DNA of 64,000 nucleotides, taken from the NCBI GenBank assembly GCA_017640605.1, contig JAEPQH010000005.1:1-64000 (forward strand), in the 5' to 3' direction. The first letter of the stretch is position 1. Every line of letters begins with the position of its first letter. The position numbers and the translations under genes were made by a program. Below are positions 1 to 64,000 of the stretch, one piece after another. Under the pieces are notes generated by a model. The model saw nothing but the letters and a program-made list of their open reading frames with translations, ran no database searches and was not told where the DNA came from. This stretch comes from Balneolaceae bacterium. Its GTDB lineage: Bacteria > Bacteroidota > Rhodothermia > Balneolales > Balneolaceae.

Positions 1-165
1 AAGTTCAATAAACCAGTTCAAATAAAACGGGGAATAAAATTTAGTTGAACATTTTTTGTAAGGATTTACTCTAAAACTTATCTAATAGATGAACAAGGAA
101 GTAAGAATTGAGAGTCACAATTTTAGATTCGCGAATTTTTTTTATGGAATGTTGATCATTTTACA

Positions 166-313
166 TACGGTCTTTGCGAGGAGCCCAGGAATCAAGAATC
201 GAATGAAAAGAAAACTCGACGCGGCAATCTCCCGATCAACGCCTCAAACAGGAGATCACTTCGTCGATGGGGCTAGTTTTCCCAATTAATTTAGATTCTC
301 CTCGTGATGACGG
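166..313. repeat. palindromic intergenic repeat, copy 1
   Basis: First of two similar repeats of about 148 bp. It runs from a TTTGCGAGGAGCCC-like end to CTCGTGATGACGG and contains an inner inverted repeat, CGACGCGGCAATCTCC (217-232) against GGAGATCACTTCGTCG (251-266). The arms pair imperfectly around an 18-nt loop. The 66-codon frame over 89-289 owes much of its length to this repeat and I do not call it a gene. The rest of 1-535 shows no gene. Confidence 0.75.
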
Positions 314-331
314 GTTTAATTGTTTTTACTT

Positions 332-479
332 GGGTCATTGCGTGGAGCCCTGGAATTAGGGGTCCAAGAATAAGATAACTCGACGCGGCAATCTCCTTAA
401 CAAGGCCACCAACCGGAGATCACTTCGTCGATCGGTCTGGGTTACCTCAAGTATTTTAAATTCCACTCGTGATGACGGT
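332..479. repeat. palindromic intergenic repeat, copy 2
   Basis: Second copy in the same orientation, about 18 bp after copy 1. The inner arms (381-396 and 415-430) are identical to those of copy 1, while the loop and the flanks have diverged. The ends again read CATTGCG-GGAGCCC and CTCGTGATGACGG. Such imperfect palindromes resemble REP or MITE-like intergenic elements. It lies about 57 bp downstream of the stop of the M23 peptidase gene. Confidence 0.75.
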
Positions 480-535
480 AGAAATTTTAAAAGAGTAGAA
501 AGGAGAGAGGTTGTAGGAATTTAAAAAACCAGCAG

Positions 536-1510
536 TTAATCCAGCGACTTCGTATTGGTTTCCGAAATTTGCTTGAAAATCATGTATTCCTCGGGGGAAG
601 TGTCGGCGAATAAATAGTACAAAGGATCAACATGTTTGCCATGTAAGCGGATTTCGTAGTGCAAATGTGGACCCTCAGCAAGTCCCGAATCACCGGCTTT
701 AGCAATTTGTTGCCCACGTTTTACTTCAGCGCCTGATCGTATGCCATTCTCGAAGGCGGATAAGTGCGCATATACCGTTTCGTAACCAAAGCCATGATCG
801 ATAATTACAATTCGACCTAAATTTCCTTGTCGACCGGCATATTTAATACGTCCGTCTCCGGTTGCATACACGGGGGAGCCGACATCCGCTCGAAAATCCA
901 GTCCATTATGTGGCCGTCGATATCCGAGAATAGGGTGGTCACGCATCCCAAATCCACTTAACAAAATTCCACCGCTTGGTTTGATGGCAGGTATGTGGCT
1001 CATCTTTTCTTTGTTGTTATTGTACTGATGCTTTAACTCCTCAAAACTCAGATTCTGAATCCCAATCTTGCGTTCAAGTTTATCAAGTCGTTCCGAGGTC
1101 CATCGCAAAAGATCTGCCGTGGATTCACTGTAAATTTCGAAATCAGAATAAGGATCAGATCCACCTACACCGGCTTGTCGTTCATCGTCTTCGATGGGGG
1201 CAAGTCCTAAAATGGAACGATACACTTCGTTATCGCGATCTGCAATTTCTGCGAGTTTGTTGTCTAATTCAATGATGGTAGTTTTGGTGAGCTCAAGCTG
1301 TTCGTAGAGCGCATCATTTTCGGCACGGAGTGCTAATTCGGTGGGAGTACCAATTTTAGTGGATAAAATTATGATGCCTAATCCGGCAATAACCACTCCG
1401 TTTAGTATCCACAATGCCAGATTGTAGATAATCTGTTCACGACGTTTATACTCTATGGGTATAAACTCGCATTTTTCCTCGTCGTAGTAATAGTGATTTT
1501 TTATCGACAT
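536..1510 (-). CDS. M23 family metallopeptidase, membrane anchored
   Basis: A 324-residue envelope endopeptidase of the M23 (LytM/NlpD-like) family, expected to cut peptidoglycan peptides in the periplasm. Residues 1-27 are charged and cytoplasmic, 28-50 form one membrane segment, and 60-100 and 130-170 look coiled coil. The peptidase domain fills about 178-300 with the zinc motif H201-x3-D205 and the H249 and H282-x-H284 motifs, so all catalytic ligands are present. It is the last gene of the xerC-hpf-hprK run, 73 bp after the hprK stop. The coiled-coil plus M23 arrangement fits a divisome or elongasome-linked hydrolase, but the exact role is inferred. Confidence 0.9.
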   Translation of the reverse strand: MSIKNHYYYDEEKCEFIPIEYKRREQIIYNLALWILNGVVIAGLGIIILSTKIGTPTELALRAENDALYEQLELTKTTIIELDNKLAEIADRDNEVYRSILGLAPIEDDERQAGVGGSDPYSDFEIYSESTADLLRWTSERLDKLERKIGIQNLSFEELKHQYNNNKEKMSHIPAIKPSGGILLSGFGMRDHPILGYRRPHNGLDFRADVGSPVYATGDGRIKYAGRQGNLGRIVIIDHGFGYETVYAHLSAFENGIRSGAEVKRGQQIAKAGDSGLAEGPHLHYEIRLHGKHVDPLYYLFADTSPEEYMIFKQISETNTKSLD

Positions 1511-1583
1511 TGCCTAAGTGATTCCAACTGTAAAATATAAGAACTGCTGGTACTTAAATAAAGAGGGGAGAAAGCACGCTTTG

Positions 1584-2615
1584 TTACTCGATATCTCCTT
1601 CAAAATATTCAATTGCCCGCCGCATCGTATCGGATGCATCTCCCGATTTCTCAGCGATTTTGTTCTGTATCCGATCCTGAAAAGCTTTTGCGGCATCGTA
1701 GCCATAATGTTTCAATAAATGATTCATTGCAATTACTTCGGCGATTACCGTAATGTTTTTTCCGGGCGTGATGGGGAGCTGGATGAGCGGTACTTCCACA
1801 TCCAAAATGGTAACAGTATCATGGTCTAATCCGGTTCGATTTACTTCCAAATTATCATCCCAAAGAGTAAGTTCCATCACCACTTCCAGCCTTTTTTGAT
1901 AACGAACGGATCGAATGCCAAACATTTTCATAACATCCACAATCCCAAGTCCGCGTATTTCCATAAAATGTTGGCTGATTTCGGTAGCAGCACCCATCAA
2001 TACGCTGCTTTTTTTGGTAAGCATTACTACATCATCTGCCACTAGGCGATGTCCTCGTTCAACCAGATCTAGTGCAACTTCACTTTTACCGATGCCCGAG
2101 CGACCTACAATCAAAATACCAATTCCATATACATCCACCATCGCTCCATGCACCACGGTTTGTAGCGCAAACTGATCGTCCAGAAAATCGCGTAGTAAGA
2201 ACATGAAACGCGTAGTTTCATAGGGGGTGCGATAAATGGGGATTCCGGCTTGTTCGGCCAGTTCGATCAAATAATCAGGCAAAAGATTGCCATCGGTAAG
2301 AAAAATTACCGGAATCTGAAATTGCATCAGATTTTTGAACGCCTCAATCTGCTCTTCTTTGGGTTTATTTTCCAGATACTGCGATTCGGTATTCCCGATT
2401 ATCTGTATCCGTTGAAAAGTAAACAGCTTTATGTATCCGGCTAAAGCCAGACCGGGGCGGTGTAAGTCGGCCTCTCGTACATAACGTTCTGCGCAGCAAT
2501 CTTCGGCTGCGCAGCATACGAGGTTGATATTAACCCGACTCCGAAGTTTTTCTACGATATACTTAACCGTAATTTTTTCCTTGATCGGAATCGGGGGCTG
2601 GGTGCTAAATGGCAT
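1584..2615 (-). CDS. hprK: HPr kinase/phosphorylase
   Basis: HprK phosphorylates and dephosphorylates a serine of HPr, linking carbon status to regulation. The 343 residues show the N-terminal domain (1-130) and kinase domain with H157, Walker A GRSGIGKS (171-178), the acidic pair D194-D195, the family signature MEIRGLGIVD (218-227) and a C-terminal KNITVIAEVIAMNHLL stretch. The protein is slightly longer than the usual 310 or so residues. An unusual feature is the cysteine cluster C34, C35, C40, C41 in the N-terminal domain. The gene starts three bases after the hpf stop, so the two are likely cotranscribed, recalling rpoN-hpf-ptsN-hprK clusters of other Gram-negatives. Confidence 0.95.
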   Translation of the reverse strand: MPFSTQPPIPIKEKITVKYIVEKLRSRVNINLVCCAAEDCCAERYVREADLHRPGLALAGYIKLFTFQRIQIIGNTESQYLENKPKEEQIEAFKNLMQFQIPVIFLTDGNLLPDYLIELAEQAGIPIYRTPYETTRFMFLLRDFLDDQFALQTVVHGAMVDVYGIGILIVGRSGIGKSEVALDLVERGHRLVADDVVMLTKKSSVLMGAATEISQHFMEIRGLGIVDVMKMFGIRSVRYQKRLEVVMELTLWDDNLEVNRTGLDHDTVTILDVEVPLIQLPITPGKNITVIAEVIAMNHLLKHYGYDAAKAFQDRIQNKIAEKSGDASDTMRRAIEYFEGDIE

Positions 2616-2618
2616 GGC

Positions 2619-2915
2619 TTAGTGGGCGAATTTCTTCTCTTTATACCGTTTTAGTTGACGTGCCATATTATCTACAGCATCTGAAATGGCTTTCTCATAC
2701 ACTTCGGCACTCACTTCTGCGGTAAGCACTTTATTTGGGATTTTCACCAAAATTTCAGCCTTTTGGGGCGTTTTATTCGACGCTGAAGGCTCAAGCACAA
2801 TACTACAACTCACTATTCGATCGAAATACTGGGTTAGTTTTTGAACAGATTCCTGTGCGTAGTTTTTTAGATTTTCGCTGGCTTCAAAATGACGTGCTGT
2901 GAACGTTACATTCAT
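2619..2915 (-). CDS. hpf: ribosome hibernation promoting factor, short form
   Basis: A 98-residue protein of the HPF/YfiA (sigma-54 modulation) family, which binds the 30S subunit and shuts down idle ribosomes. It starts MNVTFTARHF and keeps the usual pattern of a beta strand, the SENLKNYAQESVQKL helix and a second helix ending in KRYKEKKFAH. The frame is open further upstream, but this ATG is chosen because AGGAGG stands 6 bases before it, directly abutting the xerC stop, and because the family begins here. It lacks the C-terminal dimerisation domain of long HPF, so it should act like the short enterobacterial form. Confidence 0.92.
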   Translation of the reverse strand: MNVTFTARHFEASENLKNYAQESVQKLTQYFDRIVSCSIVLEPSASNKTPQKAEILVKIPNKVLTAEVSAEVYEKAISDAVDNMARQLKRYKEKKFAH

Positions 2916-2928
2916 AGGTTCCTCCTTA
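2916..2928 (-). promoter_or_regulatory. strong Shine-Dalgarno of hpf abutting the xerC stop
   Basis: Read on the minus strand the junction is TAAGGAGGAACCTATG. The xerC stop TAA is followed at once by GGAGG and then the hpf ATG. This fixes the hpf start and suggests translational reinitiation. Such a clear Shine-Dalgarno is uncommon in FCB genomes. Confidence 0.75.
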
Positions 2929-3843
2929 AGTTTTTGCTCTTGGGTGTGCTTGTTCGTAAACATTCTTAAGCCTTTCCACACTGGTGTGGGTATAAACCTG
3001 CGTAGCCGCAAGATTTGCATGGCCTAAGAACTCTTTGATGATGCGAATATCTGCGCCATTATCCAACATGTGTGTAGCAAAACTATGCCGTAACACATGA
3101 GGCGATTTCTGGGTGACTTCGCTGTATTGTTTTAGATATCGTTCTACCATATACCGAACGGCGCGATCGTAAATTCTTTGTCCGCTCGCTGCAATAAACA
3201 GGGCTTTTCGCGCGTCAGAATCGGTTCGGTTTCCGTATAATTGCGTTCGTTGTTTTAAAAAGTCTTTGATGATCTTAACGGCTGTATCACCTAAAGGAAT
3301 TACACGTTCTTTATTTCCTTTTCCATGTACAATTATTTGTTTCGATCGGAGGTCAACATCGGTAATATTAAGCCCAACGAGTTCACTAACCCTAACACCG
3401 GTGCCATAAAATACTTCCAGAATAGCGCGGTCTTGCAACCCTTTGGCTGTGGTAATATCTACACCATCCATTAGTCGCTCCAGATCTTGCTGTGTAACGG
3501 TTTTAGGCAAGGATTTTTCTTTTTTAGGTACAATCAGTAAATGAGCAGGATTCTTTTCAATATGTCCACGTTTGAAGCAGTATTTAAAAAACGATCGCAA
3601 GGCTGCTACTTTTCGGGCGATAGAGCTTTTAGCTAATCCTTCATCCGATAATTCACCCAACCACAAACGAATGGTTAGTCGGTTTACTTCGTGGATGTCT
3701 ACTTTTTCTTCGGCTACTTCAAAATTTTTGCTGCAAAATGCCAGAAATCCGGAAAGGTCATTTTGGTAGGACGTAATAGTATGAGAAGAGGCGTTGCGCT
3801 CAATATTCAGATATCTCAAATATTTCTCTACCAGTATTTTCAT
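2926..3843 (-). CDS. xerC: tyrosine recombinase XerC/XerD
   Basis: A 305-residue site-specific tyrosine recombinase, probably one of the two that resolve chromosome dimers at dif. The N-terminal SAM-like core-binding domain covers about 1-95 and the catalytic domain 110-300. The catalytic set is complete: R151 (GTGVRVSEL), K175, H249-x2-R252 (HVLRHSFATH), H275 (LGH) and the nucleophile Y284. Length and position beside housekeeping genes argue for Xer rather than a phage integrase. XerC and XerD cannot be told apart from sequence inspection alone. It heads the run xerC-hpf-hprK-M23. Confidence 0.92.
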   Translation of the reverse strand: MKILVEKYLRYLNIERNASSHTITSYQNDLSGFLAFCSKNFEVAEEKVDIHEVNRLTIRLWLGELSDEGLAKSSIARKVAALRSFFKYCFKRGHIEKNPAHLLIVPKKEKSLPKTVTQQDLERLMDGVDITTAKGLQDRAILEVFYGTGVRVSELVGLNITDVDLRSKQIIVHGKGNKERVIPLGDTAVKIIKDFLKQRTQLYGNRTDSDARKALFIAASGQRIYDRAVRYMVERYLKQYSEVTQKSPHVLRHSFATHMLDNGADIRIIKEFLGHANLAATQVYTHTSVERLKNVYEQAHPRAKT

Positions 3844-3904
3844 CTGCTCAAATATGTTTAACTGCGCAGTAAAAAGAAAACGAAAAGCCGTGCTTTTTCA
3901 AGTA

Positions 3905-5053
3905 TTAAACTGGTCGACCTTTCCAGGATGTATTTCTAGAAAAAACTTTGTTGTACAAACAGGTAATCCCGAGAGCTTGAAACCACAAAACTGCAAAAGG
4001 ATGAAGAAGAGCAATAGTTTTGCTCCATCCAAACCATTGGTGAAGTATGAATCGTTGAATGGTGAATAAGATGAGGACCGTTGCCGAGATCAAAGCTAAT
4101 TTCAAATCTTCAGAAAGAATGGCATTCACAAGTGTAAATACAGGGAAGAGGAAGAACAGAAAGTGAAGTACACCCATAAACAGGAATTCGAACACATTCC
4201 CAAATCCGGCTAAGAAGTTCTTCTGAAAACCACTCCATATTTCTTGATAAGATGTGTACATGCGGCAATAAACGGAATTTTGCCCGTGAAACATGGTAAG
4301 TGTTCGTCCACTATTTTTAAGCGCTCGTGCGAGTTCCATATCTTCTACTACTTCACTTTTTACTCGAACGTGTCCACCAATATGCTGATAGGCGTTTTTA
4401 TTAAAAGCTATAAACTGTCCACAGGCTGCAACAAACTTCGGATTTAAAATAGGACGTAAAAACGAAGGCATCCATCGCGGTGATCGGCGGACGTACACTG
4501 AAGGAAGTAGTGTAAGTAATGAGAAATAGACAGTGGGTACGATCAGTTTTTCCCAAAATGAATGAACTACTTGTTGGGGCCAAACGGTAAGTGCATCGGT
4601 GGTTTTGAGGGCAGATACGGCATTTTGAACGTTGTTAGGTTCCAGCCAAACATCAGCATCCACAAAAATCAAATATTCACCACTAGCTGATTTACTTATT
4701 TGGTGACAAGCCCAGGGCTTTCCAAGCCAATTTTCGGGTTTGGGAGTTCCGTTCAGTACCCTTAATCGGGAATCTTTTTCTGCAAGAGATGCCAATATAT
4801 GTGGAGTATTATCTTCCGATTGATCATCAAGAACAAGCACTTCCAAATTTGAATAGGATTGTGCCAATACACTTTCTACGCATTTTCTGATGTTTGCCTC
4901 TTCATTTCTAGCCGGAATACAAATGCTTACTTTTTTATCGGAAATGGTATCTTCGTCGACCGAAGCGATTGAAGTGAATTCAAATCGATTTCGAAGGAGC
5001 ACCAAAGTGGTGAGTACCATAAAAAAAAGTGCGGCGTAAAGTATCAGATCCAT
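3905..5053 (-). CDS. family 2 glycosyltransferase, CruC-like (carotenoid glucosyltransferase candidate)
   Basis: A 382-residue GT2 enzyme with an N-terminal membrane anchor (1-20), a GT-A domain with ICIPARNEE (45-52), LDDQSEDNT, the metal-binding D132-A-D134 and the ED pair 237-238, then several C-terminal membrane segments (about 285-365). This architecture matches hydroxy-carotenoid glucosyltransferases such as CruC and CrtQ-like enzymes. The gene is divergent from the carotenoid hydratase at 5113 with only 59 bp between, and an acyltransferase follows, which supports a role in adding sugar to a carotenoid tertiary hydroxyl at the inner membrane. The substrate is inferred from context; GT2 sequence alone does not prove it. 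Confidence 0.78.
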   Translation of the reverse strand: MDLILYAALFFMVLTTLVLLRNRFEFTSIASVDEDTISDKKVSICIPARNEEANIRKCVESVLAQSYSNLEVLVLDDQSEDNTPHILASLAEKDSRLRVLNGTPKPENWLGKPWACHQISKSASGEYLIFVDADVWLEPNNVQNAVSALKTTDALTVWPQQVVHSFWEKLIVPTVYFSLLTLLPSVYVRRSPRWMPSFLRPILNPKFVAACGQFIAFNKNAYQHIGGHVRVKSEVVEDMELARALKNSGRTLTMFHGQNSVYCRMYTSYQEIWSGFQKNFLAGFGNVFEFLFMGVLHFLFFLFPVFTLVNAILSEDLKLALISATVLILFTIQRFILHQWFGWSKTIALLHPFAVLWFQALGITCLYNKVFSRNTSWKGRPV

Positions 5054-5112
5054 AGTGAATTAAGTTACAAGTCTCTGCGTTACAGAGCACACCTATAACC
5101 GTTTATTTATCG

Positions 5113-6180
5113 ATGAACATTTCCACAAAAACCGAAGACGAATATTTAAATCCTGATAAGCCCGAAACCAGCTACGAATGGTGGTACTTTGATGCGCTTT
5201 CGGCCGATAAAGAATGGTCGATGGTGATAATATTTTATCAAGGTAATCCATTCAGCGGTAATTATATAGAAGGATCATATTCAAAAGATCCTGAGCAATA
5301 TCCGGCAATAAGTATTTCGGTTTATAAACAAGGGAAAGCAGAGTACTATAGTTTTTTAGAGTTTCCGGCATCTAAGTTTTTATGGGATGAAGAGGAGGAT
5401 ATTCATTGTTCGATTGGTGGCTGTGCGTTTCGTAGAACAGTGTTAGCCGATACGGTGGAATATGAACTTAATCTGAATCAGACGCTGGATTCTGGTCATT
5501 CTATTTCGGGAAAACTCAAATTTATTGGAAACCGAACTAAAAGCTCTCTCATCCAAAGCGAATCGCCCACCGATAAACATGCTTGGAATTTGCTATTGCC
5601 TAGATCGAAAGTGGTGGGTTCGGTAAAAATTGCGGGTAAAACAGATACTTACCATATCGGATTTCATGGCAACGGTTATCATGATCATAACATTGGCTTT
5701 GAACCGATGAGCAAGAGTTTTAAAGATTGGTATTGGGGCAGGGTGCATTTCAAAGATTACACACTGATCTACTATATCATGAATGGGCATAAGGACAAAC
5801 AGCATCAGGCGTGGCTCATATCGAATGATAATCAAGAAATTGCCGGTCACTTGGATGTTATTGAGCTTTCAAAACTTAAAAAAAACTGGTTGGGCTTAGA
5901 GAGTTATCGGGATATAAAACTATCCGGGGTGTTAGGAACGGTGCAAATCCGACAAAACAGCATCATAGATAATGGACCCTTTTATCAGCGATTTCTTGCA
6001 GAAGCTGAATTCAATGATGTAAATGGGAAAGAAATCAAAACCGGTATCAGTGAGTATATTCATCCAAAAAGGATAGAGGATAAATCGTATTGGTGGATGG
6101 TGCGCATGCGATTACGATATTTACGTGAACCTGCACATTGGGTGCAAAAACGTAAAATGTTCTACGAATGGACTTGGTAA
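5113..6180 (+). CDS. crtC: CrtC-family carotenoid 1,2-hydratase
   Basis: A 355-residue protein of the CrtC hydratase family, which adds water across the terminal double bond of acyclic carotenoid ends to give a tertiary alcohol. The family opening is plain: SYEWWYFDALSADKEWSMVIIFYQGNPFSGNY at 20-51, with later aromatic-rich motifs GFHGNGYHDHNIG and KDWYWGRVHF. There is no signal peptide. The product hydroxyl is the acceptor for the divergently encoded glycosyltransferase, and the acyltransferase converges on this gene, overlapping its 3' end by 19 bp. Synthesis genes for the carotenoid backbone (crtE, crtB, crtI) are not seen in this locus. Confidence 0.82.
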   Translation: MNISTKTEDEYLNPDKPETSYEWWYFDALSADKEWSMVIIFYQGNPFSGNYIEGSYSKDPEQYPAISISVYKQGKAEYYSFLEFPASKFLWDEEEDIHCSIGGCAFRRTVLADTVEYELNLNQTLDSGHSISGKLKFIGNRTKSSLIQSESPTDKHAWNLLLPRSKVVGSVKIAGKTDTYHIGFHGNGYHDHNIGFEPMSKSFKDWYWGRVHFKDYTLIYYIMNGHKDKQHQAWLISNDNQEIAGHLDVIELSKLKKNWLGLESYRDIKLSGVLGTVQIRQNSIIDNGPFYQRFLAEAEFNDVNGKEIKTGISEYIHPKRIEDKSYWWMVRMRLRYLREPAHWVQKRKMFYEWTW

Positions 6181-6848
6181 ATACGTCCGATTAATTCGCC
6201 CAATAAGGTATTTAACGAATGCTCGAATTGTGTGGTTAATTCTTGTTTCGATGCAATTTTATCAATCTTAATAGCTTCACCAACGGAAAGATACAGTTCC
6301 GGTTTAGATTGCTTCGAATAGTCGATATGTACAGCAACGGGTACAAAATCTATCTCGGAGCTATGTTGTGCCAGCCATGCGAGCCCTTGTTTAAATGGCT
6401 GTACTTTGTCCGCTGGAGGAACAATTTTACCCTCAGGATAAATATATACTGCGGAATTAGGTTTTGAAAGGCTATCAACAGCGAATCTTAGAGAAGTGAT
6501 TGTGGATTTTGGATCTTCAAGATTTATGGAAAAAGCTCCGATTTTGGAGAAAAAACGATGTTCATGCATCTGCTTGTCTTCCATGAATGCCCGAGCTCGC
6601 TGATTGAACAACCGATGATTTAAATAAAGCGGTATTAAGCCATCCCACCAGTAATTATGATTCAAGAAATATACCGTGCTTTTGCCGTTGGGCGTATACC
6701 GATAATTCACATGCACGCGCTTAAATCTAATCCACATGAGGATGCGTGTGAAGGTGGTGAAAAACCAGATCATAAAACGGGATTCGCGAGCGGGAATAAA
6801 ATCCAAAGCTTTTCTGGTGATGATAGGGCTCAAGATCTTATCTTCCAA
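6162..6848 (-). CDS. PlsC-type 1-acyltransferase, CruD-like candidate
   Basis: A 228-residue member of the lysophospholipid acyltransferase family with N-terminal hydrophobic region (24-40), block I around LNHNYWWDG (the H-x4-D motif appears as HNYWWD) and block III around YPEGKIVPP. In green sulfur bacteria a PlsC-like enzyme (CruD) acylates the sugar of carotenoid glucosides, and the position here beside CrtC and a CruC-like enzyme suggests the same. The start is uncertain: a stop lies directly before the TTG at 6848, and the first ATG (6773) would remove the FIPARES segment. That TTG is only two bases from the divergent methyltransferase ATG. Phospholipid acylation is the alternative. Confidence 0.78.
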   Translation of the reverse strand: MEDKILSPIITRKALDFIPARESRFMIWFFTTFTRILMWIRFKRVHVNYRYTPNGKSTVYFLNHNYWWDGLIPLYLNHRLFNQRARAFMEDKQMHEHRFFSKIGAFSINLEDPKSTITSLRFAVDSLSKPNSAVYIYPEGKIVPPADKVQPFKQGLAWLAQHSSEIDFVPVAVHIDYSKQSKPELYLSVGEAIKIDKIASKQELTTQFEHSLNTLLGELIGRIYQVHS

Positions 6849-6850
6849 TT

Positions 6851-7510
6851 ATGAAAAAACATCGAGGAAAACCGATACTTAAAATTACCGATGCGGCCAT
6901 TGATGCCTATGCAGAAGAACATTCCATACAGGATTCGGACGAATTAAAGCAATTAATCGAGTCTAGTGATCAGGAGTTGGAGTATATCGATATGCTCAGC
7001 GGTTCGTTGGTGGGTGGATTGCTACAGCTACTGATCAAAATAAGCGGTGCAACTTCGGTACTTGAAATTGGGACATTCACCGGTTATTCGGCCATTAAAA
7101 TGGCGGAAGCACTGCCCGAAAATGGCGCTATAACAACCATTGAGATGAACCTCCGCTATCAGGATTTGGCAGAAAAACATTTTTCTAACTCAGTTCAGGC
7201 TCCAAAAATTACCTTACTAAAAGGCAATGCTCAGGAATTAATTGACGAGCTCGATATAACCTTCGATTTCGTTTATTTAGATGCCGATAAATTGCGCTAT
7301 CAGTTTTACTTCGATAAAGTGCTACCTAAATTGAAATCCGGAGGTTTATTAGTAACCGACAATGTGCTATGGGATGGCACGGTTCTAAATCCTTTAGAAC
7401 ACAAAGCACAAGCGATCGCTGATTTTAACGCCTTTGTTGCCAACGACGAACGTGTTGAAACAGTCTTGCTACCCATCAGAGATGGAGTTACACTGATCCG
7501 GAAAAAATAG
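6851..7510 (+). CDS. class I SAM-dependent O-methyltransferase (caffeoyl-CoA OMT-like)
   Basis: A 219-residue soluble methyltransferase of O-methyltransferase family 3. Motif I is VLEIGTFTGYSAIKMA at 70-85, the acidic SAM contact is E98, and the cation-dependent signature is D144 (YLDADK) with D170-N171 (VTDNVLWDG). Such enzymes methylate catechol-type hydroxyls on small molecules, and the bacterial substrate is usually unknown. The ATG lies two bases from the likely TTG of the divergent acyltransferase, so the promoters must lie inside each other's coding regions. It ends one base before the convergent copA stop. Confidence 0.88.
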   Translation: MKKHRGKPILKITDAAIDAYAEEHSIQDSDELKQLIESSDQELEYIDMLSGSLVGGLLQLLIKISGATSVLEIGTFTGYSAIKMAEALPENGAITTIEMNLRYQDLAEKHFSNSVQAPKITLLKGNAQELIDELDITFDFVYLDADKLRYQFYFDKVLPKLKSGGLLVTDNVLWDGTVLNPLEHKAQAIADFNAFVANDERVETVLLPIRDGVTLIRKK

Positions 7511-7511
7511 C

Positions 7512-9872
7512 TTAGTTCAGTTGTATCGTTCTCAGTCGCAACGAATTCGCAATTACCGAAACAGAGCTGAAACTCATTGCAAGAGCCGCGATCATCGGTG
7601 AAAGTAATAAGCCAAATATCGGGTATAATAACCCTGCAGCTATTGGAATCCCAACTGTGTTATATACAAATGCGAAAAACAGATTCTGATAAATATTTTT
7701 CATCACCGATTTACTCAACCTTAGCGCTTTCACCACGCCCATAATATCGCCTTTCAACAGGGTGATGTCGGCGGATTCGATAGCAACATCGGTTCCGGTA
7801 TCCATGGCAATTCCGATATCGGCTTGAGCAAGGGCAGGGGCGTCATTGGTGCCGTCACCGGCAACGGCTACTATTTTACCTTCTTCTTGTAAGCGTTTTA
7901 CTTCTTCAATTTTATCGCCCGGTAAACAATGCGCTTTATAAGAATCGATACTTAATTCTTCAGCTACTTTTTGAGCTGACGATTCGTTATCGCCGGTAAG
8001 CATTACTATGTTAATATAATTATTATGTAATTCATTAATTGCATTGCCAGCCAGTGTTTTAACCGTATCACTAATAGTAAAGTATCCTATCACCTTTTCA
8101 TCAATACTGATCCACGAAATGGTATTGCCTTCGTCCTCATTACTGATTGTATTATTGGTACCTACAAATCGATCATTCCCTAATTTGATGACTTTTCCAT
8201 CAACAGATCCCTGAATACCTTTCCCGGATTCTTGATCTATGTCACTGGCATTGAATAGAGATAAAGATTTTGATTCAGCAGCATCCACAAAAGCTTTCGC
8301 AAGAGGATGTGTACTGTGTGCATTCAAAGAAGCTGCATACTTTAGCACATCAGATTCTGAGAAATCATCGGCTAATACTTTGATATTCTGAATCTCAGGT
8401 TTCCCTATAGTTAGCGTTCCGGTTTTATCTACAACGAGCACATCGATCTTAGAAAGCTGCTCCAATTTCTCGGCATTTTTGATGAGCACGCCCGATTGAG
8501 CACCTTTGCCCATTCCTACCATTACACTCATCGGTGTTGCGAGTCCTAAGGCACACGGACAAGCAATAATTAATACCGCGATAGCATTTACCAAAGCGTA
8601 CACATGCGCAGGATCAGGACCAAATTGCCACCAAACAATGTAAGTGATGACTGAAATACTCAAAACGATCGGCACAAAATACGAACTGATGCGATCTGCC
8701 AGATTCTGAATGGGAGCGCGACTCGAACTGGCCGATTTCACCATTTCGATGATTTGCGCGAGCAGGGTTTCATCGCCTACTTTTTCGGCAATCATATCGA
8801 AGCTCGAATTGGTGTTAATGGTTCCTGATGTTACAGAATCACCTTTTTTTTTGGTAACAGGCATCGATTCACCCGTAATGGTGGATTCGTCAATATTCGC
8901 AGATCCTTCAACAATCTTTCCATCTACAGGGATTTTATCGCCGGGTTTGATACACAGTCTGTCACCAACCCGAATTTCATCTGCCGAAATAAACTCCATA
9001 ACACCCGATTCACTGATCCGAACCGCATCGTTTGGTGCAAGTTGTAACAAGGCTTTTATCGATTGATTGGTCTGAGAATGAGCCTTTGCTTCCAACACTT
9101 GTCCAACTAGTACCAAGGTTAGAATTACCACGGCAGTTTCGAAATACAGAAATACATGTCCGGCTTCGGTTTTGAATTCTGTAGGGAAAAGTCCCGGAAA
9201 TAGAAGAGCAATCACGCTAAACAACCAAGCCACTCCGGCACCCACTCCTATGAGTGTAAACATGTTAAGGTTCATCGAGCGAATCGAGCGCCAAGCACGT
9301 TCGAAAAACATGCGAGTACTGTAAAACACAACAGGCAGTGTAAGCAGAAGTTGAATCCAGTTCCAGATACCCACATCCATCCAGCGATACAGAGGATTAT
9401 TAGGAATCATCTCCGACATCGCAATCACAAAAACAGGAAGGGTAAATGCTATACTGATCCAGAGTTTTTGCTTTAATTGCTGATAATGTGCTAGCTCAGA
9501 GGCTTCTAAATCGTCGGAAACTTCGGGAACCAAATCCATGCCACAAACCGGACAATCACCCGGTTCATCATACATTTTATCGCCTTCGCAGCGCATGGGG
9601 CAGTAGTATTTGCCAGTTTTAGCTTCCTCTGGGATTTCTTCTTTCTTTGGCGCCTCTTGATCAGGTTTTCGGATGTGATAATGTCCGCCGTCATCAACCA
9701 GAGGTTTTTGAAGCCGTTTGAGCTCAATTTCCTGTTCTGATTCTATGACAGCTTCTTCTGCATTCAAATCCACTGAAACGGCCTCAACGCCGTCAATCTT
9801 ACTCAGTAGTTCCTCAACGTGACCTCGGCAGCCATTGCACGACATGCCATCTACTTTATAGGTATACTTCAT
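7512..9872 (-). CDS. copA: copper-translocating P1B-type ATPase with HMA and HMBD domains
   Basis: A 786-residue inner-membrane copper exporter. Domains in order: heavy-metal-associated domain (1-68) with C12-N-G-C15; a cysteine-rich heavy-metal-binding domain (88-117) with YYCPM and CPVCGMDLVPE; eight expected membrane helices; actuator TGES (333-336); the intramembrane C438-P-C440 that defines Cu-type pumps; the phosphorylated D482 in DKTGTLT; the HP motif in STHPLAKAF; and GDGTNDAP. All key residues are present, so it should be active. An HMA-AraC fusion regulator lies upstream on the same strand across a roughly 1-kb repeat-rich gap, which suggests copper-responsive control. Confidence 0.95.
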   Translation of the reverse strand: MKYTYKVDGMSCNGCRGHVEELLSKIDGVEAVSVDLNAEEAVIESEQEIELKRLQKPLVDDGGHYHIRKPDQEAPKKEEIPEEAKTGKYYCPMRCEGDKMYDEPGDCPVCGMDLVPEVSDDLEASELAHYQQLKQKLWISIAFTLPVFVIAMSEMIPNNPLYRWMDVGIWNWIQLLLTLPVVFYSTRMFFERAWRSIRSMNLNMFTLIGVGAGVAWLFSVIALLFPGLFPTEFKTEAGHVFLYFETAVVILTLVLVGQVLEAKAHSQTNQSIKALLQLAPNDAVRISESGVMEFISADEIRVGDRLCIKPGDKIPVDGKIVEGSANIDESTITGESMPVTKKKGDSVTSGTINTNSSFDMIAEKVGDETLLAQIIEMVKSASSSRAPIQNLADRISSYFVPIVLSISVITYIVWWQFGPDPAHVYALVNAIAVLIIACPCALGLATPMSVMVGMGKGAQSGVLIKNAEKLEQLSKIDVLVVDKTGTLTIGKPEIQNIKVLADDFSESDVLKYAASLNAHSTHPLAKAFVDAAESKSLSLFNASDIDQESGKGIQGSVDGKVIKLGNDRFVGTNNTISNEDEGNTISWISIDEKVIGYFTISDTVKTLAGNAINELHNNYINIVMLTGDNESSAQKVAEELSIDSYKAHCLPGDKIEEVKRLQEEGKIVAVAGDGTNDAPALAQADIGIAMDTGTDVAIESADITLLKGDIMGVVKALRLSKSVMKNIYQNLFFAFVYNTVGIPIAAGLLYPIFGLLLSPMIAALAMSFSSVSVIANSLRLRTIQLN

Positions 9873-9926
9873 TTTTCTGATGATTTATTTGTGCTGAATT
9901 TCCATTTTTTTGTTTGCAATGTGTGT

Positions 9927-9947
9927 ACAAGATTTTTGAATTCTTGT
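9927..9947. promoter_or_regulatory. possible operator upstream of copA
   Basis: Inverted repeat ACAAGA-9 nt-TCTTGT located 55-75 bp before the copA start. It is the only clear symmetric motif between copA and the repeat array, and position and size fit an activator or repressor site. Binding by the HMA-AraC protein is a guess. Confidence 0.25.
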
Positions 9948-9997
9948 GTAATTCTTTCGGAGACATTTTCACATGATGTGTTTTTGGAATGAAATCT

Positions 9998-10723
9998 CCA
10001 TCATTTCGCCGATTTAATGTTTATGATCATAAATCCTCCATCGAAAGAGGCGGGGTGATGGAAATTTATTGAGGAAACTTGCCTTATTATAGATTCCATC
10101 AGCCGGGCTATGCAAGCCTTAATTGAATGCATTTAGCCAAATCATGGGTTCACAAGTCTTAATGCGTTGTTGCCCGACAGATGGAAAGCCAAAGAATTAT
10201 ATTTTTGCCCATCCATCATTTCGCTGATTTAAAGTTTATGATCACAAATCCTACATCAAAAGAGGCGGGGTGATGGAAATTTAATGATGAAACGTGCCCT
10301 ATTAAAGATTCCATCAGCCGGGCTAAGCAAGCCTTAATTGGATGCATTTAGCTAAATCATGGGTTGTGAGCCTTAATTCGTTGTTGCCCGACAGATGGAA
10401 AGCTAAAGAATTATATTTTTGCCCATCCATCATTTCGCCGATTTAAAGTTTATGATCACAAATCCAACATCGTAAGAGGCGGGGTGATGGAAATTTATTA
10501 TGCAGACGTGCCCTATTTTAGATTTTATCAGCCGGGCTATGCTAGCCTCAATTGAACGCATATAGCCAAATCGTAAGTTCGCAAGTCTTAATGCATTGTT
10601 GCCCGACAGATGGAAAGCTAAAGAATTATATTTTTGCCCATCCACCATTTCGCTGATTTAATGTTTATGATCACAAATCCTACATCGAAAGAGGCGGGGT
10701 GATGGAAATTTATTGAGGAAACA
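9998..10723 (+). repeat. tandem array of about 215-bp double-hairpin repeats (three full, one partial)
   Basis: Units begin at 9998, 10213, 10427 and 10642, a period of 214-215 bp; the fourth stops after its first hairpin. Each full unit holds hairpin 1 (CCATCATTTCGCC against GGCGGGGTGATGG, enclosing about 38 bp) and hairpin 2 (CCATCAGCCGGGC against GCCCGACAGATGG, with a nested GGCTA/TAGCC stem). In hairpin 1 the TTT faces GGG, so it pairs fully as plus-strand RNA through G-U but not on the minus strand. Copies differ at scattered sites. No ORF is conserved. The array separates copA from its probable regulator gene. A short relative lies at 17465-17570. Confidence 0.85.
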
Positions 10724-10835
10724 AGCCATTAAAAAAACCTTCAACTGTGCATTTGTCCAATAGATATAAACAAAGTTTTCTCGAGTTACGAGCAAAGTGA
10801 AATTTTTTTGTAAATCCACAATCAAAGTAATTTTT

Positions 10836-10875
10836 CTTTGTCCCTTTGTCCCTTTGTCCCTTTGTCCCTTTGTCC
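10836..10875 (-). repeat. five tandem 8-bp repeats with a G-quadruplex motif
   Basis: Five perfect copies of CTTTGTCC on the plus strand. On the minus strand, the sense strand of the regulator gene, this gives four GGG runs separated by ACAAA (10842-10868), the canonical G3-N5 quadruplex pattern. It begins at the regulator's stop codon, so it would sit at the start of the 3' untranslated RNA. Copy number could vary by slippage. Confidence 0.85.
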
Positions 10876-11444
10876 TAAACCTCGTCTAGAGCTTTTCTTG
10901 GCTTATCCATCAGTTTTCTGAATTGAGAAGGAGTGAAGCCCGTTTCGGCTTTAAATTGATTGGAGAGATATTGGGAGCTGCTGTATCCAAGCTCCCAAGC
11001 GATTTCAGAAATAGTTTTTTCGCCGTACACCAATAACTCTTTTACGCGTTCGATACGTTGTAGAATCACATATTTTTCAATGGTTCGGCCTTCCGCTTTC
11101 GAAAACAGTGAGCTTAAACTTGAGTAACTTTTATTCAGATCACGCTCTAAAAACGAGGAAATATTCATCTGCTCCACTTCACTAGACTCTTGATGCACAT
11201 ACTTAATGACCTGCGTTTTGATCATCGAAATCAACTTTGACTGCTCGTCATCAATTAACTCAAATCCGGCTTGTTCCAGCGCTTCAGCAATATCAGCTCT
11301 GTCGATGGGGTGGTTCGATTCGATATATGCTTTTCCTAAATCAACTGAAGTGGTTTCAAAATCGAACGAATCCAGAATGTCGGCTACTGCTTTTATACAG
11401 CGACCACAAACCATGTTTTTGATATGTAATTCAGCTTGATGCAT
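10875..11444 (-). CDS. HMA domain-AraC type transcriptional regulator fusion
   Basis: A 189-residue fusion. Residues 1-68 form a heavy-metal-associated ferredoxin-like domain with the metal motif M11-V-C13-G-R-C16; residues about 80-180 form an AraC/XylS helix-turn-helix domain with IERVKELLVYGEKTISEIAWELGYSSSQYLSNQFK (131-165) and TGFTPSQFRKL. An AraC protein whose sensor is a copper-chaperone fold is expected to read Cu(I) or a similar ion directly or by transfer from CopZ or CopA. It lies upstream of copA on the same strand, and its stop codon is part of a G-rich tandem repeat. Metal specificity and targets are inferred. Confidence 0.88.
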   Translation of the reverse strand: MHQAELHIKNMVCGRCIKAVADILDSFDFETTSVDLGKAYIESNHPIDRADIAEALEQAGFELIDDEQSKLISMIKTQVIKYVHQESSEVEQMNISSFLERDLNKSYSSLSSLFSKAEGRTIEKYVILQRIERVKELLVYGEKTISEIAWELGYSSSQYLSNQFKAETGFTPSQFRKLMDKPRKALDEV

Positions 11445-11460
11445 GGTAGATGATAGGGAA

Positions 11461-11493
11461 TTGAATATTCAATATTCAATAATGAATATTCAA
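11461..11493. promoter_or_regulatory. AT-rich palindromes upstream of the HMA-AraC gene
   Basis: The perfect palindrome TTGAATATTCAA (11461-11472) is followed by a second TGAATATTCAA (11483-11493), 17-49 bp before the regulator start. They could be an autoregulatory operator or a hairpin in the leader. AT-rich palindromic words also occur in other gaps here, so significance is uncertain. Confidence 0.3.
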
Positions 11494-11642
11494 CACTCAA
11501 CATTAATCAGTGTTCCTCTGTTTCAATCAACGAAGTTTTAACGTAGTTGATGCCTCTGTTCCTTTGATCCTTTTACCCCTCCATCATTTTCATATTGCAG
11601 AGACCCTATTTATAACCTAGCTTCATCCAAAAATTATTTCCT

Positions 11643-13238
11643 ATGCAAAAATCTGACTTACTGTTCTTGATTGGAGTTATTCTTGGAACTTCATCCTCAA
11701 TAATCGCCCAAACCACTGAAATTACCTATCCACCTGAATTTGAGGAAATATTCCCGATCTACGAAAAGGCCCTTGGTGATTTTCATAAACCCATTTCTTC
11801 AGAAAATGAATTAGCTCAACGTTACTTCGATCAGGGCTATCAGATGATGTACGCGTTCACAAAACAAGATGCTGCTCGATCTTTTCGTGAAGCCTGGAAA
11901 GCAGATCCAAATTGTGCGATTTGTTATTGGGGTGAAGCTTGGGCCTGGGGTTCGTATCTGAATGGGAAAATGCGGTCAAGTGAAGCTCCACGAGCGTTTA
12001 CAGCTATTCAAAAAGCCAAAGAATTAGCCGACCAAGGATACGCATCCCAAAAAGAAAAAGATTTTATTGATGCAATGGCAGTACGTTATGCACCTGAATT
12101 TGATGAAGAAAATCAAGCTAAGTTAGACACGCTTTATGCCGAGGCATCTCGTGAACTATATGAAAAATATCCGGACGATTTGGAAGCCGGTACTTTTTAT
12201 GGAGAAGCACTTTTTTTGCTGGAACCCCGACGTGGAACCCGAGATCTTGACGATCCTGACGTGATCAAAATTCACGAAGTTCTGGAAGATGTACTCGCCA
12301 AAGACATCAAACACCCCGGTGCGTGCCATTTGTACATTCATGCTACTGAGTCAACCATCGATCCGGGTAAAGCTGAGGCTTGCTCTGAGTATATAGGTAC
12401 TTCAATTCCGGGGGCATCTCACATCAATCACATGCCATCGCATACGTGGAACGAAATCGGGCGTTGGGGCGATGCCGTTCGAGCAAACATCATGGCTTGG
12501 CATTCTGATCAAAAAGAAGCGGTAGGAGAGGGTTTTGCCATTTATCCAAGTCATAATCTACACATGCTTGCTTTTGCAGCGAGTATGGATGGTCAAAGTG
12601 GAATTGCAACCCAAGCTGGGCGGGATTACACCAAACTAACGGGCCGACCAATGTACGAGTTAATGACGTTAATTCGCTTTGGTCGTTTTGATGAAGTATT
12701 TAGAGTTTCCGAACGACCAACCCATGATGTACAAGCCGGAATTTGGGATTTTAGTCATGGCTATGCATTGGCTAAACAAGGTGAAATTGAATTTGCAAAG
12801 GCCCATCTCAAACGAGTTGCTGATTTAGCAGATTCAACTAACTCACGATTCAGGTTTCATTCCGGCAAAGATTTACTGGGAACCTTAGCCAACATTCTGA
12901 AAGGAGAGATTTCGTGGTTAGAAGGAGATCTGCAAGCAGCTATCGATGCCTTTGAACAAGCTGTGATTATAGAAGACGGCTTAGATTATGACGAACCAGA
13001 ACCACTACCATTTGCTGCCCGACATTGGCTGGGAGCTGCTTACTTAGAAATCGGCGATTTTAAGAAAGCCGAAGCAGTCTATCGCGCAGAGTTGGAAGAT
13101 CACCCAAATAATGGATGGTCGTATTACGGATTGATGCAAGCACTTGAAGGACAGGGAACATCGGATCCTGAATTAGAAAAAGCGTTCGAAGCAAGTTGGG
13201 AAAGATCGGATACTTGGATAAAGGGGAGTAAATTCTAG
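11643..13238 (+). CDS. exported tetratricopeptide-repeat protein with conserved His clusters
   Basis: A 531-residue protein with a signal peptide (1-22, cleavage near IIAQ) and TPR-like helical pairs throughout, clearest at 60-110 and 400-520. Distinctive histidine motifs stand out: H224-PGACH229-LYIH233, H260-INH263-MPSH267-TW and YPSH304-NLH307. A C91-x2-C94 pair may form a disulfide. I recognise a family of bacterial secreted TPR proteins sharing these blocks but no established function. The clustered histidines suggest a metal or cofactor site inside the solenoid. It stands alone, divergent from the HMA-AraC regulator with about 200 bp between, so a link to metal handling is possible but unproven. 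Confidence 0.8.
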   Translation: MQKSDLLFLIGVILGTSSSIIAQTTEITYPPEFEEIFPIYEKALGDFHKPISSENELAQRYFDQGYQMMYAFTKQDAARSFREAWKADPNCAICYWGEAWAWGSYLNGKMRSSEAPRAFTAIQKAKELADQGYASQKEKDFIDAMAVRYAPEFDEENQAKLDTLYAEASRELYEKYPDDLEAGTFYGEALFLLEPRRGTRDLDDPDVIKIHEVLEDVLAKDIKHPGACHLYIHATESTIDPGKAEACSEYIGTSIPGASHINHMPSHTWNEIGRWGDAVRANIMAWHSDQKEAVGEGFAIYPSHNLHMLAFAASMDGQSGIATQAGRDYTKLTGRPMYELMTLIRFGRFDEVFRVSERPTHDVQAGIWDFSHGYALAKQGEIEFAKAHLKRVADLADSTNSRFRFHSGKDLLGTLANILKGEISWLEGDLQAAIDAFEQAVIIEDGLDYDEPEPLPFAARHWLGAAYLEIGDFKKAEAVYRAELEDHPNNGWSYYGLMQALEGQGTSDPELEKAFEASWERSDTWIKGSKF

Positions 13239-13284
13239 GGTAATTTTAAATTAAAAATGAAAAATTTACAATTACTCCTATAAC

Positions 13285-14427
13285 TCAATACAACTCGTAT
13301 TCCAACAAACGACACTCGATAGTAGAGTTATACAATTCAATACGTTGCGACGAACGCAATCCAACTTTTTTGGACAGTGGCAAATTTCCGGTGAATACAT
13401 AGCCCCATTTACCGGAGCATTCCTGTTTGAAGAAATCACCCATTGATTTGTAAAGAGGAGCGAGATTAACGCCTTCATCCAGTCGTTCTCCATAGGGAGG
13501 ATTCAGTACAACTACTCCATTGCCTTCCGGAATGGTAGTGTCTTTAAAATCACATAAATCAAATTCTATGAGATGATCAACACCCGCGGTTTGGGCATTT
13601 TTACGAGCCGCTTCAATTGCTTTTAAATCATGATCAGTGGCGATAATCCGACCTTTTGGTTCTTTGATAGAGGCTTGTTTTAATTCCGATCGTAGTTTTT
13701 TCCAAGCATCTTCATCAAAACCTAAAATGTGTTTGATTCCGAAATTTGGTCGAAGTAAACCCGGTGCTTTTTGAGTGGCAATTAACGCAGCTTCGATAGC
13801 GATTGTGCCGGAACCACACATCGGGTTTATGAAGTGCCAATCTGTTTCCCATTTTGAAGCCTGAATAATTGCCGCAGCTAAAGTTTCTTGCATGGGGGCG
13901 GCATGATATTCTCTTCGATATCCACGTCGGTTTAGCGACTCACCAGAGGTATCTAAATAAACCGCAGCCTCATCATCTTTCCAGAAGAGAAAAACCACGG
14001 TGCGGTTTAATTTTGGCCCTGAATCAGGACGTGCTCCTTTCCTTGCTCTTATGCGATCAACGATAGCATCCTTTGCAGCCAGATTTGCAAACTGCGTGTT
14101 GGTGATGGTTCTATTATTGATGAACGAAGTCAAACTCACATAGCCGTGCTTATCGATATAATCTTCCCAGGGAACAGATTTGAGCTCTTCAGCTAATTCT
14201 TCTGCATTCCTCGCTTTGAAACTCTTCAGCTGATAATGAATGCGGTGCGCACAACGAAGGGTGAGATTCAAGAACATACAATCGTCGAGCGTACCATCAA
14301 TCTCTACACCGGCTAATCGTGTTTTTCGAATTACAAATCCAAGTAACACCAGTTCGGTTTTAAGAAAGGGAACCATGCCTTTTGGGCAGGTTATAGATAT
14401 AGTAGAAGATTGGGAAAAGTCGGCCAT
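13285..14427 (-). CDS. THUMP-domain class I SAM-dependent RNA methyltransferase (RlmL N-domain/YpsC-like)
   Basis: A 380-residue enzyme of COG0116, related to the N-terminal half of E. coli RlmL, which makes m2G in 23S rRNA. The THUMP RNA-binding domain lies at about 45-160 and the Rossmann methyltransferase at 170-380, with motif I FINPMCGSGTIAIEAAL (199-215) and the catalytic NPPYGERL (309-316). This is a complete single-domain-pair protein, not a truncated RlmL: related proteins in Firmicutes and Bacteroidota have this length. The exact target base cannot be read from sequence. It is followed by a roughly 46-bp AT-rich gap convergent with the TPR gene. Confidence 0.9.
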   Translation of the reverse strand: MADFSQSSTISITCPKGMVPFLKTELVLLGFVIRKTRLAGVEIDGTLDDCMFLNLTLRCAHRIHYQLKSFKARNAEELAEELKSVPWEDYIDKHGYVSLTSFINNRTITNTQFANLAAKDAIVDRIRARKGARPDSGPKLNRTVVFLFWKDDEAAVYLDTSGESLNRRGYRREYHAAPMQETLAAAIIQASKWETDWHFINPMCGSGTIAIEAALIATQKAPGLLRPNFGIKHILGFDEDAWKKLRSELKQASIKEPKGRIIATDHDLKAIEAARKNAQTAGVDHLIEFDLCDFKDTTIPEGNGVVVLNPPYGERLDEGVNLAPLYKSMGDFFKQECSGKWGYVFTGNLPLSKKVGLRSSQRIELYNSTIECRLLEYELY

Positions 14428-14440
14428 GTAAAAGTGTTTA

Positions 14441-14480
14441 GTGTTGAGTTTTGAGTGTTAAGTTTAAAAAAACTCAACAC
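14441..14480 (-). terminator. hairpin between slyD and the RNA methyltransferase gene
   Basis: Perfect 11-bp inverted repeat GTGTTGAGTTT (14441-14451) and AAACTCAACAC (14470-14480) with an 18-nt loop. It lies downstream of the slyD stop on the minus strand. No strong T-run follows, so it may be a transcript-end stabiliser or attenuator rather than a classic terminator. Confidence 0.45.
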
Positions 14481-14504
14481 TCAGCATTTAGAACTCAAAA
14501 CTGA

Positions 14505-14933
14505 TTATGCTATTTCAACAACTTCAATGTTGAACGTTAAGTCTTTACCTGCAAGGGGGTGGTTAGCATCGATGGTAACTTGCTCTCCCTCAACATTTGT
14601 TACCTGGCAAGGAATAGCTTGACCATCCGGTTGATTGAGTTGAAGCTGCATTCCAACTTCAGGTTCCATGCCTTCGGGTAGCTGAGATTTCTCAACAACT
14701 ACTTCCATTTGCGGATTGTGCTCGCCATATGCTTCTGCACTTGGGATGTTAGCTGTGGTTGATTCACCAACACCTAAACCAATAATTGCTTTTTCAAATC
14801 CCGGGATAAGTTGCCCCTGACCAAGGGTAAATTGTAGTGGGTCGCGATTTAGTGAAGAATCAAAAACTTCACCATCTTCTAATGTTCCTGTGTAATGTAC
14901 TTTAACGGTATCACCGTCTTTAATAGTTGACAA
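14505..14933 (-). CDS. slyD: FKBP-type peptidyl-prolyl isomerase, SlyD-like
   Basis: A 142-residue cytoplasmic foldase. The FKBP core is split around an insert-in-flap domain: VHYTGTLEDGEVFDSSLNRDPLQFTLGQGQLIPGFEKAIIGLGVGE (13-58) and the C-terminal strands, with the chaperone insert at about 70-125 (AEAYGEHNP through VTIDANHPLAGKDL). It lacks the histidine-rich nickel-binding tail of E. coli SlyD. The start is a TTG; no in-frame ATG precedes the conserved N-terminus. It is divergent from the CoA-binding protein gene with about 75 bp between the two starts. Confidence 0.92.
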   Translation of the reverse strand: MSTIKDGDTVKVHYTGTLEDGEVFDSSLNRDPLQFTLGQGQLIPGFEKAIIGLGVGESTTANIPSAEAYGEHNPQMEVVVEKSQLPEGMEPEVGMQLQLNQPDGQAIPCQVTNVEGEQVTIDANHPLAGKDLTFNIEVVEIA

Positions 14934-15008
14934 AATATTCCTTTTATTTTGAGTAGTTTAAATTCAGCCTTAAAGATAAGCATCCTGTAAACCAATATTT
15001 TGATAAGT

Positions 15009-15434
15009 ATGAGCAACTTAATCCAGCCAAATCCACAAGAAGTGTTAAAGAAAGCCAAAACAGTAGCCGTGGTAGGTTGTTCAGCGAATCCTTACCGTAC
15101 GAGTAACTATGCGGCCAAATATCTTATGAATCGAGGCTATACAGTGATTCCGGTGAACCCGGTTGAAAAAGAAATTCTGGGAGTAACCTGTTATTCAAAA
15201 CTCGATGACATTCCTCAAGAGATTCAGATTGATGTAGTAAACGTGTTCAGAAATAAAAGATATACCGGTGGAGTTGTAGAGGAAGTAGAGGAGTGGAAAG
15301 ATAAAACAGGACAAAATCCTGTTGTATGGACTCAATTAGATGTTTCCTCCCCTGAAGCCGAACTAGTAGCAGAAAAAGCAGAAATTCCCTACATCCGAAA
15401 TCTGTGCATTATGGTTGAGCTAGATCATTTGTAA
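15009..15434 (+). CDS. CoA-binding domain protein (YccU-like)
   Basis: A 141-residue small Rossmann protein of the CoA_binding family, as in YccU and the N-terminal part of acyl-CoA synthetase ADP-forming subunits. The nucleotide loop is TVAVVGCSANPYRTSNYAAKYL (18-39), followed by GYTVIPVNPVEKEILG and the conserved IDVVNVFR. The ATG at 15009 is preferred over an in-frame TTG nine bases earlier because the family begins near MSNLIQPN. The protein probably binds CoA or a similar nucleotide, and its physiological role is not established. It converges on yajQ across a perfect 17-bp hairpin. Confidence 0.87.
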   Translation: MSNLIQPNPQEVLKKAKTVAVVGCSANPYRTSNYAAKYLMNRGYTVIPVNPVEKEILGVTCYSKLDDIPQEIQIDVVNVFRNKRYTGGVVEEVEEWKDKTGQNPVVWTQLDVSSPEAELVAEKAEIPYIRNLCIMVELDHL

Positions 15435-15447
15435 TTAAAAATGAAAG

Positions 15448-15494
15448 ATTTAAGATGAAAAATTGATGATGATTTTAAATTTTTCATCTTAAAT
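15448..15494. terminator. bidirectional hairpin between convergent genes
   Basis: Perfect 17-bp inverted repeat, 15448-15464 against 15478-15494 (arm ATTTAAGATGAAAAATT), with a 13-nt loop. It fills the gap between the convergent CoA-binding and yajQ genes and can end transcripts from both sides. AT-rich arms with only weak T-tracts make it atypical. Confidence 0.65.
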
Positions 15495-15500
15495 TTTGAA

Positions 15501-15989
15501 TTACTTAAAGTTGACAAACTGTAGTGGTACGCCCATATCTTTGCCTTTTAGGTGAGCAATAACCGTCTGTAGATCATCAATTTTTTTACCGGTTACACGA
15601 ACCTGATCGTCCTGAATCTGGGGCTGCACTTTGAACTTCAAATCCTTGATTTCTTTAACGATTTTCTTGGCTTGCTCGCGATTGATTCCTTCTTTAAGGG
15701 CAACATCCATTTTAACGTGTCCTTGAGAAGTTCCTTCCTCCGTACCAAATTCTAACACCTTAGAGTCGATGCCACGCTTAATAAAATTCCGAATCAGCAT
15801 CTCTTTTATGGCTTGCATTTTCATGCTTTCTGCAGCAACTAAGTGAACTCTATTCTCTTTTTTATGATAGGTCACTTCTGAATGGAGTCCGCGGAAATCG
15901 TAGCGTGTGCTTATTTCCTTCAGGGTATTATTAATCGCATTATCAATTTCCTGTGCGTTAATCTCGTTTACAATATCGAAGCTGGCCAT
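15501..15989 (-). CDS. yajQ: YajQ family nucleotide-binding protein
   Basis: A 162-residue YajQ/DUF520 protein of two ferredoxin-like domains. Recognisable blocks are MASFDIVNEIN (1-11), ISTRYDFRGLHSEVTYH (27-43), the VHLVAAESMKM block, and the C-terminal KFKVQPQIQDDQVRVTGKKIDDLQTVIAHLKGKDMGVPLQFVNFK. In Xanthomonas a member binds cyclic di-GMP and acts as a transcription cofactor; in other species the role is not clear. Length and motifs are normal. It is preceded by an imperfect AT-rich hairpin (about 16003-16050) in its leader. Confidence 0.93.
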   Translation of the reverse strand: MASFDIVNEINAQEIDNAINNTLKEISTRYDFRGLHSEVTYHKKENRVHLVAAESMKMQAIKEMLIRNFIKRGIDSKVLEFGTEEGTSQGHVKMDVALKEGINREQAKKIVKEIKDLKFKVQPQIQDDQVRVTGKKIDDLQTVIAHLKGKDMGVPLQFVNFK

Positions 15990-16049
15990 GATTTTCGTTA
16001 ATCGTTATTTGTTAATAGTCGGGTAAATATACGATTAACGAATAACGAA

Positions 16050-16742
16050 TCACGAACTTTCCATTTTCTCTTTCATCTTGGCTCGCAGTACATCCTCAAT
16101 GGCTAATTGATCCTCGGGCGGAATGTGTGTTTTGAAAAACAGTATAGTCTCGTCTTTTTCATATTCAATTTCGATCACTTCTTCGTAAAACCATTGATAA
16201 TTCAGAAAATCTTTCCAGTGGATAAGAACGTCCAGTAAAATGATACCTTTTTGTCGGAACTCGGGAACTAAACGAAGAGTCATTCCCCAAAACCCAAAGG
16301 CAATAAACGAAAGCCCGGAACTTACCCGAATAGGAGTGATAGGCAACTGAGTAAAGATAGATGTTCGGTATAATCCGTATAGGATGATTGCAATAGCAAC
16401 GATCACCGAAGCATGATCACTTAAAAAACTTCGGTTCGAATATAAAATGTGCCCGGCTTTAGCTTTGGTTTGATATTGCTGAAATGCCGCACCACCAAAA
16501 AAACCTGCAACCGATGCATATACGTTGGTAATTATTGCGGCCCCAACTTGCTCACTCATAAGCTCAATTCGATAAAGAAATAGTAGTAGCGTCAGAACTA
16601 AGAGTCCCAAAATAGCTGAAATAGCAATATTTCGAAGATTTAGTTGGTATAAATAGAATAATCGTTTAAATCCGAAAAAACCGCTGATTAAGAATGTGAA
16701 TCCTGCGGTGATTATTATCCAAAGCATTTCGTAATTTTCCAT
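16050..16742 (-). CDS. integral membrane protein of unknown function
   Basis: A 230-residue protein with four likely membrane helices: about 6-26, 35-58, 62-90 and 110-150, followed by a soluble C-terminal tail of about 65 residues containing the acidic EEVIEIEYEKDE. I do not recognise a family. The ATG at 16742 (MENYEMLWII) is preferred; an ATG at 16766 in the same frame would overlap the start codon of the divergent DUF971 gene by two bases. The two genes share a promoter region too short for two ordinary promoters, so at least one must start inside the other. Confidence 0.7.
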   Translation of the reverse strand: MENYEMLWIIITAGFTFLISGFFGFKRLFYLYQLNLRNIAISAILGLLVLTLLLFLYRIELMSEQVGAAIITNVYASVAGFFGGAAFQQYQTKAKAGHILYSNRSFLSDHASVIVAIAIILYGLYRTSIFTQLPITPIRVSSGLSFIAFGFWGMTLRLVPEFRQKGIILLDVLIHWKDFLNYQWFYEEVIEIEYEKDETILFFKTHIPPEDQLAIEDVLRAKMKEKMESS

Positions 16743-16764
16743 TTTGGAACGATAAAAAGCATTC

Positions 16765-17091
16765 ATGGACGAAGCAACTACCGCAGTAGGAATAGATGTA
16801 TTTAATGAAGAACAAATTCTTCAAGTAACCTGGGAAAATGGCATCAAATCGCGGTACCCATTGTTTGGACTTAGAAAAAACTGTCCGTGTGTAATGTGTA
16901 GGGGTGGGCACGAAAATATGCAGAATTTTCAACCACAAGCTTTTTTCCTTGAGAATCCTCCACGAATGAATATCAAAAGCTTACAACCGGTTGGGAATCA
17001 TGCGCTTCAAATTACTTGGGTGGATGGACATAATTCGGGAATGTATCGCTGGGAAACACTTCGCTGGTTGGATCCTGAAAATCATAAGTAG
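16765..17091 (+). CDS. DUF971 domain protein (GBBH-like N-terminal domain)
   Basis: A 108-residue protein matching the DUF971 domain also found at the N-terminus of gamma-butyrobetaine hydroxylase. Hallmarks are the ILQVTWENGIKSRYPLFGLRKNCPCVMCRGG stretch with C-P-C-x2-C and the C-terminal ALQITWVDGHNSGMYRWETLRWL. The three cysteines suggest zinc or iron-sulfur binding. Stand-alone DUF971 proteins often occur near Mrp/ApbC iron-sulfur carriers, though none is seen here. No function is established. Confidence 0.88.
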   Translation: MDEATTAVGIDVFNEEQILQVTWENGIKSRYPLFGLRKNCPCVMCRGGHENMQNFQPQAFFLENPPRMNIKSLQPVGNHALQITWVDGHNSGMYRWETLRWLDPENHK

Positions 17092-17121
17092 GATTGAGGA
17101 ATGAGGGGTGAGGTGTGAGGA

Positions 17122-17146
17122 GTTGCTTTCGACAGGTTCAAGCAAC
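17122..17146. repeat. hairpin repeat with TCGACAGG loop, copy 1
   Basis: GTTGCTT and AAGCAAC form perfect 7-bp arms around TCGACAGGTTC. The loop sequence recurs at 17312-17346, and in inverted form at 17377-17388 (GAGCCTGTCGAA). Similar cttcgacaggctc hairpins are a common class of intergenic repeat in Bacteroidota. Confidence 0.7.
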
Positions 17147-17311
17147 GTTATCATTAATTTTACAATAATATGATTAGATGGGTGCTCATCTCTAACCCAC
17201 TGAACGTTTAACTAATTTTGCAGGATTGTTGTTCGAGTTAGCTTATAGGTGAGAATAAGCATCGGTCATAAACAAGCAAAGGCTTTAGCCTTTGGTAAAG
17301 AATAAATAATA

Positions 17312-17346
17312 AAAATGGTGCTTTCGACAGGCTCAAGCACCATTTT
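17312..17346. repeat. hairpin repeat with TCGACAGG loop, copy 2
   Basis: Perfect 12-bp arms AAAATGGTGCTT (17312-17323) and AAGCACCATTTT (17335-17346) around TCGACAGGCTC. The arms differ from copy 1 while the loop is nearly the same, so loop sequence rather than stem sequence is conserved. An inverted partial copy follows at 17377-17388. Confidence 0.75.
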
Positions 17347-17464
17347 CAAAATTCTATAATAAACAGAAAGATGGACGAGCCTGTCGAACCCACTATTCAA
17401 TAGAGCCAAAATTTAGCAAGGCCAAAGTCCCAGTTTGTAAATTTGTATTCTTTCTTTTTTAACT

Positions 17465-17570
17465 CTCCATCATTTCGACGAAGTCGGGGTGATGGAAATG
17501 TTGATAAAGCACAAAGACAAATTCTACTAAACAGCAATCCATCAACCGTGCTTGCGCCCGACAGATGGAG
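17465..17570 (+). repeat. short relative of the 215-bp double-hairpin repeat
   Basis: Hairpin 1 is CCATCATTTCGAC-GAA-GTCGGGGTGATGG (17467-17495), and hairpin 2 runs from CCATCAACCG to CCCGACAGATGG (17539-17568). The outer ends CTCCATC and GATGGAG are inverted. It keeps the two-hairpin layout of the array at 9998-10723 but lacks the long inserts, and its innermost stem pairs are A-T where the array has C-G, which keeps pairing. It lies just downstream of the small ORF at 17578-17754. Confidence 0.75.
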
Positions 17571-17577
17571 ATGTAGA

Positions 17578-17754
17578 TTATCTAAACCTTGAATTAGTGT
17601 AATGTTTAGTAAATATTCTGGATGAACCACTTTTAGGTTGGAAAATACTTTCTTCTTGATCAAAGAGTGATCGAATGCCTGTTTCTGATGGTTTTGAAGG
17701 GGTGGTGGGTTGCTTAGTTACTTTACCCTTTTTAGTAGTTTTATTCTGTTTCAT
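17578..17754 (-). CDS. small basic protein, hypothetical
   Basis: A 58-codon frame starting MKQNKTTKKGKVTKQP and ending HYTNSRFR. The first 24 residues are rich in Lys, Thr, Ser and Pro with no hydrophobic segment; the middle reads GIRSLFDQEESIF. I recognise no family. Support for coding is modest: ATG start, a frame spanning most of the gap outside the repeats, non-repetitive sequence, and a double-hairpin element beginning eight bases after the stop like a terminator. No Shine-Dalgarno is visible. It could be a small nucleic-acid-binding protein or a chance frame. Confidence 0.4.
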   Translation of the reverse strand: MKQNKTTKKGKVTKQPTTPSKPSETGIRSLFDQEESIFQPKSGSSRIFTKHYTNSRFR

Positions 17755-17903
17755 AGCTACTCAGGTTGGTTAATGCTTCACCTTTTAACAACATGAGTGA
17801 TTAACAGCCAATTTATTACAAATCCACACTTTTGACCGAAACAATCAGAGCCTAAACTATGACCGAAATAACATTGATTACTTATTTAGAGAAGAATTAA
17901 GAT

Positions 17904-18998
17904 TTACAAAACGGACTGAAAAAGCTTTTTGAGTAAACTCTGAAAATGATACACCCCAAGTTCTCTTTTTACCGAAAATCTTCCTTTATCATAAGCTTTG
18001 GATTGGAGACCACGTTGTACAGCCTCACAGATTTCTATGTCTTCCTGCTGAATAACTTCGCTGTATTCCAAATCATCTTTGATAATTCCAGTCGATTCTT
18101 TAGCTGATAAATCGTCATAAAAATACCAGAAGTATACTTTGCACCGATTTGTTGATACCGGCTCTACTAAATTTACCTGAAGTCGACCAGGCAAAATATT
18201 TAGCATCATATTCGGGAATAAGAAATAATAAAACGCTTCGCCTTCTTCCGTTTGATAAACATTGTCTTCACCTTTAAACGGACTATGTTGCAACGAATAC
18301 CAAGGATAAGCTTCTGTTACGTAATTCTTGTAGTCCAATAGGTTAGCGAGTTCGGGATGAACAATTGGAATGTGATAGCCTTCCAGATAATTGTCTAAAT
18401 ATACTTTCCAATTGCAATTGATATCGTACACAACCTCATTGTAGAATTGAAGTTTTTCCATTGATATCGGCGATATACGATCCGAAATGCCTTTAACAAT
18501 TTGCTGCAAATCTGGTCCACCTGATTCAATTCTAGCAAAGATTAATCCATCCCAGAAAGAGAGTTCAATAGGTTCTAATCCGAAATTTTTCTCATCAAAT
18601 AATTCTACCAAATTCCAGTCCGGAACTCCACGTAAACTTCCGTCGGTAAGATAAGTCCACCCATGATATTGGCACTGCAAAACGGTAGTTGTTCCTTTTT
18701 TTACGGCTAGCGGACCACCCCGATGTTTGCACACATTATAAAACGCTCGAATTCCTTCATCTTTCGTTTTGATGACCAGTATTGGATTTCCAGCTATAGT
18801 TGCATGTACTACATCACCAACATTTTTTAGCTGATCCTGATGGCAAACATATTGCCAGTTTCGAGCAAATAACACGTTCTGTTCAAAATCATACACTTCC
18901 TGATCGTGATACCAACTTGATGGAATTGTAGAAGCTTGTTCGATGGGAGGTTGGTTGAACTCATTCGGATTTGAAGTAAAAATCTCAGGAATCTTCAT
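17904..18998 (-). CDS. Rieske non-haem iron oxygenase, alpha subunit
   Basis: A 364-residue ring-hydroxylating-type oxygenase. The Rieske [2Fe-2S] motif is C90-K-H92 with C109-x2-H112, and the catalytic iron site has H209 and H214 in NYLEGYHIPIVHPEL with an acidic ligand near EDIEICEAVQRGL. It resembles the choline/carnitine monooxygenase and stachydrine demethylase branch, where one subunit oxidises an N-methyl or alkyl group, but the substrate cannot be read. The ATG at 18998 overlaps the TGA of the upstream FAD oxidoreductase gene as ATGA, so translation is coupled. The open frame continues upstream but only inside the neighbour. No dedicated reductase gene is seen nearby. Confidence 0.9.
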   Translation of the reverse strand: MKIPEIFTSNPNEFNQPPIEQASTIPSSWYHDQEVYDFEQNVLFARNWQYVCHQDQLKNVGDVVHATIAGNPILVIKTKDEGIRAFYNVCKHRGGPLAVKKGTTTVLQCQYHGWTYLTDGSLRGVPDWNLVELFDEKNFGLEPIELSFWDGLIFARIESGGPDLQQIVKGISDRISPISMEKLQFYNEVVYDINCNWKVYLDNYLEGYHIPIVHPELANLLDYKNYVTEAYPWYSLQHSPFKGEDNVYQTEEGEAFYYFLFPNMMLNILPGRLQVNLVEPVSTNRCKVYFWYFYDDLSAKESTGIIKDDLEYSEVIQQEDIEICEAVQRGLQSKAYDKGRFSVKRELGVYHFQSLLKKLFQSVL

Positions 18999-20425
18999 AG
19001 CGTGATTCCGAATTCGTTTTTTAAAGCAGATTTCGCAGCATGAAATCCACACATACCATGAACCCCACCACCGGGCGGAGTTGAAGACGAACAGATATAA
19101 AAACCTTTGTGTGGCAATTTATAAGGATCCCACTTAAGCACCGGTCGACCAATAAGTTGTTTAAATGATTGAGCGCCACCATTTATGTCGCCACCTACAT
19201 AATTTTCATTGTAGGTATTCATCTGTACCGCATTCATACTATGCGTTGCGATTATGGTATCTCTGAAACCTGGCGCATATCGCTCGATTTGGTTTATAAT
19301 TTCTTCGCTGCAATCTTTTTCAGAGCTATTAGGTACATGACAATAAGCCCAAACAACATGTTTTCCATTTGGAGCACGCGAAGCATCGAATAGCGTGGGC
19401 TGCGAAAGTAATACGTATGGTTTTTCAGGGTGATTACCTTTCCAGATTTCACGTTCCGAGTGTGCTAATTCTTCAAATGTACCCCCTAAATGGACGGTGC
19501 CGGCTTTTTTGCATTCTTCATTTTTCCAGGGGATCGGTTCAGAAACTGCAAAGTCCATTTTAAAAACTCCTGGACCATATTCGTAATTCTCTAGTTTTTT
19601 TCGAAAATCAGAGGGTAACGTTTGGTCGCATATTTTTGCAATTTGGTGAGGAGTAAGGTCAAATAAAACTGCGCGTGCGTTCGGTAGTTCTTTAAAGCTT
19701 TTGATTCGATTTCCGATTTCAATGCTACCACCAAGCGACTCAAAATACTTTGCCATCGCATGTGTGATCTTTGCTGATCCGCCCTTAGCGATAGGCCAAC
19801 CGACAGCGTGCATCGATGTAGTAAGAACCAATCCAAACGAAGATGAAAAGAGCTTTTCTAATGGAAGAATACTGTGCGCAGCCATTCCTGCGAAAAACGC
19901 TTTGGTCTCGGGATTTTTGAACAATGAACTCGTTAAATCTTTCGCTGATAGCCAGCCGTACCATCCAAAACTTGCCATCAATAAAGGATTTTGTACCGAT
20001 CGTAGCGTACCGAAAAGATCATGTCGAAGTGCATCCCAATGATCAATGAATTCTGAAAAAAGACGTTTATAAAATTTACTATCCTTTCCGAATTGCTCAC
20101 TAGTCTTTTCAAGGTCCTGATAACCTAAAATTGCATTTCCGGAATCGAAAGGGTGAGCTGCTGCAACTTCCGGATAAACCCACTCTAAGCCATACTTTTT
20201 CAACTCTAGCTTTGATAGAAAAGGGGATGCCACGGCGGTTGGATGCACCGCCGAACAAACATCATGTAAAAAACCGGGTTCAGTCAACTCTTTGGTACGT
20301 GTGCCACCACCTATGGTGTCTTCCGCTTCAATAATTTGCACAGACAAACCCTTCTGGGCCAATAAGATACCGGCAGATAATCCATTAGGACCTGATCCTA
20401 CTATTACTGCATCAAGCGTAGACAA
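18995..20425 (-). CDS. FAD-dependent oxidoreductase, phytoene desaturase/PYROXD2-like
   Basis: A 476-residue COG1233 flavoprotein. The FAD-binding loop is VIVGSGPNGLSAGILLAQKG (8-27) followed by VQIIEAEDTIGGGTRT, and the C-terminus has the typical YICSSSTPPGGGVHGMCGFHAAKSAL. It is related to carotenoid desaturases but the insert and C-terminal form are those of the PYROXD2-like branch, so calling it CrtI would be unsafe. The start is TTG, with a stop ten bases upstream and no ATG. It lies 13 bases after the subtilase stop and overlaps the Rieske gene by four bases, making a coupled redox pair. Confidence 0.85.
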   Translation of the reverse strand: MSTLDAVIVGSGPNGLSAGILLAQKGLSVQIIEAEDTIGGGTRTKELTEPGFLHDVCSAVHPTAVASPFLSKLELKKYGLEWVYPEVAAAHPFDSGNAILGYQDLEKTSEQFGKDSKFYKRLFSEFIDHWDALRHDLFGTLRSVQNPLLMASFGWYGWLSAKDLTSSLFKNPETKAFFAGMAAHSILPLEKLFSSSFGLVLTTSMHAVGWPIAKGGSAKITHAMAKYFESLGGSIEIGNRIKSFKELPNARAVLFDLTPHQIAKICDQTLPSDFRKKLENYEYGPGVFKMDFAVSEPIPWKNEECKKAGTVHLGGTFEELAHSEREIWKGNHPEKPYVLLSQPTLFDASRAPNGKHVVWAYCHVPNSSEKDCSEEIINQIERYAPGFRDTIIATHSMNAVQMNTYNENYVGGDINGGAQSFKQLIGRPVLKWDPYKLPHKGFYICSSSTPPGGGVHGMCGFHAAKSALKNEFGITL

Positions 20426-20438
20426 TGCTGTTTTCTAA

Positions 20439-22115
20439 TTAATAATCACTGAGTTGATCGGCCATTTTAAGGGCTTCGAATGCATTAACAATTCCACCTG
20501 AGATTGAAAGCTCTGAAAAAGGCACTAGAACAGGTTCTTCGCCACTTCCGGGTCGATTTACAATATTTTGTTCAGGTTTTGTAGAAGAATCCATCAGAAT
20601 TTCCTTCACTTGGGTCGCCGTTAAATCCGGATAATATGCCATGATTAATGCAGCCACACCGGAAACTACAGGAGCGGCCATGCTGGTACCATCGTTTGCT
20701 TTATATTCATTTTCGGGATAAGTAGAGTAGATTTCTACACCGGGTGCAAAAAGATCCACTTCTTCCGATCCATAGTTACTGAATACGGCCGGTAACGCTT
20801 CGCCGTCTTCCCAAGAAGAAGCTCCAATGTTCATAAAATTGATAGCCATTCCACCGTTTGAGTAAGTTCGGCTCGGGAAGTTATTTGTTGTGTCAATATT
20901 GGCACCATCATTTCCGGCACCGTGAATCATTAATACGCCAAGACTGTCGGCAAATCGGACGGCAGCATCAACATACGCTTTTTGAGGTGAGTAGCCCTTA
21001 CCAAAACTCATATTGATAATATCGGCACCGTTTTCTGCAGCATATCGGATAGCATTTGCTACATCTTTATCACGCTCATCACCCATAGGAACCGTTCGCA
21101 CGATCATCAGCTTTACATCGGCAATCCCATCCATACCCACACTATTATTTCGGATTGCGCCTACAATTCCTGCAACATGTGTTCCATGATCACTTCTTGG
21201 ACCCGCAACGTCATTATTACCATAAAATCTGTTGGTAAGATCATCGTAATCATCCCCAACAATTCCGCGAGGATCAAAGTCCGGGTTCATTCCAAACTCG
21301 GCTAAAGTCTGATATTGTTCTTTGGCTTCCTGCAATTCTTCTTCAGTTAACCCTACTTCTTTCACATACGACAACACTTGTTTTGCTTGTGCTTTCAATG
21401 GAGTATCCGACGAATCGGGTTCTAAGTCTTTAGCTGAAACAGAATCAATATGAGTGACACCAAATACTTGTTTTGACCCCATAATTGCTTGCTCGAAACC
21501 CATAATATTTTGAAGAACCGTCTGCACTTCATTTCGCTCTGCAAGATAGTCAGCTTTAATTTCCTGATAGTATTCATATTCAGCGCGTTCTTCCTCATTC
21601 AAATCAGCCGGATTTACCCCTTCATAATCATCTCGTAATGAGGCGTAAATACGCGTTACTTCGTACGTATCGTCGATTACATGCGATCCATCAGCACCTC
21701 CAATAAAATTCCAACCATGAATGTCATCTACATAGCCATTTCCATCGTCATCAATTCCATTTCCGGCAATTTCATCTTCATTAATCCAGATATTCTCGGC
21801 CAAATCTTCATGTTCGATATCCGTTCCAGAATCGATAATTGCAACAATTACTTCTTTCCGCGGTTGTTTGTTGGTCAGTAACTGTTCGTAAGCCAACTCA
21901 ACACCGGTTCCGAAATATGGATCGGAGTTGGGGGAGAGCAGATGCCAATCTTCGGTAGGTGCTAAAACTTCTGCTTCAGTAGCAACAGTTTCAGTTTCGG
22001 TTGGCTCATTTACTGTACTGTTTTGGGCTAGTTCACCGGTAGATGAACAACTAGCGAGCACTAATACGCTAATGCTAAGGAAAAATGGGATGCGTAGATG
22101 AGTTAAAATCTTCAA
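20439..22115 (-). CDS. S8 subtilisin-family peptidase, lipoprotein
   Basis: A 558-residue exported serine protease. The signal peptide ends in a lipobox LASC with C23 lipidated, and Ser at +2 suits the outer membrane. The catalytic triad is D95 (VAIIDSGTDIEHEDL), H310 (SDHGTHVAGIVGA) and S478 (GTSMAAP), with oxyanion N402. An Asp/Asn-rich calcium-type loop (120-132) and a large acidic helical insert of about 150 residues separate D95 from H310, as in other Bacteroidota subtilases. The start is TTG. DUF445 lies 48 bp upstream, and the FAD-Rieske pair follows, so four genes may share a transcript. Confidence 0.93.
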   Translation of the reverse strand: MKILTHLRIPFFLSISVLVLASCSSTGELAQNSTVNEPTETETVATEAEVLAPTEDWHLLSPNSDPYFGTGVELAYEQLLTNKQPRKEVIVAIIDSGTDIEHEDLAENIWINEDEIAGNGIDDDGNGYVDDIHGWNFIGGADGSHVIDDTYEVTRIYASLRDDYEGVNPADLNEEERAEYEYYQEIKADYLAERNEVQTVLQNIMGFEQAIMGSKQVFGVTHIDSVSAKDLEPDSSDTPLKAQAKQVLSYVKEVGLTEEELQEAKEQYQTLAEFGMNPDFDPRGIVGDDYDDLTNRFYGNNDVAGPRSDHGTHVAGIVGAIRNNSVGMDGIADVKLMIVRTVPMGDERDKDVANAIRYAAENGADIINMSFGKGYSPQKAYVDAAVRFADSLGVLMIHGAGNDGANIDTTNNFPSRTYSNGGMAINFMNIGASSWEDGEALPAVFSNYGSEEVDLFAPGVEIYSTYPENEYKANDGTSMAAPVVSGVAALIMAYYPDLTATQVKEILMDSSTKPEQNIVNRPGSGEEPVLVPFSELSISGGIVNAFEALKMADQLSDY

Positions 22116-22163
22116 GACAGGAATACAATTAAAGTGAAAAATTACCTGCCTAAGATAAAAAGT

Positions 22164-23303
22164 TTAATCAGAAACTTTGATTTTGATTAACAAAACGTCA
22201 AGCCCATAAATTATGAGAATAATTGTAGCTAAAACGATTAAGCTCGCAATCGGTTTCCAGATGATAAAGCCACCAAGTGTTCCTAAAACAGCTCCTAAAT
22301 ACTGAATGTATTGCAGTTGATCATTCGATGCATTTTTGATGAGTAGCTCAATCCGCTTTTCATCATACTGCCGCAAATTGTCTTCTACCAATGCATGCAC
22401 ATCCAGTTGATTTATCAGGCGATACAGCATATTTGTGACTAAGTCTTCTATGGTGTCGCTGTTTTTATCAATGCGATCGGGGAGGGTATCAAGAAATTCA
22501 TCCATTTTATCTAAACTGCGCTCTACGCCCGATGGCAATTTTGTTAGAGCTTCTTCCACAAGATCTTGCATTTCCTGTCCTTTGAAAAAGCTATATGCTT
22601 TTAAAGCTACTCGTTCAAATGAGTTTTCATCAATGGCCGAATTGATTTGTTTGATCAAATTTTTGGCAATGTTTGCTCGAACTTCCGGTTCGGTCATCAT
22701 CTCATCAACATAACTTACCAGCAGTATTTTCAGCTCTGAACGAAATCGGGGATCGTCAATAATATTGCGGATATATTGAGTTGCTTTCTCTCGATATTTA
22801 CTGATTGCCTGCGATTCCTGAATCTTTTTCTTGATAATCTCCGGGTTGATCAAATCCTCCGAAACAGCACGAGCTAATCGATAAGCAATCCTGTCTTTTT
22901 GAGCCGGAATTAACCCTTGTCCTAAAATTGGTCGACGATGAGTTGGACGAAATAGCATTTTGATGGCAACCCAGTTGGTCATAAACCCAATCAAGCCGCT
23001 TATAGTTAGTACTTTGAGTAAACCTTCGAAGACTATATCATATCCAAACAGTGTTGTGCTAATGCCGTTAAAATCCCACCAAAAAGAGGTGATAAATCCA
23101 CCTAACAAAAGCACCGGAAAGAAGAAAAGAAGCTTGATTAGCCATTTATTCTTTGATTCTTTTTTGGGCGGAGCAAGGTGTGCCGGTAACTTTTCCTGAT
23201 TTGCACTTTGTCGCTCTATTTGCTCAGTAATCAAGTTCCAGAGCTGCCCGGCGTACTTCTTACTGTTTTCTTTGATGATATTTTTTTCTTCGATTTCAGC
23301 CAT
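22164..23303 (-). CDS. DUF445 family membrane protein
   Basis: A 379-residue DUF445 (YheB/YjiN-like) protein. Membrane segments lie at about 52-72 and 88-112, with the family signature GLIGFMTNWVAIKMLFRPTHRRPILGQGLIPAQKDRIAYRLARAVSEDLI (99-151); a long helical amphipathic region follows, and two more membrane segments end the protein (335-375). The function of the family is not established; it is often envelope-linked. An ATG start follows the divergent promoter region shared with the DUF3857 genes at 23408. Confidence 0.88.
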   Translation of the reverse strand: MAEIEEKNIIKENSKKYAGQLWNLITEQIERQSANQEKLPAHLAPPKKESKNKWLIKLLFFFPVLLLGGFITSFWWDFNGISTTLFGYDIVFEGLLKVLTISGLIGFMTNWVAIKMLFRPTHRRPILGQGLIPAQKDRIAYRLARAVSEDLINPEIIKKKIQESQAISKYREKATQYIRNIIDDPRFRSELKILLVSYVDEMMTEPEVRANIAKNLIKQINSAIDENSFERVALKAYSFFKGQEMQDLVEEALTKLPSGVERSLDKMDEFLDTLPDRIDKNSDTIEDLVTNMLYRLINQLDVHALVEDNLRQYDEKRIELLIKNASNDQLQYIQYLGAVLGTLGGFIIWKPIASLIVLATIILIIYGLDVLLIKIKVSD

Positions 23304-23407
23304 GATTCTTTATTTCACTGAAATGACGGAAATTACTCACAAAAGTTAATTTAAAATTCATATGATATATAGATATTTGTAATTTTAGTCGTAAGAAATT
23401 TAATTAA

Positions 23408-25360
23408 TTGAGTTTGAAAAAAATACTTTTCGCGGGACTGTTTGTTTTACTTCTAAATGCTCAAGCTTCTTATTCACAAGATATTAGCTATGTAACATAC
23501 AGAAATCTATTTCCAGAAGAAGATTTACTTATTCTATCGAAATCTTCAATTGTTGAAATTAAAATCAATAAAAATGTAGTTGAGATAAAAGAAGAGAGTA
23601 GTGAGCGTAAGATTTACTTAAATGAAGAAGCTACAAGATTCAATGCTGGAAATGTTGGCTATAATAGTTTTGAAACACTCTTTGAGCTCGAAGCTAATAC
23701 TCGATATTTAGATGGTACAGGTAACTATAAGAGAAAAAAAGTATCAGATTTCGAGACAAAAGATGTAGTAGTTAACGGTATTTTTTATGGCGATAACAAG
23801 AGTAAGTCGTTTCTGTTTCCAAATACAAGTGTAGGCTCTATTACCGAACTTAATTACGGTAAAATCATTAAGAACCCTAGATTTCTTAATCCTTTTTATT
23901 TCAATTCCACATTGGAAACAATGGATTCGAGTTATGAAATCATTACTGATAAAGATGTAAAACTTGGATTCAAACTTTTTGGTGATAATGCCGACAACAT
24001 TGAGTATGAAATTGAGCCTCTCAAAAGAGGCAAGACCCGGCATATTTGGAAGGGTAATAGTTTACCTAAAGTTGAAATAGAGGCAAACTCATTAAGCCAG
24101 GCTCATTATCGAACACACATCATACCATATATAGAATATTATATCACAAATAAGGGCGATACTGTTCGTATAGCTGGTTCTGTTGACGATTTATATAATT
24201 GGTATTCAGTATTAATCGACAATATTAATGATTCTGATAACAGCTCATTAGAACAATTTGTTAGTGAATTAAAAGAGCAATCATTAAACGATGAAGAACT
24301 TATTCGAACTATTTATACCTGGGTTCAACAGAATATCAATTACATAGCTTTCGAAGATGGATATGGTGGCTTTATTCCACGGGGATCATCATTGGTATTT
24401 GATAGAAAATACGGTGATTGCAAAGATATGGCCTATCTATTGAAAACTATGTTACAAATGGCAGGGTTCGAAAATGTTCACCTCGCTTGGATTGGTACAA
24501 GGGAGAGACCGTATTCCTACTATGAATTACCCACGCCAATAACAGATAATCATATGATTGCTGCCATAGATTTCAGCGATAATCTGATTTATCTGGATGC
24601 AACAAATTCGCATACTCCTTACGGTTTGCCTTCAAGTTTTATTCAGGGAAAAGAGGCTTTAATTGGAAAGTCCTTTGATGATTACGAAATATTGAATGTC
24701 CCAGTTGTTGAGAAAGAAAGAAATCAAAGAATTGATACCACATATTTTACTATTGAAGGTGATTCGTTGATAGGTTTAAATAAACGTTATCTATCAGGGT
24801 ATCGTAGGGCAGATATTGATTATGCATTAAAGAATATCTCACCAAACAAGTACGATGATTTCTTCAATAGTTATTTATCCAAAGGGAGTAACAAATTTTC
24901 GATTGTTTCCATAGATATATCCGGGATTATGGAAAAAAGAACTATGGATGCGGAACTCACTTATTCCTTTATCATTCCGAATTATGCTACTGCTATCCGA
25001 AATAAGATTTACGTAGATCCGATTTTAAACGAAGATTATGTAAATGCATTCCAGAGTTTTAATGAAAGAACCTTGGATTATGTAGAGGACTATAAATTTC
25101 TTGACAGAGATGTGGTACATATTACCATTCCACCAGGCTATGAAATAGACTACTTGCCTAAATCCAAACAATCAGAGTATGATGATTACGGATATAGTTT
25201 ATCCTATCAAGAAAACGAGAATGAAGTAATAGTTACTTTTGAAGTCTATCATGACTTTTTAGTACTAGACTCGGACAAAGTAGCGGCTTTCAAAGATCAC
25301 ATCGCCATACTAACAGATGCAATTAAAGAAACCATTGCATTTAAAAGAGTAACAAACTGA
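23408..25360 (+). CDS. DUF3857 protein with active-type transglutaminase domain
   Basis: A 650-residue exported protein. After a signal peptide (about 1-23, ending SYSQ) a DUF3857 beta domain fills about 40-250, then a transglutaminase-like domain with the complete triad C338 (KYGDCKDMAYLL), H382 (DNHMIAAID) and D397 (YLDAT), followed by a C-terminal beta domain. Such proteins are expected in the periplasm and may act as proteases or amidases; none has a settled substrate. The start is TTG directly after a TAA, and no ATG precedes the signal peptide. The paralogue without the triad follows three bases later. Confidence 0.88.
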   Translation: MSLKKILFAGLFVLLLNAQASYSQDISYVTYRNLFPEEDLLILSKSSIVEIKINKNVVEIKEESSERKIYLNEEATRFNAGNVGYNSFETLFELEANTRYLDGTGNYKRKKVSDFETKDVVVNGIFYGDNKSKSFLFPNTSVGSITELNYGKIIKNPRFLNPFYFNSTLETMDSSYEIITDKDVKLGFKLFGDNADNIEYEIEPLKRGKTRHIWKGNSLPKVEIEANSLSQAHYRTHIIPYIEYYITNKGDTVRIAGSVDDLYNWYSVLIDNINDSDNSSLEQFVSELKEQSLNDEELIRTIYTWVQQNINYIAFEDGYGGFIPRGSSLVFDRKYGDCKDMAYLLKTMLQMAGFENVHLAWIGTRERPYSYYELPTPITDNHMIAAIDFSDNLIYLDATNSHTPYGLPSSFIQGKEALIGKSFDDYEILNVPVVEKERNQRIDTTYFTIEGDSLIGLNKRYLSGYRRADIDYALKNISPNKYDDFFNSYLSKGSNKFSIVSIDISGIMEKRTMDAELTYSFIIPNYATAIRNKIYVDPILNEDYVNAFQSFNERTLDYVEDYKFLDRDVVHITIPPGYEIDYLPKSKQSEYDDYGYSLSYQENENEVIVTFEVYHDFLVLDSDKVAAFKDHIAILTDAIKETIAFKRVTN

Positions 25361-25363
25361 CCT

Positions 25364-27328
25364 ATGTTTCATAAACTACAATTAGCTTTTTCTTTCCTCA
25401 TACTTTGTTCTACAGTTTTAGTAGCACAAGAAAATTATTTATCGGATGAGTACATATACAAGTCGTATGATTGGAATGCTGTAGAACAAGAAGTTGAATT
25501 AACAAAAACGGATTCTTCTGAAGCAGCTGTGATTCTTCTAGATCGTACGATCAAAGAATTCAGAACAAAACGGTTTAATCAGGATATCTCCGGTGTTATA
25601 ACAAGGCATTTCAAAGTGTGGATTAATACAGAGGAAGGACTAGAAAATCATAACAAAGTGTTTATTCCGATTAAAGATGGTCAGGCAATTTTAGAATTAA
25701 AGGCCCGATCTATAGATCCTAACGGGGTGGTAACTGATTTTGATCGAAGAAACCTGAAAGATATTAGTAATGTACAGGAGTACGGTTCCTTTAAAATCTT
25801 TGCTATTGAAGGTGCTGTAACCGGGAGTATCATAGAATATTATTACACAGTCCCGCTCGACCTTCAATATACCTACAAAGAGTACGCTCAGGGAGAATAC
25901 CCCGTCAAACACTTTTCCTTTCTTTTGAAGTCGACCAGAGACTTGCACTTCCATACATATGTTAATAATGGATTAAATGAAGGAGTATACCAAGAAGAAG
26001 GTAATTTCAATCTCATCACTTTTGAGCATCAAAATATTCCACCTATAAAAGAAGAGCCATATTCTACATACAGAGCTAACAGAATGAATATGGATATTAC
26101 TCTAAAAAAGCTTTTTCAGACTGATTTTAGCGGATGGTCATTTGTTCGTGAACGCTACAAATTTATGATTGAAAATATTGGGATTAGGAGTTCTGGTGGA
26201 TTGAAAGAATACATGACAACGTATACTAACCCTAGATATCAAACTACGATTGAACAGCTGATACAACTCGAGAATGTTATAAAAAAGGATATTAATCTTG
26301 TTGATGGAAGAGCGGACGATCTTAGTGATGTCAGAATTATCTTAAAAAATAAAAATGCGAACCAACTTGGCATGGTACGCATTTTTGCTGAAGTGCTTGA
26401 CAAGTTAAAAATAGATTACGAACTATTAGCTACATCGAATCGGTATCAAAATTCATTTTCTGCTCTTAAGCCTTCCTTAGCTTATGCAACAGATTTCCTG
26501 CTGTATTTGCCTGAATATGATGCATATTTAAGTCCTTCCGATTTCAGATACCGTATTGGTATGGCTCCTTACTATTTAGCTAATAATGATGCTTTAATTA
26601 TCCAAGACAGTAAATATGATCAGTTCCATTTTATCAAAATGAATGAAATGGATAATAATCTAATCGAAAGTACTATTACTGTTGATTTCGAGGGGGGCAT
26701 AGATAGTCCTGTTATGAATAAGAAAAATAGTTGGTTTGGGCATAGAGGTACGCTTCTGCGTTATTCGTATGCAAATGCACCCAATGAAAACAAAGAAGAT
26801 TTGATTGAAAGTTTAGCGATTTCAGGTATTCAAGGAGTCGATCTAATTAATTCTGAGGTTCAAAACCATAAATATAATTTTTTTGATGCTGAGAGTACTC
26901 CATTTGTTCTGGATGCCAAATTAGAGGTGTCGTCTTTAATTAATAAAGCAGGTAGAGACTATATTTTTAACATTGGTGAAGTAATCGGTAGTCAAACTGA
27001 ATTATATCAGGAGACAGAGCGAACAAATGCAATAGATTTAGATTATCCTATAAAATATAAGCATCATATTACATTCCGGATACCCGATGGTTACATCGTT
27101 GAAGGCTTAGAAGAGGTAATAGAGTATCACCAAATAATCGACCAAGATTCTACTGTAGTAGGTGAATATTCTGCGGATTATGAGATGAATGAGAATATGG
27201 TTTCCATTAATGTTTCGGAATACTATGCTAAACCCCATTTCTCAATAGAAGATTACTCAAAATTCAGAACGCTTATAAATTCTGCCGCCGATTTTAACAA
27301 ATTGAGCCTCGTATTCATTAAAGAATAA
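25364..27328 (+). CDS. DUF3857 protein with degenerate transglutaminase domain
   Basis: A 654-residue exported paralogue of the preceding gene, three bases downstream. Signal peptide at 1-21 (VLVAQ), DUF3857 at about 60-250, and a C-terminal domain like its neighbour's. Where the neighbour has YGDCKDMA, this protein reads ILKNKNANQLGMVRIFAEVLDKL, keeping the helix but losing the catalytic cysteine. The structural role of the fold is therefore kept without catalysis, as in a regulatory or binding partner. Active/inactive DUF3857 pairs are seen elsewhere in Bacteroidota. The two are almost certainly cotranscribed and may form a complex. Confidence 0.85.
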   Translation: MFHKLQLAFSFLILCSTVLVAQENYLSDEYIYKSYDWNAVEQEVELTKTDSSEAAVILLDRTIKEFRTKRFNQDISGVITRHFKVWINTEEGLENHNKVFIPIKDGQAILELKARSIDPNGVVTDFDRRNLKDISNVQEYGSFKIFAIEGAVTGSIIEYYYTVPLDLQYTYKEYAQGEYPVKHFSFLLKSTRDLHFHTYVNNGLNEGVYQEEGNFNLITFEHQNIPPIKEEPYSTYRANRMNMDITLKKLFQTDFSGWSFVRERYKFMIENIGIRSSGGLKEYMTTYTNPRYQTTIEQLIQLENVIKKDINLVDGRADDLSDVRIILKNKNANQLGMVRIFAEVLDKLKIDYELLATSNRYQNSFSALKPSLAYATDFLLYLPEYDAYLSPSDFRYRIGMAPYYLANNDALIIQDSKYDQFHFIKMNEMDNNLIESTITVDFEGGIDSPVMNKKNSWFGHRGTLLRYSYANAPNENKEDLIESLAISGIQGVDLINSEVQNHKYNFFDAESTPFVLDAKLEVSSLINKAGRDYIFNIGEVIGSQTELYQETERTNAIDLDYPIKYKHHITFRIPDGYIVEGLEEVIEYHQIIDQDSTVVGEYSADYEMNENMVSINVSEYYAKPHFSIEDYSKFRTLINSAADFNKLSLVFIKE

Positions 27329-27385
27329 AACTCGCATAGCTTTATCTCTCTTTTCTTAGAAAGCAGGGAATGAATTAAATAATAT

Positions 27386-27417
27386 TGTTGTCGTTGCAAC
27401 AGAAACTCCTTAGTTTG
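27386..27417 (+). promoter_or_regulatory. candidate promoter/operator of the efflux operon
   Basis: The perfect 8-bp palindrome GTTGCAAC (27393-27400) lies inside TGTTG-6 nt-CAACA. A TTG there and TAGTTTG (27411-27417) approximate the Bacteroidota -33/-7 promoter elements, which would start transcription near the marR ATG at 27423. The palindrome overlaps the -33 element, as expected of a MarR-type autorepressor site. This is inferred from pattern only. Confidence 0.35.
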
Positions 27418-27422
27418 TAGTC

Positions 27423-27938
27423 ATGACAACAAATAATTCAAAATCACAAACCCTAGAAGAAAGCACCCTTCCGATACCGAGTGAAAAACTCGGATTTCTA
27501 TTTTGGCAAATAAATATGCAATGGGTGCGAAAAGTGAACCAAATGGTGAGTGAACATGATATGACCCACACCCAACTTATCACTTTGGTAGGAACACGGT
27601 GGTTAAGTCAGAATCAGGAAGAAGTAATCCAGCAGGATTTGGTCGAACTGGTGAAAATTGATCGCATGTTGGTTTCTAAAATGGTTAAGAAAAATGTTGA
27701 AGCAGGCTATTTGGCTAAAAAAAGCTCTGAAAATGATTCCAGAGTCAATGTACTGGAGTTAACTGAGGCCGGCCACAACAAAATAAAACAGGTTCTACCG
27801 GTAATGCTACAAGCTGAGCAGGATTTCTTCGGTAGCTTAGGCGATCAACGCGAAAATCTCACTAAACAATTACAATCATTGTTGCATCATATCGAGCAAG
27901 CAATGAACTCATCAAGTATTAATACATCAAAACAATGA
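27423..27938 (+). CDS. MarR-family transcriptional regulator
   Basis: A 171-residue winged-helix regulator. Helices 2-3 and the recognition helix lie at about 45-95 (HTQLITLVGTRWLSQN, QQDLVELVKIDRMLVSKMVKKNVEAGYL), and the wing contains the classic D105-S-R107 and VLELTEAG. It opens a four-gene tripartite efflux operon and overlaps the adaptor gene by four bases (ATGA), so it probably represses the pump and releases it on binding a toxic ligand. A GTTGCAAC palindrome just upstream may be its operator. Confidence 0.92.
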   Translation: MTTNNSKSQTLEESTLPIPSEKLGFLFWQINMQWVRKVNQMVSEHDMTHTQLITLVGTRWLSQNQEEVIQQDLVELVKIDRMLVSKMVKKNVEAGYLAKKSSENDSRVNVLELTEAGHNKIKQVLPVMLQAEQDFFGSLGDQRENLTKQLQSLLHHIEQAMNSSSINTSKQ

Positions 27939-29056
27939 AATTCAGACAAATATCAATCATAGCGGGCATAATATTATTCTTAGGCTCCATTTTTTTATTC
28001 CGGTTACTTTCTTCCGGACCCCAAGAAGAGCAAACTGCCACCAATGGCGGAAATGACGGAATTGGAGTAGCCGTACAAGAAATTAAAAACGAGGCGATTA
28101 CTTCAAGTATAACGTTCACCGGAAATGTGATTCCAAAAAATGAAATTCAACTTTTTGCTGAAGTTCAAGGGATCTTGCTTGATGGAGCCAGAGAATTTGA
28201 AGAAGGTATGGCTTTTAAAAAAGGAGAAATAATCCTGAAAATGGATGATCGGGAACAGCAACAATTGTTGAAAAGCCAAAAATCTCAATTCCAATCGTTA
28301 ATCACTCAAATACTTGCTGATATAAAAATCGATTACCCGAACGAATATGATGCTTGGTTTGACTATCTGAATTCAATGGATATAAATCAACCACTAGATA
28401 AGGTTCCATCTTCTGAAAACAGGCAATTTACTTTGTTTCTTTCGGGTAGAAATGTGCTAACCAATTATTATTCCATCAAACAAAGTGAAGTTCGCCTATC
28501 AAAATTCACGATTACTGCACCTTTTGATGGTGTAGTTACACAAGCACTTATCGAGCCCGGCACTTTGGTTCGTCCCAATCAGCCTTTAGGACAGTTTACC
28601 CAAACCGGAAGTTATGAGATTGAGGCTTCGATTAATGCTTCAGATCGATTTTTCATATCAACCGGAGACAATGTTGCTTTACATCTTGATAGAGATCAAA
28701 ACACAGATTATGAGGCAGATGTTGCGCGAATCAACGCCCGAATAAATCCACTTACCCAAACCTTATTGGTCTACTTAACGGTAAAAAGTAATCGGTTGCT
28801 TCCCGGCCAATATGTTTCTGGAACTATTGAGGGAGAAACATTCGAAAACGCTGATAAAATCGCCACCAAAGCATTGGTAAGAAACGATTTGGTATTTGTA
28901 ATCGAAAATGATGTAGCTGTTCTTGAACGTGTAGAAGTGTTAACCACTGAGAATGACAGCACCATTGTTCGCGGTATATCAGACGGGAAATTAGTGATCA
29001 ATGAATTTCGTGATGCCTCTTTTGAGGGTAGAAACGTAGTTCCTGTTCGTAATTGA
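27935..29056 (+). CDS. RND efflux periplasmic adaptor (MFP/HlyD family)
   Basis: A 373-residue membrane fusion protein joining the RND pump to the outer-membrane channel. One N-terminal membrane anchor or signal sequence (5-26), a split biotinyl-lipoyl domain (IPKNEIQLFAEVQGIL near 65-80 and FTITAPFDGVVTQALIEPGTLV near 190-212), a short alpha hairpin between them, and C-terminal beta-barrel strands with RLLPGQYVSGTI. The hairpin is interrupted by an unusual Tyr/Asp-rich stretch (NEYDAWFDYLNSMD). It is translationally coupled to marR upstream and lies ten bases before the pump gene. Confidence 0.92.
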   Translation: MKFRQISIIAGIILFLGSIFLFRLLSSGPQEEQTATNGGNDGIGVAVQEIKNEAITSSITFTGNVIPKNEIQLFAEVQGILLDGAREFEEGMAFKKGEIILKMDDREQQQLLKSQKSQFQSLITQILADIKIDYPNEYDAWFDYLNSMDINQPLDKVPSSENRQFTLFLSGRNVLTNYYSIKQSEVRLSKFTITAPFDGVVTQALIEPGTLVRPNQPLGQFTQTGSYEIEASINASDRFFISTGDNVALHLDRDQNTDYEADVARINARINPLTQTLLVYLTVKSNRLLPGQYVSGTIEGETFENADKIATKALVRNDLVFVIENDVAVLERVEVLTTENDSTIVRGISDGKLVINEFRDASFEGRNVVPVRN

Positions 29057-29066
29057 GGATGCCATC

Positions 29067-32000
29067 ATGAGAAGTTTAATTCAATATTTTACCAAGCATG
29101 TGGTGCTGGTTAATCTGGGTATTTTGCTGTTTATCCTCTTTGGAGTACTGGCAGCGTCTAGTTTAACATCCACATTTTTCCCAAACAGAACCGTACAATT
29201 CATCATCGTTGAAGCAGTTTATCCCGGAGCATCACCCATCGAAATTGAAGAAGGGGTGGTACTTAAAATTGAAGAAAGTCTGGAAGGAACCAAAGGAGTA
29301 GATCGAGTCACTTCCGTTTCACAAGAGAATTTTGCTACGGTTCGTGTAGAATTGTTGCCCGATCAGGATCCAAATGTTGTTCTTCAAGAAGTAAAAAATG
29401 CCGTAGACCGTATCTCTTCCTTTCCGGTCGGGCTAGAACGAGTAGTGGTATTCAAAGAAGAACCATTCAATCAAGTAGGTGAAATCGCGTTAGTGGGTGA
29501 TGTTACCCCAACTACTTTAAAAAGTACCATCGACGCATTTGAAGACGCTCTTTTAGCTTACGATGGACTCTCGCAGTTGCAATTAAGTGGTTTCACCGAG
29601 CCGGAAATTCAAATCGGAGTCAGTGAAGACGCTCTACGGGCTTATGGACTTACTTTTGCAGATATCAGCAGAGCCGTTGCAAGTTCGAACGTACGAATAA
29701 CCGGTGGTATTCTGAGAGGCGAACGACGAGAATTTACGATTCGTGTCGATGAGCAGAATTATTATGCAAAAGGCTTTAATGATATCGTAGTTAAAAGTGA
29801 TCCAAACGGTACTATCGTTAAACTTTCGGATGTTGCAACTGTGGAAGATACCTTTGATGAAAACACCAATAAAGGCTACCTGGATGGAAAGCCAGCGGTT
29901 TTCATTTTTGTAACCACTACCAACGAAGAGGATATTTTAGCCGCCTCGGCGTTCATCAAAAACTATATCGATGAATTTAACGCTGAAAATAGCAGGGTAG
30001 AAGCCGTACTGGTTGATGATGCTACCATATCTCTGGTAGAGCGAATCGAGCTTCTCAGAGACAATGGACTGTTAGGAGTACTCCTCGTATTTATACTTCT
30101 TGGTTTGTTTTTACGAATCAGATTAGCTTTTTGGGTTGCATTGGGAATTCCCATCTCATTTTTGGGCATGTTCGTTCTTGCTTCGTTTTACGGCATCACC
30201 ATTAACGTGATTTCGCTATTCGGGATGATAGTTGTGATCGGAATTTTGGTAGATGATGGAATCGTAGTTGGCGAAAACATTTATCAAAAGTATGAAGAAG
30301 GGATGCATCCATTAAAAGCTGCGGTAGAAGGAACCATGGAAGTAGTGCCATCGGTAACTTCTGCAATATTAACCACCAGTATCGCTTTTAGTTTTTTCTT
30401 TTTTGTAGATGGTCAACTGGGTGATTTCTTTAGCGAGATTGCATTTGTTGTAGCGGGAGCACTATTGGTATCGTTAATTGAAGTATTTCTGTTTTTGCCT
30501 GCTCACCTTGCACATTCCAAAGACTTGCATAAAGATCCCGAAAAAGAGGATAAAAGCATTCAGCATTGGTTAGAGCAAAAGCTGTTTTATGTGCGTGATG
30601 AGTTATATGTACCTTTTTTACGATTTACCCTGCAAAACAAAACCTTTATGGTGTTAACGGCTATCGGCTTACTGCTGATAACCTTTGGTGCCATCGCGGG
30701 TGGATATGTGAAAACCACTTTCTTTCCGAATATTGAACAAAATGCCGTTACAGCGACTCTGGAGATGCCTCAAGGAACTTCGGAAGCTGTTACGGAGCTT
30801 AGAGTTCAGCAAATTCGTGAAGGAGCTTTACGCCTTAACGAACAATATAAAGAGAGAACGGGTGATGAAGTTGGCTACATTCGCAATATCGTAACTAAAC
30901 TTGGTCCGGGTAGTAATAAAGCGTCGATTAATTTCTATTTGATTCCCTCGGAAGAACGAGATATTCAAAGTTTTGATATTTCATTAGCAATAAAAGAAGA
31001 AGTGGGAGCCATTCCAGATGCAACTCTACTTTCGTTTGTATCACAAAACCCGTTTGGTAAACCTGTTTCGGTTTCACTAGCTGCTGATAATTTTCAGGAG
31101 TTGCGAAGTGCCAAAGAAATGCTGATCGCAGAAATGCAAAAACTAGATATCCTGCGAGATATCACCGATACCGATAATGAGGATCAGCCGGAAATTCAAA
31201 TTACCTTAAAAGATCGAGCGTATGCACTCGGTTTTACAAATCTGGAAGTGATTGGGCAAGTAAGGAATGCGTTCTTCGGGAATGAAGTGCAACGTTTACA
31301 ACGCGGTACAACAGAGGTAAAAGTGTGGACACGATATCTTCTTGAAGATCGTCGCGATATCAGCCAGTTACTTGATATGCGAATTCGATCAGCAAGTGGA
31401 GGTTCCTATCCTTTGCGCGAATTAGCTGATATTGAATTTACTAATGGGTTGGTCGCTATCAATCACCGTGATGGAAAGCGCGAGATTAGAGTAGAAGCAG
31501 AGCTTGCTAATCTCGATGTATCCGGTACCGAGGCTTTAAATAAAGTTGAAAACGTTGCGCTACCACCTGTCCTCGCTGCTCACCCAAATGTTACTTATCA
31601 ATTTGAAGGGCAAGTTCGGGAAACTCAAAAAGCAGCAAATTCAGCTCGTTTTGCACTACCGGCCATTCTGATTTTACTCTTTTCTATAGTAACATTCACA
31701 TTCAGATCATTCATTCAAGCCATTGTGCTCTATTGCATTGTACCGTTTGGAATTATTGGCATGGCGCTGGGACATTACATACATGGTTTTCAAATAAGTT
31801 TGCTTTCCTTTTTAGGATTTGTAGCACTAATCGGGATTCTTGTTAATGATGGATTGGTATTCATCAATGCATTTAATAATTCCATTAGGCAAGGAAAAGA
31901 TGTGATGGAATCTCTAATCGAAACAGGCAGATCCAGATTCAGGCCCATCCTGCTAACCACGGCTACAACTTGTGCGGGTCTAGCCCCTTTAATCTTTGAA

Positions 32001-32237
32001 AAAAGCTTTCAGGCGCAATTTCTAATTCCTATGGCCATAACCATCGCTTATGGATTACTGGTAGGTACATTTCTATTACTTTCAGTTTTACCTGCCTTTT
32101 TGTTAATAGCGAACACCATTCGATTAAATACCAAATGGCTACGAACCTGGGCGTGGACCGGAGAAAAATTAACCATCAAACGCGAAGAAGTTGAACCTGC
32201 TTATATCGAAACAGAATGGGAGAAAGAAAATGAATAA
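29067..32237 (+). CDS. RND efflux transporter permease
   Basis: A 1056-residue inner-membrane proton-driven pump of the AcrB/MdtB (HAE/AcrB-ACR_tran) family with twelve expected helices and two large periplasmic loops. Helix 4 contains the proton-relay pair in GILVDDGIVVGENI (D396-D397), and the second half has the pseudo-symmetric GILVNDGLVFINAFN. Conserved FFPN (37-40) and YPGASPIEIEEGV (53-65) open the first loop. Substrates cannot be assigned: the sequence does not fit the copper or silver CusA form, as no Met-rich relay is seen. Its end overlaps the tolC-like gene by eight bases. Confidence 0.94.
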   Translation: MRSLIQYFTKHVVLVNLGILLFILFGVLAASSLTSTFFPNRTVQFIIVEAVYPGASPIEIEEGVVLKIEESLEGTKGVDRVTSVSQENFATVRVELLPDQDPNVVLQEVKNAVDRISSFPVGLERVVVFKEEPFNQVGEIALVGDVTPTTLKSTIDAFEDALLAYDGLSQLQLSGFTEPEIQIGVSEDALRAYGLTFADISRAVASSNVRITGGILRGERREFTIRVDEQNYYAKGFNDIVVKSDPNGTIVKLSDVATVEDTFDENTNKGYLDGKPAVFIFVTTTNEEDILAASAFIKNYIDEFNAENSRVEAVLVDDATISLVERIELLRDNGLLGVLLVFILLGLFLRIRLAFWVALGIPISFLGMFVLASFYGITINVISLFGMIVVIGILVDDGIVVGENIYQKYEEGMHPLKAAVEGTMEVVPSVTSAILTTSIAFSFFFFVDGQLGDFFSEIAFVVAGALLVSLIEVFLFLPAHLAHSKDLHKDPEKEDKSIQHWLEQKLFYVRDELYVPFLRFTLQNKTFMVLTAIGLLLITFGAIAGGYVKTTFFPNIEQNAVTATLEMPQGTSEAVTELRVQQIREGALRLNEQYKERTGDEVGYIRNIVTKLGPGSNKASINFYLIPSEERDIQSFDISLAIKEEVGAIPDATLLSFVSQNPFGKPVSVSLAADNFQELRSAKEMLIAEMQKLDILRDITDTDNEDQPEIQITLKDRAYALGFTNLEVIGQVRNAFFGNEVQRLQRGTTEVKVWTRYLLEDRRDISQLLDMRIRSASGGSYPLRELADIEFTNGLVAINHRDGKREIRVEAELANLDVSGTEALNKVENVALPPVLAAHPNVTYQFEGQVRETQKAANSARFALPAILILLFSIVTFTFRSFIQAIVLYCIVPFGIIGMALGHYIHGFQISLLSFLGFVALIGILVNDGLVFINAFNNSIRQGKDVMESLIETGRSRFRPILLTTATTCAGLAPLIFEKSFQAQFLIPMAITIAYGLLVGTFLLLSVLPAFLLIANTIRLNTKWLRTWAWTGEKLTIKREEVEPAYIETEWEKENE

Positions 32238-33564
32238 AATAATCACACTTCTATTCGCCCTTGTTTTATTTCATCCACAAATAATTGCACAGCAGACGGA
32301 AACGTTGCTTGATCAACCAATCACACTGCAAGATGCAATAACTATTGCACTTGATAAGAACCACGACATTTCGATCGCGAAGCGTACTGTCGAAATTGCC
32401 GAAAATAATGCCAGTTTGGGAAATGCCGGCTTCTTGCCAACCATCACCGCAAATGGTTCTTACAGTGGTTCCATTCAGGATACAGAATTACGTTTCCCTG
32501 GAAATCAGCCCGATATTAATGTAGATGATGCAGGTAGTACGGCATTAAATGGGTCAATCAGTGCCAATTATGTATTGTTTGATGGCTTTGGAAACTATTA
32601 CACGTTCAAAAACCTGAATACATTAGCCGAACAATCAGGTATTTCAGCTCGATTGCAAATTGAAGGCACTCTTATTCAAGTGATTAATCAATACCTTAAT
32701 GTATTGTTTGAAAGTGAATCGGTACGAATTGCTGAGGAATCCATCCTGCGTTCTGAAAATCGACTACAGCGGGTGACAGAACGCTTTAATTTTGGAAATG
32801 CAACCCGTTTAGATGTACTCACAGCTCGCGTCGATTTAAATGCAGACAGCGTTGCACTTGTACAATCTAACGCTCGTTTAGAAAATGCAAAGCGCTCCTT
32901 GTTGATAGAATTGGGAGCTTCACCAACAGAGAGCCTTGCTTTGAATGATCAGTTTGAGATTAATGATAGGATGGCATTTGATGAAATATTAACCCAAGCT
33001 CAACAAAATAATGCTGCGTTGGTGATTAGTAGATTAGCCTCGGAAAGTGCAGAATTGCAATTAAAACAATCCCGATCAGATCGGTTTCCGGTTGTATCCT
33101 TAAATGGATCCTACAACTACACAAGAAATGAGTTGGACGCGGGTCAATTCGAATACCAACAGCTATCAGGATTTAATGGGGGGATTTCGGTCAGCCTCAC
33201 ATTGTTCAATGGATTTCGTAGAGAGACTCAAATTCAAAACGCAATGGTTACGCTGAAAAACAATCAGGAGTCGCTACAATTAGCAGAAAAAACTTTAGAA
33301 AGGGATGTGATGAATCTGTATCAGGATTATCAAACCAGTTTGTTTCTATTGGAAAAGGAGACGCTGAATTTGGAAACTGCTGAGTTGAATTTTGAGCGAA
33401 GTAAAGAACTCTTTGAGCTAGGACAAATAACAAATACTCAGTTTCGGGAAGCACAACTGGGAGTTTCTAGAGTTCAACAGAATATGGTAAGATTGAAGAT
33501 TCAAGCTAAACGAGCGGAAATTCAATTAATGCAATTATCGGGACAACTAATCGAAATGGATTAA
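32230..33564 (+). CDS. TolC-family outer-membrane efflux protein
   Basis: A 444-residue outer-membrane channel subunit. Signal peptide at 1-20 (PQIIAQ), then two repeated OEP domains with the typical LQDAITIALDKNHDISIAKR opening and long coiled helices (about 120-230 and 340-435). YNYTRNELDAGQFEYQQLSGFNGGISVSLTLFNGF marks the second beta segment. The ATG at 32230 is inside the last codons of the pump gene and is preferred over an upstream in-frame start because the signal peptide begins there. It completes the marR-adaptor-RND-TolC operon and is followed by a terminator hairpin. Confidence 0.93.
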   Translation: MNKIITLLFALVLFHPQIIAQQTETLLDQPITLQDAITIALDKNHDISIAKRTVEIAENNASLGNAGFLPTITANGSYSGSIQDTELRFPGNQPDINVDDAGSTALNGSISANYVLFDGFGNYYTFKNLNTLAEQSGISARLQIEGTLIQVINQYLNVLFESESVRIAEESILRSENRLQRVTERFNFGNATRLDVLTARVDLNADSVALVQSNARLENAKRSLLIELGASPTESLALNDQFEINDRMAFDEILTQAQQNNAALVISRLASESAELQLKQSRSDRFPVVSLNGSYNYTRNELDAGQFEYQQLSGFNGGISVSLTLFNGFRRETQIQNAMVTLKNNQESLQLAEKTLERDVMNLYQDYQTSLFLLEKETLNLETAELNFERSKELFELGQITNTQFREAQLGVSRVQQNMVRLKIQAKRAEIQLMQLSGQLIEMD

Positions 33565-33600
33565 CTCCCAATTCGATCAGTCATTGATATTAGGAAGAAG

Positions 33601-33633
33601 TGGGTCCATTGTTAAAGATGACCCATTTTTTAT
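33601..33633 (+). terminator. rho-independent-like terminator after the efflux operon
   Basis: TGGGTC (33601-33606) and GACCCA (33620-33625) form a 6-bp stem with a 13-nt loop, followed by TTTTTT. It lies 37 bases after the tolC-like stop and just before the convergent ybeY. Confidence 0.7.
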
Positions 33634-33643
33634 GAAATCTGTT

Positions 33644-34084
33644 TTAGTTGTCGATCAAATCTAAAAAATGATCTTCAAGGCGGGTCATTTCTTTTTTTTC
33701 TTCAGGCGTTTGATCGTTGTAGCCATTCAAATGAATTAAGCCGTGGATAAGTACCCTTAAAAACTCGGTACGAGGTTGTTGATCAAATTCTTCAGCTTGC
33801 TCAAAAATCCGTTGTGCACAGCAGTAAATAGTGCCTTCAATTGTGGAGTCTGTTTGTTGCTCATCAAGGCGAAAAGTGATGATATCAGTTACATACTCGT
33901 GCTTTAAGTACTCGGTATTTATCCGTTGTATTTCGGCTTCATCAACATATACCACTTCAACAAGTTCAAAATCTACCTCGAAGTGTTTAGAAACTGCATT
34001 TAACAAAAAAATGGCATCGGTTTCCAAAATCGGAATCTCGATGCCACTTGTGTTAAATAGTTGGATAGGATGGAAGCCTTCCAT
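33644..34084 (-). CDS. ybeY: endoribonuclease YbeY (16S rRNA maturation)
   Basis: A 146-residue UPF0054 metalloprotein that trims the 3' end of 16S rRNA and takes part in ribosome quality control. The zinc motif is present as HGLIHLNGYND; the third ligand is Asp in place of the enterobacterial His, which I believe is usual in Bacteroidota. Upstream conserved blocks are EIQRINTEYLKHEYVTDIITFRL. It follows a 148-residue hypothetical gene by four bases and is the last gene of the DUF2723 run. Confidence 0.92.
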   Translation of the reverse strand: MEGFHPIQLFNTSGIEIPILETDAIFLLNAVSKHFEVDFELVEVVYVDEAEIQRINTEYLKHEYVTDIITFRLDEQQTDSTIEGTIYCCAQRIFEQAEEFDQQPRTEFLRVLIHGLIHLNGYNDQTPEEKKEMTRLEDHFLDLIDN

Positions 34085-34088
34085 CGGG

Positions 34089-34535
34089 TTAAATTCCGAG
34101 ATCGTCGTCCATCGATTCGGTAAGCGAAAGCGCGATTCCGCACATCATTAAATCTTCGGGAAGTTGGGTAAAATCTCCGGAAATAATGGATTCGTCTACA
34201 TTGGCATACAAACTGCAACCAGCTGCTTTATCAACAATTAGACCGGAAGTTTTGTCGCCCGATTTTCCAAAAAAGGTAACTTGCTCCAAAATATCACTAG
34301 CGATGAAGGCCGTACAGTTTTGTAGTTGCAAAAAAGTACTGTAAGAATACACAGAAACAAGGTTCATTTGCTGCCCGTTAGCTTCGAGTCCCAAATGAAT
34401 TTCCAGTGCCAGTTTTGCATTTTCTTCTTCGTTTATCACCTCGATGCGGTACACATCATCACCCAACGGTTTTGGCGTTGCGCCTAATACGGTTCCGATG
34501 GCTTCGATATTTTCTTTAGTAAACTGATGTATCAT
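34089..34535 (-). CDS. hypothetical protein
   Basis: A 148-residue acidic soluble protein with no signal peptide or membrane segment. It has an alternating alpha/beta look: an N-terminal helix, strands around YRIEVINEEE and NLVSVYSYSTFLQLQNCTAF, and an acidic tail SMDDDLGI. I do not recognise a family. The tight spacing, four bases before ybeY and 33 after the DUF2723 stop, supports it as a real expressed gene. A link to rRNA processing or to the DUF2723 enzyme is speculation. Confidence 0.7.
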   Translation of the reverse strand: MIHQFTKENIEAIGTVLGATPKPLGDDVYRIEVINEEENAKLALEIHLGLEANGQQMNLVSVYSYSTFLQLQNCTAFIASDILEQVTFFGKSGDKTSGLIVDKAAGCSLYANVDESIISGDFTQLPEDLMMCGIALSLTESMDDDLGI

Positions 34536-34568
34536 AACGTTGTATTTCGTCGAAATATATAAAAATGC

Positions 34569-37553
34569 TTATTCAGTTAAACCGTATCTGCGCATTTCCA
34601 TTTCACTTTCTTCAAGATTTGTTGGTAATGTTGGGAAAGGAGTACCTGCGAAGGAGTCATTTACCAAATTAACTAATTCATTGGCCTCATCTACGGCTTC
34701 GGTTTTGTATAACACATAGGTTACAATAGATAAATATTGACGAACCTGCATCAACTGATCTACATAACCTTGCCGTCGTTCGTTAACCGTATTAATTCTA
34801 GGACGTAATTTACGTTGAGCTTGAATATTGCCTTCTCTTCGTGCGGTTTCAAATTCTGCACTCAAGTCCTGAAATTCACCTTCAGCACGGATAAATGCTT
34901 CGAAACTTCTGGTAAAATCTCGTTGAATGTTAGGTTTAATTACGTCAATTACACGCGATGCATGCTCGAGCATATCGAGTTGTACATAATTAACCGCAAA
35001 CAACGCCTGTAGGTTATAATTCTCTTCATCCGGACGGAATGGAATCACTTCTTCGGCACGATTCAACCAATAGGCTGCGCTATCAGGCTGGCCTTGATCT
35101 AAGTAAGTTTCTGCTAATTGCAGGAAGCTAAATCGATAGTTACCAAGCATTCGGCGAATGTTTTCATCTAAATATAAATCAGGATCATTCCAGTTTTTGA
35201 AGCTGAAGTTATTTAAACGACGAGTGTGAATGTCGGTATCAATGTAACCGGTATATTCGCTTTCCATTTTCTTAGGAATTACGCGATACGCCTTTCCTTC
35301 TGTTCTGAAGTAATCCTGCATGCCTAACATACTTTGCGATGAAACGGTATTCGCGAAGTAAATAGGGCGCAACCAATTGTTCGTTTCTAGGAGATCCAGA
35401 ATTAACAAATCTTGAACCTGCATGTAATAGATACCGTTACCTTGAGCATCATTGCCAAAAAAGCGACCATTTACCCTCCAGCTCATTTGATTATCCAGAG
35501 AATCAACCGGCATCTCAAAATCTGTTCCTACTTGTAGAATTTGTAAAGATGTATCTGGTTTAACACCGATTGCTTCTTTGTATTCATAATCCTCAGAAAA
35601 TGCTTCTTTCAGCATATTTTTATCAACCGGAATGGTAATCGTCTTTGGATCCCAACGATCAATTCTAGAAGTAATGCGATCAATTTCTTCATCGGTATAA
35701 CTGATAGGAAGTGGGGCAGACTCATGCGACCACTGATGTTTCAGCTGTTTGATGTACCAATCGGTGTTTAATAAACTCAAACAAACGATGCGAACATCGG
35801 TACGCACTCCTTCAACTTCCTGGGCGTACCATAACGGGAAAGTATCGTTATCGCCATTCGTGAACACGATTGCATTTGGTGCTAACGAGTTCAATAAATT
35901 CTTAGCATAATCAGGCGCTACATATCTGCCGGAACGATCATGATCGTCCCAGTTTTCAACTCCCATCAAAACTGGAGAACCAAGTAAACACAAACCGATT
36001 ACACCATAAGCCACCATGGTATTGTCTTTCGTGTAATTCTTTAACATCTCGATTAGCCCGGTAACTCCCATGCCAATCCAGATTGCAAAAGCAAAGAATG
36101 AGCCCACATAGGCGTAATCCCGCTCCCTGGGTTGATATGGACTTTGATTGAGGAAGACGATAATCGCTAAACCTGTAACAATGAAGAGTGCAAAAACTGC
36201 AAATGCCCGCCTCCAATCGGAAGTAAAATGATAGATCAATCCAAATAAGCCCAACAAAAAAGGAATAAAGTAATACGCATTACTTGCTTTGTTTTCGGGA
36301 TAGCGTTCTTCCTCGAACCCGGATTGCCAGCCTGCATCCTGAATATCTGCTTGGCGACCAATAAAGTTCCAGTTAAAGTACCGAATGTACATGTGGTTAA
36401 TTTGGTGCGACAAGAAATACTCTAAGTCGCTATCGTACCGAGCATAAAACTGCATGTGTCGCGGATCGCTGGAATATCGCCGAGGGAAAAACTTTTCATC
36501 CTGTGAAATCTGAGCCGTTGCATCATCATAATATCGGCCCTTGAGAATTGGAGTGTCACCATATTGCTCGCGTTTCAAATACTTTACGAAGGCCTCTACG
36601 GTTTCCGGGTCGTTCTCATCTACCGGAGGGTCAGCGATTGAACGGATCATAATTACCGCATAACTTGAGTACCCAATTAAAATCATGGCATAGCTGATAA
36701 ACATGATGTTTGCTAAGCGATATTTATTTTTATGGGTGTAGTAAATAGCGTAACTAAGCGAGCCAACAATCAGCAATACAAATGTAAGTGGACCGATTAG
36801 ACCATAAGTTGCGTCACCAATTTTATCTGCCCAATCTGGTAAATATTGTATCGAAAGTGGATAAATGAGGAAGAATGATAAAACGGATATTGCCCCCATA
36901 ATTACAAAAGAAATGAGTGTGAAATCTCTTTTCTTGAAATACACAATGAGCGCTACGAAGAATAAAGCGAGCAAGTTCAACAAGTGAACCCCAATAGCTA
37001 AACCAAACATATAAGCGATTAGAACCAGCCAACGCTCGTTGTAGTCGGCATCGTGGTTTTCGCTCCATTTTAGTGCAAGCCACACTACAATGGCTGTAAA
37101 GAACATCGACATTGCATACACTTCGGCTTCTACAGCGTTGAACCAGAACGTATCGGTAACGGCAAAAGTAAGAGCGCCAACTAAAGCTCCGCCATACATT
37201 CCTATCTTATCTATCAAAGCCATCTCATCGGGATGCCCTTTGAATTCACGAATCAACCGGACGATGATGAGATACAATAACATTACGGTGAGCGCAGATG
37301 ACAATACACTCAAAAAGTTAATGCTTGCTGCAACGTATTCAGTAGGCATAAACATAGAAGCAAGTCGCCCCATTATGGAATACAAAGGAGCCCCGGGCGG
37401 GTGATTAACCTGTAAACCATGGGCAACTGCGATAAACTCGCCGGCATCCCAGAAACTAGCTGTTGGGGCCATGGTTAAGGTGTAGATGACTAGCGAGGTA
37501 AAAAAAGCAAAAAGCGCTAAATATTTATTCGTCGTTTGGTGATTTGAAAACAT
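34569..37553 (-). CDS. DUF2723 multi-spanning membrane protein (TMEM260-like GT-C family)
   Basis: A 994-residue membrane protein, with the DUF2723 domain in the first 200 residues and about a dozen hydrophobic segments within 1-540, then a soluble C-terminal region with TPR-like helices (about 800-950). The opening TMAPTASFWDAGEFIAVAHGLQVNHPPGAPLYSIMGR (about 27-63) carries the acidic D-x2-E motif typical of GT-C glycosyltransferases. Human TMEM260 is a protein O-mannosyltransferase of this family, so O-glycosylation of envelope proteins is plausible but unproven here. It heads a run with the hypothetical gene and ybeY. Confidence 0.88.
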   Translation of the reverse strand: MFSNHQTTNKYLALFAFFTSLVIYTLTMAPTASFWDAGEFIAVAHGLQVNHPPGAPLYSIMGRLASMFMPTEYVAASINFLSVLSSALTVMLLYLIIVRLIREFKGHPDEMALIDKIGMYGGALVGALTFAVTDTFWFNAVEAEVYAMSMFFTAIVVWLALKWSENHDADYNERWLVLIAYMFGLAIGVHLLNLLALFFVALIVYFKKRDFTLISFVIMGAISVLSFFLIYPLSIQYLPDWADKIGDATYGLIGPLTFVLLIVGSLSYAIYYTHKNKYRLANIMFISYAMILIGYSSYAVIMIRSIADPPVDENDPETVEAFVKYLKREQYGDTPILKGRYYDDATAQISQDEKFFPRRYSSDPRHMQFYARYDSDLEYFLSHQINHMYIRYFNWNFIGRQADIQDAGWQSGFEEERYPENKASNAYYFIPFLLGLFGLIYHFTSDWRRAFAVFALFIVTGLAIIVFLNQSPYQPRERDYAYVGSFFAFAIWIGMGVTGLIEMLKNYTKDNTMVAYGVIGLCLLGSPVLMGVENWDDHDRSGRYVAPDYAKNLLNSLAPNAIVFTNGDNDTFPLWYAQEVEGVRTDVRIVCLSLLNTDWYIKQLKHQWSHESAPLPISYTDEEIDRITSRIDRWDPKTITIPVDKNMLKEAFSEDYEYKEAIGVKPDTSLQILQVGTDFEMPVDSLDNQMSWRVNGRFFGNDAQGNGIYYMQVQDLLILDLLETNNWLRPIYFANTVSSQSMLGMQDYFRTEGKAYRVIPKKMESEYTGYIDTDIHTRRLNNFSFKNWNDPDLYLDENIRRMLGNYRFSFLQLAETYLDQGQPDSAAYWLNRAEEVIPFRPDEENYNLQALFAVNYVQLDMLEHASRVIDVIKPNIQRDFTRSFEAFIRAEGEFQDLSAEFETARREGNIQAQRKLRPRINTVNERRQGYVDQLMQVRQYLSIVTYVLYKTEAVDEANELVNLVNDSFAGTPFPTLPTNLEESEMEMRRYGLTE

Positions 37554-37727
37554 GTAAATGAAGTTCGGCTATTGAAAAAGTTTTGGATAGTCGATTTTTA
37601 ACCTGTATGATTGGCCAGCAATGATATGCATAGCCTGTATCACATCAAAATGATGTTGAATATACGGTTCAAATGGCAATCTAAACGAGCCAAAAGTATC
37701 CCTATTTTTTAATTAACAATTATTTGC

Positions 37728-39212
37728 ATGGCAGCACCATCAATGGAAAGGTTTTCATCCAAAATTGGCTTATTAGTAAGCGTTTTAGGCATTGCAATTG
37801 GAACCGGTAACATCTGGCGATTCCCCAGAATTGCCGCACAAAATGGGGGAGAAACCGGAGCTGGAGCGTTTTTAATAGCTTGGCTGAGTTTCCTGATCTT
37901 ATGGTCGATCCCACTGATAATAGCCGAATATGGAATAGGACGTAACGGCCGTTCCGGTATAGTTGGCGCTTTCGCAAAATTGATTGGCGAAAAAAAAGGA
38001 TGGATGGGTGGATTCATCGGTTTTGTGGCAACTGCTATCATGTTCTACTATAGTGTGGTAGCCGGATGGTGTTTATACTATTTGTTCCAGTCGTTAACGG
38101 CATCCTTGCCAGATTCATACGAAGCTTCGTTGATGCTATGGGATAATTTTCATGCTTCAGGAATGCCTGTTTTCACGCATGCGATTATTATGCTTTTTGG
38201 AGGATGGGTAGTGATAAAAGGAATTTCCTCTATCGAGCGCATTAACAAAATTCTAATTCCGTCACTTCTTCTCGTTTTATTTGTTTCGTTGATTCGCTCC
38301 TTAACACTTGAAGGAAGCATGGAGGGGATTAAGTATTTGTTTACTCCGGATTGGTCTACCCTTAAGGATCCTCAAATTTGGCTGGAAGCTCTAACTCAAA
38401 ACGCCTGGGATACGGGCGCTGCTTGGGGACTGATTCTTACTTATGGTGCTTACATGCGTAAGCAAGATGATATTACGATCAGCGCTTTTCAAACCGGAAT
38501 TGGGAATAATATGATTTCATTGATTGCAGCCATTATCATATTTAGCACTGTCTTCGGTACGTTAGGATCTTCGATGTCGGATGCCGAAATTTTAAATGTA
38601 ATGAAAACCTCGGGCCCGGCAAGCACAGGACTTACTTTTATCTGGATGCCTCAACTTTTTGCTAGCATGGGCGGTGGCGGCATATTTTCCATTCTCTTCT
38701 TCCTTGGATTAACTTTTGCGGCATTCAGCTCGCTGATCTCTATGATAGAACTGGCTGTAAAAGTATTTGTGGACACCGGAGTTTCACGGAAACAAGCAAC
38801 AATTTGGATTTGTGCCATTGGATTTGCGTTCGGTATTCCATCCGCATTAAACTTAACCTTCTTTGCAAATCAGGATTTCGTTTGGGGGGTTGGATTGATG
38901 GTTTCAGGAGCGTTTATATCGTACGCGGTAATCAGTTTTGGAGCTAAGGATTTCCGACTTAATCTTGTAAATACAGAAGAAAGTAAAACTAAACTTGGGG
39001 GATGGTGGGATATTTTACTCAAGTATATTATCCCTGTTGAGGTAATCACCTTACTATTATGGTGGTTCTATCTTTCAGCAACAGAATATGCACCGGATAG
39101 CTGGTATAATCCTTTCGATCCATTTTCAGTAGCAACCGTAGTTGGGCAGTGGATATTAGCTTTAGGATTGGTTTGGTTTTTTAATAAGCGATTGTTGCCG
39201 CAGAAACTGTAA
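37728..39212 (+). CDS. sodium-dependent NSS-family transporter
   Basis: A 494-residue neurotransmitter:sodium symporter relative (LeuT/MhsT-like). Helix 1 has the sodium and substrate motif GIAIGTGNIWRFPRIAAQNGG (20-40) and later parts carry WCLYYL, the unwound helix 6 region, and about eleven to twelve helices. These carriers import amino acids or related solutes with sodium, fitting a marine lifestyle. Substrate cannot be told. It is divergent from the DUF2723 gene across 174 bp, in which I see no clear motif. A second, more distant member lies at 59824. Confidence 0.93.
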   Translation: MAAPSMERFSSKIGLLVSVLGIAIGTGNIWRFPRIAAQNGGETGAGAFLIAWLSFLILWSIPLIIAEYGIGRNGRSGIVGAFAKLIGEKKGWMGGFIGFVATAIMFYYSVVAGWCLYYLFQSLTASLPDSYEASLMLWDNFHASGMPVFTHAIIMLFGGWVVIKGISSIERINKILIPSLLLVLFVSLIRSLTLEGSMEGIKYLFTPDWSTLKDPQIWLEALTQNAWDTGAAWGLILTYGAYMRKQDDITISAFQTGIGNNMISLIAAIIIFSTVFGTLGSSMSDAEILNVMKTSGPASTGLTFIWMPQLFASMGGGGIFSILFFLGLTFAAFSSLISMIELAVKVFVDTGVSRKQATIWICAIGFAFGIPSALNLTFFANQDFVWGVGLMVSGAFISYAVISFGAKDFRLNLVNTEESKTKLGGWWDILLKYIIPVEVITLLLWWFYLSATEYAPDSWYNPFDPFSVATVVGQWILALGLVWFFNKRLLPQKL

Positions 39213-39253
39213 TAATATTAATCGTACTCGTAAAAATGTATTCCTTCAAGTAT

Positions 39254-39676
39254 TCATAATGCCTGCCGAATAGTACGCAAGGTAATTTGATCGGAGCTTT
39301 TATCTACAACTTGATACAGAAAACTTTGAATTTCACCATTCGGGTTATTTGAAGTACGGTATTCTATCGAAAGATATATTTCGGGATACTCGCCATAAAT
39401 ATTCCATCTGCAATATCCGTAAAAATTATCAGGTCGTACAGAATTATAGATCTTGCACGAATTAAAACTATTTGCAGTAAATGAGTAACGAATATGTTGA
39501 CTAGTGGGAAGTTCAGCTGAATCAATCAGCTTGTGAATTGTAAATGTATCGTTGAATTTAACCCGAGTCCATTCACCTTCTAAATTACTTGGGATCAAAT
39601 CAAATTTTTCATCAGTTTCACCTAAAATGGAACAATGAACGAAGCTTACCAATAGTAAACATAGTACGAATCTCAT
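39254..39676 (-). CDS. tandem lipoprotein paralogue 4 (C-x14-C-x-W family)
   Basis: A 140-residue outer-membrane lipoprotein by signal: MRFVLCLLLVSFVHC with lipidated C15 and Ser at +2. GEW lies at 34-36 and the family motif is C74-x14-C89-x-W91-x-I-Y. The motif reads like a small beta-barrel or lipocalin-like sheet closed by a disulfide. I do not recognise a named family. It is the last of four paralogues on the minus strand; its ATG overlaps the stop of the preceding copy as ATGA. Function unknown. Confidence 0.8.
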   Translation of the reverse strand: MRFVLCLLLVSFVHCSILGETDEKFDLIPSNLEGEWTRVKFNDTFTIHKLIDSAELPTSQHIRYSFTANSFNSCKIYNSVRPDNFYGYCRWNIYGEYPEIYLSIEYRTSNNPNGEIQSFLYQVVDKSSDQITLRTIRQAL

Positions 39677-40095
39677 GATGGGTCATCTCTTTTCGTTCCT
39701 ATTTGAACAACTCGAAAAGTGTGTTCATTTAACTCCTTGATTCGATATAGTTCACCCACAAAAAAGTGCCATTGAATGACAATTTCATCATAGTCTATTT
39801 TAAGATATATGTCTGAGGCATCAGCATAAATTCTCCATTCACAGTCTCCAAACCTGTTATTTGGTGGATAGATATATTCGAGAGTACAGCTGTTATCAGA
39901 TTTAAAATTGATAAGCCTTACTGGGGCGTTTGTGGAATCAAATTCGCCGGTTTTAACCAAATTGATAGAGCCTTTAAATTCATCTTGGTACCATTCGCCA
40001 TAAAGTTGGAGGGGATCTATTTCATACTTCTGCTCATTATCGAAAAGTGAACAGGAAAAATAAAACAACGGGAGAATCCAGATGAGATGTTTCAT
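39673..40095 (-). CDS. tandem lipoprotein paralogue 3 (C-x14-C-x-W family)
   Basis: A 140-residue lipoprotein beginning MKHLIWILPLFYFSC, with lipidated C15 and Ser at +2, then GEW at 33-35 and C70-x14-C85-x-W87-R-I-Y. The frame is open to 40125, but the start at 40095 places the signal peptide correctly and leaves a ten-base gap to the preceding paralogue. Length and motif spacing equal those of the neighbours although overall identity is low. Its stop overlaps the next copy by four bases. Confidence 0.8.
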   Translation of the reverse strand: MKHLIWILPLFYFSCSLFDNEQKYEIDPLQLYGEWYQDEFKGSINLVKTGEFDSTNAPVRLINFKSDNSCTLEYIYPPNNRFGDCEWRIYADASDIYLKIDYDEIVIQWHFFVGELYRIKELNEHTFRVVQIGTKRDDPS

Positions 40096-40105
40096 GATTA
40101 CGAGG

Positions 40106-40546
40106 TTAATGCAACACCACTTCACTTAACATTTTTAATCGAAATCGATCTTTTGAAAGCTCTTGAACTCTATAGAAATAACTGAAATTTCTTCGAATAG
40201 CATTATTGTCTTCTATGCTGTAAAATAATCTGAAATAAAGGTCTGGCTCTGCTCCTTGAATTAACCAGGTACATTTTCTGTAGTAATTTGTAGGCCTATT
40301 TGAATGTGTAATAATACATGAAGTGTAACCATTACTTTCTATCAAATCATAGATAATATAGTATTCAGCTTCATTAGCTTTATCACGGTTATATGGTCTT
40401 AACACGAAGTCTTTATCACTACTTAAGTACATCCATTTTTGAGCAGCATAGTCCGAATTGATTTCAATTACTCCTTCTGTTTCAAGTATTGAACAGTTAT
40501 TCAGTGTAACTATGATTAGTAGTAAATATGCCAACCTAATTATCAT
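40106..40546 (-). CDS. tandem lipoprotein paralogue 2 (C-x14-C-x-W family)
   Basis: A 146-residue lipoprotein with signal MIIRLAYLLLIIVTLNNC, lipidated C18, and Ser at +2. It is the most divergent copy: QKW (36-38) stands where the others have GEW, yet C77-x14-C92-x-W94 keeps exact spacing. The C-terminal YRVQELSKDRFRLKML matches YRIKELNEHTFRVVQI and YEIIELSQDRLIVNTL of its neighbours, confirming common ancestry. ATGA overlap with paralogue 1. Confidence 0.8.
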   Translation of the reverse strand: MIIRLAYLLLIIVTLNNCSILETEGVIEINSDYAAQKWMYLSSDKDFVLRPYNRDKANEAEYYIIYDLIESNGYTSCIITHSNRPTNYYRKCTWLIQGAEPDLYFRLFYSIEDNNAIRRNFSYFYRVQELSKDRFRLKMLSEVVLH

Positions 40547-40977
40547 TGATTGTAACCTCCCAATGTATTTACGATTAATCTATCTTGTGAAAGCTCTATA
40601 ATTTCATATAAGATACCTGTGCTTTTATCAAAAAAAGTTGGAGCTGGTAATTGATAATCAAAATCTAGATTTAAGAAGAAACGAGTATAGTTTTCTTCAG
40701 CGTAAATCGACCAAACACAGCTCCAATGTCTATTATATTTAGGTTTAAGATCATTTATTGAGCAATCATTAGATTCAAAAAAATCGATAGTTATAATTCT
40801 CTCAAACTCGGCAGTATCTATTTTCGAAGGGTGAAAAAAATTAGGATTTCCATCTTCATCATGAATAAGATACCATTCCCCAATAATGCTGGGAGGATGA
40901 ATTTCTAAATCCTGTTCATTTTCAAATACAGAACAGGAAAATAGAAATGGAATTAAACATAGACCTAAAAAACGCAT
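40543..40977 (-). CDS. tandem lipoprotein paralogue 1 (C-x14-C-x-W family)
   Basis: A 144-residue lipoprotein and the first gene of the array. Signal MRFLGLCLIPFLFSC with lipidated C15 and Ser at +2, GEW at 33-35, and C72-x14-C87-x-W89-S-I-Y. The conserved NEQ after the lipid cysteine is shared with paralogue 3. The promoter for the whole array should lie in 40978-41038, where I see no clear element. The protein probably faces the periplasm or the cell surface. Function unknown. Confidence 0.8.
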   Translation of the reverse strand: MRFLGLCLIPFLFSCSVFENEQDLEIHPPSIIGEWYLIHDEDGNPNFFHPSKIDTAEFERIITIDFFESNDCSINDLKPKYNRHWSCVWSIYAEENYTRFFLNLDFDYQLPAPTFFDKSTGILYEIIELSQDRLIVNTLGGYNQ

Positions 40978-41038
40978 GCCCCTGAATTTTTTATCAACTA
41001 AGGGCTAACGTATGAAGAACAGATGAAGTGTGCAGAAA

Positions 41039-41566
41039 TTAATTCTTAGAAATATTCGCTTCTATTACTTTTATAGAATCTCGGATATCACTTAAAATTT
41101 GGGCTAAGGATTCTGAGTCGGAATCGGATGAAGCAGAGTTGTCTGTAACTTTATCGCGCTGATCAAATACCATTTGGCGGAATTCTTGTGCATCAACTAT
41201 TCCGATCAGACTTAAATCAGCGGTAGCAGTACCGGAATTTCCGGCGGTTTCAACTTTTAAAACGCTTAGCCCGAATTTTTTGAGTAGTGGACCTTCTCTG
41301 AAGGTTAAATCCTGAATTTTATCCAGTGGGATGGTTTTTTCTATTTGTATAATAAATCCTTTTTTAAATCGAAGTGAACGTGTTGTTAGTTCACACTCTA
41401 AACGCTCGAAATATTTATTGATGAAATAGGGGGCAATGATAAACCAAATCGGAAGAAAGGGAATGGTAATAATCATAACCAGCATGGTAAATGCACCATA
41501 CAAATTTAGATACGTTTTAAGGCGGGGATTAAATTCAGCTTTTTTAAGCAGGACAGGTTTAGACAT
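41039..41566 (-). CDS. bacterial PH-like domain (bPH2) membrane protein
   Basis: A 175-residue protein with two close membrane helices (about 22-52) followed by a bPH2 (YdbT/YdbS, DUF304-like) domain at about 55-130: CELTTRSLRFKKGFIIQIEKTIPLDKIQDLTFREGPLLKKFGLSVLKVETAG. A Ser/Asp-rich linker (142-153) leads to a C-terminal helix. Such proteins sit at the cytoplasmic face of the membrane; their role is unclear. The ATG at 41566 is preferred to an in-frame TTG one codon earlier. Confidence 0.85.
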   Translation of the reverse strand: MSKPVLLKKAEFNPRLKTYLNLYGAFTMLVMIITIPFLPIWFIIAPYFINKYFERLECELTTRSLRFKKGFIIQIEKTIPLDKIQDLTFREGPLLKKFGLSVLKVETAGNSGTATADLSLIGIVDAQEFRQMVFDQRDKVTDNSASSDSDSESLAQILSDIRDSIKVIEANISKN

Positions 41567-41592
41567 CAATCATCAAGTTCGTGAAATAAAAA

Positions 41593-41612
41593 AGGCATCC
41601 AGACGGATGCCT
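41593..41612 (-). terminator. rho-independent terminator after msrB
   Basis: Perfect 8-bp stem AGGCATCC-AGAC-GGATGCCT. On the minus strand it is followed by TTTTTTATTT. It lies 34 bases after the msrB stop and before the PH-domain gene start, so it should end the msrB transcript. Confidence 0.8.
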
Positions 41613-41646
41613 CGAAAAGAACGAATAAATTCAAATCATAAACAAT

Positions 41647-42207
41647 TTATTTCGAATCTTGTTCTGAAATCTCATCACGAGCTACAAACTTCATTGCTGC
41701 ACTATTCATACAATAGCGCAAACCGGTAGGTTGTGGGCCATCATCAAAAACATGGCCTAAATGTCCACCACAATTTGAACAAACTATTTCGGTTCGCACC
41801 ATAAAGAAACTTCTGTCTTCTAGTTCAACTACCAAGCTGTCATCGATAGGTTTCCAAAAGCTTGGCCAGCCAGTTCCACTTTTGTATTTATGATCTGAAT
41901 CATAAAGATGCTGCCCGCAACCTGCGCATACATAGATTCCATCGCCTTTAAAGTCGAAATACTCGTTTATGTAAGGTATTTCTGTGCCTTTTTTTCTTAG
42001 AATTCGATATTGGGAGGAAGTTAAAATCTCCTTCCATTCTGCTTCTGTTTTTTGATAAGGGAACGTAGGAACGGTATCAGATTGCATAGCCACTAATGGT
42101 GAATGAGGATGCGAATGTAAAGCATCATTATGTGATGCGTGCTCTTCGTTTATGAAGAGAATTCCTGCAATCGATAAAATTGCTGTAACAGTGATAATGA
42201 TTTTCAT
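41647..42207 (-). CDS. msrB: peptide-methionine (R)-S-oxide reductase, exported
   Basis: A 186-residue MsrB that reduces methionine R-sulfoxide in proteins. The zinc cysteines are C94, C97, C143 and C146, and the catalytic C166 is in RYCMNSAAMKF. A hydrophobic N-terminus (1-20) and a His/Ser-rich linker (24-36) place it in the periplasm or at the membrane. An in-frame TTG at 42234 would add nine residues; the ATG is preferred. The histidine-rich linker might bind metal but may be only a spacer. It is the only methionine-repair gene here, with no msrA beside it. Confidence 0.93.
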   Translation of the reverse strand: MKIIITVTAILSIAGILFINEEHASHNDALHSHPHSPLVAMQSDTVPTFPYQKTEAEWKEILTSSQYRILRKKGTEIPYINEYFDFKGDGIYVCAGCGQHLYDSDHKYKSGTGWPSFWKPIDDSLVVELEDRSFFMVRTEIVCSNCGGHLGHVFDDGPQPTGLRYCMNSAAMKFVARDEISEQDSK

Positions 42208-42300
42208 AGATAGTTTGTTTTTTCGACGAAACAATATCTATTAGATTACCAATCCCGATTCTCAATTTCATCACAAATGATTAACAATGGTTGGAGTTGT

Positions 42301-43782
42301 TTACCAATCCCACCGACTTTCAAAACCGTCCCATTCATTCTCAAGAAGTGGCAAGTTCATTTGCTTAAATACACGCACACCTACTGTAAAGCCTACCCAG
42401 AATTGATAATCTCTGCCTTTTCGATCGGGCGACCATAAACTGTACCAACTGTAATCTTCGCTACCGGTTACACGAGAAACTTGCATATTGATACTTGGAC
42501 CTGCATATAACGAGAGTCCGTTCGCAAATCTATTTCCTACTAAATATTTGTAAGAATACATCATATTGAGTGTTTTGTCATAGTCTCCTTCAAACACATG
42601 ATGGGCACTAAACTCCTGATTCACAAAAAGGGTAGTGCTCTCAATTTTCTCGAAAGAATCTTGGATGTTTTTTTCTAACCCAACGGCAAATCCTATTCGG
42701 TACACCTCACGGTCGAGTAAGGTGTTATATCCAAACATTGCCATGTTATACACTCTGTGGGTTCCTGTTGTGATAGAAAAATCGGTAAATCCACCATCAG
42801 AAAATCGTACATCAAGATTTTTTCTTCCATTTCCGTAAATGCTTAGAACTCCCAAAGGTACGCCTTCAAATTCCTTTGCTATATTGAGGATTCCGATTTG
42901 TACCCCCATCGCAGATTCGCTGAAATTTACCATTGCAGATTGCACCCCATTTAATTCACGAGCAAAGTTTCCAACTCCGGCAATAGATAAACCATTAATA
43001 TTTTTCGCAAGATTTACTCCTCCGGTAAATAGTAAACCATCAGCATTTTCGCGTGATAAGTTGAACACACCTGACGCAAATAAGCCTTCAATATTACCTA
43101 ACGCTATATTTGCTCCAAACGTAGCCTGCATACCGGATAAGTCATCACCTGCAAAGTTAAGAACACCAGATGCTTGCAACCCTTCAACATCATCTTTAGC
43201 TATATTCATGATTCCAGCTGCCTGCAAACCTGACAAATCTCCATTAGATGCATTCATAATTCCGGCTGCTTGTAAGCCTTCAACACTTCGCTCACTAATA
43301 TTTGCAATACCGGCAGCTTGGAGTCCCGAAATAGAAAGTCTGGAATAATTTAACCCTAAGGTAGCTTGAAGCCCTTCAATATCTCGATTAGAATAGTTGA
43401 GTGCGCCCGCAACTTGTAAACCCGACATTGATTTGTTTGCAACGTTTGCAATTCCCGCGATATTCAATCCTTCCATGGTACCACGCGTATAGTTGGTTAT
43501 CCCTGCGATTTGCAACCCCGCAGAATAGTATTTTGTACCATTGTAGAGTAAACCAATTTCCCAGCCATCAAGCGCACCATGGTATCCACCAATAAGATTG
43601 ATCGATCTTTTAGCGGTAAAGTCGGTTGTGCGAGCGCCGTTGGTTGAGAGTGGAGGGATGATCGTTACACGCCATTTACGATATTCTAATTCATCGTATT
43701 TGTCGTAATCTTGTGCCACTGTTTGAGTTGATATGGCGAAAAGGGCGATGAGCAGAAACCCCAAAAATTTATTGCTTCTCAT
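42301..43782 (-). CDS. surface protein with 16-residue GLQxAGIxN repeats (LA_2272-like)
   Basis: A 493-residue exported protein: signal peptide 1-24 (MRSNKFLGF to TVAQ), then from about residue 88 some fourteen tandem repeats of consensus G-L-Q-x-A-G-I-x-N plus seven variable residues. The first ten are exactly 16 residues long, the next two 15 and then 14, and the remaining C-terminal 200 residues look like outer-membrane beta strands. The repeats resemble those of the LA_2272 surface-repeat family and probably form a beta solenoid with a Gly/Asn ladder. The ATG at 43782 is chosen since the signal peptide starts there. Function unknown. Confidence 0.85.
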   Translation of the reverse strand: MRSNKFLGFLLIALFAISTQTVAQDYDKYDELEYRKWRVTIIPPLSTNGARTTDFTAKRSINLIGGYHGALDGWEIGLLYNGTKYYSAGLQIAGITNYTRGTMEGLNIAGIANVANKSMSGLQVAGALNYSNRDIEGLQATLGLNYSRLSISGLQAAGIANISERSVEGLQAAGIMNASNGDLSGLQAAGIMNIAKDDVEGLQASGVLNFAGDDLSGMQATFGANIALGNIEGLFASGVFNLSRENADGLLFTGGVNLAKNINGLSIAGVGNFARELNGVQSAMVNFSESAMGVQIGILNIAKEFEGVPLGVLSIYGNGRKNLDVRFSDGGFTDFSITTGTHRVYNMAMFGYNTLLDREVYRIGFAVGLEKNIQDSFEKIESTTLFVNQEFSAHHVFEGDYDKTLNMMYSYKYLVGNRFANGLSLYAGPSINMQVSRVTGSEDYSWYSLWSPDRKGRDYQFWVGFTVGVRVFKQMNLPLLENEWDGFESRWDW

Positions 43783-43952
43783 AACTGATCCGTATTTAAG
43801 TTCGAGAACTATTACCGCCAAGTGCTTAAAATGTTTCACACTAAAATATCATGGGACTATTAACTTGATTGGCGTTTACTTAAGTGATGAAGGAATCATT
43901 AAAAAAGTCAGACAATTTTTAAACTCACTAAGTTCGAAAACAAAAAAATAGA

Positions 43953-43978
43953 ACAAGGGTTGTTATTGCAACCCTTGT
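43953..43978 (-). terminator. rho-independent terminator after the cyclophilin gene
   Basis: Perfect 10-bp stem ACAAGGGTTG/CAACCCTTGT with loop TTATTG. On the minus strand it is followed by TTCTATTTTTTTG. It lies 28 bases beyond the cyclophilin stop and closes the cold-shock-PagL-cyclophilin run. Confidence 0.85.
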
Positions 43979-44006
43979 AAGTTTCTATCCGATGAAGTGA
44001 AGCAAA

Positions 44007-44531
44007 TTAAGCCGGGTTCAACCCATCAAAACGGTCATCAAGTAGTTCATTCCAAACGGTAAGTTCATCAACTTGGTCGAATAAATCAGAGGTTTCGCCA
44101 TTTATTGTGATTGAGGTAATTTGATCTCCTTGAGAAATTGAGTTTACTACATCCTGATCTGCCTGTGATACTACTTTCCCAAACACCGAATGCCGACCAT
44201 CTAACCATGGAGTTTCCACATGTGTGATAAAAAACTGGCTTCCGTTTGTTCCGGGACCTGCATTCGCCATCGATAAAACTCCAGGTTCGTCATGACGCAA
44301 TTCCTGATCAAATTCATCCTCAAAATTGTATCCTGGACCACCTCTACCATCTCCATTAGGGCAGCCGCCTTGAATCATAAAATTATCAATAACACGGTGG
44401 AAAGTAAGTCCATCGTAGTAACCTCTTTGTGCAAGATTTACAAAGTTTGCTACTGTTTTAGGAGTTTTTGACTCAAATAGGTTAAGGTTTATAGAACCTT
44501 TATTTGTCTCGATGATTGCTGTAATTGACAT
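44007..44531 (-). CDS. ppiB: cyclophilin-type peptidyl-prolyl isomerase
   Basis: A 174-residue cytoplasmic cyclophilin that speeds proline isomerisation in folding proteins. Typical motifs: [61 protein letters not shown], with the catalytic Arg in FHRVI, the [24 protein letters not shown] core and the conserved histidine near its end. There is no signal peptide. The start lies two bases after the PagL-like stop, so it is part of a cold-shock-led run. Confidence 0.93.
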
Positions 44532-44533
44532 GT

Positions 44534-45136
44534 CTAAAATTGTTTGATGCTAAAAAAAAATATGTTCGAATCAACGCCGGGATTCTCAGATCCTGTTTGC
44601 GCATTCGATATATGATGAAATGTATAGCCCAAAGATAAGTAGGTTTGAGAAAACAATTGGCGCTGTATAGCCAACTTGATATCGAATGAGTAATTCAGTC
44701 GTCTGCCTTTATCTGTGGGAAACGTTTTGTTGATTAAACTTAAACCACTTTTAATAGCAGTTTCGAAATCAAAATATTTAAAGGGCTTCACAAATGAATA
44801 GCCAAGAGGAGATATTCCGAAGCCTGAAACGATATCACGACGACTACCTTCATCTCTTTTTGGGTAGCTAAATTCGATGTAGGGTACAATACCGCGAGTC
44901 ACATAAGTATTAACACCAGGTAGGGGACTTTTGATTTCCTTTCCAAAGCCGATATACGAATAAAAGGTTTTAGTATTCGGCGTTTTACCAAGTAGTATTA
45001 CCGAATTCGTAGAGTATCCCAATGTTGTGGAAACATATCGGATTTCATCTTTCTCGGAAAGTTGAGCGAATGAATTAGAAAATGGATACGCGAGAATTAG
45101 TAGTAAAAGAAATCTAGCCTTAGTTAAGCAATCCAA
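44534..45136 (-). CDS. PagL-like lipid A 3-O-deacylase
   Basis: A 200-residue outer-membrane protein with a signal peptide (1-24, SNSFAQ) and amphipathic beta strands throughout. The C-terminal motif F-H-H175-I-S177-N-A, followed by NPGVD, matches PagL acyloxyacyl hydrolases, whose His-x-Ser dyad and acidic residue twelve positions after the Ser are catalytic; here D189 stands where PagL has Glu. It would remove a 3-hydroxyacyl chain from lipid A. The start is TTG, with no ATG available in the gap. It lies between the small membrane protein gene (11 bp) and cyclophilin gene (2 bp). Confidence 0.85.
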
Positions 45137-45147
45137 TAGCAGCTGTA

Positions 45148-45480
45148 TTAAATAGTTTTCGACTTATTTTTCTTAAGCATTGCAATAGTGGATAAGATCC
45201 AAATCAACAGCCAAAGGGTGGCTAAATAATAATTGGCAGCATACACAAAAGCAGAAACGCTTATTAAATAAGTACTATGATAAAAAGCCGGTGGGACCGA
45301 TTCGGTGTTAGCTTTTTTTTGCAAATAATTGAATGAAAAGTATAACACTTTACCCGTAACCAATAAGATAGTATACACCCAAAGAATTATCTCGAGTATG
45401 TGATTACCGGTAAAAGCAAAAATTAGAATTAATGATAGTGCAACTACATCAAGGAGTACATCCTTAAGCCAACGTGTCAT
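45148..45480 (-). CDS. small four-helix membrane protein, hypothetical
   Basis: A 110-residue protein with four hydrophobic helices (about 8-25, 30-50, 70-86 and 88-103) and a basic C-terminal tail KKNKSKTI. I recognise no family. It starts 12 bases after the cold-shock gene stop and ends 11 bases before the PagL-like gene, so it is presumably cotranscribed with both. Its position suggests an envelope role in the same response. Confidence 0.7.
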   Translation of the reverse strand: MTRWLKDVLLDVVALSLILIFAFTGNHILEIILWVYTILLVTGKVLYFSFNYLQKKANTESVPPAFYHSTYLISVSAFVYAANYYLATLWLLIWILSTIAMLKKNKSKTI

Positions 45481-45492
45481 TAAATAGATGGT

Positions 45493-45735
45493 TTAGAATA
45501 TATCTGGATCATGCGAATCTTCGGTAGACAATAAAGTAACGTCTCTTGCAAGAAGGCCTTTATCACCCGTAGCCAACGTAAATTCAACTTTTTCACCACG
45601 TTTAAGTTTTTTAAAACCATCAGAATTAATCTCACTGTAGTGTACAAATACCTCTTCGTCATTATCAGAGTTGATAAAGCCGTAGCCTTTGATATTATGA
45701 AACCACTTTACAGTTCCTACTTTTTTTGACGACAT
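45493..45735 (-). CDS. cold-shock domain protein (CspA family)
   Basis: An 80-residue CSD protein with RNP1 KGYGFI (16-21) and RNP2 VFVHYS (29-34) and the opening KVGTVKWFHNIKGYGF. It binds single-stranded RNA or DNA and melts structure in cold-affected transcripts. A short acidic tail (EDSHDPDIF) follows the domain. It appears to lead a run with a small membrane protein, PagL-like enzyme and cyclophilin. A 5' leader up to 83 bases separates it from the preceding gene. Confidence 0.94.
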   Translation of the reverse strand: MSSKKVGTVKWFHNIKGYGFINSDNDEEVFVHYSEINSDGFKKLKRGEKVEFTLATGDKGLLARDVTLLSTEDSHDPDIF

Positions 45736-45818
45736 AATGTTATGATTTCTGACCCTTAAAAGAAGTACATAAAATAAAGTGCTTATTTGTATTCAATTCA
45801 AGTAGATAAAATTATTTT

Positions 45819-46403
45819 TTATTCAACTTGTATCGACTCTACCCATACAACAAGTTTTCTATGTTCTTCCTTATTGGTTAGTATCGTTTTAGAATCCCAA
45901 TCGTAATTATCAATCGATTCTACGTTAACAATAATTCCTTCAATTTTAATTTTGTGTCCCTGTCTCAAACCGTTAATGGTCGATTTTATTTCTTTATTAG
46001 AAGGAATCAAATGCAGGTGATCCATCTGCTGATGGATCTGCTTTACGGGAATAGGGGGTTTGGTGTAGCTCATCGATACCGTTCTGTTACTCATGGAAAA
46101 ATGAATAAAATCCACATTCCTGGCATCCGACATCTCATTCCATCCAACTAATATATCCATGGGCGACAATGAGGCACGTGCGTCAAATAAATAGCGTTTT
46201 TTTTGTAAAACACGAACGTCCGCTTCGTACCTTTTTAATGGCTTTAAAGTATTGCCTTTATAGTTGAAGGGCTTGTCGAAAGCCGTGAAATTTAATTCGG
46301 GGCGATTTGGATTTGTGACGCCGGGTCCGTGGTTCACAGGAAACACCGACCAAGCATAATAACCCGACATTGCTAATATACAGAGCAGTATATACTTCAG
46401 CAT
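45819..46403 (-). CDS. conserved membrane-anchored protein of unknown function
   Basis: A 194-residue protein with one N-terminal signal or anchor (1-20) and a mainly beta extracytoplasmic domain. Recognisable conserved blocks are RYEADVRVLQKKRYLFDARASLSPMDILVGWNEMSD, SYTKPPIPVKQIHQQMDHLHLIPSN and a final KIKIEGIIVNVESIDNYDWDSKT. I know proteins with these blocks in Proteobacteria and Bacteroidota, but no assigned function. It ends in the standard GTLxNxEEHRKLVVWVESI-like tail. It may be cotranscribed with the cold-shock gene after an 83-bp gap. Confidence 0.75.
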   Translation of the reverse strand: MLKYILLCILAMSGYYAWSVFPVNHGPGVTNPNRPELNFTAFDKPFNYKGNTLKPLKRYEADVRVLQKKRYLFDARASLSPMDILVGWNEMSDARNVDFIHFSMSNRTVSMSYTKPPIPVKQIHQQMDHLHLIPSNKEIKSTINGLRQGHKIKIEGIIVNVESIDNYDWDSKTILTNKEEHRKLVVWVESIQVE

Positions 46404-46480
46404 AGTCTTCTCCAGTTTTTTTATTAAAGGAGTTATCGACTATATGCTCTGTTACATTAAGAATTCACCTTTATGGTGAT

Positions 46481-46966
46481 TTATTGAACGCTGAGGTAAA
46501 CTTGATGAAATGAGGTTAGGTCCTCGGAGCTGAAATTTTTGAAAAAATCTGACCCTAAATCAGATAAAACGTTTTTAAACTCAGATTTTGAGTAAGTATC
46601 AAAGGTAAAATCCAATCCATCATTCATTAAATGGATTGATTTAATATCAGATAAAGGTATTTCAATGATATCAGAATCTAAATAAGAGTGAGTGCTAGGA
46701 ATGTAGTTTCCTCCGGAATCTGAAAATGTATGCCATTCTTTTCGCTCAAATAATCGAATTTCATTATTGTACATAACACGCAATTCCTCGGTTATAGTAA
46801 CTGTAATTGAATTATTCGAGATACCAAGACTGATTTGATTATTTCTATCAGTGATTTCTAGAAGTGTGTCATCATTAGCCGGTGTGGCAAATGAGTTTGT
46901 GGCGAAGAGTGGCAAAAATAGTAGTAATGAAAAAACAGATAATTGTGGTAAAGTTTTGATTTTCAT
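46481..46966 (-). CDS. exported hypothetical protein
   Basis: A 161-residue protein with a clear signal peptide (1-28, NSFATPA) and a mixed acidic domain whose middle is beta rich (SLGISNNSITVTITEELRVMYNNEIRLFERKEWHTF). A C-terminal helical segment follows. I recognise no family. It is divergent from the receiver-kinase gene at 47100 across 133 bp, so co-control with that system is possible. Confidence 0.65.
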   Translation of the reverse strand: MKIKTLPQLSVFSLLLFLPLFATNSFATPANDDTLLEITDRNNQISLGISNNSITVTITEELRVMYNNEIRLFERKEWHTFSDSGGNYIPSTHSYLDSDIIEIPLSDIKSIHLMNDGLDFTFDTYSKSEFKNVLSDLGSDFFKNFSSEDLTSFHQVYLSVQ

Positions 46967-47099
46967 TATTCCTAAGATTTATTCCTGCGATAAAGACGAA
47001 CGAGATTCAAAAAAGTTGCAAACATTTTACAAAAAAATATTTTTTCCTTTTAAAAATGGACGCATCCTTCTAGCTTCAGTAAAACAACTGCATTTAAGC

Positions 47100-48242
47100 A
47101 TGAAACAATTCCATGTTCGTGAAGAAAATTTTACAATTCTTATCGTAGATGATACAGAGTCGAACGTAAAGTTGCTCACTCTTCTTCTAAGGAATCAAGG
47201 ATACAACATTTTAGCCGCCTACAATGCTGAAGAATGTCTGCGAATTGCAGAACAGCGTAACCCTGATTTAATACTTCTCGATATTTTATTGCCGGATATG
47301 ATTGGCTACGATGTGGCTCGAAAAATTCATGCAATCGAAAATTTGCAAACCGTACCAATCATTTTTATAACAGCATTAACCGATCTACGTGACAAACTAA
47401 AAGGATTTGAAGCCGGGGGAGTAGATTACATCGTTAAGCCTTTTCAGCAAGAGGAAGTAATTGCTAGAATAAAAACTCAATTAACCTTGAAGCAAGTTAC
47501 AAAAGCTTACGAGTTGAGTTTACAACAATTACAAAAGCACGAGCAGGAGTACAAAGAAGTAAATCAACGAAAGAAAGAGTTATTGAGAATAGTTAGTCAT
47601 GACATATATAATCCGCTTAATGGCATCGTTGGACTCAGTACACATTTGCAGAATATGCATAAGCCTGAAACAGAAGAATATCAAGTTTCAGAAATCATTA
47701 CGGAAAGTGCGAATAAACTTTTGAACCTCGTGGACAAGGTTCTCTATGATGAAAATCATCTGGATTTAAAAATAACATTGAATAAAGCACCATCTGATCC
47801 ACGAGAAATAGTTGACAATGTGATCAAGATGCATCGCCCTAAAGCAATTCTTAAAAAAATTGAGCTTGAAGCAGTTATTCACATTGACGAGGGTACGTAC
47901 TTATTAGATCAAATCAAGTTGGAAATTGTTCTTAATAATCTTGTATCAAATGCGATAAAGTTTACTCCTTCTGGTGGTAAAGTTACGATTATCGCGCAGT
48001 TGAAGGATGAAATGATAGAACTCATTGTTAAAGATAATGGAATAGGAATCCCTAGTCATATGGTGTCACGCCTGTTTAATAAAAATGGAAGTATTCGTTT
48101 ACAAGGCACTGAAGGGGAAGTTGGAATTGGCTTGGGATTAGACGTAGTTCAACATTATGTTGGCTTACACGATGGATATATTTTTGTAGATTCAGAAGAA
48201 AATATAGGCACAACGTTTACAATTCAATTGCCGCTTAACTAA
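47100..48242 (+). CDS. receiver-histidine kinase hybrid
   Basis: A 380-residue cytoplasmic protein with a receiver domain first (1-125: D18-D19-like acidic pair, phosphoacceptor D61, T91 and K113), then a coiled-coil linker (130-160) and a histidine kinase core with H167 in RIVSHDIYNPLNGIVGLS and an ATPase with N-box NNLVSNAIKF, DNGIGIP and GEVGIGLGL. No membrane or PAS sensor is present, so it takes its signal by phosphotransfer or a protein partner. The ATG at 47100 is chosen; the longer open frame overlaps the divergent gene. It likely pairs with the next gene. Confidence 0.9.
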   Translation: MKQFHVREENFTILIVDDTESNVKLLTLLLRNQGYNILAAYNAEECLRIAEQRNPDLILLDILLPDMIGYDVARKIHAIENLQTVPIIFITALTDLRDKLKGFEAGGVDYIVKPFQQEEVIARIKTQLTLKQVTKAYELSLQQLQKHEQEYKEVNQRKKELLRIVSHDIYNPLNGIVGLSTHLQNMHKPETEEYQVSEIITESANKLLNLVDKVLYDENHLDLKITLNKAPSDPREIVDNVIKMHRPKAILKKIELEAVIHIDEGTYLLDQIKLEIVLNNLVSNAIKFTPSGGKVTIIAQLKDEMIELIVKDNGIGIPSHMVSRLFNKNGSIRLQGTEGEVGIGLGLDVVQHYVGLHDGYIFVDSEENIGTTFTIQLPLN

Positions 48243-48251
48243 TCCAAATTG

Positions 48252-49178
48252 ATGAATAACACCTTATTGATTATCGATGACGACGAAGCCATTCATATTC
48301 TTACAAAAAGTTTGTTGGGTAAGCGTTATGATTTGAAACACGCCCGAAACGGTCAAGACGCCATCGATATACTTTCATCCGAACACATTGATTTGATCCT
48401 TTCTGATATTCACATGCCAAATCTGACCGGATTAGAATTGCTGGAATCGTTACGCGCGGATAAAGATAAGAAGCATATACCTGTGCTTATAATGACGAGC
48501 CTGCCAACGGTTGAGAAAGAAAAGAAAGCCTACGATTTAGGGGCATCGGATTTTATTCCAAAAAGTTTATTCAATAAAAATCCGGATAAGATTATCGAGC
48601 AAATAAATATGAAATTGGTCACGAATATTGTGTTCGATCAATTGGATGATTCGCTCGAAGAAAGCAAAAACAAGTTGGTAATGAGTTTAATGGATACCGC
48701 TTTACTTGGCTTATTCAATGAGACCGTTCAAACGCTTTGTGCTGAATTGCGAGCTTTATTATTCGCTGATTTTGTTGGTATGTGGGTACTGGGTAAAGCT
48801 AGTTCGCAACTTATTACTTTTAAAGGAACTGCTGTAGAGAATGAAAATGACATCAGAGATATATTTAGTGAGCCGGGTTTTGAGAAACTCAAAAAAACAG
48901 GCCAACCTTTTTTTAGTAATCACGTCTACAACCAAGAGCATACATTTTTTAGCAGTATAGCTAAAGAAAAAAACTTGCCCGCAGAAATTGTGATACCACT
49001 TTATTCGGTAAACGAACAAGGATTTTTAGTAAATGAATATCAAATACCTGAAACGGCTACTATGTTTGGAGCAATAGTCATTAAACGCTCTGGATTGATC
49101 TCATCTACCGAATTCGAATTAACATCTAAATTAGTGATTCAAGCTGGCACCATTTTGTACAGATTGTATCGAAGTTGA
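48252..49178 (+). CDS. receiver-GAF response regulator
   Basis: A 308-residue protein with an N-terminal receiver (D9-D10 and phosphoacceptor D52 in LILSDIHMPN, K near SDFIPKSLF) and a C-terminal GAF-like region (about 140-308) with no DNA-binding domain. It probably senses a small ligand or regulates a partner. It follows the receiver-kinase by nine bases and is the likely phosphotransfer partner. An in-frame TTG one codon earlier is less likely than the ATG. Confidence 0.86.
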   Translation: MNNTLLIIDDDEAIHILTKSLLGKRYDLKHARNGQDAIDILSSEHIDLILSDIHMPNLTGLELLESLRADKDKKHIPVLIMTSLPTVEKEKKAYDLGASDFIPKSLFNKNPDKIIEQINMKLVTNIVFDQLDDSLEESKNKLVMSLMDTALLGLFNETVQTLCAELRALLFADFVGMWVLGKASSQLITFKGTAVENENDIRDIFSEPGFEKLKKTGQPFFSNHVYNQEHTFFSSIAKEKNLPAEIVIPLYSVNEQGFLVNEYQIPETATMFGAIVIKRSGLISSTEFELTSKLVIQAGTILYRLYRS

Positions 49179-49187
49179 CCTAAACTA

Positions 49188-49496
49188 ATGAGTAATCGAG
49201 CACTACATATAGAATGGATGGTTTTTTTGGGAGGCTTGATTTTGATGGGCACCATGAATCCATATACCGTTGGCACAAGTTGGTGTCTATTTGACTTGGC
49301 AGGATTCGAGTTTTGCTTAGGTGAGGGATTAGGACACTCGATAGCGTTCACTGTACGCGGCAATTTCGAGGCGGCTTTTGGAGCAAACATAATGGGACCA
49401 TTTGCCGTAGCACTGCTATCATTTAGAATTTTAATGATCTGGAAAACAATTTATATCAACTACAAAAAAGAAACTTTGGGTACCCAATATGTCTAA
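49188..49496 (+). CDS. DUF2752 small membrane protein
   Basis: A 102-residue protein with two hydrophobic segments (about 9-24 and 65-85) and the DUF2752 core MNPYTVGTSWCLFDLAGFEFCLGEGLGHSIAFTVRGNFEAAFGANIMGPFAVALLSFRI. The two cysteines (C33, C42) are part of the conserved pattern. Function is unknown. The gene overlaps the TM2 protein gene by eight bases, a combination known in other Bacteroidota, and follows the receiver-GAF gene by nine bases. Confidence 0.85.
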   Translation: MSNRALHIEWMVFLGGLILMGTMNPYTVGTSWCLFDLAGFEFCLGEGLGHSIAFTVRGNFEAAFGANIMGPFAVALLSFRILMIWKTIYINYKKETLGTQYV

Positions 49497-49830
49497 TATC
49501 ATCCATGTAATACCGGAAGCAACCGGAGACGAAGCGCTTTATCTTAACAAAATCACAGAAGGACTAAGTGTAGAACAACTCAATAGGTTCTCAAATGCTT
49601 ACCGAGCGCGTCGAAAAGACCCTCAAGTTATCTTACTTACCTGCTTACTTGGTTTTTTTAGTATTGCCGGAATTCATCGTTTTCTGTTAAACCAAATTGG
49701 AATGGGAATTCTTTATTTATTAACCGGTGGACTTTGCCTGATTGGAACCATTGTGGATTTAGTAAACCATAAAGACTTAGCTTTTCAATACAACCGAGAA
49801 GTAGCTAAAGAACTTCGTTCTATGATGTAA
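49489..49830 (+). CDS. TM2 domain protein
   Basis: A 113-residue protein with the TM2 domain (about 48-95), two helices joined by a short turn, after a soluble N-terminal arm: VILLTCLLGFFSIAGIHRFLLNQIGMGILYLLTGGLCLIGTIVDLVNH. The domain is defined by the GIHRF and G-x-LY motifs. Its function is unclear; paired with DUF2752 here through an eight-base overlap. It converges on the DUF5777 barrel gene. Confidence 0.88.
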   Translation: MSNIIHVIPEATGDEALYLNKITEGLSVEQLNRFSNAYRARRKDPQVILLTCLLGFFSIAGIHRFLLNQIGMGILYLLTGGLCLIGTIVDLVNHKDLAFQYNREVAKELRSMM

Positions 49831-49835
49831 TTGGG

Positions 49836-50693
49836 TTAAAGCCCAAATACTCGATTTATATTAAAGCCTAATCGAAAATCACCTTCGAAGAAATTGGTGT
49901 TCGTACGAGCAAGTAAGTGCTGTTCGGTAAACCATTTACCCGACATGAAGAACATTTGAAAAACATGACCGCCAGTTTCGATCTCGTATCCTAGAGCGAA
50001 GTGATTTTTTGTGCCTGGTGATCGATCGCCAATAACCGGTAAATATTCAAAAGTAATAGCTTTTCTCTCATCGAATGCATACCTACCACCAATACCCAGG
50101 CCATAATGAGTATTTTCGGGAATTTCTCCCACTCGTTCAATCTTAACAGTATTGAAGTGAGAGACCATAGGCGCAATTTGCAGAGAAAGCTGTTTGTTAA
50201 ATTTCCTCGCAATCATAACACTTGCAAAATAATTTAAGCGCTCCTGAAAGGTGAACTCATCGAATTGCGTGTTTTTTTGAGTATTAATCCCAACATCACC
50301 CTTAATCGCAATCTGTACGGGAATTTTATCAGATTCTAGTTGCTTGAGGATTAAATATTTGGCTCGGAAATCAACATTATCTTCTACGCTTGTTCTGCCT
50401 ATACCAATTGTTAATTCGTCGGTTACCCCGTAATCAAAACCAAGTCGAACAGCCGCATTTTGATCCAGTCCATAAAATTCTTCTATGCCTGTACTTACAA
50501 GACCAAAGTTATGCATAATCAAGCTATTTAAATTTTTGGCCTCTAAAGTTGTAACAGTACTCATGCCTGTAATCGACCCAATTCTGAATATATCTTCAAC
50601 AGGTCCGTCTTTAACAGCACGTTGGCGCTGCATTTGAGCCATTAATGTTGAGGATAAAAGGAAGAGGAGTAACAGTGTAGTCAAATATTTCAT
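49836..50693 (-). CDS. DUF5777-family outer-membrane beta-barrel protein
   Basis: A 285-residue exported barrel: signal peptide 1-19, then alternating amphipathic strands with many aromatic ends, such as LTIGIGRTSVEDNVDFRAKYLIL and GHVFQMFFMSGKWFTEQHLLARTNTNFFEGDFRLGFNINRVFGL at the C-terminus. This matches the DUF5777 family. Its start codon overlaps the YceI stop by one base, making a three-gene unit with YceI and a cytochrome-like lipoprotein. The barrel may let something reach the YceI carrier. Confidence 0.86.
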   Translation of the reverse strand: MKYLTTLLLLFLLSSTLMAQMQRQRAVKDGPVEDIFRIGSITGMSTVTTLEAKNLNSLIMHNFGLVSTGIEEFYGLDQNAAVRLGFDYGVTDELTIGIGRTSVEDNVDFRAKYLILKQLESDKIPVQIAIKGDVGINTQKNTQFDEFTFQERLNYFASVMIARKFNKQLSLQIAPMVSHFNTVKIERVGEIPENTHYGLGIGGRYAFDERKAITFEYLPVIGDRSPGTKNHFALGYEIETGGHVFQMFFMSGKWFTEQHLLARTNTNFFEGDFRLGFNINRVFGL

Positions 50694-51241
50694 TATTCAT
50701 CCTCGCTGTAGGGGGTTAATAACATTTCGATGTTTATTTCCTGATTCTCATCAACTTTGATGATGAGTAGTTTTGGTGGTTCAATATCGTAGTCGGTTAG
50801 ATTCAATATCCAACTTGCTTTCAGTAGCAATCCATCTTCTGTTGGCGTCAAAGTACCTTCAATTTCCACTTCTTGTTGATTGCCATGGATTTTGAAGGTT
50901 CCTTTTGCTGTAGCGGGTTGGGGCTCGGGATTATTGATATCAAAAGGTGAGGATAATGTGCCATAGAATTCTGCGAAGGGATATTCTTCGGTGTTTAATG
51001 TCAACCGCATATCACGATCACGTTTTCCATTCCCCGTATCCAAGGTTTCCAAATCGAGATAAAAATCCAGAATATTTTCATCGAGATTTATCATGCCCAC
51101 TAGATTTTCGGAAGAGCCTTCAAACGAGTGTAGTGGAACCTTCGATAAAAACACCGCTTTACCATCTTCGGCATAGAAGGTTTGAGCTGATACTGTGGTT
51201 TGTAAAACAGCAAATAATGTGATTAGTAAAATATTCTTCAT
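50693..51241 (-). CDS. YceI-family lipid-binding periplasmic protein
   Basis: A 182-residue exported lipocalin-like protein (signal 1-19, TVSAQ) with the YceI pattern VFLSKVPLHSFEGSSENLVGMINLDENILDFYLDLETLDTGNGKRDRDMRLTLNTEEYPFAEF and a C-terminal LTDYDIEPPKLLIIKV. YceI proteins hold isoprenoid chains such as polyprenyl quinone precursors. Here it sits between a haem-motif lipoprotein (two bases upstream) and a barrel gene (one-base overlap), consistent with electron or lipid traffic across the envelope. Confidence 0.9.
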   Translation of the reverse strand: MKNILLITLFAVLQTTVSAQTFYAEDGKAVFLSKVPLHSFEGSSENLVGMINLDENILDFYLDLETLDTGNGKRDRDMRLTLNTEEYPFAEFYGTLSSPFDINNPEPQPATAKGTFKIHGNQQEVEIEGTLTPTEDGLLLKASWILNLTDYDIEPPKLLIIKVDENQEINIEMLLTPYSEDE

Positions 51242-51243
51242 AA

Positions 51244-51657
51244 TTAATTGTTTTGAGCACCTTCACGTATCCAGGCGCGAATAATTTGAATTTCGTCTCC
51301 ACTCAGCGATCCACCGGTAGGCATTCGTTGTAATCCACTTTCGGGATCCGGTTCAATAATATCTACGAGTCCACTTTGGTCCGGTTCATTTGGTACTACA
51401 ATCTGATTGCCATAAACGGTTCCTGAACCTGATAAAATGGATTCATACGAAGTGGCGTTGAAGTTATTATTAGCAAAATTATTGTTATGACAACTCACGC
51501 AATGTTGTTGCATGATGGGTTGAACATCTGCACTAAAGCTCACATTAGTTTGAACCGTTCCGGTTACATCTTCGATATTATTTAGACAACCAACGGAACA
51601 GGTAATTAGGAATACAAATGCGATGTTTTTAAATATTTTGAGTATTCTGCGCTTCAC
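51244..51657 (-). CDS. cytochrome c-type lipoprotein
   Basis: A 137-residue exported lipoprotein with a haem-binding C53-V-S-C56-H57 motif and a downstream Met (RMPTGG) as candidate axial ligand, like the small cytochromes fused or linked to planctomycete-type domains. The lipobox is S-V-G-C24. The start is GTG. With YceI and the DUF5777 barrel it forms a three-gene unit (gaps 2 bp and -1 bp) seen in many Bacteroidota. Electron partners are unknown. Confidence 0.85.
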   Translation of the reverse strand: MKRRILKIFKNIAFVFLITCSVGCLNNIEDVTGTVQTNVSFSADVQPIMQQHCVSCHNNNFANNNFNATSYESILSGSGTVYGNQIVVPNEPDQSGLVDIIEPDPESGLQRMPTGGSLSGDEIQIIRAWIREGAQNN

Positions 51658-51709
51658 AGTTATAACGATGAGTGATTAATAATTTTAATTAATAACGAAC
51701 AAAAAGTTG

Positions 51710-52246
51710 ATGATACCAAGAGCAGATTGCAGAGAACTATTACATTCTTTTATCGAAAACGATGCATTGAGGCATCATTGCGAAATGGTGGCAACTGCTA
51801 TGGAAGCTTATGCCAATAGCTTACATAAGAATAGTACGGAAATTGATGAGTGGTGGATTGCCGGATTATTACACGATTTAGATTGGGAAAAGTATCCGGA
51901 TCAACATCCGAATTATGCCATCGAGTATATTTTCCCTAAGTATGATCTCAGTGAGGCTATCATAAACGCTATCAAAGCTCATGCACCTGGGCGTACCGGT
52001 AAGCACCCGGAAACAGAGATTGAACGATATTTATTTGCTTGTGATGAACTTTCAGGATTTATGCATGCCGTTTCTTTAATGCGACCTACAGGTTTTGAAG
52101 GGATGAAACCAAAGTCGGTAACTAAAAAACTAAAGACTGCTAATTTCGCTGCAAATGTATCTAGAGAAGATATTTATAGAGGGGCGGAACTAATAATCAA
52201 ACCTATTAATGAACACATCCAATTTTTGATACAAGTATTTGAGTGA
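51710..52246 (+). CDS. HD-domain phosphohydrolase
   Basis: A 178-residue HD-domain protein. The metal ligands are H22 or H23 (ALRHHCEMVATAM), the central H-D pair in GLLHDLDWEKYPDQHPNYA, and a distal histidine in INAIKAHAPGRTGKHP. No other domain is attached, so it resembles HDIG-like hydrolases acting on nucleotides. The ATG at 51710 is preferred to an in-frame TTG one codon earlier. It is followed by a strong terminator. Confidence 0.85.
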   Translation: MIPRADCRELLHSFIENDALRHHCEMVATAMEAYANSLHKNSTEIDEWWIAGLLHDLDWEKYPDQHPNYAIEYIFPKYDLSEAIINAIKAHAPGRTGKHPETEIERYLFACDELSGFMHAVSLMRPTGFEGMKPKSVTKKLKTANFAANVSREDIYRGAELIIKPINEHIQFLIQVFE

Positions 52247-52297
52247 ATCTAGTTCGGTAAGCTATTTGATTAACAAAATTATTGATCGAAAATAAAG

Positions 52298-52330
52298 AAA
52301 CCCGAACCGGTCAAAGTTCGGGTTTTTCTT
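52298..52330 (+). terminator. rho-independent terminator after the HD gene
   Basis: Perfect 10-bp stem AAACCCGAAC (52298-52307) and GTTCGGGTTT (52316-52325) with an 8-nt loop, followed by TTCTT, 51 bases after the stop. It separates the HD gene from mltG. Confidence 0.85.
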
Positions 52331-52477
52331 TAGGGCATTTGGTGCTTTGCAGCATCCAAAAGCTCGTTTGCTCTTCGTGGCATGGGTACGAGTGCTAATT
52401 GTATAGGTTGCGAACTATTTCAATTCGTTTACGTTTTTTGAAACAATAACATTAGAAAGAACTGTGTATCTTCGGCT

Positions 52478-53554
52478 ATGAATCTGTTCAGAAAATTTTC
52501 TATCACAAAAACTGATTTTATAACCGCTATGTTGACTTTACTAGTGGTTTCGCTTTTAGTATTCAGCACACGTCAACTTCGTCTATCAGCCAATGATGCA
52601 TTTCGATTTTCTGAACCAGCCTCACTCCAAATTCATGAAACCATTGGTGTATCTGAACTAGTTGATCTTCTTATAGTAAAGAATGCAGAATTTGATGCAT
52701 CCGATTTTAAATGGGCTACTCGATTACTTGGCTGGAGACAGTTTAAAGTGGGTAATTATGAGTTTGAAGGGGAGTATTCGTACGAAGTATTATTATCAAA
52801 ACTTGCACTTGGTATTCAGGATCCCGTTGAGATTGTTATTCTACCCGGCATCGATCAAGAACGATTTTCAACATCTGTATCTTCACGTTTGAAGCTTGAA
52901 TCCGAGAGCTTAAATGCTGTTTTTGGGGATTCTGTTTTCCTCGCTGAAATAGGTATATCCAGTGAAGAATTATTAGGCAGAATGTTGCCTGAAACTTATC
53001 GAGTGTATTGGACATCCACCCCAAAAGAGATTATTCGACGGATTCTCAAAGAATTTGATGATAGTGTTGTTGAACCATTTTCAGACGAAGCGAATGATAA
53101 AGGATACACAGTTTCAGAAATCTTAACTATGGCTTCTATTGTAGAATGGGAAGCAAAACTTGAAGACGAAAAACCGATTATTGCCGGCTTGTATTGGAAT
53201 CGGATCGATAGAGGAATGCGACTGGAAGCGGATCCTACCGTAAACTTTGCACTTGGTGAGCGAAGAAGATTACTTTTTGAGGATTATAAATTTCAGCATC
53301 CATTTAATACCTATTTAAATCGTGGATTACCACCAGCACCTATCGCTAATCCTAGTTTATCTACGATAATTGCTACGTTGCGACCTGCAAAGCATGATTT
53401 TTTGTACATGGTTGCAAACCCAGAAGGTGGACATGAATTCTCTCGAACATTTGCAGAACATCAAGAGGCTTCGGAGCGATGGAGAAAATGGTTACGAGAG
53501 CAATATCGGATTAAACGTCAAAAGGAGAGAGAGGCAGCTCAGTCTTCGGAGTAA
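52478..53554 (+). CDS. mltG: endolytic transglycosylase MltG
   Basis: A 358-residue inner-membrane lytic transglycosylase (YceG-like) that cuts nascent glycan strands. One membrane anchor (about 14-32), a LysM-like region, and the YceG domain with the catalytic E223 in MASIVEWEAKLEDEKPIIAGLYWNRIDRGMRLEADPTVNFALG. The later FNTYLNRGLPPAPIANPS and DFLYMVANPEGGHEFS motifs complete the family pattern. Length is normal. The gene is convergent with the TPR/PBP gene, six bases apart. Confidence 0.94.
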   Translation: MNLFRKFSITKTDFITAMLTLLVVSLLVFSTRQLRLSANDAFRFSEPASLQIHETIGVSELVDLLIVKNAEFDASDFKWATRLLGWRQFKVGNYEFEGEYSYEVLLSKLALGIQDPVEIVILPGIDQERFSTSVSSRLKLESESLNAVFGDSVFLAEIGISSEELLGRMLPETYRVYWTSTPKEIIRRILKEFDDSVVEPFSDEANDKGYTVSEILTMASIVEWEAKLEDEKPIIAGLYWNRIDRGMRLEADPTVNFALGERRRLLFEDYKFQHPFNTYLNRGLPPAPIANPSLSTIIATLRPAKHDFLYMVANPEGGHEFSRTFAEHQEASERWRKWLREQYRIKRQKEREAAQSSE

Positions 53555-53560
53555 ATCAGC

Positions 53561-55309
53561 TTAACGTCGACGCCTGTTCTGCTGACTTTGCCCGGGTTGT
53601 GCTACAAAAACTCGTTCGTAGTCACGAATCATCCTTTCTATTGATATTTTTTCATTTACATGAGTTCCATTAAAACTCACATCAATACTTAAGCCCTTGT
53701 AGCCACGCAAATCTTTGAGAGAGTCTCTTAAGTCTGCCGGGTTATTCACAAAGTCTAATTGTTCAAGGATCACTGAAGCCGCATCATAGCCAATAAAAGC
53801 AAAATCGTTAGGAACGGTTGAAAACCTAATTCTGAACTCGGAGATAAATTTACGTGCTTCTGAAGTGCTTGTATCTACGTAAAAAGAGCGAGAAAAATAT
53901 AGCTGGGTAGAATCTAGGCGACGAGATTCAATATTTACTTCGCGCCATTCTTCTGAACCCAAAATAGCTACTTTACTTCGCATAGCTTCCAAATCGGTAA
54001 GCATACTTTCGATCAGGGTTTGTGCTATAGAGCCTGTAAATGGTGCGTAAACTGCTTTAACCATAGCTACTGAATCGAGAGTATCCGTTGTAAAAAACTG
54101 AGTGTAATCTCTAATGTCGTAACCGAGGCTCTCGAAATCTTCTTCGAAATAATATTCTACATAACCGCCAAGGCGTTCCGCTTCATGCCTAAATGCTCGA
54201 GCAGCAGGGGCACCAAGTGATTGTGCTTCTGCGATCACACCTAGTGTATCATAGCCGAGTTCTTGCACTGCTTTTCTAGCCATAATTTTACCCTGTGTAG
54301 CAAAACTCGGGTTTAATTGAAATACGTAATTATTATAGAGATCCAGACTATCGGCGTTGGCTAAAGGTAGCAACATTGGTATTTCGTATGCTTCAGCCAA
54401 ATTTGAAAATTCTTTCGCTACCTCAGAAAATAAGGGACCAATCAGGACATCAATGCCTTCTTTGTACACCAGATCGGCTAAAATGGATTCTGTTGAACTT
54501 CCTTCTTGATTGGTATTTCTGTATGTAATAAATGCCTTCGTATTCGGTTTCTCTTGATTGAATTGTTCCACTGCAAGCTGAATCCCATAGTACAAGTGTT
54601 GAGGGATTTCATACTCCGATGCATCAAATTCGAACTGCGGTAAAACAACTCCAATGTTGTATGAAATGCCATCAGGAGCCGTTTTCAGGCGATTTGGATT
54701 GAAACTCTGTTGATATTGAATAGAATCAGATAAAGCTGTTTTAATACGATTTTCCTTCAAAGCATTTTCACTACTTTTTGATCGTTCATATAAATCAAAT
54801 AAAGCAGTAACTACTGAATAATGGGCACGACCTAAAGCTTTTTCTATAATATCTAACTGAATTTCTTGTTCAGAAACTGCTTTAAATACCGTGAATCGTT
54901 GTTTATCGGTAAGGAAGCTAAGCACATCGTTATAGAACTGATCGGCTTTACGAGTGATTGCTGTTGTTTTTGACTCACTTAGTAAGCCATGTAGTGTTTC
55001 GAGCGACTCTGCATAATTTTTGAGCTGAAAATGTGCTAATGCTATTGTATATCTCGCATCTTGATTCCATTCAGTATTAGAATCTGATATCCCTCTTAAT
55101 ATATTTATTGCCTTTAGGTAGTTCCGTTGTGCGAAATGACTTTTACCCAGTAACAATTCAGATTCTTCGCCGGGAACTCGTTCAAGTACAAAAATAGCTC
55201 GTTCAAAATCTCCTTGTTGATATAGATTTCTTCCCATTTCAATGCTTTGAGCAACCAAAGAACTATAGGAGAATAGGGCGAGTACCGAAAAGAATAGTGC
55301 TTTTTTCAT
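53561..55309 (-). CDS. exported TPR plus type 1 periplasmic-binding-domain protein (LpoA-like)
   Basis: A 582-residue exported protein. After a signal peptide (1-20, SLVAQ) comes a TPR-rich region (20-190), then a type 1 periplasmic-binding or ABC-transporter-substrate fold (about 215-560) with IGPLFSEVAKEFSNLAEAYEIPMLLPLA and FIGYDAASVILEQL. This combination is that of LpoA/LppC, the activator of a penicillin-binding protein, but there is no lipobox and the real partner is unknown. A longer open frame overlapping guaA is rejected because the signal peptide begins at the ATG at 55309. Confidence 0.8.
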   Translation of the reverse strand: MKKALFFSVLALFSYSSLVAQSIEMGRNLYQQGDFERAIFVLERVPGEESELLLGKSHFAQRNYLKAINILRGISDSNTEWNQDARYTIALAHFQLKNYAESLETLHGLLSESKTTAITRKADQFYNDVLSFLTDKQRFTVFKAVSEQEIQLDIIEKALGRAHYSVVTALFDLYERSKSSENALKENRIKTALSDSIQYQQSFNPNRLKTAPDGISYNIGVVLPQFEFDASEYEIPQHLYYGIQLAVEQFNQEKPNTKAFITYRNTNQEGSSTESILADLVYKEGIDVLIGPLFSEVAKEFSNLAEAYEIPMLLPLANADSLDLYNNYVFQLNPSFATQGKIMARKAVQELGYDTLGVIAEAQSLGAPAARAFRHEAERLGGYVEYYFEEDFESLGYDIRDYTQFFTTDTLDSVAMVKAVYAPFTGSIAQTLIESMLTDLEAMRSKVAILGSEEWREVNIESRRLDSTQLYFSRSFYVDTSTSEARKFISEFRIRFSTVPNDFAFIGYDAASVILEQLDFVNNPADLRDSLKDLRGYKGLSIDVSFNGTHVNEKISIERMIRDYERVFVAQPGQSQQNRRRR

Positions 55310-55364
55310 TGTAATTTTTTTGTAGCCACTTACACTACACAGAATCCATTTTGTTCTGATGATT

Positions 55365-56912
55365 TTATTCCCACTCGATGGTGGCCGGCGGCTTAGAACT
55401 GATATCGTACACCACACGATTGATTCCCTTAATTTCGTTAATTATCCGATTAGAAACATGAGCCAAAAACTCATAGGGGAGATGCGCCCAATCGGCGGTC
55501 ATACCGTCAACGCTGGTAACTGCACGTAATGCAACGGTGAACTCATAGGTACGCTCATCGCCCATAACGCCAACACTTTGAACAGGCAAAAGAACAGCTA
55601 AAGCTTGCCAAGTTTCGTTGTACAAGTGATTTGCCTTCAGTTCATCAATAAAAATCTTATCTGCTTCTCTGAGTAAATCGAGTCGTTCTTTGCTTAATTC
55701 ACCGATTACTCGAATCCCTAAACCTGGTCCGGGAAAAGGATGCCGAGAGATAAAATGTTCGGGGATTCCTAATTCGCGCCCTACATCCCGAACTTCATCT
55801 TTGAATAATTCGCGGACCGGTTCAATTAAATCGAGTTTCATTTTATCCGGTAATCCGCCCACATTGTGATGAGATTTTATGGTTGCGGAAGGACCTTTAA
55901 AAGATACACTTTCTATTACATCCGGATAGAGTGTGCCCTGTGCCAAATATTTGAAATCAGAATCAGTGCCGATTTCTTGCTCAAACACATCGATAAAGCT
56001 AACGCCAATAATTTTGCGCTTTTTTTCGGGATCTGAAACACCACTCAAGCGTTCCATAAAGAGATCAGTGGCGTCTACCCCTCGAACAGGTAGATGCAAA
56101 TCACGAGTATAAAGATGGAGTACATCTTCAAATTCATTTTTCCGCAATAAGCCATTATCAACAAATACACATTCGAGTTGATCGCCAATTGCTTTGTGTA
56201 TAAGCGTTGCTACCACTGTTGAATCTACTCCACCCGACAACGCGCACAAAACCTTGTCTGAGCCAACTTTTTCACGAATAGAAGCCACTTGCTCGTCGAT
56301 AAATGAGGCTGCGGTCCAATCGCCGGATAATCCACAAATATTATATGCGAAGTTTTTTAGCAGCTGTTTACCACAATCGGTGTGGGCAACTTCAGGGTGA
56401 AATTGTACACCGAAAATTTGTTTGTTGATATGCCGAACTGCAGCAACATCTGCATTAGCTGTGTGTCCGATGATTTCAAAATCGGAAGGAAGTTGATGAA
56501 TATGATCGCCATGACTCATCCAAACTACTGAGCCGTCTTCAACATCTTTGAGTAAATCGCTAGAATTATCGATAATGAGGTGGGCTCGACCATATTCTCT
56601 CTTTTCAGCTTTTTCAACACTTCCGGGAATAGCAGTATGCGAAAGTAATTGTAAGCCGTAACACACTCCTAAAATTGGTACATCCCAATCAAATATTTCC
56701 GTTTGCAAGTGTGGAGCGCCTTCATCATTAACGCTCATCGGTCCACCTGAAAGGATAACTCCACTTGGTTTTGGAGTTAAGACTTCCTCTAAATTGACAT
56801 TGAACGGATGGATTTCGCAATAGATATTAAATTCACGTAAACGACGTGCTATTAACTGCGTGAATTGTGAACCATAATCAAGAATTAAAATCCACTCGCT
56901 ATGTCTGCTCAT
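55365..56912 (-). CDS. guaA: GMP synthase (glutamine-hydrolysing)
   Basis: A 515-residue enzyme converting XMP to GMP with glutamine and ATP. The class I amidotransferase domain (5-190) has catalytic C84 in GVCYGLQLL and the H-P-E of [11 protein letters not shown]; the ATP-pyrophosphatase domain begins [17 protein letters not shown]; the dimerisation domain ends with the invariant PPATIEWE. All key parts are present and length is normal. It lies 12 bases after gcvH, extending the efp-accB-accC-gcvH run. Confidence 0.97.
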
Positions 56913-56924
56913 CTATAAGAATTA

Positions 56925-57305
56925 TTAAGAGGTGATGCCTTGGTAATCTACGGCCGATAGTAAGCCTTCTAGTTGATCCGGATCTGCTACTTTCATTTTA
57001 ATCATCCAGCCTTCACCATAGGGATCATCGTTCACGAGCTCGGGATTATCTTCAAGAGCTTCGTTCAGTTCAATCACTTCGCCATCAATAGGGGCGTAAA
57101 GATCAGAAACTGTTTTAACTGCTTCTACCGTGCCAAACGTATCGTCTTTAGAATAGTCGGCTCCCGCTTCTTCCAACTCAACAAATACGATGTCGCCCAA
57201 CTCGCCTTGTGCGAAATCAGTAATTCCAACAGTTACAGTGCCATCACCGTTATCGCGAACCCATTCGTGTTCGCGGGTATATTTTAAATCAGCAGGAGTG
57301 CTCAT
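56925..57305 (-). CDS. gcvH: glycine cleavage system H protein
   Basis: A 126-residue lipoyl carrier. K64 in [13 protein letters not shown] is the lipoylation site, with the typical [40 protein letters not shown] before it and the [20 protein letters not shown] close. The ATG overlaps the accC TGA by four bases, so the protein is translated from the fatty-acid operon. The P, T and L partners are not in the window. H protein also supplies lipoyl groups for other enzymes, which may explain its place here. Confidence 0.96.
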
Positions 57306-58657
57306 TCTTGATCCTTAGGTTTAAATTTGAATGATGTTTCTAAATATTTAGTGCTGATTGAACCCGCTTTAAAGTTAGGATCGTCCAGCAATTGAATATG
57401 ATATGGGATGGTAGTTTTTATCCCTTCGATGATGAATTCTTCAAGCGCTCGTTTCATTTTTGCAATGGCTTGCTCTCTGGTTGGAGCCGTACAAATCAGC
57501 TTTGCAATCATCGAATCGTAAAAAGGAGGGATGCGATACCCAGAGTAAGCATGTGTATCTAAACGTACGCCATGACCGCCCGGTGGATGGAAAACAGTAA
57601 TCACACCTGCCGAAGGACGGAAACCATGTTCAGGATCTTCTGCATTTATTCTACACTCAATCGAATGACCTTCAATTTCTACCGACAGATCGTCAATTTT
57701 TTCACCTGCAGCAACTCGAATTTGCTGTTCAATTAAATCGTGCCCAGTTACTTCTTCCGTAACCGGATGTTCTACCTGAATTCTGGTATTCATTTCCATG
57801 AAGTAGAAATTCAGATCATCATCTACTAAAAACTCTACGGTACCTGCGCCTTCGTAATTCACCGATTTGGCAGCGTTAACGGCCGCTAGTCCCATTCGCT
57901 CCCGTAAATCGGGAGTCATAAGTGGGGAAGGGGCTTCTTCCAGAATCTTCTGATGTCGTCGTTGAGATGAACAATCACGTTCGCCAAGGTGTATGGCATT
58001 TCCATGTTGATCGGCCAATACTTGAATTTCAACATGATGTGGATTTTTAACAAAGCGCTCGATGTACACTTCAGGATTATTAAACGCACTTGCAGCTTCG
58101 TTGCAGCACATCTCATAATTCTTTTTGAGGTCTTCTTCACGTTCAACAACGCGCATTCCACGCCCTCCACCACCAGCGGATGCTTTGATAATTACCGGGT
58201 AGCCAATTTCTTTACAAACTTTCTTTGCATCCTCATACGATTCTACAATTCCATCACTTCCCGGAACTACCGGTACTTTATTGGCAATCATTGTTGCTTT
58301 GGCTACCGCTTTATCACCCATTTTATTGATTGCATCGGGTGATGGACCAATAAATTTGATATCGTGCTCGGTGCAGATTCTCGAAAACTCAGCATTTTCA
58401 GCGAGGAATCCATAGCCGGGGTGAATAGCTTCTGCATTGGTAATTTCAGCCGCTGCAAGAATGCTGGGAATTTTTAAGTAACTGTCTTTACTGGCAGGAG
58501 GGCCAATGCAAACGGCTTCATCCGCAAATTTTACATGCAAGCTCTCTTCATCTGCGGTAGAATAAACAGCCACAGTTTTGATGCCGAGCTCTTTGCATGT
58601 TCGAATAATTCGAAGAGCAATTTCGCCGCGATTAGCAATCAGTATTTTGTTAAACAT
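57302..58657 (-). CDS. accC: acetyl-CoA carboxylase biotin carboxylase subunit
   Basis: A 451-residue ATP-grasp enzyme carboxylating biotin on AccB with bicarbonate and ATP. Signs are [26 protein letters not shown], the glycine-rich [60 protein letters not shown] and [15 protein letters not shown]. The complete N, ATP-grasp and C domains are present at normal length. It lies nine bases after accB and overlaps gcvH by four. Confidence 0.97.
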
Positions 58658-58666
58658 GCGGTGGAA

Positions 58667-59140
58667 TTAGCTTTTTTCTATGATAAATAAAGGCTGATCA
58701 AATTCGACGGGAGTACCATCGGTAACTAATATTTCTTTTAAAGTTCCGCCAAATTCAGCTTCAATTTCATTCATAATTTTCATGGCCTCGATAATGCACA
58801 AAGTTTGACCTTTTTGTACAGTATCGCCCACTTTCACGAATGGATCAGAATCTGGTGAAGCAGCTTGATAATAGGTACCTACAATTGGCGACTTAACCGT
58901 TTCTCCGCTTGCAGTGGGTTTGCTCGCTGATTCCGCGGTAGGTGCAGGTTGAGCCGGAGCCTGAGGAGGAGCAGGTTGTGCCGGTGCTGCGGGAGCAGCT
59001 GCAGGTTGAGTATATGTGATTTGCTCAACGGTTCCGGTCTTTTTTACTTTGATTTTAAAATCTCCTTCTTCGATGGAAACTTCGTCCACATCGCTGTCAG
59101 AGATCATTGTTAGGATATTCTTTATTAGTTTTAAGTCCAT
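58667..59140 (-). CDS. accB: biotin carboxyl carrier protein of acetyl-CoA carboxylase
   Basis: A 157-residue BCCP. The C-terminal biotinyl domain has K121 in [17 protein letters not shown]; the N-terminal helix [34 protein letters not shown] (1-34) is the carboxylase-docking region; between them lies a Pro/Ala-rich linker (45-78). All normal. It is spaced six bases from efp and nine from accC, a conserved FCB arrangement linking translation factor and fatty-acid synthesis. Confidence 0.97.
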
Positions 59141-59146
59141 ATCAAA

Positions 59147-59716
59147 TTATTTAGCTCGTTCAATGTATGATCCAGTTCGTGTATCAACTCGGATTTTTTC
59201 CCCTTCCTGAATGAAAAGTGGAACGTTTACTATAGCGCCAGAATCCAAAGTAGCAGGTTTAGAACCGCCTTGGGCAGTATCACCTTTTACGCCGGGATCG
59301 GTTTGCTCAACAGTTAACACCAAATGATCTGGTGGTTCGGCGTATAATACTTGTTCATCATCGGCATTAAACAGCACTTTACAGGTCTGACCTTCGATGA
59401 TAAAATCTTGCCGTTCTACCTGATTGGGAGCAATCGGTATTTGCTCATAGGTTTCATTATTCATGAAGTAGAACATAGATCCATCGTTATATAAGTACTG
59501 ATACTCTCTATTTTCAACACGAATGGACTCGGCTTTTTCGCCAGAGCGCCATGTTTTATCGATATTTTTGCCGTTAACGATTCCTTTTAATTTCGTACGT
59601 ACAAAAGCAGGACCCTTTCCGGGTTTCACATGCTGAAATTCTGTGATAGAATATAATTCGCCATCAAGATCCAGAACTAAACCGTTTCTGAAATCGGACG
59701 TTGAGACTTTAGACAT
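59147..59716 (-). CDS. efp: translation elongation factor P
   Basis: A 189-residue EF-P relieving ribosome stalling at polyproline. Domain I carries the tip loop KPGKGPAFVRTK with K34 where modification occurs in some bacteria; domains II and III end in GEKIRVDTRTGSYIERAK. The residue is Lys, so modification by a lysine route is possible, but no earP or epmA homologue is visible here. It heads the acc operon. Confidence 0.97.
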   Translation of the reverse strand: MSKVSTSDFRNGLVLDLDGELYSITEFQHVKPGKGPAFVRTKLKGIVNGKNIDKTWRSGEKAESIRVENREYQYLYNDGSMFYFMNNETYEQIPIAPNQVERQDFIIEGQTCKVLFNADDEQVLYAEPPDHLVLTVEQTDPGVKGDTAQGGSKPATLDSGAIVNVPLFIQEGEKIRVDTRTGSYIERAK

Positions 59717-59786
59717 TAAATTGTAACTCCGTTTTTAGTTGCGCAAAAATAGGGCTACCCGTTTTGGATAACAAGTGAAAGAAAAG

Positions 59787-59811
59787 AAAATGGTGGACAA
59801 GCCACCATTTT
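59787..59811 (-). terminator. rho-independent terminator after the second NSS gene
   Basis: Perfect 10-bp stem AAAATGGTGG/CCACCATTTT with loop ACAAG. On the minus strand it runs into TTTTCTTTTC, 12 bases after the NSS stop and before efp, so the metG-pulA-NSS transcript likely ends here. Confidence 0.8.
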
Positions 59812-59823
59812 GATCAAATAAAA

Positions 59824-61176
59824 TTATAGCATTCCTAGTATGCCTTGGTACACGTTGTAAGCAATTACCAAAGGACAGATAAATTTGATGAAAATCGGCC
59901 AAATTTTGGCGAATAAGCCTTGTTTCACTCCAGCAAATCCAAGTTCCATTTCTGATAAAGCCGAGTCGGTTTTCCAAACATATCCTACAAAAATACACAT
60001 CAGTAAACCACCAAGAGGAAGTCCGAAGTTATTGAAAATATTATCAAACGTACCAATGAGGGATGTGTTAAATGCTACGATAATGGAAACTACAAGAATG
60101 CCAAGTCCAACTCCCCAGGCTGCTTTTTTTCTAGGAACTTCATATTCATCAATAACGAACGCTACAGGTACTTCTAAGAGTGAGATTGTTGAGGTTAAGG
60201 CTGCAATACTCAACAACAAGAAGAACACAACACCAAGAATTAATCCAACAGCACCACCGATAGTGTGGAAGAGCGCTGGAAGTATTTGAAATACTAAATT
60301 GGTTGAAGATGCGAGTTGGTCACCCACAAAAATATCAATGCCTGCTGCTTGTGCTACATACATTGCAGGAATAATTAATAAACCGGCTAAGAATGCAATC
60401 CCAACATCGGCGAGAGTTACAAAAGCTGCGGCTTGTGGGATGTTTTCCTTTTTGCTCAAATAAGATCCGTAGGTAATCAAGGCGCCCATCCCCAGAGATA
60501 ATGAGAAGAATGCTTGTCCCATCGCTGAGAAGATCAATCGAGCATTAATTTTGCTGAAATCGGGTAGTAAATACTCACGAACACCATCCATAGCGCCGTC
60601 TTGGGTTAGCACGTAGCCAATCATAATTACAATAATACCAATAAGAAGTGGCATCATCATTTTGGTGGCTTTTTCGATTCCATCGCTAACGCCGCCGGTT
60701 ATAATCTTGATGGTTCCCAACATAAAAACTGAAGCAATGATGGCATTTTTCCAACCATTACCGGTATCGGTGAGTAGATCAGCTGCCGCATTCCAGCCTA
60801 AATAGTAAAAGATTTCTTCGAATGCGAAACCGAAAGCCCAGCCTGCGATTACTGTATAAAAGGAGAGAATCATCACCCCACAGATTACACCCCATAAACC
60901 AACAAGAGGGAAAAACTTATTAGATGATAATGCCTTAAAGGCACCAACAGGGTTTTTGCCTGATTTTCGTCCAATAGAAAGTTCGGCAACCATCACAGGA
61001 AAACCGATTAAAAATGTACACAGCAGATAAATTACCAAGTAAGCAGCGCCACCTTCGGTTGCTACTTTGGTCGGAAATCCCCAAATGTTTCCAAGTCCTA
61101 CTGCAGATCCGGCGGCTGCCAGAATAAAACCAAGTTTTGAGTTCCAAGAACCTCTTTCTGTAGATGATATTGCCAA
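59824..61176 (-). CDS. sodium-dependent NSS-family transporter
   Basis: A 450-residue NSS symporter with the helix 1 motif GFILAAAGSAVGLGNIWGFPTKVATEGGAAYL and the later GMGALITYGSYLSKKENI. It is the more tyrosine-transporter-like of the two in this window and has about eleven helices. The start is TTG, with GGAG near -11; no in-frame ATG precedes the motif. It follows the pullulanase gene by 45 bases. Substrate unknown; sodium coupling is expected. Confidence 0.92.
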   Translation of the reverse strand: MAISSTERGSWNSKLGFILAAAGSAVGLGNIWGFPTKVATEGGAAYLVIYLLCTFLIGFPVMVAELSIGRKSGKNPVGAFKALSSNKFFPLVGLWGVICGVMILSFYTVIAGWAFGFAFEEIFYYLGWNAAADLLTDTGNGWKNAIIASVFMLGTIKIITGGVSDGIEKATKMMMPLLIGIIVIMIGYVLTQDGAMDGVREYLLPDFSKINARLIFSAMGQAFFSLSLGMGALITYGSYLSKKENIPQAAAFVTLADVGIAFLAGLLIIPAMYVAQAAGIDIFVGDQLASSTNLVFQILPALFHTIGGAVGLILGVVFFLLLSIAALTSTISLLEVPVAFVIDEYEVPRKKAAWGVGLGILVVSIIVAFNTSLIGTFDNIFNNFGLPLGGLLMCIFVGYVWKTDSALSEMELGFAGVKQGLFAKIWPIFIKFICPLVIAYNVYQGILGML

Positions 61177-61221
61177 GTGATGATCTCCTAATATATTAGA
61201 TTTGTAGCGGCGTAAAATATT

Positions 61222-63276
61222 TTATGCTTGCTTCAACCGCAACCGTCTAAGTATAACTCCTGTGCTGGCTGGCAATCGATATTGATTTTTGACAGTGCGA
61301 ATGCCTTCAACGTTACATTTTCTTGCATTTGCTACTATGGTCCAATCGCCCTCCGGTAAGTCTATTTTATGCGAGGAGTGCGGATCGCAATTCAGCGAGA
61401 TGAAATAATCGTAAGGGTCGTTGGTGTTTTTTCCATCAATTGAGAATGTGATATGCAAAGGATGTAGGTATACTTTAAAGTTAATGGCTCCCGGATCGGA
61501 TTTGCGTAAAGCTGGTGATTCTAAGCGCAGCTTGATGAGTTCACGATAATAATCGAAAAGCTCTTGATTGCTTTGAATCTCATTGAAGTTCAACCAATTG
61601 GTCTCATTGTCTTTGTTATAACTGTCGTGATCTAATTTCCCATTGCGCGGATCTATTCCTTTTGGATCGCGAATCACTTTTGCGCGGGCCCATTCCTGTC
61701 CTGCATGAATCATGCTCACGCCTTGACTCACCATCAAGGCCAAGGCTGCTAATTTTGCAATCTCTAATTCTTTAGAATTCAATTTTACAACTTGGTTCTT
61801 CTTTGTAAAGATTTGCTCCTTTTTCTCAGGATTTAATGCAATCCGGATGAAATCCCCAAGTGTGTAGCCATCATGTGCTTCTAAATAATTTACCGCATGT
61901 ACAGAACTTCTAAACAGTCCATGTTCCCCGGTTTTTAGCGTACCTCTGATGAAATTTTCGAGCGCATAGCGATTGCAGCCATGATGCCAGCTACCAAACA
62001 ATAACCCTTTATCGTTTACAGGATCGTATCCTTTAAAGCCATTACGGAGTTTATCATTCCAACTTGCCCAGCCATGCTCCGAAAATCCTGCCGGTTTATA
62101 TTCTCCGCCCCAAGGCTCTGCGATAAGAATAGCATTAGGATTGATTTTTTTTGCTTCTTGTTTGATCTGATCTACCGTTTCCCAATCAATAATTCCGGCC
62201 AGATCGAATCGAAACCCATCAATATGAAACTCTTCCATCCAATATTTCACCGATTCCACGATTAGTTTTCGGGCATTTGGATTTCGTGTGTTGATGTCGT
62301 TACCCGTCCAACTATCGTTTAAATAGTTCCCATGATCGTCTAACCGGAAGTACTCATCTTTAGCCGTGTATTTAAGTGGATTCAAATCATATTGCGAAGC
62401 ATGATTGTAAACCACATCCATAATTACGGATATTCCTTCGGCATGCAGGCGTTTAACTAATTCCTTTAATTCGTTTATGGCATTGATATTACGCCCTACA
62501 GCTGAACCATGATTTAGGCTTCCATCCGATGCATAAATAGTCTCCGGACAGAAGAAAAAGGAAGTCATATATCCCCAATAATTCTTGCTGTAATGGTTCC
62601 AGGTATTTGTTAAACCGGATGAGATAGTTGTACCAAAAGGCGGTTCGAAGTAGGCAAATTTTTGAAGGGGTAGAAACTCAACACAATTTACGCCCAGCTT
62701 TTTTAGATGTTTGATTCCGCCAACTTCTGCTTGCCAAAAATCGTTGTACACGCCCTGTACGTATGTTTTTGCTGATGGGTGTGCGACTAAATCCTTGATG
62801 TGTGTTTCGTAGATTACTAAATCACGAATATCTTTCGGTGCCTGAAAAGTATCATCTTCCCAGTCAAATACGTGCGGCTTTATAATCTTTGTTTTAGCAA
62901 AACCCAGATAATGGTTTCGAGAGGTTACAAGCTTGCTGAATGGATCAGCTATATATTTATCGGTCCATTCAAATTTTGGCGATTTCTCATTTACATCCAA
63001 CTTGTAGGCATACCATGAATCAACGATATCAAGGGAAGGGAAGAAGTAATTCCAAATTCCTTCGTCATCTTTAAGCATTTTAAAATCAGTGCCATACAAA
63101 TGCTCATAATTATCATAAAAAACGATTTGTACCTGATCGGCTTTAGGAGCAAACAATCGGAATACAATACCGTCTTCCAGAATGGTATAGCCAAGTGCGT
63201 AATTTTTAAAATCGATGGTGCGGGTTGATCTCTCTTTGAGTTTAATTGCTACCATTTTAGGAGATAGAACTTCCAT
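61222..63276 (-). CDS. pulA: glycoside hydrolase family 13, type I pullulanase-like
   Basis: A 684-residue cytoplasmic GH13 enzyme that cleaves alpha-1,6 branch points of glycogen or starch pieces. A CBM48 beta domain (about 25-130) precedes the TIM barrel with DVVYNHAS, GFRFDLAG (nucleophile D358), LIAEPWG (acid/base E387) and NYLEAHDGYT. There is no signal peptide. Start choice is open: ATG at 63276 has a GAGG nearby and overlaps metG by 20 bases; ATG at 63255 follows the metG stop by one base; an in-frame TTG lies at 63297. Glycogen partner genes are not in the window. Confidence 0.9.
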   Translation of the reverse strand: MEVLSPKMVAIKLKERSTRTIDFKNYALGYTILEDGIVFRLFAPKADQVQIVFYDNYEHLYGTDFKMLKDDEGIWNYFFPSLDIVDSWYAYKLDVNEKSPKFEWTDKYIADPFSKLVTSRNHYLGFAKTKIIKPHVFDWEDDTFQAPKDIRDLVIYETHIKDLVAHPSAKTYVQGVYNDFWQAEVGGIKHLKKLGVNCVEFLPLQKFAYFEPPFGTTISSGLTNTWNHYSKNYWGYMTSFFFCPETIYASDGSLNHGSAVGRNINAINELKELVKRLHAEGISVIMDVVYNHASQYDLNPLKYTAKDEYFRLDDHGNYLNDSWTGNDINTRNPNARKLIVESVKYWMEEFHIDGFRFDLAGIIDWETVDQIKQEAKKINPNAILIAEPWGGEYKPAGFSEHGWASWNDKLRNGFKGYDPVNDKGLLFGSWHHGCNRYALENFIRGTLKTGEHGLFRSSVHAVNYLEAHDGYTLGDFIRIALNPEKKEQIFTKKNQVVKLNSKELEIAKLAALALMVSQGVSMIHAGQEWARAKVIRDPKGIDPRNGKLDHDSYNKDNETNWLNFNEIQSNQELFDYYRELIKLRLESPALRKSDPGAINFKVYLHPLHITFSIDGKNTNDPYDYFISLNCDPHSSHKIDLPEGDWTIVANARKCNVEGIRTVKNQYRLPASTGVILRRLRLKQA

Positions 63277-64000
63277 TTTCGGCCTCGGTCTCGACAAACT
63301 TCAGATTACCTTCACTATCTTCGGCCATTAAAATCATCCCTTTGCTTTCTACACCCATCAATTTTTTGGGAGAAAGGTTTGCAACCACACATACTTTCTG
63401 GCCAACCAGAGTCGACACATCAACATGTTTTGCAATACCTGAAACAATGGTTCTTGTTTCAATGCCAATATCTACATGAAGTTTGAGTAGTTTATCGGAC
63501 TTAGGAATGCGTTCTGAAGCTAAAATTTCGCCTGCTCGCAAATCAATATTCATAAAATCCCCAAACTCAATATTCTTTTTGAGTGGCGGGTAGTTAATGG
63601 CAGGATCATTTGCTGCAGCACGTTCTTCTAATCGTTTAATTTGAGCTTCGATTTGTTCGTTTTCAACTTTTGTGAATAGTACTTCGCCCGCATCAACAGC
63701 TGTTCCGGCGGGAATCATTTCCTCAGTAATTTGAACCCAAGAAATTTCATCATTCATCCCAAGTTGTGTTCGTAATTTTTTCATGGAATCCGGGAGTACG
63801 GGATCCATTAATACACCAAGCGCTGCACAAATTTGATTACTCACGTACAACGTATTGTTACATGCCTGTGGATTGTCCTTTCGGGTTTTCCATGGCTCTG
63901 TCTCGGTAAAATATTTGTTACCAACACGAGCTAAATTCAAGCTTTCCTGAATGGCTTCTTTGAATTTAAAGGATTCAAATGCAGCGGTGACTTTTTCTTT
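63257..64000 (-). CDS. metG: methionyl-tRNA synthetase, C-terminal part (5' end outside window)
   Basis: The last 247 codons of MetG; the frame is open through the window edge, so the gene begins beyond 64000. Visible parts are the anticodon-binding helical region (ESLNLARVGNKYFTETEPWKTRKDNPQACNNTLYVSNQICAAL) and the C-terminal EMAP-like tRNA-binding domain (about the last 110 codons: FGDFMNIDLRAGEILASERIPKSDKLLKLHVDIG and LMGVESKGMILMAED). An internal TTG at 63940 is not the start. The catalytic half cannot be seen. The stop is one base from the second candidate pulA ATG. Confidence 0.96.
   Translation of the reverse strand, partial: KEKVTAAFESFKFKEAIQESLNLARVGNKYFTETEPWKTRKDNPQACNNTLYVSNQICAALGVLMDPVLPDSMKKLRTQLGMNDEISWVQITEEMIPAGTAVDAGEVLFTKVENEQIEAQIKRLEERAAANDPAINYPPLKKNIEFGDFMNIDLRAGEILASERIPKSDKLLKLHVDIGIETRTIVSGIAKHVDVSTLVGQKVCVVANLSPKKLMGVESKGMILMAEDSEGNLKFVETEAENGSSIS

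Follow-up and report, generated by a model that had tools for sequence, protein, structure and literature searches.

We identified a tandem array of four small genes in a Balneolaceae bacterium (assembly GCA_017640605.1) that we read, with modest confidence, as encoding envelope-anchored, slim lipocalin-like binders whose genes were inserted and then duplicated at the site, each copy diverging on its own. Each protein would start with a lipid anchor, joined by a short linker to a slim lipocalin-like barrel of eight strands. The array lies within the 64,000-nucleotide stretch of contig JAEPQH010000005.1 that we analyzed (positions 1 to 64,000; 'the window').

Array organization and protein features

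The array occupies positions 40977-39254 of the minus strand and, as the first-pass annotation had described, comprises four genes for proteins of 140-146 residues separated by ATGA overlaps or a gap of at most ten bases. In order of transcription these are copy 4 (40543..40977, 144 residues, lipobox FSC-S, GEW motif, C72/C87), copy 3 (40106..40546, 146 residues, QKW replacing GEW, C77/C92), copy 2 (39673..40095, 140 residues, GEW, C70/C85) and copy 1 (39254..39676, 140 residues, GEW, C74/C89). For copy 2, the open reading frame caller also offers an alternative GTG start at 40125. The successive junctions are a 4-base ATGA overlap, a 10-base gap and a second 4-base ATGA overlap. The genes would form one set, probably co-transcribed and translationally coupled; promoter and terminator scans of the array returned nothing beyond chance.

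A tblastn search with one copy recovers the other three at 9e-16, 3e-11 and 0.0024, and sequence comparison thus identifies the four array genes as true paralogs. Their pairwise identity is 25-36%. Profile searches found no further array copies elsewhere in the genome, and the sole extra match (tblastn/profile) is to an unrelated lipoprotein, N-terminal and weak (E 0.15). GC content is 0.306-0.362 in the array genes and averages 0.397 in the other window genes; at third codon positions, three of the four are the poorest in GC of all window genes counted.

The motif C-x14-C-x-W is exact in all four window copies, at the positions reported by the first-pass annotation. A related array in Balneolaceae HXMU1420-13, described below, retains C-x14-C in four of five copies and has x13 in the fifth. 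All nine array proteins have the first-strand Trp, which belongs to a GEW motif in seven. The proposed GEW-like motif near residue 35 is literal in three window copies and reads QKW in the gene at 40106-40546; QKW is confined to one ortholog pair, copy 3 and its HXMU1420-13 counterpart. All nine proteins retain the Cys pair, the Trp residues and the barrel pattern, in agreement with the earlier description of paralogs with low identity and a conserved structural core.

The signal peptide ends with Cys-Ser at the expected cleavage site in all four window copies, as previously noted, and the array proteins are probably anchored in the cell envelope as lipoproteins. In two of them an unusual residue precedes the lipid Cys (His in 39254-39676, Asn in 40106-40546), which makes lipidation of copies 1 and 3 less sure. 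The residues after the Cys are SILGE, SLFDN, SILET and SVFEN. In Bacteroidetes, surface export of lipoproteins is signaled by K-(D/E)2 or Q-A-(D/E)2 after the Cys (PMC5080379). Neither signal, which has not been established for Balneolota, follows the Cys in any of the four window copies, and the first-pass annotation's assignment of these proteins to the cell surface is thus left without support. Its 'outer-membrane' label also goes further than the data.

Elsewhere in the genome, an unrelated lipoprotein (L005, 1486-2070) has a mature part that starts with CSLFDNE, like array proteins. This start may thus reflect a habit of the lineage and not family membership. Matches in four other genomes (G019, G106, G014 at C5:218754, and G034) are confined to the N-terminal part, with the signal peptide and a CSLF(D/E)NE-type start, and we did not count them as relatives.

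A probable divergent lipocalin-like group

We obtained fold models for copy 2 (nine sequences; pLDDT 79.4, pTM 0.69) and copy 3 (eleven sequences; pLDDT 87.3, pTM 0.75). Both predict an eight-stranded beta-barrel with a short N-terminal helix, as in calycins and lipocalins, and both end with strand H. For both models, the top solved match of a structural aligner is the lipocalin-like protein BT_0869 (3hty), at Z 8.8 for copy 2 (85 aligned, 3.4 A) and Z 9.1 for copy 3 (86 aligned, 3.2 A). This entry stands about 2-3 Z above the next row, and avidins, BACOVA_00364 and other barrels follow at 5-7. Models that lack a clear match often reach Z scores of 7-8, and a Z near 9 is little above that. Foldseek gave neither model a match at E < 0.001, and probabilities were low. 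Comparison of array profiles with the sequences of solved structures yielded nothing credible.

In both models, the Cys pair is placed symmetrically about the loop between strands D and E. Most strands alternate hydrophobic residues, and both cysteines follow the phase of the inward-facing residues. This placement fits a predicted cross-strand D-E disulfide, and the geometry that the first-pass annotation proposed to look for is compatible with both models. Such a disulfide (C-x14-C, after which comes the strand E Trp) would probably staple the hydrophobic core of the barrel.

No array protein matches a Pfam or NCBIfam model above cut-offs, and the weak matches are scattered over unrelated families. 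Lipocalin_4 (Pfam accession PF13648) in particular matches none of the nine array proteins at E values up to 10, and a PF13648-family search of the whole window and sister (HXMU1420-13) genomes was empty. In profile-profile comparison of the mature regions (hhalign), the nine proteins formed the array set and 100 column shuffles of match columns served as controls; one shuffle that included gap-rich columns gave a score of 127.8 and a probability of 99.6%, which we take as an artefact. The array aligns with PF13648 members at a score of 28.5, against at most 11.8 for shuffles, yet with a probability of only 54-61%. In this alignment GEW falls on G-x-W, C-x-W on GTW and LYRIxELSxxxLxL on the ending of PF13648 proteins. 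A full-length comparison with smaller sets aligned 24 C-terminal columns and contributes little.

A second lipoprotein family bridges the two. Its members are single relatives (in G014, G028, G052 and others), and of 296 genomes sampled across the phylum 11 have the family. The array aligns with this bridging family at a score of 41.3 (shuffles at most 18.2; probability 91-93%), and the bridging family aligns with PF13648 at a score of 54.3 (probability 96%). The two bridging proteins that were scanned, P0010 and P0011, have weak PF13648 matches of their own (E 0.013 and 0.038). Profile scores above those of shuffles, together with this bridge, lead us to class the array as a divergent lipocalin-like group that would be distant lipocalin kin and is covered by no Pfam or NCBIfam model. 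The earlier remark that no named family was known holds for these databases, whereas the lipocalin-like barrel fold is recognizable.

Array proteins resemble Lipocalin_4 proteins, including BT_0869, as small secreted or lipoprotein beta-barrels. The two share G-x-W in the first strand, a further Trp motif in strand E (GTW in Lipocalin_4, aligned with the array C-x-W) and a Y-x-I-x-x-L-S-x-x-x-L-x-L ending. The array proteins differ in their tandem arrangement, in failing to match the Pfam model and in their D-E pair, C-x14-C-x-W, in place of the different Cys pairs of some PF13648 proteins. Bridging family proteins (P0010, P0011 and loci L078-L085, from Balneolaceae and elsewhere in the phylum) share lipoprotein character, length and barrel pattern with the array. 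Unlike the array, they lack the second Cys, occur in at most one copy in the genomes searched, occupy other genome positions and carry motifs of their own (W-x-x-S-x-E-E, Y-R-P and F-P-P-S-R). In two relatives (L020 7160-9815 and L038 2404-5059), a bridging lipoprotein gene stands in line with genes, named by eye, for an Xre/HipA-like pair and for a GyrI-like protein.

In features rather than sequence, the array proteins can also be likened to Bacillus subtilis YxeF and Escherichia coli Blc, which are lipoproteins with calycin-type barrels and, in contrast to the putative stapled barrels of the array, have no disulfide. The calycin Gly-X-Trp of strand A is present, with the Gly lost in one ortholog pair. 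Calycins also pair an Arg of strand H with the Trp (PMC3367933); strand H has no invariant Arg or Lys among the array proteins. The C-terminal helix that packs on the barrel of classical lipocalins is absent from both models, as it is from YxeF (PMC3367933).

An insertion spot with fast-diverging copies

The genes near the array encode bPH, MsrB, SNF symporter and TMEM260-like proteins, as they also do in HXMU1420-13. The interval that holds the window array (39213-41038) is bounded upstream by a bacterial PH-domain (bPH) gene (Pfam accession PF03703, 41039..41569, minus strand) and by a convergent sodium:neurotransmitter symporter gene (Pfam accession PF00209, 37728..39212, plus strand). A few genes upstream of the array lies a PagL-type lipid A deacylase gene (44534-45136, minus strand). 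The minus-strand gene at 42301-43839 encodes a protein of ~500 residues with many G-(L/M)-Q-x-A-G-x-x-N type repeats; it is conserved at the locus in relatives and has no Pfam match at E 0.001.

Using the bPH gene as an anchor, we located the corresponding loci in relatives. HXMU1420-13 (G001, locus L040), a member of the same genus, has five array genes in the same interval. In MAG.339 (G002) and ih13 the array is absent, and the bPH gene shares 4-6 bases, stop codons included, with the symporter gene. Copy number thus varies among relatives (4, 5, 0 and 0). The interval of HXMU1428-16 contains a creatininase-like gene and that of 7_bin.32 a CPBP-protease-like gene, both named by eye from sequence. 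Among the window interval and five matching intervals (L018, L037, L041, L042 and L044), two are empty, two carry the array and two carry another single gene, which points to a permissive insertion spot. A profile search covering 92 family and 394 phylum genomes detected no further arrays. The most parsimonious history is that the array was gained on the branch leading to the window species and HXMU1420-13. An ancestral gene would have been inserted between the bPH and symporter genes and then tandemly duplicated before these two species split.

The copies then diverged fast, each separately. Copy 3 is 44% identical to its HXMU1420-13 ortholog P0007 (copy c; tree support 80/98) and copy 1 is 41% identical to its ortholog P0009 (copy e; 97/94). 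Pairing by position only, copy 4 is 36% identical to P0006 (copy b) and copy 2 is 39% identical to P0008 (copy d). Copy-matched proteins of the two genomes thus have identities of 36-44% and a dN of 0.52-0.62, against 77-96% and 0.03-0.18 for six neighboring proteins. The dN/dS comparison that the first-pass annotation had proposed could be run on copy-matched pairs, where naive values are 0.22-0.52, against 0.04-0.05 for two neighbors where computable; synonymous sites in the array are saturated, and its values are thus indicative only. Positive selection was not detected in the array at this saturation. The BC and FG loops look copy-specific, being 41% and 33% identical between orthologs and ~10% identical between paralogs, but one pair accounts for most of the BC value and we base no claim on this pattern.

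Possible roles of the array

Calycins generally bind small hydrophobic ligands (PMC3367933), and lipocalin-like barrels also act as protease inhibitors (PMC2873492). In our reading, each array barrel would bind a small hydrophobic ligand or a partner protein of its own within the envelope. None of the adjoining genes favors ligand binding, protease inhibition or another role. More tentatively, the array may represent a lineage-specific repertoire of envelope binders kept at the insertion spot, with a different partner for each copy (a competitor protease, a toxin or a ligand).

We think it unlikely that the array is a set of protease inhibitors whose barrels block envelope or competitor proteases, in the manner of staphostatin-type inhibitors or the potempins of Tannerella forsythia. 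Staphostatins are lipocalin-like, and Bacteroides fragilis has small lipoprotein staphostatin-like inhibitors (PMC2873492); potempins are small, variable lipoproteins (PMC7296668). Fast copy-wise divergence fits an arms race, although the naive dN/dS is below 1. Potempin E is among the structure matches at Z 6.5, where it ties with avidins, and potempin A is reached by a PF13648-type profile at E 0.021. Known inhibitor sets adjoin their target protease, whereas no protease gene lies beside the array in the window or in HXMU1420-13.

We give similarly little credence to weakly constrained accessory lipoproteins, that is, a chance duplicate drifting under light purifying selection with no specialized roles. 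The high dN, low GC3, naive dN/dS of 0.22-0.52 (on saturated dS) and absence of the array from close relatives are consistent with such drift. Against it, all nine reading frames (four in the window and five in HXMU1420-13) are intact, the residues and barrel pattern common to the nine copies have been kept, and at least two copies have been distinct since before the species split.

Conflict genes are typically duplicated in tandem, patchily distributed, poor in GC and quick to diverge, and the array shares these traits, but an immunity or adaptor array, in which each lipoprotein neutralizes or masks one toxin, bacteriocin or phage, is improbable because toxin and defense genes are absent alongside the array, PADLOC and PHROG searches gave no match worth naming, copy 3 has no match in plasmid or phage records, and at least two copies were retained as orthologs rather than turned over. 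The phage recognition, adhesion and immunity roles suggested by the first-pass annotation likewise find nothing near the array that points to them.

The reading of the array as duplicated envelope binders places an otherwise unannotated gene array among lipocalin-like proteins. What is new is a lineage-restricted tandem version, probably stapled by a disulfide, of an already known type of protein, and it overturns nothing. The same site with zero, four and five copies in near relatives, beside far better conserved flanking genes, provides a natural comparison. This makes the array a manageable system in which to study why small envelope barrels are multiplied in bacteria and which selective pressures make them diverge so quickly.
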